DNA from: an uncultured Pelagibacteraceae bacterium | GTDB taxonomy: Bacteria; Pseudomonadota; Alphaproteobacteria; Pelagibacterales; AG-422-B15 | Assembly: GCA_902544065.1 (NCBI GenBank) | Contig: CACCAS010000003.1 | Span: 130,492-194,491 of the forward strand | Length of the DNA stretch: 64,000 nt | Direction of reading: 5' to 3' | Shown: piece after piece, positions 1 through 64,000 of the stretch | How the letters are laid out: every line of letters starts with the position of its first letter | Position numbering within the stretch: position 1 is the first letter of the stretch | Position numbers and translations under genes: made by a program | Notes under the pieces: generated by a model | The model's database searches: none | The model's input: only the letters and a program-made list of their open reading frames with translations | Told to the model about the DNA's origin: nothing

Positions 1-1085
1 GTTGTTTTTCTGCTTCTGTCACCTTTATACATGCCTTCAAGCTGAGGTACTGTTACATGACTTTCATCTACAAATAATAATGAATTTTCAGGCAAGTACT
101 CAAATAATGTTGGCGGCGCTTCACCTGGTTTACGACCAGATAAATATCTCGAATAATTTTCAATTCCTGGGCAACTTCCAGTTGCTTCAATCATTTCTAG
201 ATCAAAACGCGTTCTTTCCTCTATTCGTTGAGCTTCAATTAATTTATTTTCTTTTTTAAATTCTGGAACTCTGAGTTCTAAATCTTTTCGGATTTTTTTA
301 ATTGCAGTTTGCAATGTAGGTCTTGGAGTAACATAGTGACTATTTGCATATATTTTTATCGTTTCTAGTTCATCCGTTTTTTTCCCTGTCAAGGGATCAA
401 ATTCACTTATTGTTTCGAGCTCATCGCCGAAAAGTGATAGTTTCCATGCTCTGTCTTCATAATGAGAGGGAAATATTTCTATAAGGTCTCCTCTAACTCT
501 GAAAGTGCCTCTGTGAAAATCTGTATCATTGCGAGTGTATTGAAGTGTAATAAGTTTTTGTATAATTTCATTACGTCCAATTTTTTGATTTTTTTCAAGC
601 TTTATGGTCATGGACCGATACGTTTCAACAGAGCCAATTCCATAAATACATGATACACTCGCAACAATAATAACATCCTTTCTTTCAAGCAATGACTGCG
701 TAGCCGAGTGTCGCATTCGATCAATTTGCTCATTAATCGACGCTTCTTTCTCAATATAAGTATTTGATCTTGGCACGTAAGCTTCTGGAATATAATAATC
801 GTAATACGAGACAAAATATTCAACTGCGTTATCTGGAAAAAATGATTTCATCTCACCATAAAGCTGAGCAGCTAAAGTTTTATTGGGAGCAAGAATCAAT
901 GTTGGTCTTTGAACTCTTTCAATGATTTTGGCCATAGTGAATGTTTTACCTGATCCTGTTACACCAAGTAAAACTTGCTCCATTTCATTGCCGTTAATGC
1001 TTTTCACAATTTCTTCGATTGCCTGAGGCTGGTCTCCAGCAGGGCTATATTCGGATGTGACTTTTAGTAGCTCAGTATTAGGCAT
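1..1085 (-). CDS. uvrB: UvrABC system protein B (excinuclease subunit), 3' end cut by window edge
   Basis: UvrB is the DNA-loading helicase-like subunit of nucleotide excision repair; it takes damaged DNA from UvrA and recruits UvrC. The minus strand reads open from ATG at 1085 to the window edge (about 361 codons, roughly the N-terminal half). The start MPNTELLKV leads into a Walker [11 protein letters not shown] at residues 41-50, [10 protein letters not shown] just after it, and the [12 protein letters not shown] beta-hairpin near residue 95 that clamps DNA. The visible end reads [17 protein letters not shown] then [10 protein letters not shown], a very conserved UvrB stretch. It is divergent from the aminotransferase gene. 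The frame is intact as far as it can be seen. Confidence 0.96.
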
Positions 1086-1136
1086 TAATTATGTATTTTT
1101 TCAATTTTAGTTGAGTATACTTAATTTCTAATATAA

Positions 1137-2378
<1,242 letters not shown>

Positions 2379-2379
2379 T

Positions 2380-3312
2380 TTAAGATTTCTCTGCTAGAAA
2401 CTTTTCTGCCTCAAGCGCAGCCATGCATCCCATGCCAGCTGCGGTCACAGCTTGACGATAAGTTTTATCCTTTACATCACCAGCAGCATAAACACCGTTA
2501 ACATTTGTTAGAGTTGAGTCAGGTTTTGTAATAATGTAGCCTTCATTATCCATCTCAACTTGATTTCTGAAGATTTGTGTAGCAGGATCATGTCCTATTG
2601 CTATAAACACTCCCTCTAATTCAATATCTTTTGTTTCGTTAGTCTTTACATTTTTGACTTTAATACCTTTTACATTGAGAGGATCTTCATCACCTAGAAT
2701 ATCTTGCAGTTGATGGTCCCAAATACATTTAATTTTTTCATTATTAAAAAGTCTATCTTGAAGTATTTTTTCAGCTCTTAATTCATCTCTTCGGTGTATT
2801 AAATAAACTGTCGAAGCAAAATTAGTTAAATACAAGGCTTCTTCTACAGCTGAATTACCGCCGCCAATAACAGCAACTTTTTTTTCTTTAAAGAAAAAGC
2901 CATCACATGTAGCGCAAGCAGAAACTCCATATCCTTGAAATTTTTTTTCAGACTCAAGACCTAACCACCTTGCTTGAGCTCCTGTCGAAATGATTACTGA
3001 GTCGGCAGTATAAGTCTTACCAGACTCACTTATGGCCTTAAATGGCGTTGATTTAAAATCTACACTTTCAATAATGTCACTAATAATTTTTGTCCCAACA
3101 TTCTTTGCTTGGGCTTCCATTTGTTCCATAAGCCAAGGACCTTGAATTACATCTCCATAACCAGGATAATTTTCTACATCAGTTGTTATTGTTAATTGAC
3201 CTCCTGGTTGAATTCCCTGCACAAGAGTAGGTTGAAGCATAGCGCGCGCAGCATAGATAGCGGCTGTATATCCTGCAGGTCCTGAACCAATTATGAGAAC
3301 TTTTGAATGCAT
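2380..3312 (-). CDS. trxB: Thioredoxin-disulfide reductase
   Basis: A cytoplasmic FAD/NADPH flavoenzyme that keeps thioredoxin reduced. The 310 residues match the low-molecular-weight bacterial TrxB length. Seen: N-terminal FAD-binding GSGPAGYTAAIYAARA, the redox-active C133-A-T-C136 followed by DGFFF, the NADPH-binding GGGNSAVEEALYL, and the C-terminal AAGDVKDKTYRQAVTAAG that contacts FAD. It is a single gene, divergent from the ELM1-like gene and tail-to-tail with the aminotransferase. No thioredoxin gene lies in the window. Confidence 0.96.
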   Translation of the reverse strand: MHSKVLIIGSGPAGYTAAIYAARAMLQPTLVQGIQPGGQLTITTDVENYPGYGDVIQGPWLMEQMEAQAKNVGTKIISDIIESVDFKSTPFKAISESGKTYTADSVIISTGAQARWLGLESEKKFQGYGVSACATCDGFFFKEKKVAVIGGGNSAVEEALYLTNFASTVYLIHRRDELRAEKILQDRLFNNEKIKCIWDHQLQDILGDEDPLNVKGIKVKNVKTNETKDIELEGVFIAIGHDPATQIFRNQVEMDNEGYIITKPDSTLTNVNGVYAAGDVKDKTYRQAVTAAGMGCMAALEAEKFLAEKS

Positions 3313-3388
3313 TTGGCTTTTAGTATAATCTATATATTATCAAACTAATTAAAAGAATATTTATATTCAAATTCTAAATAATATCTAA

Positions 3389-4360
3389 ATGAATAATTTC
3401 AAGACTAATAAGTTAGCATGGTGTTTAACTGATGGCTCAGCTGGTATGATAAGTCAAGTCAGAGGTCTTGCCGAAGCACTTAATGTAAATTATAAACTGA
3501 AAGTGGTAAAACTTAATTTCCCATGGAATAAGTTGCCAGTTAATTTTTTACCATTGTCACCTATGATGTTTAAGAATTCAAGTGACTTCAATTTAGACTC
3601 AAAAGTTCCAGATATATTGATTTCGTGCGGTAAAAGAAGTATCTATGCTTCACTGTTCATTAAAAAAAAATCTATTAAACGGGTATTCTCTATCCATATT
3701 CAAAATCCAAGAGTAAATACAAACAATTTTGACATTGTTGTTGCCCCGTCTCACGACAATGTGGTTGGACACAATGTCATCACCACTGATCTTGCAATAA
3801 ATCACATAACACCAAAACTACTTGATGAGCATGCAGAAAGATTGAAGGACAGCTTTGGATCAATTCAAAAACCAATTTGTACAGTTTTTATTGGTGGTAA
3901 AAGCAGAAATTACAAATTTGATCAATCAAATGTTATCGAATTAGCAAAGTCTCTAGACAAAGTGATGAATAATAATAATGTCCAAATGTTCATTGTTTTT
4001 TCAAGAAGAACAGACGAATTTATAAAAGAATATTTAAAAAAGAAATACTCAGAACAAAATATTGTTTGGGAAGGAAAAGAGAATCCTTACTTAGCTCTTA
4101 TGCATTACTCAAAATACCTAATTTGCACTTCAGACTCTGTTTCAATCATATCTGAGTCTGTATCCGCAAAAAAACCAGTTTTTATATATAAGTTACCAAG
4201 CTCAAAAAGATATAATCGAATTGAAAGCTTCTTATCAACTTTAGTCAAAAAAAACTATGTAAAAATATTAACAGATAAATTAGAGGATTATTCAAATTCT
4301 TACACGAACGAAACTATGGAAGTAGCCAGAACAATTAATGAGAGCTATAATAAACAATAA
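3389..4360 (+). CDS. Mitochondrial-fission ELM1-like protein (DUF1022 family)
   Basis: A 323-residue protein of the ELM1/DUF1022 family, common in alphaproteobacteria and related to the plant mitochondrial fission factor ELM1; the bacterial biochemical role is not established. Seen: the family opening LAWCLTDGSAGMISQVRGLA, ISCGKRS, SIHIQNPR, APSHDNV followed by the N-x-I-T segment, and a C-terminal glycosyltransferase-like half with TSDSVSIISESVSAKKPVF. That half suggests a GT-B-like fold, which is inference. The stop overlaps the next start by 1 nt (TAATG), so it is probably co-translated with the 2OG oxygenase. Confidence 0.85.
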   Translation: MNNFKTNKLAWCLTDGSAGMISQVRGLAEALNVNYKLKVVKLNFPWNKLPVNFLPLSPMMFKNSSDFNLDSKVPDILISCGKRSIYASLFIKKKSIKRVFSIHIQNPRVNTNNFDIVVAPSHDNVVGHNVITTDLAINHITPKLLDEHAERLKDSFGSIQKPICTVFIGGKSRNYKFDQSNVIELAKSLDKVMNNNNVQMFIVFSRRTDEFIKEYLKKKYSEQNIVWEGKENPYLALMHYSKYLICTSDSVSIISESVSAKKPVFIYKLPSSKRYNRIESFLSTLVKKNYVKILTDKLEDYSNSYTNETMEVARTINESYNKQ

Positions 4361-4986
4361 TGTCATTAGTTAATGCACTTAGAAATAATTTAAATCATTT
4401 CAAAGAACCGTTTAGTCACTGGACATTGGAAAATCCTTTGTCAGAAAGTTCCATAGATGAGGTCTATAGCATAGAATTTCCAGAAGGTGATGTGATATTT
4501 GACGGTACTAGAGCAGGTGACAAAAATGGAAAAGACCTATTAAGTAAATTAAGGGTTTTTATTACAAAAGAAAATTCCTCTGATTATCCTGAATTGTACA
4601 AGCTTGTAAAAGAGATGCAATCAGATGAGTGTACTGATTTAATTTCAAAAATGATTAATAGAAATCTAGCAAATTCCTTTGTAAGGGTTGAAGTCATTGC
4701 TGATAAAAATGGTTTTTGGCTTGAACCTCACTGCGACATAAAAGAAAAATTAATGTCGTCAATTTTATTTGTTAATCGGTTTGGAGAAAATGAAAATCTT
4801 GGAACTGATTTTTATACTCCTGATCTTAAGGTTGCAAAGACCTTACCTTATAGAAATAATTTTGGGTATATTTTTACTTCAGAAAAAGACTCATGGCATG
4901 GATTGGAAAAAAAACGTATCAAAAATGAAAGACGATGTTTACAATTAAATTATGTAACATTTGAAACAGACTGGCCCGTATATTGA
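4360..4986 (+). CDS. 2-oxoglutarate/Fe(II)-dependent oxygenase family protein
   Basis: A 208-residue member of the prolyl-4-hydroxylase-like 2OG-Fe(II) oxygenases. The likely iron triad is visible as HCDIKEK (H-x-D) near residue 125 and a distal histidine in SWHGLEKKRI, with the following arginine run (KNERRCLQLNY) a candidate for 2-oxoglutarate binding. The substrate is unknown. It is joined by 1-nt overlaps to the ELM1-like gene before it and the Lrp-family gene after it (TGATG), so the three probably form one operon. Confidence 0.75.
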   Translation: MSLVNALRNNLNHFKEPFSHWTLENPLSESSIDEVYSIEFPEGDVIFDGTRAGDKNGKDLLSKLRVFITKENSSDYPELYKLVKEMQSDECTDLISKMINRNLANSFVRVEVIADKNGFWLEPHCDIKEKLMSSILFVNRFGENENLGTDFYTPDLKVAKTLPYRNNFGYIFTSEKDSWHGLEKKRIKNERRCLQLNYVTFETDWPVY

Positions 4987-5456
4987 TGGTAAAAAAAACG
5001 CTTGATAGTGTAGATTTAAAAATACTAAGAATACTTCAAGATGAGGGAAGAATATCAAATCTAGATCTTTCAAAAAAAATTAGCATGTCACCGCCTCCTA
5101 CCCTTAGAAGAGTGCGTGACTTAGAAGACAACGGCTATATTGATGGATTTAGAGCTAACCTTGATCCAACAAAATTAGGATATGACTTAACAGCATGGAT
5201 TTTTATTAGTCTAAAGAACCAGAATGAGGAGAGCTTGAGTGCTTTTGAAAAACAGATTTGGGGATGGGAAGCTATAAGAGAGTGTTTTATGCTTAATGGT
5301 GAAATTGATTTTATTTTAAAATGTGTTGTTAAAAATATGAATGAATTTAATGATTTTTTGACACAAAACATCACACCCAATGAAAATATCTCAAGTGTTA
5401 AAACAGCATTTGTAATAAAGAATACAAAAAAACTAGGCAATGTGCCTTTAGACTAG
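4986..5456 (+). CDS. Lrp/AsnC family transcriptional regulator
   Basis: A 156-residue regulator with the Lrp/AsnC layout: an N-terminal winged helix-turn-helix ([20 protein letters not shown], then [20 protein letters not shown]) and a C-terminal RAM ligand-binding domain ([20 protein letters not shown]). The ATG at 4986 overlaps the preceding stop as TGATG; a TTG one codon earlier is possible. The ligand is not recognisable. The gene ends in a CTAG palindrome at 5453-5456 that also supplies the carB stop on the other strand. Confidence 0.9.
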
Positions 5457-8400
5457 TGAAAGCTTGTAATTTGATTAACTTCAAGATCGTTGTTACGTAA
5501 TTCTTTAATTGAATTTATGGCTGCTCTTGCCCCTGAAATTGTGAGGAAGTAGGGAAGACTTTTCATTAATGCTGTTCTTCTTACACTAAAAGAGTCATTT
5601 ATAGATTTTCTGCCTTCTGTTGTGTTAATCAGTATATCTATTTTCTCATCTAATAAATCTTCAACAATGTGAGGTGAACCTTGGGATACTTTATTAATTT
5701 TACTCACCTTAATACCTTGATCTATCAAATATGAAGCTGTGCCATGCGTAGCCTTTATTTTAAATCCAAGTTTTTGAAATGACCTAACAATAGGTACTAT
5801 TTTTGACTTATCAGAATTTTTTACAGATACAAATAAATTACCTTTTTTTGGAAGAGGATTTGACGAAGCTAATTGGCATTTAATAAATGCTGCCTCAAAT
5901 GACTTATCAATTGCCATGACTTCTCCTGTTGACTTCATCTCAGGACCTAATATTGTATCTACATTTGGAAATCTTTTGAAAGGGAAGACTGGTTCCTTAA
6001 TCGAAATACATTCTTTCTTACTTTCTTTAAAATCTTTTTTATTTAACTTCTTACCCATTGCAACATTTAGAGCAATCTTAACAACAGGATTTCCTGTTGC
6101 CTTTGCAACAAAAGGAACTGTTCTACTACTTCTAGGGTTAACTTCTAAAAGGAATATATTATTGTTTTGTATGGCAAATTGAATATTTAAAAGCCCTTTT
6201 ACGTTAAGGGCCATTGCGAGTTTTTTTGTTTGCTTCTCAATATCTTTTATAATTTTTTCTGATAATGAGTATGGAGGTAGTGTGCAGGTTGAGTCGCCTG
6301 AATGTATTCCTGCCTCCTCAATGTGTTCCATAATTCCTGCAATAATTACTTTTTTTCCATCAGATATGGCGTCAACATCAACCTCAATTGAGTCTTTCAA
6401 GTAATGATCTATCAATACTGGACTATCGCCAGATACAATTACCGCTTCTTTAAAATATTTCTTGAGCTCATCTTTGTTATGAACAATTTCCATTGCCCTT
6501 CCACCCAAAACATATGATGGCCGAATAACAGCAGGGAATCCAATTTTATTAATCACCTCGAAAGCTTGCTTTTCTGAAAAGGCTATGCCATTTGCGGGTT
6601 GTAAGAGATTTAAGTCTTCTGAGATCTTTTTAAACTTCTCTCTATCTTCAGCAGCGTCAATAGACTCCTTTGATGTTCCAAGAATTGGAATTTTCATTTT
6701 CTTTAAAAATGATGCAAGTTTAAGAGGGGTTTGACCTCCAAACTGTACGATGACACCAAGCAATTTACCCTTAGTTTTTTCTTTTAATATTATGTCGTAA
6801 ACATTCTCTTCAGCGAGCGGCTCAAAATACAGTCTATCGCTTGTATCAGGGTCTGTTGATACGGTCTCAGGATTACAATTTATCATAATTGTTTCATATT
6901 TAAGTTCTTTAAGTGCAAAAGATGCGTGACAACAACAATAGTCAAATTCAACTCCTTGACCAATTCTGTTTGGACCACTTCCTAATATTATTACTTTCTT
7001 CTTTCTTGATGGATTTGACTCACAGGTATCTACATTAGAATAATTTTTTGAATATGTTGAATACATGTAAGGAGTCATTGATTTAAATTCGGCTGCACAA
7101 GTATCAATTCTTTTAAAATCTGGGAATATTTTATTTTTTTTCCTTAAGTCAAATACTCTTTCCTCAGTCAATCCACATAGTTGAGATATTTTTTTATCAG
7201 AAAACCCTAATGCTTTTATTTTTAAAATTTCCTCAGGTTTTTTTGGGAACCCTTTTGATTTAAGTTCAATCTCTTTATCTACAATTCCCTTGATTTGCTC
7301 AATGAACCATTTATCAACTTTTGAAGCATTATGAATATCTGTAACTGAATTACCGAAACGCAAAGCTTGCGCAATTAGTAAGAGACGATCTGCTAAAGGT
7401 TTCTTAAGTTCACTGATTATATTTTTTTTGTTTAGTTTTTTATTATTTATATTTATTTTTACTTCATCAAGCCCATCCAATCCAACTTCAAGAGATCTCA
7501 TCGCTTTTTGAAGTGACTCGGGAAATGATCTGCCTATAGCCATGACCTCACCAACGGATTTCATGGAACTAGAAAGAAGCGGTTGTGTAAGTTGGAATTT
7601 TTCAAAAGTAAATCTTGGAATTTTTGTTACAACATAGTCAATTGTTGGTTCAAAGGAGGCAGGAGTTACTTTTGTAATTTCATTTCTTAATTCATCCAAT
7701 GTATATCCTACTGCAAGCTTAGCAGCAATTTTGGCAATTGGAAATCCTGTGGCTTTAGAAGCTAATGCTGATGATCTTGATACTCTAGGGTTCATTTCAA
7801 TGATAACGAGACGACCATTTTTTGGATTTACTGCAAATTGAACATTTGAACCACCAGTTTCAACTCCAATTTCTCTCAAACAAGCTATGGAGGCATTCCT
7901 CATAATTTGAAATTCTTTATCTGTTAATGTTAGCGCAGGAGCAATAGTAATCGAGTCGCCTGTATGAATTCCCATTGGATCTATATTTTCAATTGAGCAA
8001 ATAATTATACAATTATCATTTCTATCTCTGACAACTTCCATTTCATATTCTTTCCAACCAGCAACAGACTCTTCAATTAAAATTTCATTAATGGGAGAAC
8101 TGTAAAGCCCTGAATTAGCTATTTCGTCAAATTGCTTTTCAGTTGTTGCTATTCCCCCTCCCGTACCTCCTAAAGTAAAAGAAGGTCTAATAATTACGGG
8201 AAGTCCAATTTTTTTTAGTGCTTTCTTTGCATCTTTAAAGTTTCTAGCTATCTCTGCTCGAGGACATTCAAGACCTATCTTTATCATTGCCTTGTAAAAC
8301 CTCTCTCTCTCTTCAGCTTTTTTTATTGCTCTAAGATTTGCTCCTATGAGTTCAACATTATATTTTTTAAGTGTGCCATTATTAGAAAGAGCTATAGCAA

Positions 8401-8692
8401 TATTTAATGCCGTCTGCCCACCCATAGTAGGCAACATCACATCTGGTTTTTCTTTGGCTATTATCTTTGTTACAATTTCGGGTGTAATTGGTTCAATATA
8501 AACTGAATCAGCTGTATCAGGGTCAGTCATAATAGTAGCGGGATTAGAATTTATTAAAATTACTCTATACCCCTCCTCTCTTAATGCTTTACAGGCCTGC
8601 GTGCCTGAATAATCAAATTCACACGCTTGCCCTATAATGATTGGTCCAGCGCCTACCACCAGTATTGAATTAATATCATTTCTTTTAGGCAT
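5453..8692 (-). CDS. carB: Carbamoyl-phosphate synthase large subunit
   Basis: CarB uses ammonia delivered by CarA, bicarbonate and two ATP to make carbamoyl phosphate for pyrimidines and arginine. The 1079 residues are full length for the duplicated enzyme: synthetase half 1 opens with [21 protein letters not shown], half 2 repeats this near residue 560 ([21 protein letters not shown]). ATP-grasp signatures [16 protein letters not shown] and [16 protein letters not shown] are present, and a C-terminal MGS-like regulatory domain ([19 protein letters not shown]) is retained. It overlaps carA by 8 nt, so the two are translated as a pair, and it overlaps the convergent Lrp gene by 4 nt. Confidence 0.98.
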
Positions 8693-9836
8693 TACTATTA
8701 ATCATCCTTTTAAATTTTTGAAAAAGATACTGGCTGTCATGAGGTCCAGGACTTGCTTCAGGATGGTATTGGACTGCAAAAATTTTTTTATTTTTGTGCT
8801 CTATACCCTCAACACTTCCATCAAATAAAGATTTATGAGTAATCTTTACATTTTTAGGAATAGACTTTTCAGTAACTACAAAACCATGGTTTTGAGATGT
8901 AATCTCTACTTTATTATTTTCTAAATTCTGAACAGGGTGATTAGCTCCTCGATGACCTTGAAACATTTTTTTTGTCTTAGCGCCAAGCGCAAGAGATATC
9001 AATTGGTGTCCTAGACAGATCCCAAAGATAGGAATCTTTTGATGAATTAAATCTTTTATGGTTTGTATAGCATATTTACCCGTAGCTTTAGGATCCCCAG
9101 GACCATTTGATAAAAAAATCCCATTAGGCTTATATTTTAAAATTTCTCCTGATGCAGTATTTGCAGGAACAACAATTACGTTTATATTTAATTCAAGTAA
9201 ACAATTTAAGATATTTTGTTTCATGCCATAATCGATAGCCACTATGTTTAATTTTGACTCTATCTTACTTTTAAATTTCTGAATTTTTTTGCGTGTTACC
9301 TCAATTGCAAGATCAAGATTATTAAGCCCCTGCCATTTTTTTACTTCTGAAAGAAATTTTTTCTCATGATCTTTATTTACAAGTTTTTTGATGATACCTC
9401 CTTTTGGGGCGCCCTTTGATCTTATTCTATTGGTAATCGATCTTGTATCTATATTGCATAGTCCAGGAATTCCTTTTTTTTTAAGCCATGTATCTAAATG
9501 CTGTATAGATCTAAAGTTAGATGGATCAGAAATATCACAATTAATTATTATACCTTTTGCATAACAAATTGATGATTCGTTATCTTGAAAATTTGTGCCA
9601 ACATTTCCAATATGAGGAAACGTAAAACTAATTATTTGGCCTGCGTATGATGGATCAGTAATAATTTCTTGATAACCGGTCATTGATGTATTGAAGCAAA
9701 CTTCTCCAATAACATTAACATTTGATCCGATTTTAATGCCTTTGAAAGAAGTTCCGTCCTCAAGAATAAGCTGTCCTAAAATAGGTTTAGATCGAGCGGA
9801 TATGCGATCTTCTCTCAACCTATTCCTCTTTGACAT
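8685..9836 (-). CDS. carA: Carbamoyl-phosphate synthase small subunit (glutaminase)
   Basis: CarA hydrolyses glutamine and channels ammonia to CarB. 383 residues. Seen: the N-terminal CPSase domain ([30 protein letters not shown]) and a class I glutamine amidotransferase domain with the catalytic cysteine in [15 protein letters not shown] and the His-Glu pair in [13 protein letters not shown]. It is head-to-head with yqeY across about 130 bp, which should hold both promoters. I see no leader peptide or attenuator hairpin there. Confidence 0.97.
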
Positions 9837-9965
9837 ATATGTGATTCTGTATTTATTGGAATTTAAGGCAAAAGAATGCCCGATGCAATAGTAAGATAAT
9901 AAAATATTATTTTAACTTTTATTGATACTTAAGATTAGTTGATGTATTTTTCTTATTCGTCTCGC

Positions 9966-10421
9966 ATGAAAGATATAATCACAAATGAATTGTCAAAGTC
10001 ACTGAAAAATGGTGATAAAGAGAGAATTCATACATTAAGGTTAATAATAGCGGCAATAAAAGATAAAGAGATTGCGAGCCGCTCCTCAGGAGAAGACTCC
10101 GAGATATTAGAAGAGACAGTAATACAACTTTTAAAAAAAATGGTGAAGCAACGAAATGATTCGATCGAAATGTTCGAAAAAGCAGGTCGGACTGAGCTAG
10201 CAGAAAATGAGAAATTAGAAATTACAATTATCAATGAGTTTTTACCAAAACAGTTAAGTGAAGAAGAAACAGCTATATTATGTGATAAGGCAATCAATGC
10301 AACAGAAGCCTCAAACCTAAAAGAAATCGGTAAAGTAATAAAATACCTAAAAGATAACAGTTCTTCTTCATTAGATATGTCAATTGCAAGTAAAATAATA
10401 AAGGAAAAGCTGCAAAATTAG
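9966..10421 (+). CDS. GatB/YqeY domain-containing protein
   Basis: A 151-residue YqeY-type protein, which corresponds to the tRNA-binding tail domain of GatB; the free-standing form has no settled function but is thought to relate to tRNA-dependent amidation. Seen: LSKSLKNGDKERIHTLRLI, QLLKKMVKQRNDSIEMFEKAGR, NEKLEITIINEFLPKQLSE, all typical of the family. I chose ATG 9966 (MKDIITNEL) because family members start there; the frame is open upstream to 9939. It lies just before dnaG and rpoD, an arrangement common in alphaproteobacteria. Confidence 0.9.
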   Translation: MKDIITNELSKSLKNGDKERIHTLRLIIAAIKDKEIASRSSGEDSEILEETVIQLLKKMVKQRNDSIEMFEKAGRTELAENEKLEITIINEFLPKQLSEEETAILCDKAINATEASNLKEIGKVIKYLKDNSSSSLDMSIASKIIKEKLQN

Positions 10422-10471
10422 TTGTAATTTGCTAACTATTTTTTCCTGTAATTAGGTACTATACTTTGTTG

Positions 10472-12274
10472 ATGCCCAGATACTCAAAAGAATTTATTGC
10501 AGAAATCAAGTCAAGACTCAAAGTCTCCGAGGTTGTTGGTAAATTTGTAAAGTTAACCCAGCGTGGTAACGAATTTGTTGGTTTAAGTCCATTTAAGAAT
10601 GAAAAGACTCCGTCATTTACAGTTAATGACGATAAAGAGTTTTTTCATTGCTTTAGTAGCGCCGAACATGGAGATATATTTTCATTTCTTATGAAGCATA
10701 AAAATATGTCTTATCCAGATTCAATTGAATATCTTGCAAAGCAAGCAGGTCTAAATCTTGAGTCTGGAGTTATAAAAGACGCTAACTATAGTGAAAATAA
10801 TTATTCGAATTTAAAAAACATTATGCTCGAGGTCAATAAATTTTATTCATCAATGTTGAAACAAAATGAGGGAATTAAGAGATATTTGGAGACAAGAAAA
10901 GTTAATAATGAAATGTGTAAAAAATTTGATTTAGGGTATTCTGGATCTCAAAGTAATCAACTTTATCTTTATTTGAAGAAAAGTGGATTAAATATCAACG
11001 ATGCTTTGTTATTAGGACTTATTAAAAAATCAAAACATAAAGAAGATGATTATTATGATTTTTTTAGAAATAGACTTATGTTTCCAATTAAAGATTATAA
11101 ATCAAACTTAATTGCTTTTGGAGGAAGGGCTATAGATAATTCAAATATTAAATATATAAATTCCTCTGATAGTCCAATTTTTAAAAAAAGTTTAAATTTA
11201 TTTAATCTAAATCTCGCAATTGAAGAAAATAGAAGGGTTGAAAATTTGATTATAGTTGAAGGCTATATGGATGTAATATCTTTATATCAGAATAACTTTA
11301 AAACCACAGTTGCTCCTCTAGGCACTGCTCTTACTAATTATCAATTACAAAGAGCCTGGAAAGTGTGCAATAGTCCTATTATTATTTTTGATGGCGATGA
11401 GGCTGGACAAAAAGCGGCAGAGCGTGCTGCATTTTTAGCTTTAAGTAATATATCCCCAGATTTATCATTAAGATTTTGTATAATGCCAAGAGATTATGAT
11501 CCAGACGATTTTTTATTAAGAAATGGTCCAATGGAATTTAGAAAAATTTTGGACAATTCCTATTCTTTGTCAGAGTTTATTTGGAAAGTAGAATTAGAAA
11601 AACAGGACATTTCAACACCTGAAAAAAAAGCTGGATTTGAAAAGAGAATTAGGACAGTCATAGGCAAAATTGATAACCAAATTGTAAGAGATTACTATGT
11701 TAAGTATTTTAATGATAAAATTAATATAATAAAAAGATCTCAATATCAAATTAACAATAAATATTCACGTTATGTTGACAACAAAATCTCAAAGGAGATT
11801 TATGATAGTGAAAGGGTCAATCAATCAACTCATGACTCAATCATTAGAGAAAAAATAATATTAATGACCGTCATTGAGAATCCATATCTTCTAACTAAGT
11901 ATATGGAGGAATTTGGAAGAATAGGATTCTACGACCTTAAATTGTCTGAATTAGTGTCACATATCATAGAATTTGGCACATTAAATTCTGATAAAGACCT
12001 TGAAAAATTTGACTTTAAGTCATATCTATTAAAAAAAGGTTATAATCAGGAAATCACAAGTATATATTTATCAAATTTGATTATAACTTATAAATCGGTC
12101 ATTAAGAATGATCCAAAGGTAGTTGAAACTAGTTTCTTAGGACTGCTTGAATTGCATGACCAATTGCTTAACAAACAAGATCTCTCACAAGCCTTTAAAG
12201 ACTTAGAAGAAAATAATGATCAAAAAAGCTATGAAAAATTTTTAAGAATAAAAAAAGAAAGCTTGAATAAATAG
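10472..12274 (+). CDS. dnaG: DNA primase
   Basis: DnaG lays RNA primers for replication. 600 residues from ATG 10472. The CHC2-type N-terminal domain is present, but three of its four zinc ligands are replaced: the usual C-P-F-H is S39-P-F-K42 and the usual C-F-G-C is C60-F-S-S63, so it probably binds no zinc. The TOPRIM catalytic core is intact ([13 protein letters not shown] with its glutamate, then [16 protein letters not shown] with the D-x-D pair). The C-terminal third, which docks on DnaB, is divergent. It is followed 5 nt later by rpoD, the classic macromolecular synthesis operon order minus rpsU. Confidence 0.96.
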
Positions 12275-12279
12275 TTACA

Positions 12280-14295
12280 ATGATGAAACGTGGCAGAAAA
12301 AAGAAACAGGTAAAGCAAGCACAAGATACTAACTCTTCACAACCAATGGAACAGGATGGACCTGTACTAGATCTTGAAAAATCTATTATAAAAAAATTAA
12401 TTAAGCAAGGCAAGAAAGACGGATATCTTACTAATGAGCTAATTAAGAAGTCGTTTCCTGAAGGCAAATTTACATCTGAACAGATTGAACAGTATACAAC
12501 AAAGTTATCACAGGTAGGTTTTGATATTATTGACTCTGATGACTCAGATAATGATGACGATAAAGAGGAAGAAACTCCAGGAACAAAATCAGGAGCTGAA
12601 AAAACCGATGATCCTGTCAAACTTTATCTCAGAGAAATGGGTACAGTTGATTTGCTCTCTCGCGAAGGCGAAATTGCAATTGCAAAAAGAATTGAAGCTG
12701 GCCAGGAAGCTATGATTTCTGGGTTGTGTGAAAGTCCATTAACCTTAAAAGCTATACTTGAATGGAAAGATGACATAATTGATGAAAAAATTACACTAAG
12801 AGAAGTTATTGATCTCGAGTCTCTTTTTGAAGAATTGCCAAATAAAAAAGAGTTAAGTAAAAAAATTAAAGAAGCTAAGAAAAGAAAAGAACTAGAGGAA
12901 AAAGAAGAAATACGAAAAAGAAAAGAAGCCGAAAAAAAATCCGCAATATATGGCGATGATACTGAGCCCATGATAGAAACAGCCACAGATAATTCAGTGG
13001 AAGATTATGAGGACTCAGAGGATGAACTGAATGTATCAATAGCTATTATGGAGGAAGAACTTAAACCGTCAATATTGGAAATATTTAAAAAACTTAATAA
13101 GAGTTTCAAAAAACTTCAGAAATTACAACATGAAAAAATTCTATACCAAGAAAAAGGAAAAGAATTTCCAACAAGATCAGAGAAAAATTATCAATTATCA
13201 AAATCTTCTGTTGTTCAGTTGATTAAAGGTCTTCAAATTAACACAAACAAAATAGAAGAATTAATAAATAAGTTATATATAATTAATAAAGATATAGTTT
13301 CGCTTGAGGGAAAATTACTTCGATTAGCTTTGCAACATAAGATTTCTAGAGAAGAATTTTTGAATAAATATGTTGGTAATGAAAATAATCCTTATTGGTT
13401 AAGAAAAATTACCAGATTGTCCGGATGGGAAAAATTTGTAAAGCAAGAAAAAAATAGTATTAAAAAGATAATGAATGAAGTGAGGGCTTCAGCAAGTAAT
13501 ATTGGATTAACATTAAATGAGTTTAAACGAATTGTCAGTAATGTCCAAAAGGGAGAACGTGAGTCAAGCATAGCTAAAAAGGAAATGATAGAAGCAAATC
13601 TAAGGCTTGTAATTTCTATAGCTAAAAAATATACCAACAGAGGGCTACAGTTTCTTGATCTAATTCAAGAGGGAAATATTGGTTTAATGAAAGCTGTTGA
13701 CAAGTTTGAATATCGAAGAGGCTACAAATTTTCAACTTATGCCACTTGGTGGATAAGACAGGCAATTACTAGATCTATTGCCGATCAAGCAAGAACTATC
13801 AGAATTCCAGTCCACATGATTGAAACTATAAATAAGATTGTTAGAACGCAAAGACTTCTTTTAAATGATATTGGAAGAGAACCAACACCAGAAGAAATTT
13901 CAAAAAAATTGAATATGCCACTGGAAAAGGTTAGAAAAGTTTTAAAAATTGCAAAAGAACCAGTTAGTCTTGAAACTCCAGTCGGTGATGAAGAAGATAG
14001 TCACTTAGGTGATTTTATTAAAGATGAAAATGCAATAATTCCAATTGACGCAGCAATTAATTCTAATCTAAGACAAACAACAACAAAAATACTTTCTTCA
14101 CTTACACCCAGGGAAGAGAGAGTTCTTCGAATGAGGTTTGGCATCGGTATGAATTCAGATCATACATTAGAAGAAGTAGGTCAACAATTCTCAGTAACTA
14201 GGGAGAGAATTAGACAGATTGAAGCTAAAGCTTTAAGAAAGTTAAAGCATCCTACAAGAGCAAAGCTTCTTAAAAGCTTTCTGGATAAAACATAA
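12280..14295 (+). CDS. rpoD: RNA polymerase primary sigma factor (sigma-70)
   Basis: The housekeeping sigma factor, 671 residues. Seen in order: region 1.1 ([20 protein letters not shown], residues about 35-55), an acidic linker, region 1.2 ([21 protein letters not shown]), a long lysine/glutamate-rich non-conserved region at about 200-330, region 2 ([20 protein letters not shown], then [20 protein letters not shown]), region 3, and region 4 with the -35-reading helix-turn-helix ([20 protein letters not shown]). Two ATGs are in tandem at 12280 and 12283; either may be used. It directly follows dnaG and precedes a tRNA gene. Confidence 0.97.
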
Positions 14296-14344
14296 TTTTA
14301 AATACTGTAAATAATTTCACTTTTTGTATATAACAAACTTGAAG

Positions 14345-14421
14345 GGGCCCATAGCTCAGTTGGTTAGAGCCCTCCGCTCATAACGGAGTTGTCCCAGGTT
14401 CGAGTCCTGGTGGGCCCACCA
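14345..14421 (+). tRNA. tRNA with CAU anticodon, probably tRNA-Ile2 (lysidine type)
   Basis: A 77-nt cloverleaf with encoded CCA. The acceptor stem GGGCCCA pairs with TGGGCCC (14411-14417), the discriminator is A, the D-arm is AGCTCAGTTGGTTAGAGC, the anticodon stem CTCCG/CGGAG encloses CTCATAA (anticodon CAT), and the T-loop is TTCGAGT. It is not the initiator: the first acceptor pair is a proper G-C and the anticodon stem lacks the three G-C pairs. The GGGCCC acceptor resembles alphaproteobacterial AUA-reading tRNA-Ile, whose C34 is changed to lysidine by TilS. Elongator tRNA-Met is the alternative. Confidence 0.85.
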
Positions 14422-14469
14422 ATTTGATTACATTTACAAAATGATGTTTATTGAATAATCTAATCAATT

Positions 14470-15318
14470 ATGAGCTTCAATGTAACGGTATCTGATCAAG
14501 CTTGTGGAGCTAAAATTTCAGGAATTGATTTAACAAAAGAACCTTCAGAGAGTCAGATCTCAGCCATAAGAGATTTGTGGCTTGAGCACCATGTACTGAG
14601 TTTTCCAAATCAATCACTTAATGATGATGATATTGAACGTTTTACTCTTTATTTTGGTTCATTTGGAGATGATCCTTTCATTGCACCAATTCCAGGAAGA
14701 GAAAATATTATTGCTGTTAAAAGAACAGCAGATGAAAAAGTTCCAATTTTTGCAGACAATTGGCATACAGACTGGAGTTTTCAAAAGAACCCACCAGCTG
14801 GCACTTGCCTATTTGGTAAGGTTATTCCAAATCAAGGTGGGGACACTTTATTTGCTAATCAGCATTTAGCATTAGAAAAAATGCCATCACCACTCAGAAA
14901 AAAACTTGAAGACAAACAAGCGATCCATTCAGCCTTGGTTCCTTATTCTCCAGGGGGTGGCTATGGAGATAAAGATAGGAAAATGGGACGAAGTATGGAT
15001 ATACGTGCTTCTGATGAGGCATTTTCAAAACAATTACATCCTATAATAAAGAAGCATCCTGAAACAAATCAGGAGGGAATTTATGGAACGATAGGTTACA
15101 TTATCGGTATTGATGGTATGAATAACCAAGAAGCAATGAAACTACTTATGGAACTGAGTGCATGGCAATGCAAGGATGAATTTCTTTACCGTCATAAGTG
15201 GAAAAAAGATATGCTGATTATGTGGGATAACAGAAGTGTATTACACAGAGCAACTGGTGGTTATGAGGGGCAGGAGCGTCTTTTACACCGAACAACTATT
15301 GCTGCTTACGGATTATAA
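14470..15318 (+). CDS. TauD/TfdA-family 2-oxoglutarate-dependent dioxygenase
   Basis: A 282-residue non-haem iron dioxygenase of the TauD/TfdA family, whose members hydroxylate taurine, alkylsulfates, phenoxyacids or related small substrates. Iron ligands are visible as H99 and D101 in NWHTDWSF and the distal histidine in NRSVLHRATGGY; the arginine in ERLLHRTT is the expected 2-oxoglutarate anchor. The substrate cannot be assigned. The next gene starts 1 nt after its stop, so it is probably co-expressed with the GST-like protein. Confidence 0.88.
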   Translation: MSFNVTVSDQACGAKISGIDLTKEPSESQISAIRDLWLEHHVLSFPNQSLNDDDIERFTLYFGSFGDDPFIAPIPGRENIIAVKRTADEKVPIFADNWHTDWSFQKNPPAGTCLFGKVIPNQGGDTLFANQHLALEKMPSPLRKKLEDKQAIHSALVPYSPGGGYGDKDRKMGRSMDIRASDEAFSKQLHPIIKKHPETNQEGIYGTIGYIIGIDGMNNQEAMKLLMELSAWQCKDEFLYRHKWKKDMLIMWDNRSVLHRATGGYEGQERLLHRTTIAAYGL

Positions 15319-15319
15319 A

Positions 15320-16000
15320 ATGAAAATTGATCTGATATATTTTAAAATGAGAGCCTTAGCAGAAGCGCCACAATTGCTCATGCATTATGCTGAGATTGAT
15401 TATAATTATATTATGTCATGGGATTACTATGGCAAAGAGTGGCAAGAAATAAAACCTAAAATTCCATTTAAACAACTGCCAATGATCTTAATAGATGATA
15501 AACACGAAATTTGTCAAAGTATAGCGATTCTTAATTTTATAGAAAATATTTCAGGAATGAGATTAGAGGATCCTATACAAGATGCTAAAGCTAGTTCAAT
15601 ATTACAAAGCGCACAGGAATTATTTTTACCACTTAATCCTGCTGTTAATTTTGCAGTAGGAGATGATTTTAAAAAAAGAAGAGATGATATGTTACCATTC
15701 CTTGAAACAAGATTTGAAGAACTTGAAAAAATTTTAATATCTAATAAAGATCAATTTTTTATTGATAATACTCCAAGAGCATGTGACTTCGCTGCTTTTC
15801 ACCATCTAGATCTATCAAGAGAACTTGATGAAATGATAATAAAAAAGTTTCCAAGACTAGAGGAATTTTTAGATGATATTTCTAAACTCTCTTCTATTGA
15901 AAGTTATCTTGCTAAAAGACCTGAACTTATTGATGTAAGTATTGAACCAAAACTTGTAATTGATGGCAAACCTGAGCTAACGGGTACTAAAAAAATGTAA
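15320..16000 (+). CDS. Glutathione S-transferase-like protein
   Basis: A 226-residue GST-fold protein. The N-terminal thioredoxin-like half reads IDLIYFKMRALAEAPQLLMHY, with a tyrosine at the usual sigma/alpha-class active-site position, followed by FKQLPMILIDD and the glutathione-binding segment EICQSIAILNFI. The C-terminal helical half ends in FIDNTPRACDFAAFHHLDLS. I chose ATG 15320 because the frame upstream only overlaps the dioxygenase gene in another phase. The partner substrate is unknown; context (dioxygenase, hydrolase) suggests small-molecule conversion. Confidence 0.8.
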   Translation: MKIDLIYFKMRALAEAPQLLMHYAEIDYNYIMSWDYYGKEWQEIKPKIPFKQLPMILIDDKHEICQSIAILNFIENISGMRLEDPIQDAKASSILQSAQELFLPLNPAVNFAVGDDFKKRRDDMLPFLETRFEELEKILISNKDQFFIDNTPRACDFAAFHHLDLSRELDEMIIKKFPRLEEFLDDISKLSSIESYLAKRPELIDVSIEPKLVIDGKPELTGTKKM

Positions 16001-16003
16001 ATT

Positions 16004-16987
16004 ATGATAGAATTCAAAAAAATTCTAAAATACTTCATATTTCTCTTACTCATTTTGTTAATATTTATTCTATATAACTCTATTTATTTTGACATTCCAA
16101 AGGATATTATTATTGCCAAACACGCAAAGGGAGCTTCTGAATTCATTGAACTAGAAGATGAGTCGTTAATACATGTTAGGGATGAGGGCAATAAGGATGG
16201 CGATACTTTAGTTTTAATTCATGGATTTAATGGTTCTCTTTTTAATTTTGAAACTATGAATGAATACTTATTAAAAGGTTTTAGGGTAATATCATTAGAT
16301 TTACCCGCTCATGGATTAACAGGCCCAGTCAATAGTAATTATTATTCTTTTGATGGATTCATAAAAGTCATCAATGAAGTATTAGAAATAAAAAATGTAA
16401 ATGAATTTTATCTTGCTGGTCACTCTATGGGTGGAAGAGTTGTATGGAATTATACAATAGAATATCCAGAAAAAGTAAGGGGCTTACTCATCATAGGATC
16501 TGCTTTTTTAGCAAATGAGCAAGAATATATTGAATTTCAATCAGATAATGCACCACCCATAGCTTTTAAACTCTTAGAAATACCTTTTATTAGAATGTTA
16601 CTTGGCTATGTGACTCCTAGGTTTATTGTTAGTCAGGCAGCTTACCAAACAGTTTATAATCAGAATATAATGACTGAGGAATTAATAGATCAATTTCACG
16701 AGATCATTCTTCTTGAAGGTTCTAGAGAGGCAATGGGTCATTTGATAGTTAGTACAGATAAAGACTTTGTTGCTGATCCATTATTATTGCAAAAAATAAA
16801 AATTCCTACTTTGATACTCCATGGTGATGAGGATAATTTAGTTGATGTAAGATTTAATAAACACTTTTTACAAAATATTCCTAATATCAAGTTAATTTCA
16901 TATCCTAAAGTTGGGCATATGCCTCCTATGGAAATTCCTGAGCAACTAGCATTTGATATTGAATTTTTTATTAGAGCAAATAAATGA
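16004..16987 (+). CDS. Membrane-anchored alpha/beta hydrolase
   Basis: A 327-residue alpha/beta-hydrolase-fold protein. An N-terminal hydrophobic segment (residues about 9-27) with lysines before it should anchor it in the inner membrane with the catalytic domain outside. Seen: oxyanion-hole HGFNGS at 73-78, nucleophile elbow G-H-S141-M-G-G, acid loop LHGDEDNLVD, and the catalytic histidine in KVGHMPPME. The substrate is not identifiable (lipid esters or epoxides are possible). It follows the GST-like gene by 3 nt and runs convergently to within 5 nt of the MBL-fold gene. Confidence 0.85.
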   Translation: MIEFKKILKYFIFLLLILLIFILYNSIYFDIPKDIIIAKHAKGASEFIELEDESLIHVRDEGNKDGDTLVLIHGFNGSLFNFETMNEYLLKGFRVISLDLPAHGLTGPVNSNYYSFDGFIKVINEVLEIKNVNEFYLAGHSMGGRVVWNYTIEYPEKVRGLLIIGSAFLANEQEYIEFQSDNAPPIAFKLLEIPFIRMLLGYVTPRFIVSQAAYQTVYNQNIMTEELIDQFHEIILLEGSREAMGHLIVSTDKDFVADPLLLQKIKIPTLILHGDEDNLVDVRFNKHFLQNIPNIKLISYPKVGHMPPMEIPEQLAFDIEFFIRANK

Positions 16988-16992
16988 AACCA

Positions 16993-17685
16993 CTAAATTT
17001 CACTCAACATGAGTCCATTTAAATTTGCGGGGACTGCAATATCCATCATTTGAGGATTAGCTAAATTTAAGTTATCCATTATCTCAGAATACTCTTCTGC
17101 ATTTTTTACTTGAAGGCGTGGATTATGTTTCTTTTCATTCCCTATAGATGAATATTTATTACCTTTATAATCATGTGCTGGATATACTAAAGTTTCTTCC
17201 GGTAACGTTAATACTTTCTTAAAAATTGAGTTATATGCATCTTTTGAATTACCATTTTGAAAATCAGTTCTTCCAGTACCATTTATTAATAATGTATCGC
17301 CAGTGAAAATACGATCTTTCATGACAAAGCAATACGAGTCATCAGTATGTCCTGGTGTATACAGAGCTTTTAAATTAATTCCATCTATACTTATTTTCTC
17401 ATTATCCTTTACTTTTAGGTTAACTACTTCTGATTTTGAGCGTTCTCCCATGATAGTCTGGCAGTTTGTCCTTTCTTTTAATTCTGCCATAGCAGAAATA
17501 TGATCAGCGTGAATATGAGTATCGATGACCTTAACAAGTCTCAAATTCAAGTTGTTTAATAAATCAACATAAATGTGAGTATGTTCTATTACTGGATCAA
17601 TGATTAGAGCTTCACGCCCCTTACCACTAGCAACGATATACGTATAGGTAGATGATTTATCGTCAAAAAGTTGTTTAAAAATCAT
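16993..17685 (-). CDS. Persulfide dioxygenase-like metallo-beta-lactamase-fold protein (ETHE1 type)
   Basis: A 230-residue MBL-fold protein most like ETHE1 persulfide dioxygenases, which oxidise glutathione persulfide to sulfite using one iron. Seen: THIHADH (H57, H59, D61, H62), a second histidine in LYTPGHTDDSYCF, the metal aspartate in RIFTGDTLLI, the substrate-loop signature GRTDFQNG and a last metal histidine in VYPAHDYKG. The GRTDFQ-type signature separates ETHE1 from glyoxalase II. The 79-bp spacer shared with the peroxiredoxin gene separates two divergent redox genes. Confidence 0.88.
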   Translation of the reverse strand: MIFKQLFDDKSSTYTYIVASGKGREALIIDPVIEHTHIYVDLLNNLNLRLVKVIDTHIHADHISAMAELKERTNCQTIMGERSKSEVVNLKVKDNEKISIDGINLKALYTPGHTDDSYCFVMKDRIFTGDTLLINGTGRTDFQNGNSKDAYNSIFKKVLTLPEETLVYPAHDYKGNKYSSIGNEKKHNPRLQVKNAEEYSEIMDNLNLANPQMMDIAVPANLNGLMLSEI

Positions 17686-17709
17686 TTTGAATCAATATCT
17701 TATAAAAAA

Positions 17710-17737
17710 TTGAACAGAATGCAATCTTGTTTATAAT
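17710..17737 (+). promoter_or_regulatory. Putative sigma-70 promoter of the peroxiredoxin gene
   Basis: TTGAAC at 17710-17715 and a perfect TATAAT at 17732-17737 are separated by 16 bp. Transcription would start near 17744, giving a leader of about 20 nt that contains AAGGGG at 17753-17758 ahead of the ATG at 17765. This is the best promoter match I noticed in the window, but it comes from inspection only. Confidence 0.55.
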
Positions 17738-17764
17738 AATTCTAAATTAATAAAGGGGATTTAA

Positions 17765-18427
17765 ATGAGTTTAAAAATTAATAGCTTGTGTCCAGATTTT
17801 GAAGCTAAGACTTCAGAGGGGGATATATCTTTTCACGAATGGCTAGGAGATAGTTGGGGTGTATTGTTTTCTCACCCAAAAGATTTTACACCTGTTTGCA
17901 CAACAGAGTTGGGATCATTGGCTAATATGAAAGATGAATTCGATAAAAGAAACGTAAAAGTAATTGGATTGAGTGTAGACGGTGTTGATGATCATAATAA
18001 ATGGTTAGATGACATTAAGGATGTTTCAGGCATCAGGCCAACCTACCCGATCATTGCCGATGAAGATCTTAAAGTTGCTAAGCTCTTTAATATGCTTGAG
18101 GGAGACGCGGGGACATCTTCAATGGGAAGAACTGCTGTAGATAATGAAACTGTTCGTACAGTTTTTGTCGTAAGACCGGATAAAAGAATTGGTCTTTATC
18201 TTACCTACCCAATGGCTACTGGAAGGAATTTTCATGAAATACTGAGAGCTATTGACTCGATGCAGCTCACAGCAAACCATAAAGTAGCAACTCCAGCAAA
18301 CTGGAAAAAAGGTGAAGATGTTGTGATACTACCGGCTGTAAAGAATGAAGAAGCTGAAAAGATTTATCCTGATGGATGGGAAACTGTAAAACCTTACTTA
18401 CGTAAGGTACCTGATCCTTCAAAATAA
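17765..18427 (+). CDS. Peroxiredoxin, Prx6 (1-Cys) subfamily
   Basis: A 220-residue thiol peroxidase reducing hydrogen and lipid peroxides. The peroxidatic cysteine is C45 in SHPKDFTPVCTTELG. The Prx6-type C-terminal extension is present (ATPANWKKGEDVVILP, then YPDGWETVKPYLR), and the length fits the 1-Cys Prx6 group rather than AhpC. The start is supported by an AAGGGG Shine-Dalgarno and by a good promoter upstream. It is transcribed away from the persulfide dioxygenase gene, and the methyltransferase gene begins 1 nt after its stop. Confidence 0.93.
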   Translation: MSLKINSLCPDFEAKTSEGDISFHEWLGDSWGVLFSHPKDFTPVCTTELGSLANMKDEFDKRNVKVIGLSVDGVDDHNKWLDDIKDVSGIRPTYPIIADEDLKVAKLFNMLEGDAGTSSMGRTAVDNETVRTVFVVRPDKRIGLYLTYPMATGRNFHEILRAIDSMQLTANHKVATPANWKKGEDVVILPAVKNEEAEKIYPDGWETVKPYLRKVPDPSK

Positions 18428-18428
18428 A

Positions 18429-19082
18429 TTGGATAGCAAACTCTTATCCAAGCAATCTCAGCATTGGGAAAATAACTTCTTAAATAAGCCTGAGATGTTT
18501 GGAAAAGATCCCAGTATAGCTGCTATTAAATCTGCAAAAATATTCAAATCTCATAGAATTAATAATGTTTTAGAAATAGGTGCTGGCCAGGGTCGTGATA
18601 CGCTATATTTAGCTGAAGAAGGTTTCAAAATTGACTCCTTGGATTATAGTAAAAAAGCAATTCATGACATAATTGAAAAAAGTAGAAAAAATAGTTTAGA
18701 AAATCTCATTACACCTAAGGTTCATGATGTGAGATTGCCCTTACCATACAAGGATGAATGCTTTGAGGCATGTTATTCACACATGCTTTACTGTATGGCA
18801 TTTTCGATGAATGAGATTATTTCATTAAACAATGAAGTTTTACGGATATTAAAAAAGGGAGGTTTAAATATTTTTACTGTTCGGAATACTTATGATGGAG
18901 ATTATAAAAATGGCATTCACAGAGATGAGGATCTATACGAAAACGATGGATTCATTGTGCATTTTTTTTCGATGGATAAAATAAAGAAGCTTCTTAATGG
19001 GTTTAAATTAATAAAAATTGATAATTTTAATGAGGGAATGTTTCCAAGAAAATTATATAAAGTTGTACTAAAGAAATTATGA
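18429..19082 (+). CDS. Class I SAM-dependent methyltransferase
   Basis: A 217-residue Rossmann-fold methyltransferase with motif I NVLEIGAGQGRDTLYLAEEG at about residues 47-66, the acidic end of strand 2 (IDSLDYSKKAI) and motif IV-like CYSHMLYCMAF. The layout resembles thiopurine/tellurite-resistance-type methyltransferases, but the substrate is unknown. The start codon is TTG at 18429, one base after the peroxiredoxin stop; no ATG lies near the conserved N-terminus. Confidence 0.8.
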   Translation: MDSKLLSKQSQHWENNFLNKPEMFGKDPSIAAIKSAKIFKSHRINNVLEIGAGQGRDTLYLAEEGFKIDSLDYSKKAIHDIIEKSRKNSLENLITPKVHDVRLPLPYKDECFEACYSHMLYCMAFSMNEIISLNNEVLRILKKGGLNIFTVRNTYDGDYKNGIHRDEDLYENDGFIVHFFSMDKIKKLLNGFKLIKIDNFNEGMFPRKLYKVVLKKL

Positions 19083-19098
19083 GGATTGACTTAATAAA

Positions 19099-20415
19099 AT
19101 GAATATTAGTAAAACATTGCAACTTCCTTGTGGTGTAAAGATAAAAAATAGATTTTTAAAATCTGCAATGACTGAAGGTATTGCAAATAGTGATGCATTG
19201 GCAAACAATCGTCATGTAAAACTATATGAACGTTGGGCAAAAGGGGGCACAGGAATTTCAATTACTGGCAATGTACAAATAGACCATCGGTACATTGAGC
19301 GTGCTGGAAATGTTGTTATAGAGGGAACACAAACAAATAAAAGCTTAGCGGCTTTAGCAAATTGGTCTCAGGCTGGAAAAAAAAATAATACTCAGTTGTG
19401 GATGCAGCTGAGTCACGCTGGGCGTCAAACCCCTTATTCTATTAATAAAAAATCTGTAGCACCTTCATTTAAACCTATGCCAACTTTAGGTGGAGTTTTG
19501 AAGTTTGGCGTTCCCGAGGAACTTTCACATTCTCAAATTCTAGATATCATTGATAGATTTATAAATGCCGCTGAAATTGCAAAACAAACTGGTTTTACTG
19601 GAGTACAGCTGCATTCAGCGCATGGATATTTATTATCAGAATTTTTGTCTCCAAACATTAATAATAGAACTGATCAGTGGGGCGGCAGCATTGCAAATAG
19701 GTCAAGATTGTTGATCAGTATTATTGATGGAATCAGAGCAAAAGTTGGAAATGGTTTTCCAATATCTATAAAATTAAATTCATCAGATTTTCAAAAAGGT
19801 GGTTTTACTCATGAAGAAAGTATTGAAGTTGCCAAATTACTTAATTCAACCTCACTAGATTTACTTGAGATTTCTGGAGGTACATATGAAAATTTTGCAG
19901 CCTTAGAAATTGATTCTTTAAACCTAAAAAAATATAAAGTAATAAAACCTCAAAGAAGTGCAGTTGTTCGAGAAGCTTATTTTTTGAAATATGCAGAGGA
20001 AATCAAAAAGTTTCTCTCAATACCCCTCGCTGTAACTGGAGGTTTCCGTACAGCTGATGGGATGAATAGCGCACTCAATAGCGGAGCTTGTGATGTCATC
20101 GGTCTTGGAAGACCTTTATGTTCCGAACCTGAAATTATTAATGAATTACTAAGTGGAGAAAGAAAATCAGCTACACTTTATGAAAATATTCTTCAATTTG
20201 GACCTTGGATATTTGGTCTCAATAGTCCGATTTCATTGGTGAGATCCAACAATAAAGTAGCTCAAGTATATTGGTGTTATCGACAAATTTTAAAAATGGC
20301 TAACGATGAAGAAGTTAATCATAATCTAAGCCTAACAAAAGCTTTATTTGATCACTTTCGAGAAGACTTTGCTAATAGTAAAAAATACCAAAAATTTTGG
20401 AGTGATTTAAATTGA
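19099..20415 (+). CDS. NADH:flavin oxidoreductase, Old Yellow Enzyme family
   Basis: A 438-residue FMN-binding TIM-barrel enzyme that would reduce activated C=C bonds (enones, electrophiles). Seen: KNRFLKSAMTEGIA at the N-terminus, the FMN/substrate segment QLSHAGRQ, HSAHGYLLSEFLSP, NNRTDQWGGSIANR, and the phosphate-binding AVTGGFRTADGMNSAL then DVIGLGRPLCSEP. It lacks the extra C-terminal FeS/FAD domains of the 2,4-dienoyl-CoA reductase branch. The stop overlaps the next start in TTGA. Confidence 0.9.
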   Translation: MNISKTLQLPCGVKIKNRFLKSAMTEGIANSDALANNRHVKLYERWAKGGTGISITGNVQIDHRYIERAGNVVIEGTQTNKSLAALANWSQAGKKNNTQLWMQLSHAGRQTPYSINKKSVAPSFKPMPTLGGVLKFGVPEELSHSQILDIIDRFINAAEIAKQTGFTGVQLHSAHGYLLSEFLSPNINNRTDQWGGSIANRSRLLISIIDGIRAKVGNGFPISIKLNSSDFQKGGFTHEESIEVAKLLNSTSLDLLEISGGTYENFAALEIDSLNLKKYKVIKPQRSAVVREAYFLKYAEEIKKFLSIPLAVTGGFRTADGMNSALNSGACDVIGLGRPLCSEPEIINELLSGERKSATLYENILQFGPWIFGLNSPISLVRSNNKVAQVYWCYRQILKMANDEEVNHNLSLTKALFDHFREDFANSKKYQKFWSDLN

Positions 20416-20939
20416 AGAAATTAATTATACTTATAATTGTTTTTTCTAATTTTGCTCATGCAGATCAAAAAGATGATCGTTTGAGTGAACTTTTTGATAA
20501 ATTATTTTTAAGCGCAAATAATATTGAAGCCAGCAAGTTCCTATTTAATATCTGGGATATATGGTCTTTAGCCGATAACCAAGAAACTCAAATTATATTT
20601 GATGAAGCTAATCAATTTATGGAAATTGGAGAATTAGATAATGCAATTGAATTATTTACAAAAGTTGTCAAGCAAAGCCCAGAGTTTGCCGAAGGTTGGA
20701 ATAAAAGAGCCACGGTTTATTTTTTAAAAGGCGAATTAAATAAATCCATATCAGATATTAAAAAGACATTAGATCTAGAGCCTCGTCATTTTGGCGCACT
20801 TGATGGTTTAGCCGAAATTTACCTAATTAAAGATGACCTAATCGGTGCAGCAGCGACTTATAGACGAATTTTAGAAATTATTCCCTCAAGCAAAAAATCT
20901 CAAGACAGATTAAAATTAATCAATGACTTGCTAGTCTGA
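20412..20939 (+). CDS. Secreted TPR-repeat protein
   Basis: A 175-residue protein with a clear signal peptide (KKLIILIIVFSNFAHA, cleavage probably before D18) and two to three tetratricopeptide repeats: FMEIGELDNAIELFTKVVKQ, FAEGWNKRATVYFLKGELNK and FGALDGLAEIYLIKDDLIGA. It is probably a periplasmic protein-interaction module; the partner is unknown. The start is a TTG (20412) overlapping the preceding TGA, and the stop overlaps the SRAP start as TGATG, so the gene is translationally coupled on both sides. Confidence 0.8.
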   Translation: MKKLIILIIVFSNFAHADQKDDRLSELFDKLFLSANNIEASKFLFNIWDIWSLADNQETQIIFDEANQFMEIGELDNAIELFTKVVKQSPEFAEGWNKRATVYFLKGELNKSISDIKKTLDLEPRHFGALDGLAEIYLIKDDLIGAAATYRRILEIIPSSKKSQDRLKLINDLLV

Positions 20940-21499
20940 TGTGTGGACGTTACGTACTTTCGGATACTAAAGCGGTTGAAAAAAAATTTAATACCAAAGT
21001 ATCAGCATCATACAATATTGCACCATCGCAAGATGTTCTGGTACTAAAACCAAATCCTGAAATGATTAAGTGGTCTTATTCTCCAAAATGGAAAGAAGAT
21101 ATGAACCTTATTAATTGTCGCCATGAAACATTACTTGAAAAGCCATCTTTTAAAGGTTCTATGCGATGTGTTTTCATCGCGAATGGATGGATTGAATGGC
21201 AAAGAATAGAAAGCGAAAAAAAACCTTTTTTTCATTTAATAAAAAATGAGCTCATTTACTTTGCTGGAATTTATAATTTAACAAGTGGATGTGCGGTGGT
21301 AACTTGTCAATCATCTCTACACATTTCTAAAGTCCATAATCGTCAGCCCCTATTGTTAGAGGATAAACAGATAGGTGAATGGCTGTCAGGTAAGCATCAA
21401 ATAGAAAGAAAAAAAGATAATCAAGTTGATTTTTATGAGATATCAAAACAAATTAACAGCCCAAAAAATAACAACAGTCAGTTGTTAGAAGAAATTTAA
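20939..21499 (+). CDS. SRAP (HMCES/YedK) abasic-site-binding protein
   Basis: A 186-residue SRAP-family protein. The family forms a thiazolidine crosslink between its second-residue cysteine and abasic sites in single-stranded DNA, shielding them during replication. All expected catalytic residues are visible: C2 in MCGRYVLS, the asparagine in NCRHETLLEKPSF, the glutamate in NGWIEWQ and the histidine in VHNRQPLLL. It is somewhat shorter than the E. coli protein. Placement in a redox-stress neighbourhood fits DNA damage protection, which is inference. Confidence 0.9.
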   Translation: MCGRYVLSDTKAVEKKFNTKVSASYNIAPSQDVLVLKPNPEMIKWSYSPKWKEDMNLINCRHETLLEKPSFKGSMRCVFIANGWIEWQRIESEKKPFFHLIKNELIYFAGIYNLTSGCAVVTCQSSLHISKVHNRQPLLLEDKQIGEWLSGKHQIERKKDNQVDFYEISKQINSPKNNNSQLLEEI

Positions 21500-21515
21500 A
21501 ATATATAATTCTATC

Positions 21516-23120
21516 ATGAGTAAGTTATATCATTTCATAGACAGCACATTTATAGATTTAGGGAGACAGTTTAAACTAAGTTACTTGCCACCACTCATGA
21601 TTTACTTAGCTGCCGGTGTTGCAGGATTGACAGGAATAGTTGGAACTTTTTTTGTCAAAGACTATCTCAATTTATCTGCTGCATTTCTGGCAGGGCTTGG
21701 TTTCTGGGCTGGAATTCCATGGGCTTTAAAAATGCCATTAGGTCATTTAGTTGATTTGATTTGGGAGCGAAAAAATTATCTTGTATATATAGGAGCTTCA
21801 TTAATCGCCATAAGCCTAGGCATTATGTATGGTCTAATTGCCCACACAGGGTTTATGTCGAAATTCCTCAATATTGAAACCTGGTATGTGATCAGTGTAT
21901 TGCTAGCGCCTATTGGATATGTTGTACAAGACGTTGTAGCTGATGCTATGACTGTTGAAGCGGTTCCAAGTTTTGATGAAGAAGGTAAACTTTATTCACC
22001 TGAATTAATAAAAAATATGCATACCACAATGCAAACTTTGGGAAGATTTGCAATTATTGGAGGAACAGTTATTGTTGCTCTGATTAATGTAATCATTTTC
22101 AGTAGTGTTGAAGCTGAAACTGAGCAAGAAAAAATACTGCTCTATGCAAATATATATCTCTTTGCATTGATTATCCCTTTAATCTCAGTACTTGGTGTAT
22201 TTCTATCAATTTATCTTAAAAATATTCGAAAAAATAAATTATCAAATGCTGGTGTTGAAGAGAAGATAGAGAGCGAGGAAACAAAAGTTGATTGGTGGAT
22301 ACTTGGGGGCTCACTTATTTTTGTTATATTCACTCTTACTGTAGGTGGCTTCAATCTTCCTTATGCTCAAGAGATCGTGTTTGTAGGATCAGTAAGCATT
22401 ATTTTCTTTTTGATGACTAAGTTAATGCGAGAGTTGCCTGAGTCAATGCGACTAACTATTTTAGGAACTGCAATAATAATATTTATTTTTAGAGCAATGC
22501 CAGGTCCTGGTGCAGGTTTGACTTGGTTTGAAATAGATAATTTAGGTTTTGATGAACAATTTTTTTCAGTCCTTTCTTTACTCGCTTCATTTCTAACATT
22601 ACTGGGAATAATTATTTTAAGACCGTTTATGATAAATAACTCGATTGCAAAAATTATTGTAATTTTATCTATTGCAGGGGCAGTTTTATTTTTGCCAAGT
22701 GTTGGTATGTATTATGGATTTCATCAGTGGACAGCTTCCTTAACAAATGATGTAGTTGATGCGCGTTTCATAGCTATTTTTAATACTGCGCTTGAATCAC
22801 CTTTGGGGCAAGTATCGATGATACCATTGCTTGCTTGGATTGCGAGAAATGCGCCCGCTCATCTTAAAGCGACATTTTTTGCCGTATTTGCGTCTTTTAC
22901 TAATCTTGCTCTATCCGCAAGTTCATTGTTTACAAAATACCTTAATCAAATTTATGAGGTCACTAGGGAAGTAAAGGATAAAATTACAAATGAAATTCTT
23001 TCAGTTGCAGATTACTCTGAATTGGGCATTTTACTTATTGTGATAACACTACTCACCCTTTTGGTCCCAATATTTTCTGTTATAATTATTCAGAGAACAA
23101 GATTGAAAACAAATGAGTAA
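21516..23120 (+). CDS. Major-facilitator-type transporter, BT1/folate-biopterin-like
   Basis: A 534-residue polytopic membrane protein with about twelve hydrophobic segments. The N-terminal half (LPPLMIYLAAGVAGLTGIVG, FWAGIPWALKMPLGHLVDL, IGYVVQDVVADAMTVEAVP) resembles the BT1 folate-biopterin branch of the major facilitator superfamily; the VQDVVADA motif in helix 4 is typical. The long cytoplasmic loop carries IESEETKVDWW. The substrate is not proven. It ends 9 nt before a 55-codon membrane gene and heads a tight four-gene group. Confidence 0.7.
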   Translation: MSKLYHFIDSTFIDLGRQFKLSYLPPLMIYLAAGVAGLTGIVGTFFVKDYLNLSAAFLAGLGFWAGIPWALKMPLGHLVDLIWERKNYLVYIGASLIAISLGIMYGLIAHTGFMSKFLNIETWYVISVLLAPIGYVVQDVVADAMTVEAVPSFDEEGKLYSPELIKNMHTTMQTLGRFAIIGGTVIVALINVIIFSSVEAETEQEKILLYANIYLFALIIPLISVLGVFLSIYLKNIRKNKLSNAGVEEKIESEETKVDWWILGGSLIFVIFTLTVGGFNLPYAQEIVFVGSVSIIFFLMTKLMRELPESMRLTILGTAIIIFIFRAMPGPGAGLTWFEIDNLGFDEQFFSVLSLLASFLTLLGIIILRPFMINNSIAKIIVILSIAGAVLFLPSVGMYYGFHQWTASLTNDVVDARFIAIFNTALESPLGQVSMIPLLAWIARNAPAHLKATFFAVFASFTNLALSASSLFTKYLNQIYEVTREVKDKITNEILSVADYSELGILLIVITLLTLLVPIFSVIIIQRTRLKTNE

Positions 23121-23129
23121 AATTAATAG

Positions 23130-23297
23130 ATGAAGAATGTACTGCAGATACTTGGAGTTTTTTTTATTGGTGCATTAATTGGCTTTATACTCATGGGTTT
23201 TGGTTTGTCAGTTGATATATCGATGATGGCAGGTACAGCGGTGATATTGGTTTTAGCTTATTTAGTCACAAAGCAAAATAACAAGGGAAAGAAATAA
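23130..23297 (+). CDS. Small two-helix membrane protein (55 aa), unrecognised
   Basis: A 55-codon gene running from ATG 23130 to TAA 23297. It reads MKNVLQILGVFFIGALIGFI then a glycine-rich turn and a second hydrophobic stretch (TAVILVLAYLVTK), ending in a basic tail (KQNNKGKK). Two transmembrane helices with the tail in the cytoplasm is the simplest topology. It fills the whole gap between the transporter (9 nt before) and the GST-like gene (starts on the next base), which supports it being real. I do not recognise the family. Confidence 0.7.
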   Translation: MKNVLQILGVFFIGALIGFILMGFGLSVDISMMAGTAVILVLAYLVTKQNNKGKK

Positions 23298-24152
23298 ATG
23301 GCAACTATTCCAAGTGAGCAGATTAAAACCAAAGAAATATTAGACTGGAAGGGTTTACATTTACTCAATTTTAGAACATCTTCTTGTTCACAAAAACTTC
23401 GAATTTACCTTAACTTAAAAAAAATTAGTTGGACTTCGCACAGTGTAAATCTCGCAGCAGGAAAAAATTATACAGAATGGTTTTTAGGTATCAATCCTAA
23501 AGGGCTCATTCCAGTACTTGTTGATGATGGGCATGTTGAAATTGAAAGCAATGACATACTAATGCATCTTGAAAAAAAATACCCTCAAAATCCTTTATTC
23601 GATGAGCATGAAGAGGAAAATATGAATACTCTTCTTAAAGATGAGGATGTTCTTCATGAAGACATTAGAAACATTGCTTATCGTTATATGTTTGGTGGTC
23701 TAGGCAAAAAGAGCTCTAAGGGACTTGAAGTATTCAAAAACTATAAATCTTCTAATTCTGAACTTGATAAACTTAAGATGAAAGAGGTCAAATTTTATGA
23801 AACCTACGACAAAGAAGGAATTACTGATGATGCTGTAAAACAGTCATTGGTTAAATTTTGTGAGCGTTACGACAAATTTGAAGGCCGTCTAACTAACCAA
23901 AAATATTTAACGGGCGATAAGCTTTCATTGCTAGATCTTGCATGGTTTATTTACTCATATCGGCTCTATGTATCTGGATTTCCTTTTCGTAAGTTATACC
24001 CACATGTATCAAATTGGTTTCATGATCTTTATTCACGAAATGAATTTTATAAGGAAGTAAACGACCCTTTGATTTTAAAATTAATTAGGCAGTATGCAAA
24101 AATAACAACAGCGCTTAATGGAAGATCAATAAAGGCATTAATGCCAAAATAA
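23298..24152 (+). CDS. Glutathione S-transferase family protein with central insertion
   Basis: A 284-residue GST-like protein. The N-terminal thioredoxin-like domain (LLNFRTSSCSQKLRIYLNLK, then INPKGLIPVLVDDG and EIESNDILMHLEKKYP) has serine/cysteine residues at the active-site position. A charged helical segment at about 115-165 lengthens it beyond the usual 200-220 residues, followed by the GST C-terminal helix bundle (KFEGRLTNQKYLTGDKLSLLD). This shape recalls GDAP1-like and beta-etherase-like GSTs, but no substrate can be assigned. It starts on the base after the 55-aa gene stop and overlaps the next gene by 1 nt. Confidence 0.8.
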   Translation: MATIPSEQIKTKEILDWKGLHLLNFRTSSCSQKLRIYLNLKKISWTSHSVNLAAGKNYTEWFLGINPKGLIPVLVDDGHVEIESNDILMHLEKKYPQNPLFDEHEEENMNTLLKDEDVLHEDIRNIAYRYMFGGLGKKSSKGLEVFKNYKSSNSELDKLKMKEVKFYETYDKEGITDDAVKQSLVKFCERYDKFEGRLTNQKYLTGDKLSLLDLAWFIYSYRLYVSGFPFRKLYPHVSNWFHDLYSRNEFYKEVNDPLILKLIRQYAKITTALNGRSIKALMPK

Positions 24153-25468
24153 TGACCAAAGATCGTGACGTTAAACTTGAAGGATATCACAAATCCCATT
24201 GGCCAGTAGAATGTGGAGGTAACCGCAGACAAAAAGCTGCCAATGGAAGATTGGATGTAAAAAATAAACAAGTACGTGTACAAAGTATTCGTAATGAAAG
24301 ATGGAATGTTATGACCATTTTTCGAGAGCGCGAAGAACTTTTTCTTGGAGGCACTATGCCAAGTTTTACTGGTCCGTCTCCTTTTGGCTGGGTTCAAAAA
24401 ATTGATCCTCAAACTCTTGAAGTTTTTAATGAGACACCTCGACTTCCCTGCGGTGAGCATGTTTGGTGCGGAGCCATTGCTGCCCATCAAAACGGCAACA
24501 TTATTAAAGTTAATGGCAATTACATGCATAGTATTACTAATCAATGTGAAGTCGACATTGAAAAAAAGCTTCCAATTGACCAAGCACATAACGGGTTATT
24601 GGTCTTGTCTGATGGTTCTATTGTAACCAAAGACCTTCGCCTTGAGGGGCAGGGCAGGTCAACCATCACGCGTTTGAACGATAAGCTAGAATTAATGCAT
24701 GAACCATTTCTATTGCCTGAAGGTTCTATGGGAAGGATTGCCTCAGATAAAAATGATGATGGTGAATTTATCTATATACCCGGTATAGAAAAAATATGGA
24801 AAATCAGGGTTGAAGAAAAGCTCTCAGTGGATGAGAGTTGGTCACCAACCTATCGTTCAACCGATGATGATCAGGGTCTATCTTGGGATGGGTGTATTTC
24901 AGATGGATCCATGTGGCTAATGAATAACGGCGATATAGATTCACTGAGAGCAATATACTCAACCCATCCTAATGGTAGGTTTAATAAAGCGCCTAAGGAA
25001 CTAAGTTGGAGAAGAAGCGCTCCTTGGAGCTGTAAGCAGAGATTGTATAAATTTGATCTCTATTCTAATGAATTTCAGTATATAGAGCCATTTGAAAAAT
25101 TTGGAGGTGGTATAATAGCCCCTCCTGTAAATATACCAGAACATAACGTATGTGTTTGTTGGGATAGTATTAATGGGGGACTAGCAGGCATTGATACCAC
25201 AGCAAAAAAACTCCATCTTTCCTGGAAAATTGATGATATCCGTCCAACAATGCAGCCTGTTGTTTTTCCTGAAAGCAAAGAACTAGTTATTAATAGTTTT
25301 GAAGAAAATGATGATAAATTGGTTGTGATTGATTTAACTAATGGCAATATTTTAGATAAAGTTTCTCTTAAGTCGCCGTTAGCAAATGGTATGTTTTTAA
25401 CCCCCGGTTTAAATAATGATATCATCTACTGCTCAACAAGAACCTTTGCTCGAGTTTCATGGGAATAA
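24152..25468 (+). CDS. Unrecognised soluble protein, probable beta-propeller
   Basis: A 438-residue protein with no signal peptide. Repeated blade-like segments rich in G/W and hydrophobic strands (LFLGGTMPSF, NIIKVNGNYMHSI, NGLLVLSDGSIVTKDL, EFIYIPGIEKIWKI, NVCVCWDSINGGLAGIDTT, LVVIDLTNGNILDKV) suggest a six- or seven-bladed beta-propeller of the NHL/SMP-30/quinoprotein kind. No catalytic motif is recognised. The start overlaps the GST-like stop (TAATG), so the two are translated together and may act on one pathway. The fold call is inference. Confidence 0.65.
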   Translation: MTKDRDVKLEGYHKSHWPVECGGNRRQKAANGRLDVKNKQVRVQSIRNERWNVMTIFREREELFLGGTMPSFTGPSPFGWVQKIDPQTLEVFNETPRLPCGEHVWCGAIAAHQNGNIIKVNGNYMHSITNQCEVDIEKKLPIDQAHNGLLVLSDGSIVTKDLRLEGQGRSTITRLNDKLELMHEPFLLPEGSMGRIASDKNDDGEFIYIPGIEKIWKIRVEEKLSVDESWSPTYRSTDDDQGLSWDGCISDGSMWLMNNGDIDSLRAIYSTHPNGRFNKAPKELSWRRSAPWSCKQRLYKFDLYSNEFQYIEPFEKFGGGIIAPPVNIPEHNVCVCWDSINGGLAGIDTTAKKLHLSWKIDDIRPTMQPVVFPESKELVINSFEENDDKLVVIDLTNGNILDKVSLKSPLANGMFLTPGLNNDIIYCSTRTFARVSWE

Positions 25469-25522
25469 GATATGATTAATTTTTATTCTTTCTAAATTTG
25501 TCCCCTTTTGTAAAATTCTAGT

Positions 25523-26695
25523 GTGTTTGAAAAAATTAAAAAATTATTTAATGAGAATTCGGTAAAAAATTGTCATTTTATTTATTTAAAAAAAAATGAT
25601 GATAATTTTGTGAGTAATTCTATTTCTTTTGGAAAATCTCACTGGAATAATGAAGATGATCTAAATGGTGATCATATATTTAGATTAATGTCTATGAGTA
25701 AACCAATAACAGCTCTGGCAGCAATGCAATTAGTTGAAACGGGTAAATTAAATTTGGACTCACCGGCTGAGGAAATTCTTCCTGAATTAGCAAATATCCC
25801 AGTATTGACTGATGATAATAGGCTAGTCAAACAGACTAAATCAATCACATTAAGGCACTTAATGTCACATACATCAGGATTTGCATATAATTCACTAATG
25901 ATGATTACTTCCAAGAAATTTAGAGGGTTGTCTACTTTTATGAAATTATATTTATTTATTAAAGGAATAGTTACATACATTTATCCATTTTCAAAAGGAC
26001 CAAGACTATTTGAAGCTGGAACCAATTTTAAATATGGTACTGGACTTGGATTTGTAGGTATGATGATTGAAAAGGTCTCAGGTCAATCATTAGAAGAATA
26101 TTGTAAAGAAAATATTTTTAATCCTTTAAATATGACAAATACTTTTTTTACCATTCCCAAAGAAAAAAAACATAAAATTGTACCCCTAGGTATTAGACAG
26201 GGAAAAAAATCTAAAGTGATTAGAAAAATGCCCTTCATAGGTCAGCCCTACTTGCGATTTTGGAGAAAATCATACTATGGAGGGACTGAAATCTTTAGCT
26301 CGCCCAATGACTTCGCAAAGTTTGTACAATGTCTAATGAATAAAGGAAGTTTTAATGGTCATCAAATTATCTCCGAATTAAGTTTCAACGAAATGGTAAA
26401 ACCAGGAGATTTTGATCAAATGTTTGAGAGAGATGACAACTATAATTTTTTAATGGGCGAAAATGGTAGAATAAAAAACAAGATGAATAGATATGGGTTA
26501 GGTTTAACCATATCTTTTGATCCTAATGACTCTCGGCCTGTAGGATCAATTGCTCACGGTGGTGCTGCTTGCACATTCTTTAGCTTTAATTTAGAAAAAC
26601 AAAAGGGGGCCTTGATTTTTTCAAATTTCTATCCCTATAATGATAAAGAATGGCACGACATGGTTGTAGCTTTTGAAAAAGAAGTTTATGCATAA
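25523..26695 (+). CDS. Serine hydrolase, beta-lactamase class C / esterase family VIII
   Basis: A 390-residue penicillin-binding-protein-like serine hydrolase. The nucleophile motif is S57-M-S-K60, the tyrosine motif appears as KYGTGLGF (Y-x-N altered to Y-G-T, as in many esterase members), and the third motif is IAHGGAACT. There is no signal peptide, so it is probably a cytoplasmic esterase or peptidase rather than a beta-lactamase. The start is GTG at 25523. It is separated by 54 bp from the propeller gene and followed by the ABM-like gene. Confidence 0.85.
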   Translation: MFEKIKKLFNENSVKNCHFIYLKKNDDNFVSNSISFGKSHWNNEDDLNGDHIFRLMSMSKPITALAAMQLVETGKLNLDSPAEEILPELANIPVLTDDNRLVKQTKSITLRHLMSHTSGFAYNSLMMITSKKFRGLSTFMKLYLFIKGIVTYIYPFSKGPRLFEAGTNFKYGTGLGFVGMMIEKVSGQSLEEYCKENIFNPLNMTNTFFTIPKEKKHKIVPLGIRQGKKSKVIRKMPFIGQPYLRFWRKSYYGGTEIFSSPNDFAKFVQCLMNKGSFNGHQIISELSFNEMVKPGDFDQMFERDDNYNFLMGENGRIKNKMNRYGLGLTISFDPNDSRPVGSIAHGGAACTFFSFNLEKQKGALIFSNFYPYNDKEWHDMVVAFEKEVYA

Positions 26696-26713
26696 TCGAT
26701 TAAATTAATAATA

Positions 26714-26720
26714 AAGGAGA
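26714..26720 (+). promoter_or_regulatory. Strong Shine-Dalgarno of the ABM-like gene
   Basis: AAGGAGA lies 6 nt ahead of the ATG at 26727. Near-consensus ribosome binding sites are uncommon in this window, so this fixes the start and suggests good expression. Confidence 0.75.
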
Positions 26721-26726
26721 AATCAT

Positions 26727-27023
26727 ATGGAATTTTGTAATGCTGTTAGGGCTAAAGTCAAAGAAGGTTGCGAAGAAGAATATTTGGAAATCAATAAAAG
26801 TTTTGAAAATTTACCTGGCCAAAAGATTAGTCGTCTTTTCAAAACAGGAGACAGAACTTATTGCTATATCGGTATTTGGGAGTCAGAAGAAGCAATTGCT
26901 GCGCAGAGAGATGCAATGATTGCAAATTTAGACAAGATGAGGCACGTTCTAGAAGAACTATCACCTGAATTAGGTGTAACTGATCCTGTTTCAGGTACAG
27001 TTGTTCTTGATTATGAGGGGTAA
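26727..27023 (+). CDS. Antibiotic-biosynthesis-monooxygenase (ABM)-like small protein
   Basis: A 98-residue protein with the ferredoxin-like dimeric alpha/beta-barrel pattern: a first strand (CNAVRAKVKEGCEEEYLEIN), a helix, GQKISRLFKTGDRTYCYIGI, then WESEEAIAAQRDAMIANLDK. It may be a small monooxygenase or a heme- or ligand-binding dimer; nothing specific can be claimed. The start is set by the AAGGAGA upstream. Confidence 0.7.
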   Translation: MEFCNAVRAKVKEGCEEEYLEINKSFENLPGQKISRLFKTGDRTYCYIGIWESEEAIAAQRDAMIANLDKMRHVLEELSPELGVTDPVSGTVVLDYEG

Positions 27024-27130
27024 ATCAGGTTAGTATCTTGATATGAATCTAGATCTACCTGAGCTGTTATTTGGCATTCCATTACATTTAACACTTTTGT
27101 GTATTTCTAAATTATACGCAAACAGGTCAT

Positions 27131-27277
27131 ATGATGAAGCAGCAGGATATTTTAGTAAGGCGGGTAACGTTTAAAAATTTATTACCTCCTGTAATTAAGC
27201 TAGTCATCAAAAGAAAATGCAATCTAAGTTTTATTGACTTAAACAAAGCCACGAGAGCTTCTAAAACATATCATTAA
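27131..27277 (+). other. 258-bp spacer with weak short reading frames
   Basis: Between the ABM-like gene and the methyltransferase there is no long gene. Two short frames exist: 27043-27174 (43 codons, MNLDLPELLFGI, ending SYDEAAGYFSKAGNV) and 27131-27277 (48 codons, MMKQQDILVRRV). They overlap each other in different phases and neither has a convincing Shine-Dalgarno or known family. One could be a real micro-protein or the remnant of a decayed gene. Confidence 0.2.
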
Positions 27278-27281
27278 TAAT

Positions 27282-28070
27282 ATGAGCTTAACCGACGAAG
27301 GACATTACGGTCCAAAACAATTGAATATGCTTAAAACCATCTGGGGTGAAGGATTTTTATCACCGGGGGGCACTGATGAAATTGATCAAATTTTAAAAGG
27401 ATTAGACTTAAAAGGCAAAAAAGTTTTAGACATTGGCTGCGGCACGGGAGGAGCGGTTTTTCACATGATAGAAAAATATGGTGCTAATGAAGCAATTGGA
27501 ATAGATCCAGAACCATTAGTTATCGAAACTGCAAATGATTTAGCTATAAAGAAAGGTATATCTAATAAAGTGACGTTTATCTGTGATAAGCCAGATGAAC
27601 ATAAATTTGAAGATAAAAGCTTTCAGCTTGTTTTTAGCAAGGAAGCCTTTTTACATATCATTGACAAAAAAAAATTACTCCAAGAGATAAATGATATCTT
27701 AGTTGATGATGGAATTCTTTCTGTCGGAGATTGGATGCGCAATGATGATAACGAACCATCGGCGCAGATGAAGGACTATATCGCAGCGGAAGGTTTAGAT
27801 ATGTTCATGTGTTCGCTTGAGAAGTACGAAAGTCTTTTAAAAGAAACAGGATTTAAAGTCCTATCACTAAATGATCGTAATAAATGGTACTTGGAAAAAG
27901 TTAAGACAGAAATATCAGATATAAAAGGCCCCCTTTATAATGAGGTGATAAAGCTGATTGGAAAAGAAGAAGCAGATGGAGCGCTTGAGATTTGGGAAAA
28001 GTTACTTGGTGTAGTTGAAAAAGGAGAACATCGCCCTGGCAATTTTCAAGCTATAAAGATATCAAACTAA
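27282..28070 (+). CDS. SAM-dependent methyltransferase, phosphoethanolamine N-methyltransferase-like
   Basis: A 262-residue methyltransferase. The pattern GEGFLSPGGTDEIDQILKGL before motif I (KKVLDIGCGTGGAVFHMIEK) closely matches phosphoethanolamine N-methyltransferases, where an SGG segment lies at the active site; FSKEAFLHIIDKKKLLQEIN corresponds to the R-D-x-x-L-H region and is changed to K-E-A-F-L-H here. The product would be phosphocholine or a related methylated amine, but sarcosine/dimethylglycine-type methylation is also possible. It is followed closely by the DUF2805 and rhodanese genes. Confidence 0.75.
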   Translation: MSLTDEGHYGPKQLNMLKTIWGEGFLSPGGTDEIDQILKGLDLKGKKVLDIGCGTGGAVFHMIEKYGANEAIGIDPEPLVIETANDLAIKKGISNKVTFICDKPDEHKFEDKSFQLVFSKEAFLHIIDKKKLLQEINDILVDDGILSVGDWMRNDDNEPSAQMKDYIAAEGLDMFMCSLEKYESLLKETGFKVLSLNDRNKWYLEKVKTEISDIKGPLYNEVIKLIGKEEADGALEIWEKLLGVVEKGEHRPGNFQAIKISN

Positions 28071-28071
28071 T

Positions 28072-28311
28072 ATGGAGAACAAACTATCTCAGGCAGATAC
28101 TGACCGTATTATTGAAATGGCTTGGGAAGATCGAACAACTTTTACTGATATTAATAATCAATTTGGACTTAAAGAAAAAGAAGTGATAAAGATTATGAAA
28201 GATAATCTTAAACGTAATTCTTTTCTGAAATGGAGACAAAGAGTGAGGGGACGAAAAACAAAAATTAATCCAATTTCGAGTCGATTTAAATCCTCTAATC
28301 AAAAAACGTAA
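28072..28311 (+). CDS. DUF2805 (TIGR03643-type) small protein
   Basis: A 79-residue protein with the DUF2805 pattern: IIEMAWEDRTTFTDINNQFG and a K-E-x-E-V-I-x-x-M-K helix, then LKRNSFLKWRQRVRGRKTK. The helical layout resembles a small helix-turn-helix and the tail is strongly basic, so nucleic-acid binding is plausible but unproven. It starts 1 nt after the methyltransferase stop and ends 4 nt before the rhodanese gene. Confidence 0.8.
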   Translation: MENKLSQADTDRIIEMAWEDRTTFTDINNQFGLKEKEVIKIMKDNLKRNSFLKWRQRVRGRKTKINPISSRFKSSNQKT

Positions 28312-28315
28312 TAAT

Positions 28316-28693
28316 ATGAGCTCGGTACAAAATATTTCATCTGAAGACTGCTTTAAAAAACTAAACGAAGATCAAAATTCTTACTTAATTGACGTAAGAA
28401 GTCCAACCGAGTGGAATGTTGATGGTATTCCCGATGAAGATTCTTTTGAGGGCATTCTCTTTAAATTAGCGATAAGAAATGAGGAAGGAACAGAAAATCT
28501 CAATTTTATTGAGGAATTTAACTCTCTTGAAATACCTAAGGACTCAAATATTTATTTCATTTGTAAATCAGGAGGGCGTTCTAATCTGGCAGCCAACATG
28601 GTTGCGAATGAAGGTTACAAAAGTTTATTTAATGTTGAAGATGGATTTACTCTAGGTTGGAAACCCAAAGGTCTCCCTTCAGCAGAATATTAA
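28316..28693 (+). CDS. Rhodanese-like sulfurtransferase domain protein
   Basis: A 125-residue single-domain rhodanese. Seen: LIDVRSPTEWNVDGIPD, the active-site loop C83-K-S-G-G-R with its persulfide-carrying cysteine, and EGYKSLFNVEDGFTLGWK at the C-terminus. It would carry sulfane sulfur, possibly linked to the persulfide dioxygenase elsewhere in the window. Its TAA shares the TTAA palindrome at 28690-28693 with the stop of the convergent mlaC. Confidence 0.9.
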   Translation: MSSVQNISSEDCFKKLNEDQNSYLIDVRSPTEWNVDGIPDEDSFEGILFKLAIRNEEGTENLNFIEEFNSLEIPKDSNIYFICKSGGRSNLAANMVANEGYKSLFNVEDGFTLGWKPKGLPSAEY

Positions 28694-29289
28694 TCCGAGA
28701 CTGAAACAATTTTCTCAATCAACTTGTCCAAATCATAATTATTGTTAGCAAGGAATGACTGAAATTCTTCTCTTTGCGCAATCACAAGGCTGATGCCTTC
28801 AATGTTTAAATCAATGATTTTTATTTGATTGTCCTTATTTAGAAGTCTCCACTTTAGATTGATCTTAAGTGTGTCAGTTCCTTCCCTAATAATATTACTC
28901 TCGACAATTACATATTTACCAGCTTCTTGTGATCCAACCACATCAACTTTTTCACCTGCGTATTGATCAAGCCTATTTGCGTATGAACTTACAAAGTAGT
29001 CTTTGAATGCAATTAAATATGCTTCTTTCTGCTCATCTGAAGCATTTTTCCATGCTTTAGATAAAACAAATTTTGAAATTAAATTTAGATCAATTGATGA
29101 CATAACTAATTCAGTAAAACTTGAAGTTCTTTCATTATCAGAAATTGATTCATTACTTAAGATAGATATAGCTGAATCTGCAAATGATTTTACGAAATTT
29201 TCTTCTTCGGTAAAGTTTGATGCAAAAACGTTTAGATTGAAACTAAAGCAAAGAAGAAATACGTATATATGAAATCTAATTTTAGTCAT
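28690..29289 (-). CDS. mlaC: MlaC/Ttg2D-family periplasmic phospholipid-binding protein
   Basis: MlaC shuttles phospholipids across the periplasm between the outer-membrane MlaA complex and the inner-membrane MlaFEDB transporter. 199 residues with a signal peptide (FHIYVFLLCFSFNLNVFA). Typical family segments are FVLSKAWKNASDEQKEAYLI (the conserved W-x-x-A-s-x-x-Q core), KDYFVSSYANRLDQY and KIIDLNIEGISLVIAQREEF. It overlaps the upstream mlaA by 8 nt. The mlaFED transporter genes are not in this window. Confidence 0.9.
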   Translation of the reverse strand: MTKIRFHIYVFLLCFSFNLNVFASNFTEEENFVKSFADSAISILSNESISDNERTSSFTELVMSSIDLNLISKFVLSKAWKNASDEQKEAYLIAFKDYFVSSYANRLDQYAGEKVDVVGSQEAGKYVIVESNIIREGTDTLKINLKWRLLNKDNQIKIIDLNIEGISLVIAQREEFQSFLANNNYDLDKLIEKIVSVSD

Positions 29290-30103
29290 ATGAAATCTCT
29301 ATATCTGGTCCTACATAGCTCTCATCTATCTCAAAGTCATCAAAAAGATCATTCTCTTGTTCAGAAGAGTCAATTTCTAGATTACTAGCTGCTTGACTCT
29401 CCCTTCCCTGTGAATAAAAACTTCTAATGGCCGCATAATAATCAATTGAATTATTCTGAAGGTCATCAAGTATTTCAACATTTTGTGATCTAAAATCAAC
29501 AGCACCTGTCCCTAATCGATATGTTCTTAGAGAGTCAGGTGCACTCCCCCCACCAATTTGATACATTGGATCTAAAAGAGATGTAGAAAGAAGACCTGCA
29601 AAGTCTCGAGGATTAGATGGACCTAAGAAGGGCAATACAACGTACGGACCTGAAGAAACGCCCCAAACCGATAGTGTTTGTCCAAAATCTTCGGTTTCAG
29701 TAACTAATCCCATGCTGGAAGCTGGATCAAAGAAGCCTAATAATCCAACAGTTGAATTAACAATAAACCTTGTTGTTGATACCCCAGCTTTTCTGAGTTC
29801 TCCTTGAAGAAGATTGTTAACCGCAGTTATTGGCATGCTTAAATTATTTAAGGAATATGTAATTCTATTTCTAACAAAGCCGGGAACAACTGCTTTATAA
29901 GTTACTGCAATTGGTCGTAATATAATTTTGTCAAAGATAATATTAAAAGAGAATACAACTCTATTTACTTTTTCAAATGGATCGTTAATTGTTGAGACCT
30001 CTTGTTGCGATAAAGATCTATTCAACTCATTCCCTTTTGAAGCGCAACCTTGAAAGGTCAGGGTTGATCCAATAATTAACACTAATAGTATTCTCAAATT
30101 CAT
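29282..30103 (-). CDS. mlaA: MlaA/VacJ-family outer-membrane lipoprotein
   Basis: MlaA removes phospholipids from the outer leaflet of the outer membrane. 273 residues with a lipoprotein signal ending at C20 (LTFQGC). Family motifs: NDPFEKVNRVVFSFN, VPGFVRNRITYSLNNLSMPI, FIVNSTVGLLGFFDPAS, then GVSSGPYVVLPFLGPSNPRD. A long acidic C-terminal tail (SSEQENDLFDDFEIDE) follows the core. It is transcribed with mlaC, as in many proteobacteria, and is divergent from the EamA transporter. Confidence 0.94.
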   Translation of the reverse strand: MNLRILLVLIIGSTLTFQGCASKGNELNRSLSQQEVSTINDPFEKVNRVVFSFNIIFDKIILRPIAVTYKAVVPGFVRNRITYSLNNLSMPITAVNNLLQGELRKAGVSTTRFIVNSTVGLLGFFDPASSMGLVTETEDFGQTLSVWGVSSGPYVVLPFLGPSNPRDFAGLLSTSLLDPMYQIGGGSAPDSLRTYRLGTGAVDFRSQNVEILDDLQNNSIDYYAAIRSFYSQGRESQAASNLEIDSSEQENDLFDDFEIDESYVGPDIEISYD

Positions 30104-30198
30104 TAGATTAATGTTATTCTATATAAATTTTGTAATCAAATTAATACTTTAATTGAGTTTAAATTTATGAGGCATTTTAGACAATAAATGGAATTATT

Positions 30199-31098
30199 TT
30201 GAGAACCAAAGATATCATTTTAGTATTAATGATAAACTTTGCTTTTAGTTTAGCGTTTATTTCAGCAAAGATTGGCGTAACAGAATTTCCTCCATTTCTC
30301 TTTACTACAATGCGCTTTTTTCTTATAGCCCTCATTTTAATTCCATTCCTTAGGATTCACAAAGGTCAAATGAATAACATTTTGATTGTTTCTATCCTCG
30401 GAGGAGGCATTCATTTTGCATTCTTTTATTTGGCTCTGGATAATTCTCAGTATATTTCATCTGTTGCAATAGTACTTCAACTTGGGGTACCATTTGCAAC
30501 TATATTGTCAGTCATATTTCTTAAAGAAGTGATCAGATGGAGAAGAATATTAGGTATTACTCTATCTTTTGGAGGTGTAATTATATTAGTCTTCGAGCCA
30601 TCAATTTTTTCTGATTTGGGAGGTGTCTATTTTGCTCTTCTCGCAGCTCTTTCTATAGCTGTAAGTCTATTATTTATGAAAAAATTAGAAAATGTTAAGG
30701 TATTTGATCTGCAGGCTTGGATTGCGTTTATTAGCTTTATTTTCTTGGCAATAGTCTCATTAATTTTTGAAGATAATCATATTGAAGTAATGGCAAATGC
30801 AAATCTAGTTGGTTGGTACGCAGTCTTTTTTACAGCTTTTGCAGCAACATTAATAGGTCATGCAGGATTTTATTATCTAATTACTAAGTATGAACTTTCT
30901 AAAGTAACACCTTTAACTCTCATGGCCCCTGTATTAGCTATAGTAAACGCGTTTATAATCTCCCTATTTTCATTGTATGAAGGTTTTGATGAGGTCATTA
31001 CTATAAAAATTATTTTTGGAGCTTTAATTACTTTAGTAGGTGTTGCAATAGTGATGATCCGTGAACCAGAAGAGAAGAAAGTTCCAAATTCACCATGA
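30199..31098 (+). CDS. DMT-superfamily transporter (EamA domains)
   Basis: A 299-residue inner-membrane protein with about ten hydrophobic helices arranged as two EamA repeats (repeat 1 from NFAFSLAFISAKIGVTEFPP, repeat 2 from the segment GVYFALLAALSIAVSLLFMK). This superfamily exports or takes up small metabolites such as amino acids or nucleotides; the substrate is unknown. The start is TTG at 30199 with no nearby ATG in frame. The stop overlaps the amidase start by 4 nt. Confidence 0.85.
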   Translation: MRTKDIILVLMINFAFSLAFISAKIGVTEFPPFLFTTMRFFLIALILIPFLRIHKGQMNNILIVSILGGGIHFAFFYLALDNSQYISSVAIVLQLGVPFATILSVIFLKEVIRWRRILGITLSFGGVIILVFEPSIFSDLGGVYFALLAALSIAVSLLFMKKLENVKVFDLQAWIAFISFIFLAIVSLIFEDNHIEVMANANLVGWYAVFFTAFAATLIGHAGFYYLITKYELSKVTPLTLMAPVLAIVNAFIISLFSLYEGFDEVITIKIIFGALITLVGVAIVMIREPEEKKVPNSP

Positions 31099-31826
31099 AA
31101 TTTGAATTCTTAAATTCTCCCAATTATGAACAGAGGAAAACTAGAAAAATAAAATATATTATAGTTCATTATACAGGAATGATATCATCGACTGAATCTT
31201 TGAAGAGATTACAATCAAAAAAATATAAAGTTAGCTCGCACTATTTCATAAATGAATACGGGAAAATTATTCAGCTCGTGAAAGATCATAATATTGCTTG
31301 GCATGCAGGCATCTCATTCTGGGGATCAGACAAAAATCTCAATTCAAAATCAATTGGCATAGAGATGCAGAATAAAGGTCAAGAATTTGGCTATCATAAA
31401 TTCAACAATTCTCAAATAAATAAAGTAGTAGAGTTAATATTATATTTAAAAAATAAATATCAAATTAATGATGCGTTCATATTAGGGCACTCTGATATCG
31501 CTCCATTAAGAAAACTAGATCCCGGTTATTTGTTTCCGTGGAAAGTATTAAATAAAAAAGGAATAGGATTGCTTCCAAAAAAGAATAATTCCAATAAAGA
31601 GTTAAATCCATCAAATATAAAAAACCTGCAAATCTTATTGAGAGATTTTGGTTATAAAATTTCAATTAATGGATTAATGGACAAGGAGACTCTTCAAGTT
31701 GTTCATGCCTTTGAGAGTCATTATTGCCCTGAAGAATTAGAAGATTTTTCTGTTAAACATAAATTGATAGGATATCTGCGAAATTTAATAAAATCTAAAC
31801 ACAGAAGCTTGACCAAAAAACTCTAA
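31095..31826 (+). CDS. N-acetylmuramoyl-L-alanine amidase, AmiD/Ami_2 type with PG-binding domain
   Basis: A 243-residue zinc amidase that cuts the MurNAc-L-Ala bond. The Ami_2 domain has its first zinc histidine H25 in YIIVHYTGM, the SSHYFINEYGKIIQLV segment, HNIAWHAGIS, and the second ligand pair in ILGHSDIAPLRKLDPG. A peptidoglycan-binding domain 1 fold follows (NLQILLRDFGYKISINGLMD). No clear signal peptide is seen, which fits a cytoplasmic muropeptide-recycling role (AmpD-like), though AmiD relatives are lipoproteins. It sits just before rnpB. Confidence 0.87.
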   Translation: MKFEFLNSPNYEQRKTRKIKYIIVHYTGMISSTESLKRLQSKKYKVSSHYFINEYGKIIQLVKDHNIAWHAGISFWGSDKNLNSKSIGIEMQNKGQEFGYHKFNNSQINKVVELILYLKNKYQINDAFILGHSDIAPLRKLDPGYLFPWKVLNKKGIGLLPKKNNSNKELNPSNIKNLQILLRDFGYKISINGLMDKETLQVVHAFESHYCPEELEDFSVKHKLIGYLRNLIKSKHRSLTKKL

Positions 31827-31839
31827 GACTGTAAATGGT

Positions 31840-32198
31840 ATCTGCCAGATAATTGGATGACTGCTTTACTTGTAAAGAGGAAAGTCCGGGCTCCACAAGA
31901 CAATGGTGCCGGGTAATACCCGGCGGGGGCGACCCCAGGGAAAGTGCCGCAGAAAATAAACCGCCTTAATTGAAATTTATAAGGTAAGGGTGAAAAGGTG
32001 AGGTAAGAGCTCACCGCTTTTTTGGTAACAAAAAAGGCATGGTAAACCCCGCCAGGAGCAAGATCAAATAGAGTTACAATAGTTAGTCTTGACTGTAACT
32101 GGGTTGATCGCATGATTCGTGTGGTAACACTCGAACTAGATGAATAGTCATAGATTTTTATTAAATCACAGAACCCGGCTTATAGATTATCTGGCAAT
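31840..32198 (+). ncRNA. rnpB: RNase P RNA (M1, bacterial class A)
   Basis: The catalytic RNA that matures tRNA 5' ends. Helix P1 is a perfect 10-bp pair: 31844-31853 (GCCAGATAAT) with 32186-32195 (ATTATCTGGC). The invariant core GAGGAAAGTCCGGGCTCCA starts at 31877, the 3' core ACAGAACCCGGCTTA is near 32168, and the GGTAACACTCGAACTAG segment lies between. Length of about 360 nt suits an A-type RNA. Ends are approximate. A weak TTGACC at 31809 may belong to its promoter. Confidence 0.95.
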
Positions 32199-32300
32199 TT
32201 TATATCTATTTATTTTCAATAACTTATAAAATTTGCTTAAAGTAAATAATCATATAAGCTGCTGAAAAATATAATTAATCCAAAAAAAGCTATAGACATT

Positions 32301-32345
32301 ACCCATTTGATCCCATATTATCCCATGTAATCCCAATTTAACCCA
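32301..32345. promoter_or_regulatory. Five-box MraZ operator (TGGGN repeats, 10-bp period)
   Basis: On the plus strand NCCCA occurs at 32301, 32311, 32321, 32331 and 32341, each exactly 10 bp apart. Read on the minus strand this is TGGGN-N5 five times. E. coli MraZ binds three such TGGGN repeats with 5-nt spacers upstream of its own gene. Five boxes in one-turn phase would suit cooperative binding by the ring-shaped MraZ oligomer. A TATAAT at 32270-32275 lies upstream, so the boxes may be between the promoter and the mraZ start at 32393. Confidence 0.8.
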
Positions 32346-32392
32346 AACGAGGTAATTTGTTGATTATTTTAATAAATAATTTTTTTTATAAA

Positions 32393-32845
32393 ATGGCATT
32401 GTTTCTATCTACTTATATTAATCGCATAGACAAGAAAGGTCGCGTTTCAGTACCTTCATCATTCAGAAGTGTACTTGAACAAAATGGCCTTAAGGGAATG
32501 ATTTGTTACCCTTCACCAACCCTTCAATCAATTGAAGGCTGTGCAATTAATCGAATGCAAAAAATAAGTGATGCGATCGAGTCTGCTGGACCTTTTAGTG
32601 AAGAAAGAAATACTTTTTCATCTTCTATATTTGCAGACAGTCATCAAATTCATTTTGATCAAGAAGGTAGAGTAATAATACCTGGTGAATTAATTTTATC
32701 AGCAGGAATTATTGATCAAGTTTCATTTGTAGGTATGGGTGAAACATTTCAGATGTGGAACCCGACTACGTACGAAGACTATAAAAAAGATAAATCAAAT
32801 AGTGCGAAAAATAATTTAGCAAATCTCAAATGGAGTAATCAATAA
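32393..32845 (+). CDS. mraZ: Transcriptional regulator MraZ
   Basis: MraZ is an AbrB-fold, ring-forming DNA-binding protein that represses the dcw operon. 150 residues from ATG 32393 (MALFLSTYINRIDKKGRVSV). The two SpoVT/AbrB-like halves each carry the D-x-x-G-R-V signature: IDKKGRVSVPSSFR and FDQEGRVIIPGELI. Upstream in-frame codons (from TTG 32357) are rejected because family members begin at MALF-like sequences. Five TGGGN boxes at 32301-32345 are its expected targets. ftsZ, not rsmH, follows. Confidence 0.95.
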   Translation: MALFLSTYINRIDKKGRVSVPSSFRSVLEQNGLKGMICYPSPTLQSIEGCAINRMQKISDAIESAGPFSEERNTFSSSIFADSHQIHFDQEGRVIIPGELILSAGIIDQVSFVGMGETFQMWNPTTYEDYKKDKSNSAKNNLANLKWSNQ

Positions 32846-32856
32846 CTAATGAAAAC

Positions 32857-32862
32857 AGGAGG
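32857..32862 (+). promoter_or_regulatory. Consensus Shine-Dalgarno of ftsZ
   Basis: AGGAGG, 8 nt ahead of the ATG at 32871. Most other dcw genes overlap their neighbour and have no such site, so ftsZ can be translated independently and at a higher rate. Confidence 0.8.
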
Positions 32863-32870
32863 ATAATTTC

Positions 32871-34334
32871 ATGGTTTTAAATTTAAGCGTTCCAGAACTA
32901 AAAGAACTTAAGCCTAAGATAACTGTGTTTGGAGTCGGAGGTGCAGGCGGCAATGCGATCAACAACATGATTGAAGCAGGTTTATCAGGTGTTGAGTTTG
33001 TGGCAGCCAATACTGATGCACAGGCCCTTTCTAAATCATTAAGTGACTCTAAGATGCAACTAGGTGTTCAAGTAACAAAAGGTCTTGGCGCGGGATCACA
33101 TCCTGATATTGGAAAGTCTTCAGCTGATGAAACTAAGCATGAAATCATGGAACGTTTAGAGGGAACTAATATGCTTTTCATCACGGCTGGTATGGGTGGA
33201 GGCACTGGTACAGGAGCTGCACCAGTAATTGCACGGGTAGCAAAAGAATTGGGTATTCTCACTGTTGCAGTTGTTACAAAACCATTTCAATTTGAAGGAG
33301 CTGGAAGAATGCGTATCGCTGAGCAAGGCCTCAAAGAATTAGAGCATTTAGTAGATACGACAATTGTAATACCTAACCAAAACTTATTTAAAGTCGCTGA
33401 TGAAAAAACAACTTTTGCAGATGCTTTTTCAATGGCGGATGATGTTTTACATGCAGGGGTAAGAAGTATTACAGATTTAATGGTTGTTCCTGGACTTATA
33501 AATTTAGATTTTGCAGATGTAAAAACAATCATGAATAACATGGGGCGGGCCATGATGGGAACAGGAGAAGCTTCTGGTGAAAATAGAGCTATTGAATGTG
33601 CCCATAATGCCGTAACGAACCCATTACTTGATGACTATTCACTTGATGGAGCTAAAGGACTTCTCATTAATATAACTGGTGGGACTGACCTTACTCTTCA
33701 TGAAGTGGACAAAATTACAAACGAGATTCGAGAACAGGTTCATCCTGATGCAGATGTAATTGTGGGATCAATTTTTGACGACAAACTTGAAGGCAAGGCA
33801 AGAGTTTCTGTTGTAGCCACAGGATTAGACTCACATCCAAAACCAACTAAATCAATTGTAGATTTACAAATAACAAGAAATTCTGCTGTATCATCAATGG
33901 CGGCTACACCATCAGCAAATTCAAACTCAGTACAAGCTTCGTTAAGCAATGAAGAGATGAATGAAGAAGTAAATGAAAATTCTGATCCATATATGTTCAT
34001 GGATGGAGAGGATTCAGATATTCACTCTGAAACTGATATTGAAGATACGCAAATTGTCACAGAACCAGAAATCGCAGCTGAAGAAGAAGTTGAGCCAGAG
34101 CCAATCACTGAACCAGAGATGGTTACTGAGGATGAAGCTCCTAATAGCTTAATGGATTTAATAAATGCTAATAGAGAAAATAATGAGTCAGATGCACCTG
34201 ATCTTTTTAGTGGTCAAAACATTCATCAATTAGACGACATAAATGATACTAAAGATGAAGAAATAGCTGAAGAAAGTGAAACTGATCAGGATTTATTAGA
34301 AATTCCTTCATTCCTTAGAAGACAGAGTAAATGA
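32871..34334 (+). CDS. ftsZ: Cell division GTPase FtsZ, displaced to second position of the dcw cluster
   Basis: Tubulin homologue that forms the Z-ring. 487 residues. The GTP-binding core is complete: [22 protein letters not shown], the tubulin signature [10 protein letters not shown] at 109-118, and the catalytic T7 loop NLDFADVK near residue 206. After about residue 325 comes a long, acidic, disordered linker and a conserved C-terminal peptide [13 protein letters not shown], the docking site for FtsA and other partners. In most proteobacteria ftsZ follows ftsA; here it lies between mraZ and rsmH, 25 nt after mraZ and overlapping rsmH by 4 nt. No second ftsZ lies in the window. Confidence 0.98.
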
Positions 34335-35254
34335 CGAGTAAAGAATTGGCTCACAAGCCAGTTCTTATAAATGAGATAATAAAGTTAACCGGGCCTAAAG
34401 ATAATGAAACGTACTTCGATGCAACATTTGGAAATGGAGGATACTCGAAAGAATTTCTTGAGCTCACTAACTGCAATATTATTGCAATTGACAGGGATCC
34501 ACTTGCTAATCAAATTGCTAAAGAATTTAAAAAAAAATATGGCAAGAGGTTCGATTTTTTCCATTCTAAATTTAGTAAAATTAATGAAGTTATGGAAAAA
34601 ACCGAGGAAAAAGAAATTGACGGTTTCGTATTTGATATAGGAGTTTCATCAATGCAATTAGATTTTCCAGAAAGAGGTTTTTCTTTTATGAAAGAAGGTC
34701 CATTAGACATGCGAATGGGTCAGGAAGGAACAACTGCGTATGATGTGGTGAATTCAAAAAGTCATGAAGAATTAGCTGATATCATTTATTATTATGGTGA
34801 TGAAAGAAACTCCAGGAGAATTGCCCGAGAAATTGAAACTTATCGTAAATCAAAAAAAATTGAAACAACTTTAGAACTAGCAGAAGTTATCAAAAAATGT
34901 TTCCCAAATAAATATTATAAAAAACATCCTGCTACTAAAACTTTTCAGGCTTTAAGAATTTATGTAAATAACGAATTAGAAGAACTACATTCTGGTCTTA
35001 ATCACGCATTAAAATATTTAAAAAAAAATGGAAATTTATGTGTTGTTACTTTCCATTCGCTTGAGGATAGACTTGTGAAAAATTTTTTAAAAATAGCAAG
35101 TCAAAATGATAAGATAAATAAAGTTCTCAAACCTAGTAAAGATGAGATGGAATATAATTCACGATCAAGATCAGCCAAGCTAAGGTTTTATGAGAAAAAT
35201 AATCTAGAGTTTGGTTATGTACCTATTGAAAATTTGGGATTTAAACAATCATGA
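34331..35254 (+). CDS. rsmH: 16S rRNA (cytosine-1402-N4)-methyltransferase RsmH (MraW)
   Basis: Methylates C1402 of 16S rRNA in the decoding centre. 307 residues. Seen: [12 protein letters not shown] at the N-terminus, motif I-like [45 protein letters not shown] with PLDMRM, and [14 protein letters not shown] near the C-terminus. Overlaps ftsZ and ftsL by 4 nt each (ATGA), so it is translationally coupled. Confidence 0.97.
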
Positions 35255-35595
35255 TTAGTAATTTATTTAAAATTTTCTCAGTGATCATATTATTAATAGG
35301 ATTACTTGCAATAATGATCATAAAAAATATATCAGCTGAAAAACAAAACTATATCAATGAACTAGAAATTACCCTTAGAGAAGAGCAGAAAAAGAGTGAA
35401 CTTTATAAAATAGAATGGGATCATATGATCTCTCCTATAAATTTAAAAAAAATATCCGAAATGGTTATATCCAATGATTATACTAAATACTTCGTAGTTT
35501 TAGACAAAGATGATCTAGGTAAAGAAAATCAAGTATTTCAAGATATCATTGCGGTTGATATACCTTCTAAGAAAATAATAAGCCCTGCACGTTAG
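35251..35595 (+). CDS. ftsL: Cell division protein FtsL
   Basis: A 114-residue bitopic divisome protein with a single membrane helix at about residues 8-26 (FSVIILLIGLLAIMIIKNI), then a coiled coil (YINELEITLREEQKKSELYK) and the family hallmark EWDHMISPINLKKIS. FtsL helps FtsQ/FtsB activate FtsWI. Identification rests on topology, size, the E-W-x-x-x-x-S-P motif and position between rsmH and ftsI. No ftsB is in the window. Confidence 0.88.
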   Translation: MISNLFKIFSVIILLIGLLAIMIIKNISAEKQNYINELEITLREEQKKSELYKIEWDHMISPINLKKISEMVISNDYTKYFVVLDKDDLGKENQVFQDIIAVDIPSKKIISPAR

Positions 35596-35602
35596 AAATT
35601 TT

Positions 35603-37381
35603 GTGAGAAGGAAAAAAAATTCTGGCAAAAAGAAAATAGACATTTATCAAAAAAGTTTCTCATTTACTCATCGATACAATGCCGAAAAATTTGCTATTGA
35701 TAAATTAAATTCAATAAGGCAAAGATTCGCACTAAAGATTAATAATCGTTTAATTTTGTCAGCAATAATATTCAGTACTTTGTTAATTGCTATTACAATT
35801 AAAATGATTGAAATTAACCTCTTCTATGTTGAAAAAAAACGTTATTTTGTGTCATCGATAGATCAGGAGAGGCGTAACATATTAGATAGAAACAATATTT
35901 CTCTAACAGCTAACTTACAAATGTCTGATGTTGGTATTGATCCTAAAAAAATTTATGATCGTGATGCATTCATTAAGAACGTCTCGTCATTGTATAACGA
36001 CATATCAGCAAATGATTTAGAAAATAGAATTAACTCTGGCAAATGGTTCTACTTGAAACGCAATATAAGTCCAAACGAACTTCAGAAAGTTATCGACCTT
36101 GGAGAAACTGGTATAGAGATAAAAGATATTTATAAGAGAAAGTATCTTCATAAAGAACTATTTAGCCATCTTATAGGAAAAGTAGATATAGATAACGATG
36201 GTGTTTCAGGAATGGAAAAATCTTTCAACACATTATTAAGTAATCAAAATGAAAACGATATTATTTCCTCAGTAGATACAAGAATACAACACATAGTAAG
36301 AGATGAAATATTGGACTCTATGAAGTTATATAAAGCAACTGGTGGATCAGGGCTTGTTATGGAGGTAAATACAGGAGAAATATTATCCATGGTGTCGCTG
36401 CCTGACTTTGATCCTAATAACAAAAATTTTGATGAAAATTCTGCATTTAATAAAAACACTCTGGGTGTTTATGAATTTGGTTCAGTTATGAAAATATTTA
36501 CAACCGCAATTGGAATTGAAGAAAATATATTTAAGCCTAATACACTATATGAAATTGATGATTATATTTATGTAGGTAAACATAAAGTACACGATGTTCA
36601 TCGTCCTTGTGAAACTAAAAAATGTACAGTTGAAGAAATATTTGTTCATTCATCTAATGTTGGCACTATTAATATGATTAGAGATATTGGGCCAGAATTA
36701 CAGAAGAATTATTTATACGATTTAGGTCTTTTAGATCAAGTTATTGTAAATTTACCTGAACGAGCAGAGCCACTTATTCCAGATCCTTGGAGAATGGTTA
36801 ATACTGAGTCCATTTCTTATGGCTATGGACTTTCGATTTCTCCTCTTCATTTAGCTTTAGCTACTTCAACGGTATTAAATGGAGGTTACATAATAGAGCC
36901 GTCATTGATAAAAAAAAATAATCAATTATTTAAAAATCAAATATTCTCAGAGCAAACGAGTGAAATTATGAGATACTTACTTAATCGTGTCGTAGATGAA
37001 GGAACTGCAAAAGATGCTTTTGGAAAGGATTCTAATAAAAAATATGCTGGTAAGTATAGTGATTATAAATACCTAGTTGGAGGCAAGACAGGAACTGCTA
37101 GGAAAATAAACAATAAGTCTTATGCAAGCGAAAAAATGACTACATTTATTTCAGCTTTTCCCATCAATAAACCAAAATACCTTGTACTTATTTCACTCGA
37201 TGATCCAAAAGGAATAGTTGGAGAATATGATACGCCCTATAATACCTGGGGTTATACAGACGCTGGATGGAATGCAGCAAGAGTTTCGCGACAAATTATA
37301 GACAGGATAAGTCCTATTTTAGACACAAAAAGTAAATATTTACCAAGTGATAACTTATTAATTAATACATCACTGCAATAA
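35603..37381 (+). CDS. ftsI: Peptidoglycan D,D-transpeptidase FtsI (PBP3)
   Basis: The septal transpeptidase, 592 residues. An N-terminal basic tail and one membrane helix (LILSAIIFSTLLIAITIKMI) precede a pedestal domain (RRNILDRNNISLTANLQ). The transpeptidase motifs are S294-V-M-K297, S350-S-N352 and K495-T-G497. The start is GTG at 35603, 7 nt after ftsL; a longer alternative is not evident. Its partner glycosyltransferase FtsW is encoded further down the same cluster. Confidence 0.96.
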   Translation: MRRKKNSGKKKIDIYQKSFSFTHRYNAEKFAIDKLNSIRQRFALKINNRLILSAIIFSTLLIAITIKMIEINLFYVEKKRYFVSSIDQERRNILDRNNISLTANLQMSDVGIDPKKIYDRDAFIKNVSSLYNDISANDLENRINSGKWFYLKRNISPNELQKVIDLGETGIEIKDIYKRKYLHKELFSHLIGKVDIDNDGVSGMEKSFNTLLSNQNENDIISSVDTRIQHIVRDEILDSMKLYKATGGSGLVMEVNTGEILSMVSLPDFDPNNKNFDENSAFNKNTLGVYEFGSVMKIFTTAIGIEENIFKPNTLYEIDDYIYVGKHKVHDVHRPCETKKCTVEEIFVHSSNVGTINMIRDIGPELQKNYLYDLGLLDQVIVNLPERAEPLIPDPWRMVNTESISYGYGLSISPLHLALATSTVLNGGYIIEPSLIKKNNQLFKNQIFSEQTSEIMRYLLNRVVDEGTAKDAFGKDSNKKYAGKYSDYKYLVGGKTGTARKINNKSYASEKMTTFISAFPINKPKYLVLISLDDPKGIVGEYDTPYNTWGYTDAGWNAARVSRQIIDRISPILDTKSKYLPSDNLLINTSLQ

Positions 37382-38818
37382 ATGACAAATAGTCGTCTCC
37401 TGAAAAAAATAAATTCAGACAAGGTTAAGTACAAAGATATTTGCACTGACTCGAGAATAATAAAGAAAGGTGACATTTTCTTTGCAATCCCAGGAAGTAA
37501 TGCTGATGGGCTGAAGTATGTGAATGATGCAGTAGCTAAAGGTGCCTCTGCAATAGTTATTCCAATTAGAAAAAAAATAAAGATTTCATCAAATATCCCA
37601 ATTTATAAAGTAAAAGATATTCGAAAAGAAATTTCTTTAGCAGCATTCGTGGTCAATAGTGAAACAATAGAAAAAAAAATTGCTGTGACAGGAACAAATG
37701 GAAAAACATCGGTAACTTTTTTTTTAAATTATATATTATCAAATTTAGGAGAAAAAACTGCAACAATAGGTACGTTAGGTAATTCTCAGATAAAAAAACT
37801 TAATACTGAAAATCTAACTTCTCCTGAGCCGGTTGACTTATCAAAACAGTTAAGAAAATTAAGTAAAAATAAAATTAAGTATCTTGTAATGGAGGCATCA
37901 AGTCATGGCTTACATCAAAAAAGGTTTTATGGATTAAAATTTGATGCTTGTGTACTTACAAACATATCACAAGATCACTTAGATTATCATAAAACTATGT
38001 CACATTATATAATGAGTAAGCTCAAACTATTTTCTGATTATGTAAAAAAGGATAGTAAGATCATAGTTAACTCTGAAACTAAATATATTGATAGAGTTAA
38101 AAGTTATTTAAAGAAAGAAAGCAATATTAGTCCAATATATTTTCAGAAAAATAATAAATTTAAAATAGTTAAGATAAAAAAAAATAAGTACAACTCAACA
38201 ATAGTTGATGTAAAATTTGCTAAAGAGCTTAAAAAATTTAAGTTTGCTAACTTTCCATTATTTCAAATACACAACTTCTTACTGGCAACATTAACACTTT
38301 ATTCTATGGGTCATAATTTAACTAAGATTCAAAAGTTAAGCCTAAAATGTCCTTCAGTACCAGGTCGCATGGAATTTGTAGGCAATACAAGAAAAAGTGC
38401 CTCTGTATATATTGATTTTGCGCACACACCTGATGCTCTTCAAAATGCTTTAATAGAAGGTGGCAATCTTTGCAAATCAGAGTTGCATGTCGTTTTTGGA
38501 TGTGGTGGAAACAGAGATTACTCAAAACGCCCAATAATGGGTAAAATTGCATTAAAATACGCAGATAATGTTGTTATAACTGATGATAATCCACGCTTTG
38601 AGAATGCAAAAAAAATTAGAAAAGAAATCATTGATGATTGCAAAAACTTTTTGGAAATCTCAGATAGAAGAAAGGCCATAAAACATGCAATCAAGCAACT
38701 AAGAAAAGGAGATTTACTAATTATTGCAGGTAAGGGGCATGAAAAAAATCAAATTATTAATGGCAAAGCTTACCCCTTTGATGATGTGAAAATATCTAAA
38801 GGTTTACTAAAATTATGA
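37382..38818 (+). CDS. murE: UDP-MurNAc-tripeptide synthetase MurE (meso-diaminopimelate-adding)
   Basis: Adds meso-DAP to UDP-MurNAc-dipeptide. 478 residues. ATP loop VTGTNGKTSVTFF, MEASSHGLHQ, the N-x-x-x-D-H segment ISQDHLDYH with the carbamylated-lysine region after it, and D402-N-P-R405, the signature that selects meso-DAP rather than lysine, so the wall is the Gram-negative type. The start ATG lies directly after the ftsI stop (no gap) and the end overlaps murF by 4 nt. Confidence 0.97.
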   Translation: MTNSRLLKKINSDKVKYKDICTDSRIIKKGDIFFAIPGSNADGLKYVNDAVAKGASAIVIPIRKKIKISSNIPIYKVKDIRKEISLAAFVVNSETIEKKIAVTGTNGKTSVTFFLNYILSNLGEKTATIGTLGNSQIKKLNTENLTSPEPVDLSKQLRKLSKNKIKYLVMEASSHGLHQKRFYGLKFDACVLTNISQDHLDYHKTMSHYIMSKLKLFSDYVKKDSKIIVNSETKYIDRVKSYLKKESNISPIYFQKNNKFKIVKIKKNKYNSTIVDVKFAKELKKFKFANFPLFQIHNFLLATLTLYSMGHNLTKIQKLSLKCPSVPGRMEFVGNTRKSASVYIDFAHTPDALQNALIEGGNLCKSELHVVFGCGGNRDYSKRPIMGKIALKYADNVVITDDNPRFENAKKIRKEIIDDCKNFLEISDRRKAIKHAIKQLRKGDLLIIAGKGHEKNQIINGKAYPFDDVKISKGLLKL

Positions 38819-40191
38819 AAGCAAGTCATATTTCAATTTTAGAGATTAATAATCTGTTTAATGCCAAGCACAGCGAAATAAAAATTACAGGTGCATCACT
38901 TGATACAAGAACCTTAAAAAAAGGAAATATCTTTTTTGCAATTAAAGGAAAAAATAGTGATGGCCATAAATTTATTAATCAAGCAGAAAAAAAGGGTGCA
39001 TCTATAGCATTTGTTCAAAAAATTAATTCTAAATCTAACCTTAAGCAAATTAAGGTAAAAAATACTCTATCTGCATTATCATCTCTTGCTAAATACTACA
39101 GGTCCTTACTAAATACGCAAGTTATTGGAATAACAGGCAGTGTAGGAAAAACTGGAACTAAGGATGCGATTTCGTTTATTTTAAAAGAGCAAAAAAATAT
39201 TTTTTGCTCGAGACAGTCTTATAATAATAAGTATGGAATGCCATTAGAAATTTTAAATATGCCAAGAAAAACAAAATTTGGTTTTTTCGAATTAGGCATG
39301 AATCATTCTGGAGAGATAAAAAGATTAGTAAAAATATTAAAACCAAATATTTCTATTATTTTAAATATTGAAAACGTACACTTAGGTAATTTTAAATCTT
39401 TAAAAGAGATTGCTGTGGCGAAAAGTGAAATCTTTACATCTTCAGAAATTATTGATTCACTAATTCTTAATAAAGAGACCAATTATTATAATCTGTTATA
39501 TAGATACTATAAAAATACTAAGATAAAAAATATTTATAATTATAGCAAAAAAAATAATGCAAATGTCTATATAAAAGAAAGTAAGTTAACAAAGAAAATT
39601 ATACATCTTAAAGTTAGTCTTCCAGGAGACAAATCAATTAGTTTTGGTGTCAGAAGTGATCAGAAAAATCTAATCGATAACTGCTTAGCCATTCTTACTT
39701 GCTTACATGCACTTAACATTGACCATAGATTTATTAAAAAGTTTAAAAACGTACCATTCACTAGTGGGCGAGGAAATATGATACGATGTAAGTATAATAG
39801 TCACAAACTTAAGCTTTATGATCATTCATATAATGCGAGCCCAATTTCAATGAAGCAAACAATTGATATATTTGATAGCTTAAAAGAGAAGAATATTGTT
39901 TATTTGATTGGTGATATGAATGAACTGGGTCAAAAGACTAGTTACTACCATAGTAATCTAATTAAGTTTTTAGATAAGAAAAAATTTGAAAAATGTTTAT
40001 TTATTGGAAAGCATTTCAAAAAGTTAGAAAATAAAATTCGAAATAAAAAGATTTATTTTTTTAAAGACATCAATCAGGTTATCGATAATCTTGACGGAAT
40101 AATAGAAAGTAATTATACAATTTTTGCTAAAGGATCTAATTCAATTAACATAAGAAGATTTATCAGTCATCTTAAACAAGAAATCTTATGA
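38815..40191 (+). CDS. murF: UDP-MurNAc-tripeptide--D-Ala-D-Ala ligase MurF
   Basis: Attaches D-Ala-D-Ala to finish the UDP-MurNAc-pentapeptide. 458 residues, all three Mur-ligase domains present: N-terminal substrate domain (GASLDTRTLKKGNIFFAIKG), ATPase P-loop GITGSVGKTGTKDAI, ELGMNHSGEIKRLVKILKP, N-x-x-x-x-H-L-G-N-F, and the C-terminal domain (DHSYNASPISMKQTID, LIGDMNELGQKTSYYH). It overlaps murE and mraY by 4 nt each. Confidence 0.96.
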   Translation: MKASHISILEINNLFNAKHSEIKITGASLDTRTLKKGNIFFAIKGKNSDGHKFINQAEKKGASIAFVQKINSKSNLKQIKVKNTLSALSSLAKYYRSLLNTQVIGITGSVGKTGTKDAISFILKEQKNIFCSRQSYNNKYGMPLEILNMPRKTKFGFFELGMNHSGEIKRLVKILKPNISIILNIENVHLGNFKSLKEIAVAKSEIFTSSEIIDSLILNKETNYYNLLYRYYKNTKIKNIYNYSKKNNANVYIKESKLTKKIIHLKVSLPGDKSISFGVRSDQKNLIDNCLAILTCLHALNIDHRFIKKFKNVPFTSGRGNMIRCKYNSHKLKLYDHSYNASPISMKQTIDIFDSLKEKNIVYLIGDMNELGQKTSYYHSNLIKFLDKKKFEKCLFIGKHFKKLENKIRNKKIYFFKDINQVIDNLDGIIESNYTIFAKGSNSINIRRFISHLKQEIL

Positions 40192-41270
40192 TTTTATATA
40201 TTTTAGAATACTTAAATATCCCAGGCTTATATAATTTCTTCAATTATCTGACTGTAAGAACTGGCTTTGCTCTTTTTACTTCTTTCTTCTTCATATTGTT
40301 ATTTGGCCCTGCATTAATTAAAAAGATAAGTTCTTATCAGTCTATCGGACAGCCTATTAGGGATGACGGCCCAGAGTCTCATATAATAGCTAAAAAGGGA
40401 ACGCCTACCATGGGTGGAATCATCATATTGCTTTCCATTGTTGGATCTATTTTACTTTGGGTAAACCCAGAAAGTTTTATATCTTGGCCTGTTATATTTA
40501 TACTAGTTTTTTTTGGTTTAATTGGATTTGCAGACGATTTCAGTAAAGTTAAAAATAATTCAAGCAAAGGCATTTCAGCCAAAATAAGAATATTTCTTCA
40601 AATTATTGTTTCACTTATTTTTATATATTGGATTACTAAATACCATCAAATTGATATTAAGCTTTTATCATTACCTTTTTTAAAAGATATTTTTATTAAT
40701 TTAGGTCTGTTTGCAGCACCGTTTGTTCTAATTGTTATCCTGGGATCAGCAAATGCAGTAAATTTAACTGATGGTCTAGACGGGCTTGCAATTGTTCCTG
40801 TAATGATTGTTGCAGCAACATTCGCTGTAATTTGTTATTTGGCAGGCAATATAATTTTTGCTGAATATTTATACATAAATTATTTGCCAGGGGCGGGTGA
40901 GCTTACTGTACTGTGCGCAGCAATAATAGGATCAGCGCTAGGCTTTTTATGGTATAATGCTCCTCCTGCAATGGTGTTTATGGGAGACACTGGATCGCTT
41001 TCATTAGGAGCAGCATTAGGCTCGATTAGTATTTTATTAAAACAGGAAATAGTTTTAGCCATCGTTGGAGGTATTTTTGTTGCTGAAGCAATATCTGTAA
41101 TATTGCAAGTCTCATCTTTTAAATTAACTGGAAAAAGAATTTTTAAAATGGCACCATTACATCATCATTTTGAAAAAAATGGTCTACCGGAATCAAAAAT
41201 AGTTATTCGTTTTTGGATAGTTGCAATAATTTTAGCACTAATTGGGCTAGCGACACTTAAAATCAGATAA
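40188..41270 (+). CDS. mraY: Phospho-MurNAc-pentapeptide translocase MraY
   Basis: Integral membrane enzyme that transfers phospho-MurNAc-pentapeptide to undecaprenyl phosphate (lipid I). 360 residues with about ten helices. Seen: the KKGTPTMGGIIIL signature, GFADDFSKVKNNSSKG with the paired catalytic aspartates, NAVNLTDGLDGLAI, FMGDTGSLSLGA, and the cytoplasmic APLHHHFE loop. Starts in a 4-nt overlap with murF; murD begins 4 nt after its stop. Confidence 0.97.
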   Translation: MILYILEYLNIPGLYNFFNYLTVRTGFALFTSFFFILLFGPALIKKISSYQSIGQPIRDDGPESHIIAKKGTPTMGGIIILLSIVGSILLWVNPESFISWPVIFILVFFGLIGFADDFSKVKNNSSKGISAKIRIFLQIIVSLIFIYWITKYHQIDIKLLSLPFLKDIFINLGLFAAPFVLIVILGSANAVNLTDGLDGLAIVPVMIVAATFAVICYLAGNIIFAEYLYINYLPGAGELTVLCAAIIGSALGFLWYNAPPAMVFMGDTGSLSLGAALGSISILLKQEIVLAIVGGIFVAEAISVILQVSSFKLTGKRIFKMAPLHHHFEKNGLPESKIVIRFWIVAIILALIGLATLKIR

Positions 41271-41274
41271 ATAG

Positions 41275-42597
41275 ATGATTAAACTAAAATCATTTAAAAA
41301 TAAACACTTCCTTATTATTGGAATGGGAATTACAGGTATTTCTGTTTCCAATTCACTGCTGAAAGGCGGTGCAAATGTTTATTTCTGGGATGACGATCTT
41401 AATAAAAGAAAAGCATTAAGGAAAAAGGGTTATTCTCTAATTAACGATAAGAATCTAATTAACATAGAATATATAATGCCAAGTCCTGGTATTGCTACTG
41501 CAGGAAAAAATGCACACAAATACATTAAAAGATTAAAATCTAAAAAATGTAAGATAATTAGTGAACTTGATTTATTTCAACTTTTTATAAATAGCATAAA
41601 TAAATTAAAAAAAATTAAGATTATCGGTATCACTGGAACTAACGGAAAATCTACAACTGTTTCTATGATTCATCATTCATTAAAAAAAAATAACATTAAT
41701 TCAGTTTTGATAGGTAATATTGGACAGCCTATATTTTCTTCAAAAAAGTTAAATCATGGTGTCTATATTTTAGAACTATCATCATATCAGCTGGAGCAAT
41801 CAAAAATATTTAAGCCAGATATATCATGTATATTAAACCTAACACCAGATCATTTAGATCGTCACATTACTATGCATAAGTATGCTACCGCTAAGTGCAA
41901 TATATTTCAGAACATAAGTGCTAGAAATATTTGTTATTATGACTCCAATAAAAATATAAAAAAAATTGCTACTACAAAATTAGATAAGAAAAAACTTAAA
42001 CTGCTAATTCCTGTAAAAAAAATTAAAGACAGTTTTAAAAATAATAAAAACATTAGCTTGATATCAAAAAAACACAATATGCAGAACTTATATTTTTCTT
42101 TTTTAATATTAAAAAAATTAGGTTTAAAAACGTCAGATATTTATAAATCTTTCTCTTCATTCAGTGGACTGCCTCACAGACAAGAGATAATTGTAAAAAG
42201 AAAAAATTTTATTGTAATAAATGATTCTAAATCAACAAATTTTGAATCTTTAGTGCCAGCGTTAAATAACTTCAAGAACATAATTTTGATTTGCGGAGGT
42301 CAAATTAAAAGTAATAAAATCAAGATATTAGATAAAAACCGACACAATGTTATTAAGGCCATTGTAATAGGTGAGACTAAAAATATTTTTTTTAATTATT
42401 TTAATAAGTATGTGGATACTTCATATGTAAAAACCTTAAATAAGGCAGTTAAAATGTCATTATCAATAGCAAATATTATGAATGAGTATTGCACAATTTT
42501 ATTTAGTCCTGGAGCCGCATCGTTTGATCAATACAATAATTTTGAAGAAAGAGGAGATGATTTTAAAAGAAAAATAAAAGTTGATGTTTTAAAATGA
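41275..42597 (+). CDS. murD: UDP-MurNAc-L-alanine--D-glutamate ligase MurD
   Basis: Adds D-glutamate to UDP-MurNAc-L-Ala. 440 residues. N-terminal GMGITGISVSNSLLKGGANV (UDP-binding Rossmann-like fold), PSPGI, P-loop GITGTNGKSTTVSMI, ELSSYQLEQSKIFKPD, LNLTPDHLDRH, and the C-terminal domain FVVINDSKSTN-like segment with LICGG and LFSPGAASFDQYNNFEERG. Lysine-rich and slightly divergent but motif-complete. It overlaps ftsW by 4 nt. Confidence 0.96.
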   Translation: MIKLKSFKNKHFLIIGMGITGISVSNSLLKGGANVYFWDDDLNKRKALRKKGYSLINDKNLINIEYIMPSPGIATAGKNAHKYIKRLKSKKCKIISELDLFQLFINSINKLKKIKIIGITGTNGKSTTVSMIHHSLKKNNINSVLIGNIGQPIFSSKKLNHGVYILELSSYQLEQSKIFKPDISCILNLTPDHLDRHITMHKYATAKCNIFQNISARNICYYDSNKNIKKIATTKLDKKKLKLLIPVKKIKDSFKNNKNISLISKKHNMQNLYFSFLILKKLGLKTSDIYKSFSSFSGLPHRQEIIVKRKNFIVINDSKSTNFESLVPALNNFKNIILICGGQIKSNKIKILDKNRHNVIKAIVIGETKNIFFNYFNKYVDTSYVKTLNKAVKMSLSIANIMNEYCTILFSPGAASFDQYNNFEERGDDFKRKIKVDVLK

Positions 42598-43700
42598 CTA
42601 AGTCACAAATAGAAAAATCTATTATAACTGATTGGATTTATGAAATTAATAAGCCAATATTTTTTTGTGTGCTTGTACTTATTGCAGTTGGACTATTTAT
42701 AAGTCTTACGATTAATCCTGGTACATCAAGGTATATAAATAATAATCTCTTTTCATACTTTAATATTCAGGCACTTTATTTATTGTCAGGTTTTATTTTA
42801 TTCATTTTATTTTCATTTATTAACTATGAACGAATATCAAATATTTCAATAATTGCGTTTGTAATTTTAATTGCAGTACTATTTTTAACATTAATTTATG
42901 GAGTTGAGATAAAAGGTTCTAAGAGATGGATTAATCTAAAATATATTACAATTATGCCAATTGAATTAATTAAGCCATTTTACTGTGTCGTGCTTGCAGC
43001 TATTTTAAATAACCCAGGTTTAAGAAATACTTTCAGAAATTATGCTCTTAGTTTCAGTATTTATGCATTGGTAGCTGCAATATTGGTTTTTCAGCCAGAC
43101 ATTAGTCAATTATTTCTTGTTTCAGCAATTTACTTTTCATCCATATTTATGAGTGGATTTAGTATAATTGCTCTTGCGTCAATAATTTTTATTGGTGGTA
43201 TATTTTTTGTTTTTATTTATTTATTTAACTTCAATGTACAGAATCGAATTAATTCATTTCTAGCGCCTAATGATTATGATGTAACACAGACTGAATTATC
43301 ACTTCAGGCAATCAAACAAGGTGGTCTCATAGGTGTAGGCCCAGGAAATGGTGTATTAAAAAATAAAATTCCTGAAGCGAATTCAGATTATATATTTTCT
43401 GTTATTGCGGAGGAGTATGGTTTATTAGGATGCCTAATAATTTTAACAATATTCTTTATAATTTCTTATCAAGGTTTCAGAAAAATATACAATAGCAATA
43501 ACCACTTTATACAAATAAGTTTATTTACCTTAATAATATATTTTTGCCTTCAAGCTATTATTCATATTGGAGTAAATATTAGACTGCTTCCAACAACTGG
43601 TATAACACTTCCTTTTATTAGTTATGGCGGCTCATCTGTTATAGGCATGTCAATTACATGTGGTTTAATATTATTATTATCTAAAAATAGACATAGTTAA
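42594..43700 (+). CDS. ftsW: Septal peptidoglycan glycosyltransferase FtsW (SEDS family)
   Basis: Polymerises lipid II at the septum with FtsI. 368 residues, ten hydrophobic helices. Seen: KGSKRWINLKYITIMPIELI, LLVFQPDIS-type segment with the catalytic aspartate (FQPDISQLFLV), QAIKQGGLIGVGPGNGVLKN, IPEANSDYIFSVIAEEYG, and PTTGITLPFISYGGSSVIG. It sits between murD and murG as usual. Confidence 0.96.
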   Translation: MTKSQIEKSIITDWIYEINKPIFFCVLVLIAVGLFISLTINPGTSRYINNNLFSYFNIQALYLLSGFILFILFSFINYERISNISIIAFVILIAVLFLTLIYGVEIKGSKRWINLKYITIMPIELIKPFYCVVLAAILNNPGLRNTFRNYALSFSIYALVAAILVFQPDISQLFLVSAIYFSSIFMSGFSIIALASIIFIGGIFFVFIYLFNFNVQNRINSFLAPNDYDVTQTELSLQAIKQGGLIGVGPGNGVLKNKIPEANSDYIFSVIAEEYGLLGCLIILTIFFIISYQGFRKIYNSNNHFIQISLFTLIIYFCLQAIIHIGVNIRLLPTTGITLPFISYGGSSVIGMSITCGLILLLSKNRHS

Positions 43701-43715
43701 TGATTAAGAAATAGC

Positions 43716-44774
43716 ATGAAAAAATTCTTTCTTGTTGGTGGTGGAACGGGTGGTCATTGCATACCCATGAGTGTATTATATTTTGAGATAATCAAAAAAA
43801 ATGACTGTTATATTTTAACTGATGAAAGAGGGCAAAAATACTTTAAAGATATTTCAGTCAAGAAAAAAATATTAATAAAGAATCTAATTAATAAGCAAGG
43901 CAAAATTTTTAATTTGATTAATCTTCCATATATTTTTATTCAGTCAATTCCTTATTACTTAAAATTAAGACCTGATTTTGTTTTAGGCTTTGGTGGCTAT
44001 TTTACTGTCCCCATCATAATTGCAGGGTGGTTAATGCGGTTAAAAATATTTTTACACGAAGGCAATGCGATTATTGGTAAGGCTAATAGATTTTTGTTAA
44101 ACTTTACAAAAGAACTACTAACAAGTTTTGAAAATACTTTAATTCCTGGCAAGAAAATAGATATTAATAATAAAATGGTTGGTCTTCCTATAAGAATAAA
44201 TAAAGAGAATAAAGTTTTAAATAATGTTTTGAGTAGTGATTTTGTGATATGCATAATAGGCGGTAGCCAAGGAGCACAAAGTTTATCTATTAATATTGCT
44301 GAGTCCATTAAGAGTGTTCGGGATAACAGCGAAAAAAGGATTATTGTTTTTCACCAGTGTAGATCAGAGGATTTAGAGAATTTACAAACATATTATAAGA
44401 CTCATAATATCAATAATGATGTAAGAGTATTTTTTGATGAAATTACACAAGTACTTTCAAAATCTAATTTAGTAATTTCAAGGGCAGGTTCATCAACAGT
44501 TAATGAAATCATATATTATTGTATTCCTTCTATACTGATACCTTATCCACATGCATCGGATAATCATCAATATTACAATGCAAAAAACTTGCATACATCA
44601 GAATGCACAAAAATTATTTCCAATGATTCTGTAAATATAGAAAATATTTTTAATTCTATTAATGAAATAATTAATGATAATGAAAAAGTAAATTTAATCA
44701 AAAACCGCTTGAAAGCCAGACGCATAAGCAATCCATCTAAAAATATAATAGATTATTTAGAAAGCCATTCGTGA
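43716..44774 (+). CDS. murG: UDP-GlcNAc:undecaprenyl-PP-MurNAc-pentapeptide transferase MurG
   Basis: Peripheral membrane GT-B glycosyltransferase that makes lipid II from lipid I. 352 residues. N-terminal glycine loop VGGGTGGHCIPMSV, GFGGYFTVPII, FLHEGNAIIGKANR, the second glycine loop CIIGGSQGAQSLS, then VISRAGSSTVNEI (sugar-nucleotide site) and PYPHASDNHQYYNAK. The start codon follows ftsW by 15 nt and the end overlaps murC by 4 nt. Confidence 0.97.
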   Translation: MKKFFLVGGGTGGHCIPMSVLYFEIIKKNDCYILTDERGQKYFKDISVKKKILIKNLINKQGKIFNLINLPYIFIQSIPYYLKLRPDFVLGFGGYFTVPIIIAGWLMRLKIFLHEGNAIIGKANRFLLNFTKELLTSFENTLIPGKKIDINNKMVGLPIRINKENKVLNNVLSSDFVICIIGGSQGAQSLSINIAESIKSVRDNSEKRIIVFHQCRSEDLENLQTYYKTHNINNDVRVFFDEITQVLSKSNLVISRAGSSTVNEIIYYCIPSILIPYPHASDNHQYYNAKNLHTSECTKIISNDSVNIENIFNSINEIINDNEKVNLIKNRLKARRISNPSKNIIDYLESHS

Positions 44775-46162
44775 AAATTAATAAAGATATATTGATACAT
44801 ATAATTGGAATCGGTGGAATTGGCATGAGTGGTATTGCCGAAATTTTATCAGATATGCGATATCATGTTCAGGGCAGTGATATAAATATTAATTCAAACA
44901 TACTTCGCTTAAACAAAAAAAATATTAAAACTTTCAAAGGACATAAGCAAGAAAACTTAAAAAACGTAAACTTAATTGTATATTCTACAGCTGTAAAAAA
45001 AAGCAATGTTGAATTAAAATTTGCAAAAAAAAATAAAATTCCATCAATAACAAGAGCGGAAATACTATCTCAAATAGTAAAACTAAAAAATTCAATCACT
45101 GTTTCAGGATCTCATGGAAAAACAACAACTACATCCCTTATTTCTTCAATTTTGAATGCTGCAAAAATGAATCCAACGGTTATAAATGGAGGTATTATTA
45201 ATCAGTTCGGCACAAATACAAGGCTAGGTTCAGGCAAATGGATGGTTGTTGAAGCAGATGAGTCGGATGGTACTTTCGTAAAACTACCTTCTACTATTGC
45301 TGTAGTAACTAATATTGATAAAGAACATCTAGATTTCTATAAAAATTATAATAACTTACTGGTTCAATTTAAAAAATTTATTACGCAAGTTCCATTTTAT
45401 GGTTTTGCCGTAGTATGTATAGATGATTCCTCAATAAGAAAAATAGTAAATAAAATTACCACAGCAAATATAATTACATATGGAGAGGTTGAAAACAGTG
45501 ACATACAGAGTAAAAAAATAAGGCACAATAGCAATGGAGTAGTTTTTAATGTTGAGTTAAAAAAAATTAACAAAACAATTAAAAATATAAGTTTACCCAT
45601 GCACGGTAACTATAATATTAGCAATGCCTTAGCTGCTATAGCAATTGCCTCAGAACTCAATGTAAATCATGGTACAATTAAGAAAGCTTTATCTAAATTT
45701 AGTGGCGTACAAAGAAGACTTACTCAACTCTGGGACAAAAAAAATGTCAAGATCATAGATGATTACGCCCACCATCCAACAGAAATTAAGAATGTCATAG
45801 AGGGACTGAATTATTCAAATCCAAAAAGAAAACTTATCATCATTTTTCAGCCTCATAGATATACACGACTGATAAATTTAAAAACAGAATTTAGTAAATG
45901 TTTCATGAAATGTGATCAGGTCTTTGTATCGAGTGTTTATTCAGCAGGTGAAAAGATGCCCCGCAATTTTAAATTACAATCACTTATAAAAAGTATTAAA
46001 AAAAATTCTAAAGTTAATGCAGAGGTCTATGAAAATGATGAGCAGCTGCTTAGATTAATTAAGTCTAGCAATGACAAACTCACTTTTTTGTTTCTGGGTG
46101 CAGGAACAGTAACTCAGTGGGCTGCAGATTTTGCTAGAAACTTGAAAAAAATATATGAATAA
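44771..46162 (+). CDS. murC: UDP-N-acetylmuramate--L-alanine ligase MurC
   Basis: First amino-acid ligase of peptidoglycan synthesis. 463 residues from a GTG at 44771. Seen: IGIGGIGMSGIAEIL, GSHGKTTTTSLISSI P-loop, VVEADESDGTFVKL, NIDKEHLDFYKN, PMHGNYNISNALAA, IIDDYAHHPTEIKNVI and FLGAGTVTQWA. Overlaps murG by 4 nt and murB by 8 nt. Confidence 0.97.
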   Translation: MKINKDILIHIIGIGGIGMSGIAEILSDMRYHVQGSDININSNILRLNKKNIKTFKGHKQENLKNVNLIVYSTAVKKSNVELKFAKKNKIPSITRAEILSQIVKLKNSITVSGSHGKTTTTSLISSILNAAKMNPTVINGGIINQFGTNTRLGSGKWMVVEADESDGTFVKLPSTIAVVTNIDKEHLDFYKNYNNLLVQFKKFITQVPFYGFAVVCIDDSSIRKIVNKITTANIITYGEVENSDIQSKKIRHNSNGVVFNVELKKINKTIKNISLPMHGNYNISNALAAIAIASELNVNHGTIKKALSKFSGVQRRLTQLWDKKNVKIIDDYAHHPTEIKNVIEGLNYSNPKRKLIIIFQPHRYTRLINLKTEFSKCFMKCDQVFVSSVYSAGEKMPRNFKLQSLIKSIKKNSKVNAEVYENDEQLLRLIKSSNDKLTFLFLGAGTVTQWAADFARNLKKIYE

Positions 46163-47078
46163 GAATCAGAAAATTCTTAATGAAATATTCTTAAGAAATA
46201 AAGTAAAAGGTAAATACAAATTTGATTATAATCTATCTAAACATAGTTGGTTTGGAATTGGAGGTAATGCCGAAATCTTTTATATTCCCTCAAGTTTAGA
46301 AGAATTGCAGTTAGTACTTACTGCGAAAGAAGACGATATAGATGTCTCAGTTATTGGTTTAGGTTCAAATATAATTATTAGAGACGGAGGTATAGCAGGC
46401 CTTGTCATCAGATTAGGTAATGAATTTAGTAATATTCATCATGATAAAAATATGGTTTTTGCAGGAGCGGCTGTGCATGATAAAGTTTTATCAAAATATT
46501 GTTTGAAGAATTCAATAATAGGCTTTGAATTTTATTCTGGAATACCTGGTACTGTAGGAGGGGCCGTATGTATGAATGCGGGATGCTTCGGATCTGAGAC
46601 TAAGGATATGTTCATTAAAGCAAAATGCTTGAGTAATCAGGGAGAGCTCATAGAACTGAATTATTCTAAAGAATTATTTTCTTACAGAAAAAATAATTTT
46701 TTAGATAAATACATAATCTGCGAGGTTCAATTCAACAAAGAAATTGGAGATCCATTAATAATTAATAAAAGAATCGTTGAAATAAATGAGCAAAGAAAAG
46801 AAACTCAGCCTCAAAAAGTGATGACTGCTGGAAGTACATTCAAGAATCCTTTTGATCGTAGCGAGCTCAAAGCTTGGCAATTAATCGATAAAGCTGGATT
46901 AAGAGAATATGAATTAAATGGAGTTTCATTCTCAGAAAAACACGCAAATTTTATAGTCAACAGACAGAATGACTCCGCTAATTTAATTGAAGATTTTGGT
47001 GAAAATATAAAAAAAGAAGTAAAGAGTAGATTAGGCGTAGAATTAGAGTGGGAAATTAAAATTTTGGGTAATAGATGA
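46155..47078 (+). CDS. murB: UDP-N-acetylenolpyruvoylglucosamine reductase MurB
   Basis: FAD/NADPH enzyme that forms UDP-MurNAc. 307 residues, type II-like length. Seen: KHSWFGIGGNAEIF, VIGLGSNIIIRDGGI, FYSGIPGTVGGAVCMNAGCFG (FAD-binding loop), FSYRKNN with its catalytic-region tyrosine, QPQKVMTAGSTFKNP with the general-acid serine, and a C-terminal KHANFIVN segment. It overlaps both neighbours. Confidence 0.96.
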   Translation: MNKNQKILNEIFLRNKVKGKYKFDYNLSKHSWFGIGGNAEIFYIPSSLEELQLVLTAKEDDIDVSVIGLGSNIIIRDGGIAGLVIRLGNEFSNIHHDKNMVFAGAAVHDKVLSKYCLKNSIIGFEFYSGIPGTVGGAVCMNAGCFGSETKDMFIKAKCLSNQGELIELNYSKELFSYRKNNFLDKYIICEVQFNKEIGDPLIINKRIVEINEQRKETQPQKVMTAGSTFKNPFDRSELKAWQLIDKAGLREYELNGVSFSEKHANFIVNRQNDSANLIEDFGENIKKEVKSRLGVELEWEIKILGNR

Positions 47079-47986
47079 GTATATATAATAAAGTTATGTT
47101 GCTTTATGGAGGCGTATCGGCAGAAAGAGAAATAAGTATCATAACTTCCAAAGAAATATCTAGGGCGCTAGTAAGATTAGGCTATGAGGTAATTGAAATT
47201 GATGCAGACTTAGATCTTTCAGAACACATCTCTGAACATAAGCCCGATGTAATATTTAACGGTTTACATGGCACATGGGGAGAAGACGGAGAAGTTCAAA
47301 AAATTCTTGAATTAAATAATGTACCCTATACGCATTCAGGAATTGAATCTTCTCAATTAGCAATGGACAAATATAAGTCTGCAGAAATATTTATTAAAAA
47401 TAATTTTAATTACCCAATAACTAATCTGGTGAGTATCAATAATATTAATGAACACTCATTTCCTGAGTATCCGTTTGTAATAAAGCCAAGAAACGAAGGC
47501 TCCAGCGTAGGCGTTGGATTAATCAGGAATCAAGAAGGAAAAAAAAGATATTTAATGGATAACGCAGATAGAAATGAAGTTCTGGTTCAGGAGTTTATAG
47601 ATGGCCAAGAAATTAATGTTGCTGTAATTGGAAATGAAAAGACTGGCTCAATAGAGATTGATCCAAAAAACGAATTCTATGACTATGAGTCAAAGTATTT
47701 TGATAACGGCAAGACTAAGCATATAATCCCACCAAGAATCAATAAAAAACAACTGGAAGAGGTAGAAGACCTAGCTTTAAAGGCGCATAAAATTCTTGGA
47801 TGTAAAGGAATTTCAAGAACAGAGTTTATTTTGGAAAAAAATACCAATCGGTTTTACATTCTTGAACTCAATACTCAGCCAGGAATGACACCGACTTCGT
47901 TAGTGCCAGAAATAGCAAAATACAAAGGGACAGAATTTGATGAACTCATTAATTGGATTTTAGAGGATGCAGGAACAAACCGTTAA
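47075..47986 (+). CDS. ddl: D-alanine--D-alanine ligase
   Basis: ATP-grasp ligase making D-Ala-D-Ala for MurF. 303 residues, DdlB size. Seen: MLLYGGVSAEREISIITSK, FNGLHGTWGEDGEVQKIL, PFVIKPRNEGSSVGVG, LVQEFIDGQEINVAV, GCKGISRTEFIL and the C-terminal ELNTQPGMTPTSLVPE. The coding end overlaps ftsQ by 20 nt, the longest overlap in the cluster. Confidence 0.97.
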   Translation: MSIYNKVMLLYGGVSAEREISIITSKEISRALVRLGYEVIEIDADLDLSEHISEHKPDVIFNGLHGTWGEDGEVQKILELNNVPYTHSGIESSQLAMDKYKSAEIFIKNNFNYPITNLVSINNINEHSFPEYPFVIKPRNEGSSVGVGLIRNQEGKKRYLMDNADRNEVLVQEFIDGQEINVAVIGNEKTGSIEIDPKNEFYDYESKYFDNGKTKHIIPPRINKKQLEEVEDLALKAHKILGCKGISRTEFILEKNTNRFYILELNTQPGMTPTSLVPEIAKYKGTEFDELINWILEDAGTNR

Positions 47987-48704
47987 ATATATAAATATTA
48001 TATGTTCGATACTAATTATATTTCTTTTACTGATTTTAGTAACGATATATTACTTTCCAAACTTAGTATCTAAATATTTTATTTTAAATCAGATAACTAT
48101 TAATGGTTCAGAAAAATCAAATATAAATATAATTAAAGAAGAAATATATAATCATTCCTCTGATTTATTATCTTTAGAATTAAAAAAAATTAAAGAAATT
48201 CTTGAGCAAGAACAATGGATAAAGAGAGTAAATGCAAAGAAAGTTTATCCATCCACATTAGTATTAGACATTATTGAAAATGATCCATATGCAATTTTAA
48301 GAGACAAAGGTAAATATTATCTAGTTGATATTGATGGAACAATTATTACTGAAAAAAATAAAGATTATAAAATTGAAAATTTTATTATTATTTCAGGGAA
48401 TGAGTCCCCGCCAGCTCTTAAAGGTATTATAAAAGAGCTGAATATTCATTTTTCTGAACTGATTTCACAACTAAATAAATTAGATTTTATAGAGAAAAGA
48501 AGATGGAATATAACTTTAAAAAATAATTTATTAATTAAATTACCCGATAAAAAAATAGACACTGCGCTTAAAAATTTAAAGGACCTGTTTGTTAATGAAA
48601 AAGTCTTGCAGAGCAATATAATTGAAATTGACTTAAGAATTGAGGGCAGGGCATCGTTGAAGGTAGATGAAGGAAAGATTAATTATGGTATAAATGATAT
48701 CTAA
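47967..48704 (+). CDS. ftsQ: Cell division protein FtsQ
   Basis: Bitopic divisome scaffold, 245 residues: short cytoplasmic tail, one membrane helix (IICSILIIFLLLILVTIYYF, about residues 11-30), a POTRA-like domain (FILNQITINGSEKSNINIIK) and the FtsQ-type beta domain (EQEQWIKRVNAKKVYPSTLV, KYYLVDIDGTII). Identity is supported by position between ddl and ftsA and by the V-x-x-x-Y-P-x-x-L pattern. Primary sequence is otherwise divergent. It overlaps ftsA by 1 nt. Confidence 0.9.
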   Translation: MQEQTVKYINIICSILIIFLLLILVTIYYFPNLVSKYFILNQITINGSEKSNINIIKEEIYNHSSDLLSLELKKIKEILEQEQWIKRVNAKKVYPSTLVLDIIENDPYAILRDKGKYYLVDIDGTIITEKNKDYKIENFIIISGNESPPALKGIIKELNIHFSELISQLNKLDFIEKRRWNITLKNNLLIKLPDKKIDTALKNLKDLFVNEKVLQSNIIEIDLRIEGRASLKVDEGKINYGINDI

Positions 48705-49894
48705 TGTCTCAAAGAAATATTTTTAGCGCAATTGATATACGTTCCGATAAAATAATTTGTTTAATTGCGCAAGAGTTAGAAATTATTAATCGTGGTAAAA
48801 TTCTTCAATTAATTGGTATTGGTATTTCAAAACTACCAGTAAATTGTTCTAAACCTCTCTCTCTTCGGCATTCTGAAATTTGTGATTATATAAAAGTTGC
48901 AATTACCAAGGCTGAATATGAGGCAAATGTAAAAATATCAGATGTTTTTGTAAGTATTTCGGAAAACATGACATCAGAATATATTGATTTCAATATTGTG
49001 AAAAAAAACAATGTGATTGAGGAGGATAATATAAAAGATTTTTTTAAGTCAAAACTATTTACTAATTTATATACAAAATTAAAAGAGCCATTGCATTCTT
49101 TTCCAATAAGTTATCGTATTGATAACAGAAAAAGTGTATCAGACCCAATTGGAATGAAGGCCGATAACCTACTTACAAAATGGCATATAATATCAGTATC
49201 AAAAAATTATCTTGAAATAATATATAAGACATTCCTGGAGATGGAGCTAAATTTAAAACAGATAGTTTCTAGTAATTATTCAACAAGTTTAGCAGTGCTA
49301 AATGAAGAAGAGTCTGAACAAGGCGCAATAACTATTGAAGTGCAAAAAAATAAAACAGTTTTATCCTATACTTTTGATAGTCAATTGATTGGATTTGATA
49401 TTATAAGAATAGGAACATTACATTTCGCAAATGATATATCACAGGTAAAATCCCTTGCACTTGTGGAAGCTGAAAGCATTAGAAAAAAGATTGATTTTTT
49501 TGATAAAGATAAAAAGCAGAATAAAGAACTAGATAAATATTATGAAATTTATTTGGCTCGTGCTGAAGAGCTGGCAAAAATTATTTCGACGACAGTAATG
49601 AAATCAAGGTTTAATTCGCTAGTATCAAATTCAATTATACTTACAGGATACGGAGCAAAATCAATTATTATTCAAAAATTAATCAAAAATAAATTCATTA
49701 ATTCATCATTTAGATTGGGTTCAACTAGAAAAATAAATGGATCTAAGACTTATCTTGATAATCCGTCATTAACCTCAAGCTTCGGTTTACTTTCTTATGC
49801 AATAAACCACGATTTAGAAGGTGAAGTAAGCGATGTAAACTATCGAAAAAAATCAATATTATCAATAATTTATAAATTTTTCCAAAACTTATAA
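48704..49894 (+). CDS. ftsA: Divergent FtsA-like divisome actin homologue with degraded nucleotide-binding motifs
   Basis: FtsA anchors FtsZ to the membrane. 396 residues placed directly after ftsQ. The overall layout is FtsA-like: 1A/1C region (YIKVAITKAEYEANVKISDV, FVSISENMTSEY), ITCH-like IISVSKN, ANDISQ, AESIRKK, ILTGYGAKSI, SSFGLLSYA, and a C-terminal amphipathic helix KKSILSIIYKFFQNL for membrane binding. The phosphate-1 loop (usually D-I-G-T/S) is D11-I-R-S14, and the phosphate-2 loop (usually D-I-G-G-G-T) is replaced by IEVQKNKT at 211-218. ATP binding is therefore doubtful. ftsZ does not follow it. Confidence 0.85.
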   Translation: MSQRNIFSAIDIRSDKIICLIAQELEIINRGKILQLIGIGISKLPVNCSKPLSLRHSEICDYIKVAITKAEYEANVKISDVFVSISENMTSEYIDFNIVKKNNVIEEDNIKDFFKSKLFTNLYTKLKEPLHSFPISYRIDNRKSVSDPIGMKADNLLTKWHIISVSKNYLEIIYKTFLEMELNLKQIVSSNYSTSLAVLNEEESEQGAITIEVQKNKTVLSYTFDSQLIGFDIIRIGTLHFANDISQVKSLALVEAESIRKKIDFFDKDKKQNKELDKYYEIYLARAEELAKIISTTVMKSRFNSLVSNSIILTGYGAKSIIIQKLIKNKFINSSFRLGSTRKINGSKTYLDNPSLTSSFGLLSYAINHDLEGEVSDVNYRKKSILSIIYKFFQNL

Positions 49895-49963
49895 AACGTA
49901 ACAAAAAGTAATAATCTTTGTCTATCATAAAAGTGACAATCAAATTATAAATTTTATTTTGAC

Positions 49964-50893
49964 ATGCAAAAGACTCTCAAAAAATATTTTAAATTATCTG
50001 GCATCACTTTACACAGTGGTAAAATTAGCACTATAAAAGTCAATCCAGCGCCTGCAAATACAGGAATACTATTTAAACGAATCGACCTCAAGGCGCCTCA
50101 CATAGAGAGCCTATTGAAGGCAAAAATTGAAAATGTTGTACATTCTGAATTGTGTACAAAATTGTCAAATGAATATGGTCACTCTGTATCAACTATCGAG
50201 CACCTAATGTCTGCTTTTCATGGCTTAGGAATAGATAATGCAATTATTGAGATAGACAACGTAGAACTTCCTATTCTTGATGGCAGTTCCTTTGAATATG
50301 TTTCAGAAATAGAAAGAGTAGGTATTAAAAATTTACAGGCAAAAAGAAAGATTATTAACATAATTCAACCTATTATATTCAGAGATAACGATAGTTATAT
50401 TAGGGTTGCCCCAGCCAATAATATGTCAATAAACTATACAATTGTTTATGATCATAAATTAATTAAAAAGCAAAATTTTATTTTTGATTTAGACACATCA
50501 TACAATTATAAAAATGTTATCAGCAACAGTAGAACATTTGGTTTTAAGGATGAAGTAGAATCTCTTAGAGACAAAGGCCTCATAGCTGGCGGCTCTATTG
50601 AAAATGCCATTGTTCTTAATAATGATGGCATAATGAACCAATCAGTGCTGAGGCACGATGACGAGTTTGTGAGGCACAAGGTGCTAGACTTTATTGGCGA
50701 TATATACTTACTGGGACATAGGGTAAAAGGATCCTTTGAAATATTTAAAGGAGGTCACAGACTTACTCATGAAATTGTTAAGTCAATCCTGTCTGATAAA
50801 TCTAATTGGAAATATGATGATGATATATCTGATTTAGAAGAACTACCATTTTCATCATTAAAACGTAAAAAAGAGCTTTCAGCTTCATTATAA
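49964..50893 (+). CDS. lpxC: UDP-3-O-acyl-N-acetylglucosamine deacetylase LpxC
   Basis: Zinc enzyme for the committed step of lipid A synthesis, so the organism makes lipopolysaccharide. 309 residues. Seen: GITLHSGK, STIEH80LMSAFHGLG with the first zinc histidine, ELPILDGSS, the segment NSRTFGF, DDEFVRHKVLDFIGDIYLLG and GHRVKGSFEIFKGGH with the remaining zinc and catalytic residues. It starts 69 nt after ftsA, the place where ftsZ normally sits. Confidence 0.97.
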   Translation: MQKTLKKYFKLSGITLHSGKISTIKVNPAPANTGILFKRIDLKAPHIESLLKAKIENVVHSELCTKLSNEYGHSVSTIEHLMSAFHGLGIDNAIIEIDNVELPILDGSSFEYVSEIERVGIKNLQAKRKIINIIQPIIFRDNDSYIRVAPANNMSINYTIVYDHKLIKKQNFIFDLDTSYNYKNVISNSRTFGFKDEVESLRDKGLIAGGSIENAIVLNNDGIMNQSVLRHDDEFVRHKVLDFIGDIYLLGHRVKGSFEIFKGGHRLTHEIVKSILSDKSNWKYDDDISDLEELPFSSLKRKKELSASL

Positions 50894-50945
50894 ATCAATA
50901 GATTTACCCTTTAATCTTAAAGAATATTCATTAAAATCAACCCTA

Positions 50946-51704
50946 ATGTCTAATATTAGAGCGAATACTTTCTTATTTGTAGTCTTAATTATATTTACTG
51001 CTTGCTCAGACACTAAGCTGATGACTCCAGAAACAGAGGGTGAGAAGCTTCAGATTCTATACAATGACGCGATGGATCTTGTTAAGAAAAGAGACTTTGT
51101 TGACGCAGCCTTATTATTTGAAGAAATCGAACGCCAATATCCATATTCAAAATGGTCGAATCAAGCTCAATTAATGTCAGGTTTTTGTTATTATAAGTCA
51201 AATATGTACAATGATAGTTTGGACTCACTAGAGAGATTTATAGCACTTTATCCTGGTAGTAAGAAAATATCCTATGCCTATTATCTTCGAGCTTTAAATT
51301 ACTTTGAGCAAATTAGTGATGTTGAAAGAGATCAAACATTAACTTCAAAGTCTAAATTAGCGTTTGAAGAGGTTGTAAATAAATACCCAGAATCTGAATT
51401 TGCTCGAGATGCATTAGATAAAATTGATATAATAAATGATCGATTAGCTGCTAAAGAAATTGAAATAGCTAGGTATTATCAATTCAACCATCAATGGATA
51501 TCAGCAATCAATAGGTATAATAAGATATTAGACGAATTTAATACATCGATATACACGGAAGAAACCTTATTTAGATTAGTGGAAATATATTTTTCTCTTG
51601 GACTTCATGAAGAAGCAAGAAGATATGCAGCCACACTTCAATTTAATTTTCCTAACAGCGATTGGTATCTTAAAAGCTACGAACTTATAAAAGATCTTAT
51701 ATAG
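50946..51704 (+). CDS. bamD: Outer membrane assembly lipoprotein BamD
   Basis: Essential lipoprotein of the BAM complex that inserts outer-membrane proteins. 252 residues; lipoprotein signal ends at C20 (FTAC). Five TPR-like repeats follow, including AALLFEEIERQYPYSKWSNQ, SLERFIALYPGSKKISYAYY, AFEEVVNKYPESEFARDALD and YAATLQFNFPNSDWYLKSYE; the P-x-S/D-x-W/Y pattern is typical of YfiO/BamD. It sits between lpxC and ligA. Confidence 0.94.
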   Translation: MSNIRANTFLFVVLIIFTACSDTKLMTPETEGEKLQILYNDAMDLVKKRDFVDAALLFEEIERQYPYSKWSNQAQLMSGFCYYKSNMYNDSLDSLERFIALYPGSKKISYAYYLRALNYFEQISDVERDQTLTSKSKLAFEEVVNKYPESEFARDALDKIDIINDRLAAKEIEIARYYQFNHQWISAINRYNKILDEFNTSIYTEETLFRLVEIYFSLGLHEEARRYAATLQFNFPNSDWYLKSYELIKDLI

Positions 51705-51713
51705 TAAATTTAA

Positions 51714-55456
<3,743 letters not shown>

Positions 55457-55463
<7 letters not shown>

Positions 55464-57682
55464 GGTTTTAAAAAGTCAGAAATTAGTTTTTTTTTACCGT
55501 GTTTGTCAAAATCAACAATAGCCTTGGTTCCATCTATGTCTTGAATTGTCCCGATACCAAACTTTTTATGTTCAACAGTTTGTCCAATCTGTAGGATTAA
55601 GTCATCGTTTATATCTTTTGCATTTTCAATTTCCATATCTATTACAGATCTATAGCTAGATATCCCATTGTTTAGAAATGAAATCTTTTTTGGTTTTAAA
55701 CCGTAATCTTGATTATATTCGTCGAAATGGGGCTCTTTAAAAGATTTCAAATGATCAGATGCGTGGTTGATTGTCTTTATGATTTCTTGATCCAATTCCT
55801 CAATAAATCTTGATTGAAGTGAAGGCATCCAATTATTTTGAAAACGTCTCGTCATTGACGTTATAATATTAATTTTTTTCTTTGCCCTAGTTATTCCGAC
55901 ATAAGCTAGTCTTCTTTCTTCCTCTATGCCCTTATTGCCACTTTCATCAATTGTTTTTTGATGCGGAAACAATCCTTCCTCCCACCCCGGCAGAAAAACA
56001 AAATCATACTCAAGTCCTTTTGCAGCATGCAGTGTCATTATACTTACTTTATTATCTACATTATTTTCATCTACTGCTGTTACTAATGAAATATGCTCTA
56101 AAAATTCCTCAATATTATTGTAGTCTTGCATTGCAACTATAAGCTCTTTTATATTTTCAATTTTTGTTTGAGCAGATACATTTTTATCATTTTTGAGCAT
56201 ATTCATATATCCAGACTCATCTAATAATACCTTTAAAATATCATAAAATGGAACATTCTCGACCATTGACTTGCCCCTGTCTATAACTCCAATAAATATT
56301 TTTAAACTCTCAGAAATTTTTTTTGTTAGTTCATCAGTATCAATCATATTTTTAGAAGCTTGGTACAAGGAAATTTTATTTCGATTTGCAAGAGAGAGGA
56401 TATGATTAAAGGACTTTTCACCTATGCCTCTTTTTGGAACTGTGAGTGCTCTTTCAAAGGCAATATCGTCCTGAGTTTCATAGACTAATCGTAAGTAAGA
56501 AACTGCATCTTTTATTTCAGCTCTTTCATAGAATCTAATTCCACCTATAATACGATATGGAATTGAATACTTAATTAAAGACTCTTCTATTTCTCTGGAT
56601 TGAAAAACTGCTCTTACCAAAATGGAAACATTATTTAAATCAGGATTATCTTTTTTATAATCTAAAATTTCTTGTGCAACGAGGTTAGCTTCATCACGAC
56701 TTGAATTAACTAAGTGAAGACAGATTGGTTCGCCAGTTCCTTGGTCAGATATTAATTCTTTTCCAAGCCTCATCTCATTATAACTTATAAGTGACGATGC
56801 AGACTTTAAGATATTGTTTGTTGATCTATAATTTTGTTTTAACCTTATGACTTTTGCATTCTCGAATTCTTTTTCAAATTTTAACATGTTATCTACTTCA
56901 GCCCCACGCCAGCTATAAATAGATTGATCATCATCACCGACGCAGCATATATTAAGATTTACAGAAGCGAGAAGTTTCAACCATATATATTGTGCTGCAT
57001 TCGTATCTTGATATTCATCAACATGTATATATTTAAAATTTGATGCATATCTCTTTAAAATATCATCTCTCTTAAATAAATTTATACATTGCAATAGTAG
57101 ATCTCCAAAATCTAAACAATTAATTTCAAATAATCGTTGCTGATAGATTTTATAAATTGTTGAACTTTTTTCATCAATAAGGTTATCAAGACTTTTAGCT
57201 TTAATATCATCGGGGTTCAGCGCTTTATTTTTCCATTGGTCAATTTTTGATTGAATGAGTTTTGGTGAGAATTGTGATTGATCCAGGTTTTCAGCTTTAA
57301 TAATTTGTTTTATGAGTGAAAGCTGATCGTCCTTATCCAATATTGTAAAACTTGACTTAAGACCTAATACTTCTGAGTGATTTCTAATAATTTTTGCTCC
57401 AATTGAATGAAATGTACCAATCCATGGAATTCTATCCATACTTTGATTAACAAGTTGCTGAACTCGATCAGCCATCTCACGAGCTGCTTTATTGGTAAAT
57501 GTCACGCAAAGTACTTGAGATGGAAAAGCAAGTTTAGTCTTAACAATATGTGCCACGCGCGTTGTCAAAACTCTTGTTTTTCCTGTTCCTGCTCCTGCAA
57601 TAATTAGGTTTGGTCCTTCTGTACTGCAAACTGACTCATGCTGTAATTCATTTAAGCTGTCTAGGTATTGGGAATTGCTCAT
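55457..57682 (-). CDS. uvrD: UvrD/PcrA-type superfamily 1A DNA helicase
   Basis: A 3'-5' helicase for excision and mismatch repair and removal of RecA. 741 residues. Motif I AGAGTGKTRVLTTRVA at 29-44, Ia CVTFTNKAAREMADRV, II YIHVDEYQDTNAAQY, III VGDDDQSIYSWRGA, IV RLKQNYRS, V VSIMTLHAAKGLEYDFVFLP, VI EERRLAYVGITRAKK. The C-terminus carries the PcrA-type tail domain (GQTVEHKKFGIGTIQDIDG). Starts in a 4-nt overlap with the RHH gene. Confidence 0.96.
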
Positions 57683-57894
57683 GTTCGATTTTTTAGGTGA
57701 TTCAAGACATATAGTCTAATAGCGCTTGATAAATTTGAAGTAGTTTTTTTCTGATCAATGTCAGAAATTAGACGATCGGGTGTAGTATTGCTTTGTTTGC
57801 TTAGAGCAACAATTTCATCCCAAAATTCTTTTTCTAAAAATACACTCGTAATATGGCCATCTAGATTGACTGTACGCTTTTTAGAGTTTTGCAT
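57679..57894 (-). CDS. Ribbon-helix-helix domain protein
   Basis: A 71-residue RHH_4-type protein typical of alphaproteobacteria. The strand segment KRTVNLDGHITSVFLEKEF is followed by two helices (WDEIVALSKQSNTTPDRLIS, LSSAIRLYVLNHLKNR). RHH proteins are usually dimeric DNA-binding regulators; targets are unknown. It lies 9 nt after fumC and overlaps uvrD by 4 nt (ATGA). Confidence 0.82.
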   Translation of the reverse strand: MQNSKKRTVNLDGHITSVFLEKEFWDEIVALSKQSNTTPDRLISDIDQKKTTSNLSSAIRLYVLNHLKNRT

Positions 57895-57903
57895 TTGGAA
57901 TAA

Positions 57904-59298
57904 TCAAGACGAAGTGATCATCTTACTGGGGTTTAGAAGCAATTTAATTTTCTTATTTTCTAGATATTTTAAAATTTTGTTTGCCTCGAAAAGAGATATA
58001 TTTTTCTTATGGGCTAATTTAGCTAACTCAGCTGCCTTCGTATAGCCAATTTCTGGTGCAAGGGCTGTTACCAGCATTAATGAATTTTCAACTCCTTGTT
58101 TAATATTTTTTATATTTGGCTTGATACCTCTGAGGCATTTTTCGTTAAAATTATGTATAGCTGAAGCAAGTAAATTAATCGAATTAATGATATTTAGTCC
58201 TATGAGTGGTTTAAACGCATTAAGTTCAAAGTGACCTTGTGAACCTGCCATTGAAATAACATTATGGAAACCCATCACTTGCAAACACACCATTGTTAAG
58301 GCTTCACTTTGAGTAGGATTGACTTTACCTGGCATGATTGATGATCCAGGTTCATTTTCAGGTAGGCTGATCTCACCCAAACCTGAGCGAGGACCTGATG
58401 CTAAAAGTCTTATGTCATTTCCAATTTTAAATAAATCAGTCGCAATTACATTAAGTACACCAGATAGCTCTACTATTGAGTCATGAGATGCCAGTGCTTG
58501 AAATTTATTTATAGCAGGTTTGAATTTTGACTTAGTTATTTTACTTATTTCTGAAACCACAAGATGGTCAAAACCACGTAACGTATTTAATCCTGTACCT
58601 ACAGCGGTTCCCCCTTGAGCAAGGTAACTTAAGTTAGTTAAAGCTCCCTCAACTCTCCTTATATTTGAATTGATTTGCGCCTGATACCCAGAAAATTCTT
58701 GCCCTAGCGAAAGTGGAGTTGCATCTTGCAAGTGAGTTCTTCCAATCTTTATAATACTTTTCCATTTTTGAGATTGTAATTTTAATACTTTTTCCATACT
58801 TTCTAATGCTGGGAGTAGTTCACTAATAATTTTCAATTTAGATGCAATATTCATAGCCGATGGGAAGCTGTCATTAGTTGACTGGCTCTTATTTACATGG
58901 TCATTTGGATGAACGGGGTAATTGGTGCCTAGTTTTTTAGATATTTTCTTATTTGCTATATTTGCAATTACTTCGTTCATATTCATGTTTGTTTGAGTTC
59001 CAGATCCAGTCTGCCAGACAGAAAGGGGGAAATGTTGGTCGTATTTACCTAATGCGACTTGCTTTGCAGCATCAATAATTGTTTTAGCTAACTTAGGACT
59101 AAGAAGCTTTTGTTTTTGATTTGCCTTTGCGCATGACATCTTAATGATTGCTAAGGCATGAATTATCTCAATTGGCATTTTATCATTTCCAATTCTAAAA
59201 TTCTTTAATGATCTTTGAGTTTGTGCTCCCCAAAGATTAATATTGGCAACATTTATTTTGCCTAAACTGTCTTGCTCTCGTCTAGTTTTCTGACTCAT
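57904..59298 (-). CDS. fumC: Fumarate hydratase, class II
   Basis: Iron-independent TCA-cycle fumarase interconverting fumarate and malate. 464 residues. Seen: N-terminal NLWGAQTQRSLKNF, QTGSGTQTNMNMNEVIANIA, NDSFPSAMNIA, the segment GRTHLQDATPLSLGQEFSGY, and the superfamily signature GSSIMPGKVNPTQSEAL. First gene of a minus-strand run fumC-RHH-uvrD-pepP. Two small palindromes lie immediately upstream of its start. Confidence 0.97.
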   Translation of the reverse strand: MSQKTRREQDSLGKINVANINLWGAQTQRSLKNFRIGNDKMPIEIIHALAIIKMSCAKANQKQKLLSPKLAKTIIDAAKQVALGKYDQHFPLSVWQTGSGTQTNMNMNEVIANIANKKISKKLGTNYPVHPNDHVNKSQSTNDSFPSAMNIASKLKIISELLPALESMEKVLKLQSQKWKSIIKIGRTHLQDATPLSLGQEFSGYQAQINSNIRRVEGALTNLSYLAQGGTAVGTGLNTLRGFDHLVVSEISKITKSKFKPAINKFQALASHDSIVELSGVLNVIATDLFKIGNDIRLLASGPRSGLGEISLPENEPGSSIMPGKVNPTQSEALTMVCLQVMGFHNVISMAGSQGHFELNAFKPLIGLNIINSINLLASAIHNFNEKCLRGIKPNIKNIKQGVENSLMLVTALAPEIGYTKAAELAKLAHKKNISLFEANKILKYLENKKIKLLLNPSKMITSS

Positions 59299-59305
59299 GA
59301 TGAAT

Positions 59306-59334
59306 GTACTATAGTACCTTAATATGTAACATAT
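59306..59334 (-). promoter_or_regulatory. Pair of small palindromes upstream of fumC
   Basis: GTACTATAGTAC at 59306-59317 is a perfect 12-bp palindrome starting 8 nt upstream of the fumC ATG, and ATATGTAACATAT at 59322-59334 is a 5-3-5 inverted repeat. The first contains a TATAGT that could serve as a -10 box. They could be a regulator site, but chance is possible in AT-rich DNA. The rest of 59335-59537 holds nothing I can name. Confidence 0.3.
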
Positions 59335-59537
59335 GGTAAGCGTTTAAGCTTTTTCAATGATAAATCTGTTATACTACCGCAAATCCGAAATGAAATGCTA
59401 GTAATAACAAGAAAATTAGAGAGAGTGCAGCTATGTAATATGGAATCATAAACACGAGATATCAGAATCCTATTAAATTTAAAACTAGTAATTTTTAGAT
59501 ATTTAAATAAAGAGCAATTAAATAATGCTAAATTATT

Positions 59538-59933
59538 ATGATAAAAAAACTTCAAAATAGTCCTTCGGGAAAATTTTTAAATTTTGAATTTATAAAAGAA
59601 AAAAATGAAATTTTCTTTTTTGAGATAATATTTCCACCCGAGACTGCAAGTCCTCTCAATTTAGTTCAGGGTGGGATGATCGATGCAGCTTTGGACGAAG
59701 CCACTTCGATGACAGCATATATTGCTTTTAAGGAGGAGAAACTCCCCCTCACAACAGATCATCATGTTTTATTTCATAGGCCAATGCCGTTAGGTAAAGC
59801 CACTATTCAAACTAAAATTATAAAATATGGTAAAACGGTTACGACCATTGAGGGAAAGTTATTTGATCAGAACGAAAAGTTGGTTGCAACCATGCTTCAC
59901 ACTGCTTTGCCAACTAGTATACCAAATCAGTAA
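59538..59933 (+). CDS. PaaI-family hotdog-fold thioesterase
   Basis: A 131-residue single hotdog-domain acyl-CoA thioesterase. The signature LNLVQGGMIDAALDEATSMT corresponds to the HGG-helix of the PaaI/4HBT family with Q replacing H and the acidic catalytic residue D/E retained; a DHHVLFHRPMPLGKATIQTK strand follows. It probably hydrolyses aromatic or medium-chain acyl-CoA esters. It converges on a small lipoprotein gene with 9 nt between stops. Confidence 0.85.
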   Translation: MIKKLQNSPSGKFLNFEFIKEKNEIFFFEIIFPPETASPLNLVQGGMIDAALDEATSMTAYIAFKEEKLPLTTDHHVLFHRPMPLGKATIQTKIIKYGKTVTTIEGKLFDQNEKLVATMLHTALPTSIPNQ

Positions 59934-59942
59934 GCAAGTATT

Positions 59943-60110
59943 TCAATCAAAGCATTCGGCTGCAGTAAATGCACATGTTGAGTAATGAAATATTGAGCTA
60001 GCGGTATCTGTCACTGTTGACGCAATGGTATCAGCAGTTGTTACCGCACCACATCCATTCAGCAATATGGTTACAATAAAAAAAGTAATAAATATTTTAC
60101 TTATATTCAT
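59943..60110 (-). CDS. Small lipoprotein (55 aa), unrecognised
   Basis: A 55-codon minus-strand gene from ATG at 60110 to TGA at 59943. A textbook lipoprotein signal peptide (MNISKIFITFFIVTILLNGC, lipobox L-N-G-C20) is followed by a short Thr/Ala/Ser-rich mature part (VTTADTIASTVTDTASS) with two more cysteines (YSTCAFTAAECFD). The mature peptide would be 36 residues. It resembles the very small entericidin-like or hypothetical lipoproteins of proteobacteria, but I do not recognise a family. Confidence 0.65.
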   Translation of the reverse strand: MNISKIFITFFIVTILLNGCGAVTTADTIASTVTDTASSIFHYSTCAFTAAECFD

Positions 60111-60233
60111 AATTTGTAGTAGTTTTTGATGTGTACTTAATTGATATTAAAGAAAAGATCTAATTTGTGCAACTTTCGTATCGATCTTTAAGATATAGTA
60201 ATTTAAATAAATTACTGATAAAGTTAAATGTAA

Positions 60234-60725
60234 ATGAATCGGTTATTTTCTAAATCTAACTTCTATGTTTCTATTTTTTTTATTATATTGTTATCAAGTT
60301 GTGCAAGTGGTGATAAGTTATCTGAGCAGAAAACAATTCAAGAAGGTAAAAATACATTAACACGAATTAGTGATATGCCCTTTCCAGAAGACACTAAAGT
60401 ATCGTTGAATAAAAGTATATTATTAGGAGAAGGAAAAGCTTGGAGTGGCCAACTATCTCTTAGTATTCCTGGATCAAAAATAAGTGTTTTTAATTTTTAT
60501 GTAAAAAATCTTGATGCTTTTGGTTGGAAAGAACAAACAACTATTAGAGGTGAAACTAGTATTCTAACTTTTGTAGGTGAAAACAATAGAATTGCAATTA
60601 TCAGCATTAAAGAGGCAAAATTCAATACCGCAGAAGTCCTTATAAGCGTTTCACCATATGCAGAAGCATTTGAAGAAAAACTTGGTGACTATATTAATGA
60701 GCAATATCTCGAAGTTATAGAATAA
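60234..60725 (+). CDS. Hypothetical lipoprotein, 163 aa
   Basis: Signal peptide with lipobox at C23 (FIILLSSC), then a mature domain of about 140 residues with alternating strands (MPFPEDTKVSLNKSILLGEG, AWSGQLSLSIPG, KISVFNFYVKNLDAFGWKEQ, NRIAIISIKEAKF). It should be lipid-anchored facing the periplasm. No family is recognised. It is 120 bp from the small lipoprotein gene, divergent from it, and converges on the tmRNA gene. Confidence 0.75.
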   Translation: MNRLFSKSNFYVSIFFIILLSSCASGDKLSEQKTIQEGKNTLTRISDMPFPEDTKVSLNKSILLGEGKAWSGQLSLSIPGSKISVFNFYVKNLDAFGWKEQTTIRGETSILTFVGENNRIAIISIKEAKFNTAEVLISVSPYAEAFEEKLGDYINEQYLEVIE

Positions 60726-60811
60726 AAGTAGATCAGTAATAGAGCCAACTTGATTTATTAATTTTATAAAGTTTTGAAGTAAAATAAATTAAATTTAAGC
60801 AAATCAGTGAT

Positions 60812-61066
60812 GTGGGAGACTTCTGTTGCCCGGTGCCTCCCAAACCGCGCTTGCCTAATTACATTAAGCAGCGAGCGCTAATTTATTGTTAGCATTTAAA
60901 AGTTAGCCCGATAACGGCGGTACAATGCCGAGAGAAAAACTTACCTTTAAACATTCGTCGATCCTATATCACCCCCTTAAAAATGGTGGAGGTGCCGGGT
61001 ACCGCCCCCGGGTCCGTAATGTGTATTATGTAAGCGGTTTATCTCTATAGCTAGGATATCCCCAGC
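60812..61066 (-). ncRNA. ssrA: Permuted two-piece tmRNA (alphaproteobacterial type), tag ANNKLALAA
   Basis: Reading the minus strand, the acceptor piece (about 61066 to 60984) ends with a T arm CCGGG-GGCGGTA-CCCGG, acceptor strand CACCTCC and encoded ACCA. After 7 nt the coding piece begins at 60976 with GGGGGTG, which pairs with CACCTCC and puts G3:U70, the alanyl-tRNA synthetase identity pair, at the third position. GATATAGGATCGACG then matches the conserved tmRNA 5' domain. The reading frame GCT AAC AAT AAA TTA GCG CTC GCT GCT TAA spans 60893-60864. A terminal hairpin (GGGAG...CTCCC) ends near 60814. The outer ends are approximate. Confidence 0.92.
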
Positions 61067-61147
61067 AATCTGAATATAGTTTGATATTGAATCTTTTTAA
61101 AGAGGCTATTCTTATTATAATGTGTCATTATTATTTGATTCAAAAAA

Positions 61148-62083
61148 ATGCCTGTAAATAAAGAACAACTAAAAGAGATTGAGGCTTTACGCTCTGAAAA
61201 AACCGAGACTAGCAGAGTAACTGTTCCGGAGTTGGAGGCTGTTTTGTATCAGCCCATTGAAGTTCTTGATCATGGTTTTGTTCGCGTAATTGACTATATG
61301 GGTGATGACAGCTCTGTCGTTCAATCAGCCAGAGTTTCTTATGGTAAAGGTACAAAGAAAATTTCAAATGACAAAGGTCTTATTAAATACTTGATGAGAC
61401 ATCGTCACTCAACCCCATTTGAAATGTGCGAGATTAAGTTTCATATAAAGTTACCAATCTTTATTGCCCGTCAGTGGATCAGACATAGGACTGCGAATGT
61501 AAATGAATATTCAGCCAGGTATTCAATACTTGATAAAGAGTTTTATATACCTTCCGCAGAGAATTTAGCAGCCCAATCACAGATTAACAACCAGGGTAGG
61601 GGGGACGCACTAACTGATGATGAGGCGTCAAATGTTATTCAAATTTTAAAAAATGATGCGGAGCAAACTTATTCAAATTATGAGACCCTTTTAAATGAAA
61701 ATTCTTCAGGTGGAGTTTTGGATGAAGGCAAGTCAGGGATTGCCCGTGAACTTGCTAGAATGAATCTTACATTAAATACATATACTCAATGGTACTGGAA
61801 GATTGATCTTAATAATCTTCTACATTTTCTTGCCTTAAGAGCTGATGACCATGCACAGTATGAGATCAGAGTTTATGCAGATGTAATGCTTGATTTAGTA
61901 AAAAAATGGGTTCCTCTTACGTATGAGGCATTTGAAGATTATCGAATGGGCGGAACGGAGTTGTCTGCAAAAGAAATTAAATTAATGCGGAGACTTCTTA
62001 AAGGAGAAAAAGTTTCATTTGAAGAAGAAGGTTTATCTAAAAGAGAGTGGAGCGAGTTACAAAGGAAATTTGACCTCAATTAG
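61148..62083 (+). CDS. thyX: Flavin-dependent thymidylate synthase ThyX
   Basis: Makes dTMP from dUMP using FAD and methylene-tetrahydrofolate. 311 residues. Seen: [16 protein letters not shown], the ThyX motif [15 protein letters not shown] (R-H-R-x7-S), [12 protein letters not shown], and [20 protein letters not shown] with the FAD/dUMP arginine. A TATAAT at 61116-61121 upstream may be its -10 box. It is divergent from the tmRNA gene and overlaps the convergent mrp gene by 8 nt. Use of ThyX means tetrahydrofolate is not oxidised, sparing dihydrofolate reductase. Confidence 0.97.
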
Positions 62084-63161
62084 TATTGGATAGTTTTTCT
62101 AATTTCAGCCTTTTTATCAAAGACTCTGCCAACTCATTAAATATTTTGCTAACTTTATGGTCTGGCACTAAATCAGTCAAAGGATGACCTTTGTCACTTT
62201 GCTCCATAAGCAATGGGTCATGCGGCAGATTTGCTAAAATTTCATAATTGTATTTTTCAGCTACTTCTTTAGTTTTGCTCTCGCCATAAAGACTATATTC
62301 TTTACCAGTATCAGGTGCCAAAAAATAACTCATATTTTCAACTATACCTAAGATAGGGACTCTGGTTTTCTCAAACATTTTTAAACCGCGCACAACATCG
62401 ATCAAAGCAATATCTTGAGGTGTTGTTACAATAACACTGCCTGAGATATTAATTTTTTGAATAAGTGATAATTGAACATCACCAGTACCAGGGGGCAAGT
62501 CAATTACCATTATATCTGCATCTCCCCAATTAACTTTGTCAATCATCTCATTAATTGCCTTCATAACCATAAGCCCTCGCCAAATAATTGGATTTTCATC
62601 TTTTACCATATAGCCCATGGACATTGTTGAAATACCAAATCGATCTATAGTCTCTATCTTTTCTCCATCAGAGGATGGTTTTTCATTCACACCGATCATT
62701 TTAGGAATTGATGGTCCGTAAATGTCAGCATCTAAAAGACATGTTTTAAGCCCTATAAATTTAAAAGCGCAAGCAAGGTTTACAGCGACAGTTGACTTAC
62801 CAACACCACCCTTTCCTGAAGCTACAGCTAGAATATATTTTATCTTAGATGTACCAGCGTTATTTGATTTTTTTATCTGAGCGCCATTATCTTTTTCATT
62901 TTCTAAATTTGCTTTATGGTATGTTGTAATAATATTTACTTTTGTTATGCCTGGAATTTCATTAAGGGCCGATTGAGCATCATTAAATATTTTATCATTC
63001 TTTTTTACATCAATTCCATCAAATTCAATTATACAATCAATTTTACCCTCATTGACTTTAATGTTTTTAACCATACCCAGTGCAACAATATTTTCGCCTT
63101 TACTATCATTCATCACTTGCCCGAGTAAGTGTAATGCTTGATTTTCTTGAGTTTCTCCCAT
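62076..63161 (-). CDS. mrp: Mrp/NBP35-family iron-sulfur cluster carrier P-loop ATPase (ApbC type)
   Basis: 361 residues: an N-terminal MIP18/FeS-assembly domain ([20 protein letters not shown]) joined to a ParA-like ATPase with the deviant Walker [46 protein letters not shown]. The family's usual C-x-x-C after ENMSYF is not present here ([19 protein letters not shown]). It presumably delivers Fe-S clusters, but by a CxxC-less mechanism. It is divergent from hflK. Confidence 0.93.
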
Positions 63162-63181
63162 TTTTTTGAACTTGTATTATA

Positions 63182-63233
63182 GTAATTAATTACAATATAT
63201 CATAATATCATATGTATAATTGTAATTAATTGC
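63182..63233. repeat. Twin GTAATTAATTRC palindromes in the mrp-hflK divergent region
   Basis: GTAATTAATTAC at 63182-63193 (perfect palindrome) and GTAATTAATTGC at 63222-63233 start exactly 40 bp apart, about four helical turns, in the 133-bp region between the divergent mrp and hflK starts. They could be paired regulator sites. The AT-rich background makes chance a real alternative. Confidence 0.35.
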
Positions 63234-63294
63234 TTTTAACCATTTTTATCATATATAGGTAAACAATTAACAAATATAAATATTCGATTAAAAT

Positions 63295-64000
63295 ATGTCT
63301 TGGTCTGATAACAATAATAACGATCCTTGGGGATCTTCTGGTAACGGCAGCGGAAGACGGGGTTCCGGTCCAAACATGGACGACGTAATTCGCAACGCTC
63401 AAAACAAATTTAAAGGAATGATGCCAGGTTCTTTTTTTGGAAAGTTAGGACCGATGGTCATAATAGGCATTCTAATATTAATCTGGTTGGCAAGTGGCTT
63501 TTACAGAGTACTTCCAGACGAGCAAGGAGTGGTCCTTCAATTTGGAAAATATACCAATACCACTCAGCCTGGTTTAAATTACCATCTCCCTTATCCAATT
63601 GAGAGAGTTTTCACACCTAAGGTTACCAAGATTAATAGAATCGATGTAGGTTACCGTCAAAGTCCTGATTCTAGAGTTACAGCAATTCGTGACGTCGAAG
63701 AAGAAAGCTTGATGCTGACTGGAGACGAAAATATAGTTGATATTGATTTTTCAGTTTTTTGGTTAATTAACGATGCTGGAAAATTTTTATTTAATGTACA
63801 GGCTCCTGAGTTGACTGTAAAAAGTGCTGCTGAGACCGCTATGCGGGAGTCTATAGGTCAGGCTTCAATTCAATCTATATTAACTGAGGGAAGAACAGAG
63901 ATTGAAGATAAAACTCGAGTATTAATTCAAGAGATATTAGATGCGTACGGAACTGGAATTACTATAACGCAAGTTCAAACACAAAAAGCAGATCCGCCTG
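63295..64000 (+). CDS. hflK: FtsH protease modulator HflK, 3' end cut by window edge
   Basis: SPFH/band-7 membrane protein that, with HflC, cages the FtsH protease. The first 235 codons are visible from ATG 63295: a Gly/Asn-rich cytoplasmic tail (SWSDNNNNDPWGSSGNGSGR), one membrane helix (MVIIGILILIWLASGFYRVL, about residues 52-71) and the SPFH domain (PDEQGVVLQFGKYTNTTQPG, LPYPIERVFTPKVTKIN, ESLMLTGDENIVDIDFSVFW). The frame is open to the end of the window. hflC is expected just beyond it. Confidence 0.95.
   Translation, partial: MSWSDNNNNDPWGSSGNGSGRRGSGPNMDDVIRNAQNKFKGMMPGSFFGKLGPMVIIGILILIWLASGFYRVLPDEQGVVLQFGKYTNTTQPGLNYHLPYPIERVFTPKVTKINRIDVGYRQSPDSRVTAIRDVEEESLMLTGDENIVDIDFSVFWLINDAGKFLFNVQAPELTVKSAAETAMRESIGQASIQSILTEGRTEIEDKTRVLIQEILDAYGTGITITQVQTQKADPP

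Follow-up and report, generated by a model that had tools for sequence, protein, structure and literature searches.

Research on cell division has yet to settle whether FtsA must bind and hydrolyze ATP to tether FtsZ and to signal to the septal machinery. The solved FtsAs differ in the loops that line the nucleotide pocket. E. coli FtsA, which we compared together with that of Vibrio maritimus (PDB 7q6d, 7q6f), has the phosphate-1 (P1) sequence EIGT and the glycine-rich phosphate-2 (P2) sequence DIGGGT. The T. maritima (1e4f, 1e4g, 4a2b) and S. aureus (3wqt, 3wqu) proteins have non-glycine P2 loops that end in threonine, NLGYNFT and DIGEDVT respectively, along with an adenosine-type motif. Nucleotide is presumably bound in 1e4g and in both S. 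aureus entries. The T. maritima structure 4A2B contains ATP-gamma-S (PMC7613929). Mutations have been tested in E. coli FtsA at five residues close to the metal site (E14, S84, A188, D210 and Y375), and the E14R substitution abolished function in vivo with 61% of ATPase activity kept (PMC10213515).

The FtsA homologue studied here lies in a stretch of 64,000 nucleotides (the window) from a genome of 1.26 Mb that belongs to the SAR11 order (Pelagibacterales), family f1, genus g1, whose named near relatives are 'Pelagibacteraceae' single cells and MAGs. The gene (48704..49894, + strand; 396 aa, P0001) sits in the dcw cluster between ftsQ (47967-48704) on its 5' side and lpxC (49964-50893) on its 3' side, an order present in the window and in 40 of 40 SAR11 loci compared. 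Its product shares with E. coli and V. maritimus FtsA full-length homology (phmmer E about 6e-13), the 1C domain, the Arg/Glu pair of subdomain 2B, an amphipathic tail and the position after ftsQ. The FtsA equivalog model TIGR01174 matched over model positions 2-371 with an E value of 3e-44 and 151.5 bits, which falls short of the curated cut-off, 175.85, and the 1C (SHS2) domain that replaces actin subdomain 1B was detected at residues 102-163 (49007..49192, +; 33 bits, PF02491 cut-off 25.4). The gene is an ortholog of FtsA; an earlier note made from the window's letters had called it an FtsA homologue. The dN/dS of 0.07-0.15 measured against seven congeners indicates that ftsA is under purifying selection, and the same letters recur without internal stops in 33 congeneric genomes, both of which make it extremely improbable that the gene is a decaying pseudogene or that errors of assembly or sequencing produced its letters. 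We also considered whether the genome carries another FtsA of canonical type and rejected the idea, as the extra match to the FtsA model that we inspected was MreB. A scan of viral contigs yielded no further usable homologues.

The C-terminal helix SILSIIYKFFQNL (49853..49891, +), which the same note had described as amphipathic, has a hydrophobic moment of 0.62, equal to that of the E. coli FtsA tail helix and reached by 0.14% of shuffled sequences. Residues R286 and E289 (49559..49570, +), corresponding to R300 and E303 in the FtsZ-binding subdomain 2B of E. coli FtsA, were invariant in all SAR11 sequences examined, including 33/33 members of genus g1 and 35/35 of genus g6. The FtsZ encoded in the window ends in the C-terminal tail EIPSFLRRQ. 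Searches for SepF and ZipA found neither, leaving FtsA as the only FtsZ anchor of a known type that we recognized, and the only recognizable one in the window genome.

The P1 and P2 loops are where the window protein departs from E. coli FtsA. The P1 motif reads D11-I-R13-S-D-K16 (48734..48751, +), with arginine in place of E. coli Gly16, and the P2 motif reads E212-V-Q-K-N-K-T218 (49337..49357, +), with E212 at the position of the catalytic D210 and glutamine in place of G212. The letters D-I-R-S and E-V-Q-K-N-K-T had been read correctly, and profile-profile alignment with an E. coli-led FtsA alignment placed both motifs opposite the canonical loops. Other pocket residues are kept in E. coli numbering: E14 as Asp, K19 as Lys, S84 as Ser, D210 as Asp or Glu, and G336 as Gly. 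An alignment of homologues, suggested earlier as a check on fixation, found D11, R13, K16, S86, D/E212, T218 and G315 each in 33/33 congeners and Q214 in 32/33, with the P2 glycine lost in all 33. The adenosine motif L313-T-G-Y-G-A-K-S320 (49640..49663, +) is retained, with the L, T, G, Y and G at the equivalents of E. coli 334-338 each present in 33/33.

The glycine-poor P2 loop had been taken as a sign of lost ATP binding, an argument that fails because T. maritima and S. aureus FtsA also do without a glycine-rich P2. Window FtsA resembles these two proteins in its threonine-terminated P2 and its adenosine-type motif, but they keep the P1 glycine and the first P2 glycine, where the window protein has Arg and Gln. 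A P2 of the non-glycine-rich type (DFGKDKT, DIGKNYT and similar) occurs in most SAR11 genera. Among 42 other alphaproteobacterial FtsAs, a set that includes many of the most diverged that we found, P1 has glycine in 41, serine in one and arginine in none. The P1 arginine is common to g1 and two more genera, g8 and g9, and these two retain the P2 glycine. Judged from these alignments, the unusual feature of the window protein is the P1 Gly-to-Arg change, not P2. Two other P1 alterations were observed along the way. An alphaproteobacterial FtsA from outside SAR11 (L147, family f72) has P1 DLSARR, with the glycine replaced by serine. A member of genus g7 in the same family as the window genome (L090; P1 QVGNNS, P2 DINYNKT) shows a different change, having kept the glycine and lost the P1 acid.

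To measure constraint on the pocket, the entropy of seventeen pocket sites (E. coli numbering) was compared with random site sets of the same protein. Across the 33 congeners the pocket sites had an entropy 0.19 times the mean for the protein (P 5e-5, to be read as a guide and not a strict probability since the test ignores shared ancestry), and the corresponding value in canonical alphaproteobacteria was 0.29, making the constraint in g1 as strong. The segments holding P1 and the adenosine motif ranked among the most conserved 3% of segments in the protein. Together with purifying selection on the gene, this pattern indicates that the g1 pocket has been altered but kept, and on sequence grounds it is remodelled and constrained rather than decayed. 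The proposal that the ATP site is lost is not supported for the window protein, given its retained acids, Lys, Ser and adenosine glycine and the high conservation of the pocket. An AlphaFold model of window FtsA built from five input sequences had a pLDDT of 37, too low for use.

A contrasting pattern was found in SAR11 genera g6 and g10. FtsAs of these genera (for example L083 and L086) share with the window the locus, the R300/E303 equivalents and an amphipathic tail, but have P1 sequences of the EIN or EIS type, and their pocket sites are unconstrained. Across 35 g6 sequences, pocket sites were 1.25 times as variable as the average site (P 0.036, a guide in the same sense). G16 is mostly Asn and the adenosine glycine G336 mostly Asn, Lys or Glu; the catalytic D210 is Lys in 16/35, with Glu, Gln or Asn in most of the others, and A188 is Lys in 33/35. 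The single g10 sequence shows similar changes, and profile alignment backs the g6 register through most of the protein. In g6 and g10 the pocket really has been dismantled, with the FtsZ-binding and membrane parts preserved: the R300/E303 pair is present in 35/35 g6 sequences, and g6 FtsZ retains the tail EIPAFLRKQ. A general relaxation of actin-family proteins was rejected as a cause, as MreB loops are canonical in the window genome and in four g6 genomes, the latter pointing to a pocket loss specific to FtsA. In a protein tree made by a quick method, in which the branch to g6 and g10 is long, two separate changes away from the P1 glycine were needed.

The variability of the same sites in g6 shows that the fold alone does not force their conservation, and the conservation in g1 suggests that selection still acts on the pocket, whether for a nucleotide, for some other ligand or for a structural lock. 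Of these, adenine nucleotide is favored as the ligand, given that the two acids on the metal side and the adenosine motif remain. Nucleotide-free FtsA fits g6 and g10 well, and is better supported there than in the window genus. For g1 itself, a pocket that no longer binds ATP, in an FtsA that only ties FtsZ to the membrane, is unlikely but still deserves some weight: both the P1 and the P2 glycine are lost in 33/33, the FtsZ-binding pair and membrane helix are kept, and the sister SAR11 lineage suggests that division tolerates a dismantled pocket, whereas the altered pocket is among the most conserved regions, D11, K16, S86, D/E212 and G315 are retained, and FtsA of T. maritima and of S. aureus normally has a glycine-poor P2. 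The static membrane anchor put forward in the earlier note is upheld in its membrane part, by the FtsZ-binding pair, the tail helix, the FtsZ tail and the lack of detected SepF or ZipA; its nucleotide-free part is not supported for g1, where the pocket is constrained.

Less probable again is a locked or repurposed cleft, in which Arg13 of P1 (subdomain 1A) would pair with the acid at 212 of P2 (subdomain 2A), or another ligand would be held, giving a closed, polymer-competent state that forms in the absence of ATP. Fixation of both the arginine and the D/E212 in 33/33 is compatible with such a lock, and a new structural role would agree with how strongly the altered residues are constrained, but the acid at 212 is ancestral, so that covariation cannot support the pairing, and the retained adenosine motif is left without explanation. 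We lean, at slightly better than even confidence, toward window FtsA being an FtsZ membrane tether with a remodelled pocket that most likely still binds adenine nucleotide. The C-terminal helix would insert in the membrane and subdomain 2B would hold the FtsZ tail peptide. The pocket, remodelled by an ancient P1 Gly-to-Arg change and a non-glycine P2 loop, remains under strong purifying selection; hydrolysis or exchange of the bound nucleotide is probably altered, and a possible role for Arg13 is contact with the phosphates or with the acid on the opposite side of the cleft. We counted in favor of a nucleotide-binding tether the fixed pocket residues, their low entropy, the high conservation of the P1 and adenosine segments, the glycine-poor P2 loops of solved FtsAs, the g8 and g9 proteins with P1 Arg and P2 Gly, the low dN/dS, the invariant R286/E289, the conserved FtsZ tail, the absence of SepF and ZipA and the variability of the same sites in g6. 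Counted against it were the absence of P1 Arg from the solved FtsAs compared and from the 42 other alphaproteobacterial FtsAs, and the loss of in vivo function in E. coli E14R, a charge change at the neighboring P1 residue (PMC10213515). Conservation of the pocket could also reflect a structural or locked state instead of a ligand.

A broader possibility, to which we give a little under even chances, is that FtsA in parts of SAR11 is a pseudo-actin, working without nucleotide in g6 and g10 and with an Arg-locked pocket in the family of the window genome. If true, division in one of Earth's most abundant bacterial groups would proceed with no ATP cycling by FtsA, and the ATP site would have been given up on two or more occasions. 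SAR11 offers a natural contrast within one order, comprising canonical P1, constrained Arg-P1 and erased pockets with FtsZ and membrane contacts kept in all, which makes the ATP question testable with recombinant proteins. An earlier description of the altered SAR11 FtsA was not found in a literature search that covered few subscription journals.

Automated FtsA models under-score or miss most SAR11 FtsAs. The TIGR01174 cut-off was passed by 9/147 genomes of the SAR11 order, so automated annotation is likely to overlook the protein. Several FtsAs of g3 and g6 (L071, L072, L074, L075, L085, L097-L099 and others) were missed by BLAST with window FtsA and recognized only by their position between ftsQ and lpxC. 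In whole-genome searches for FtsX (TIGR00439), weak partial matches fell in ORFs mostly of about 410 aa, possibly FtsX-like permeases of the LolC/E kind, and FtsEX may be absent from SAR11.

In a further difference from E. coli and V. maritimus, ftsZ does not adjoin ftsA in the window. It lies 14-15 kb upstream (32871..34334, +) between mraZ (32357-32845) and rsmH (34331-35254), so the separation reported in the earlier note is real. The order mraZ-ftsZ-rsmH was seen in every SAR11 genome with readable neighbors, including genera with an intact P1, and the FtsZ tails are similar; a genome of the same class from another family (G171) has the usual order ftsA-ftsZ-lpxC. The move of ftsZ thus extends across the order, also to SAR11 genera with intact P1, and has no relation to the loops; a link between the two was rejected. 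In three related genomes (G059, G020 and G066; L168-L170), the contig ends inside the variable ftsZ linker and the end of the gene apparently lies on another contig near ftsA, which is probably an assembly break.
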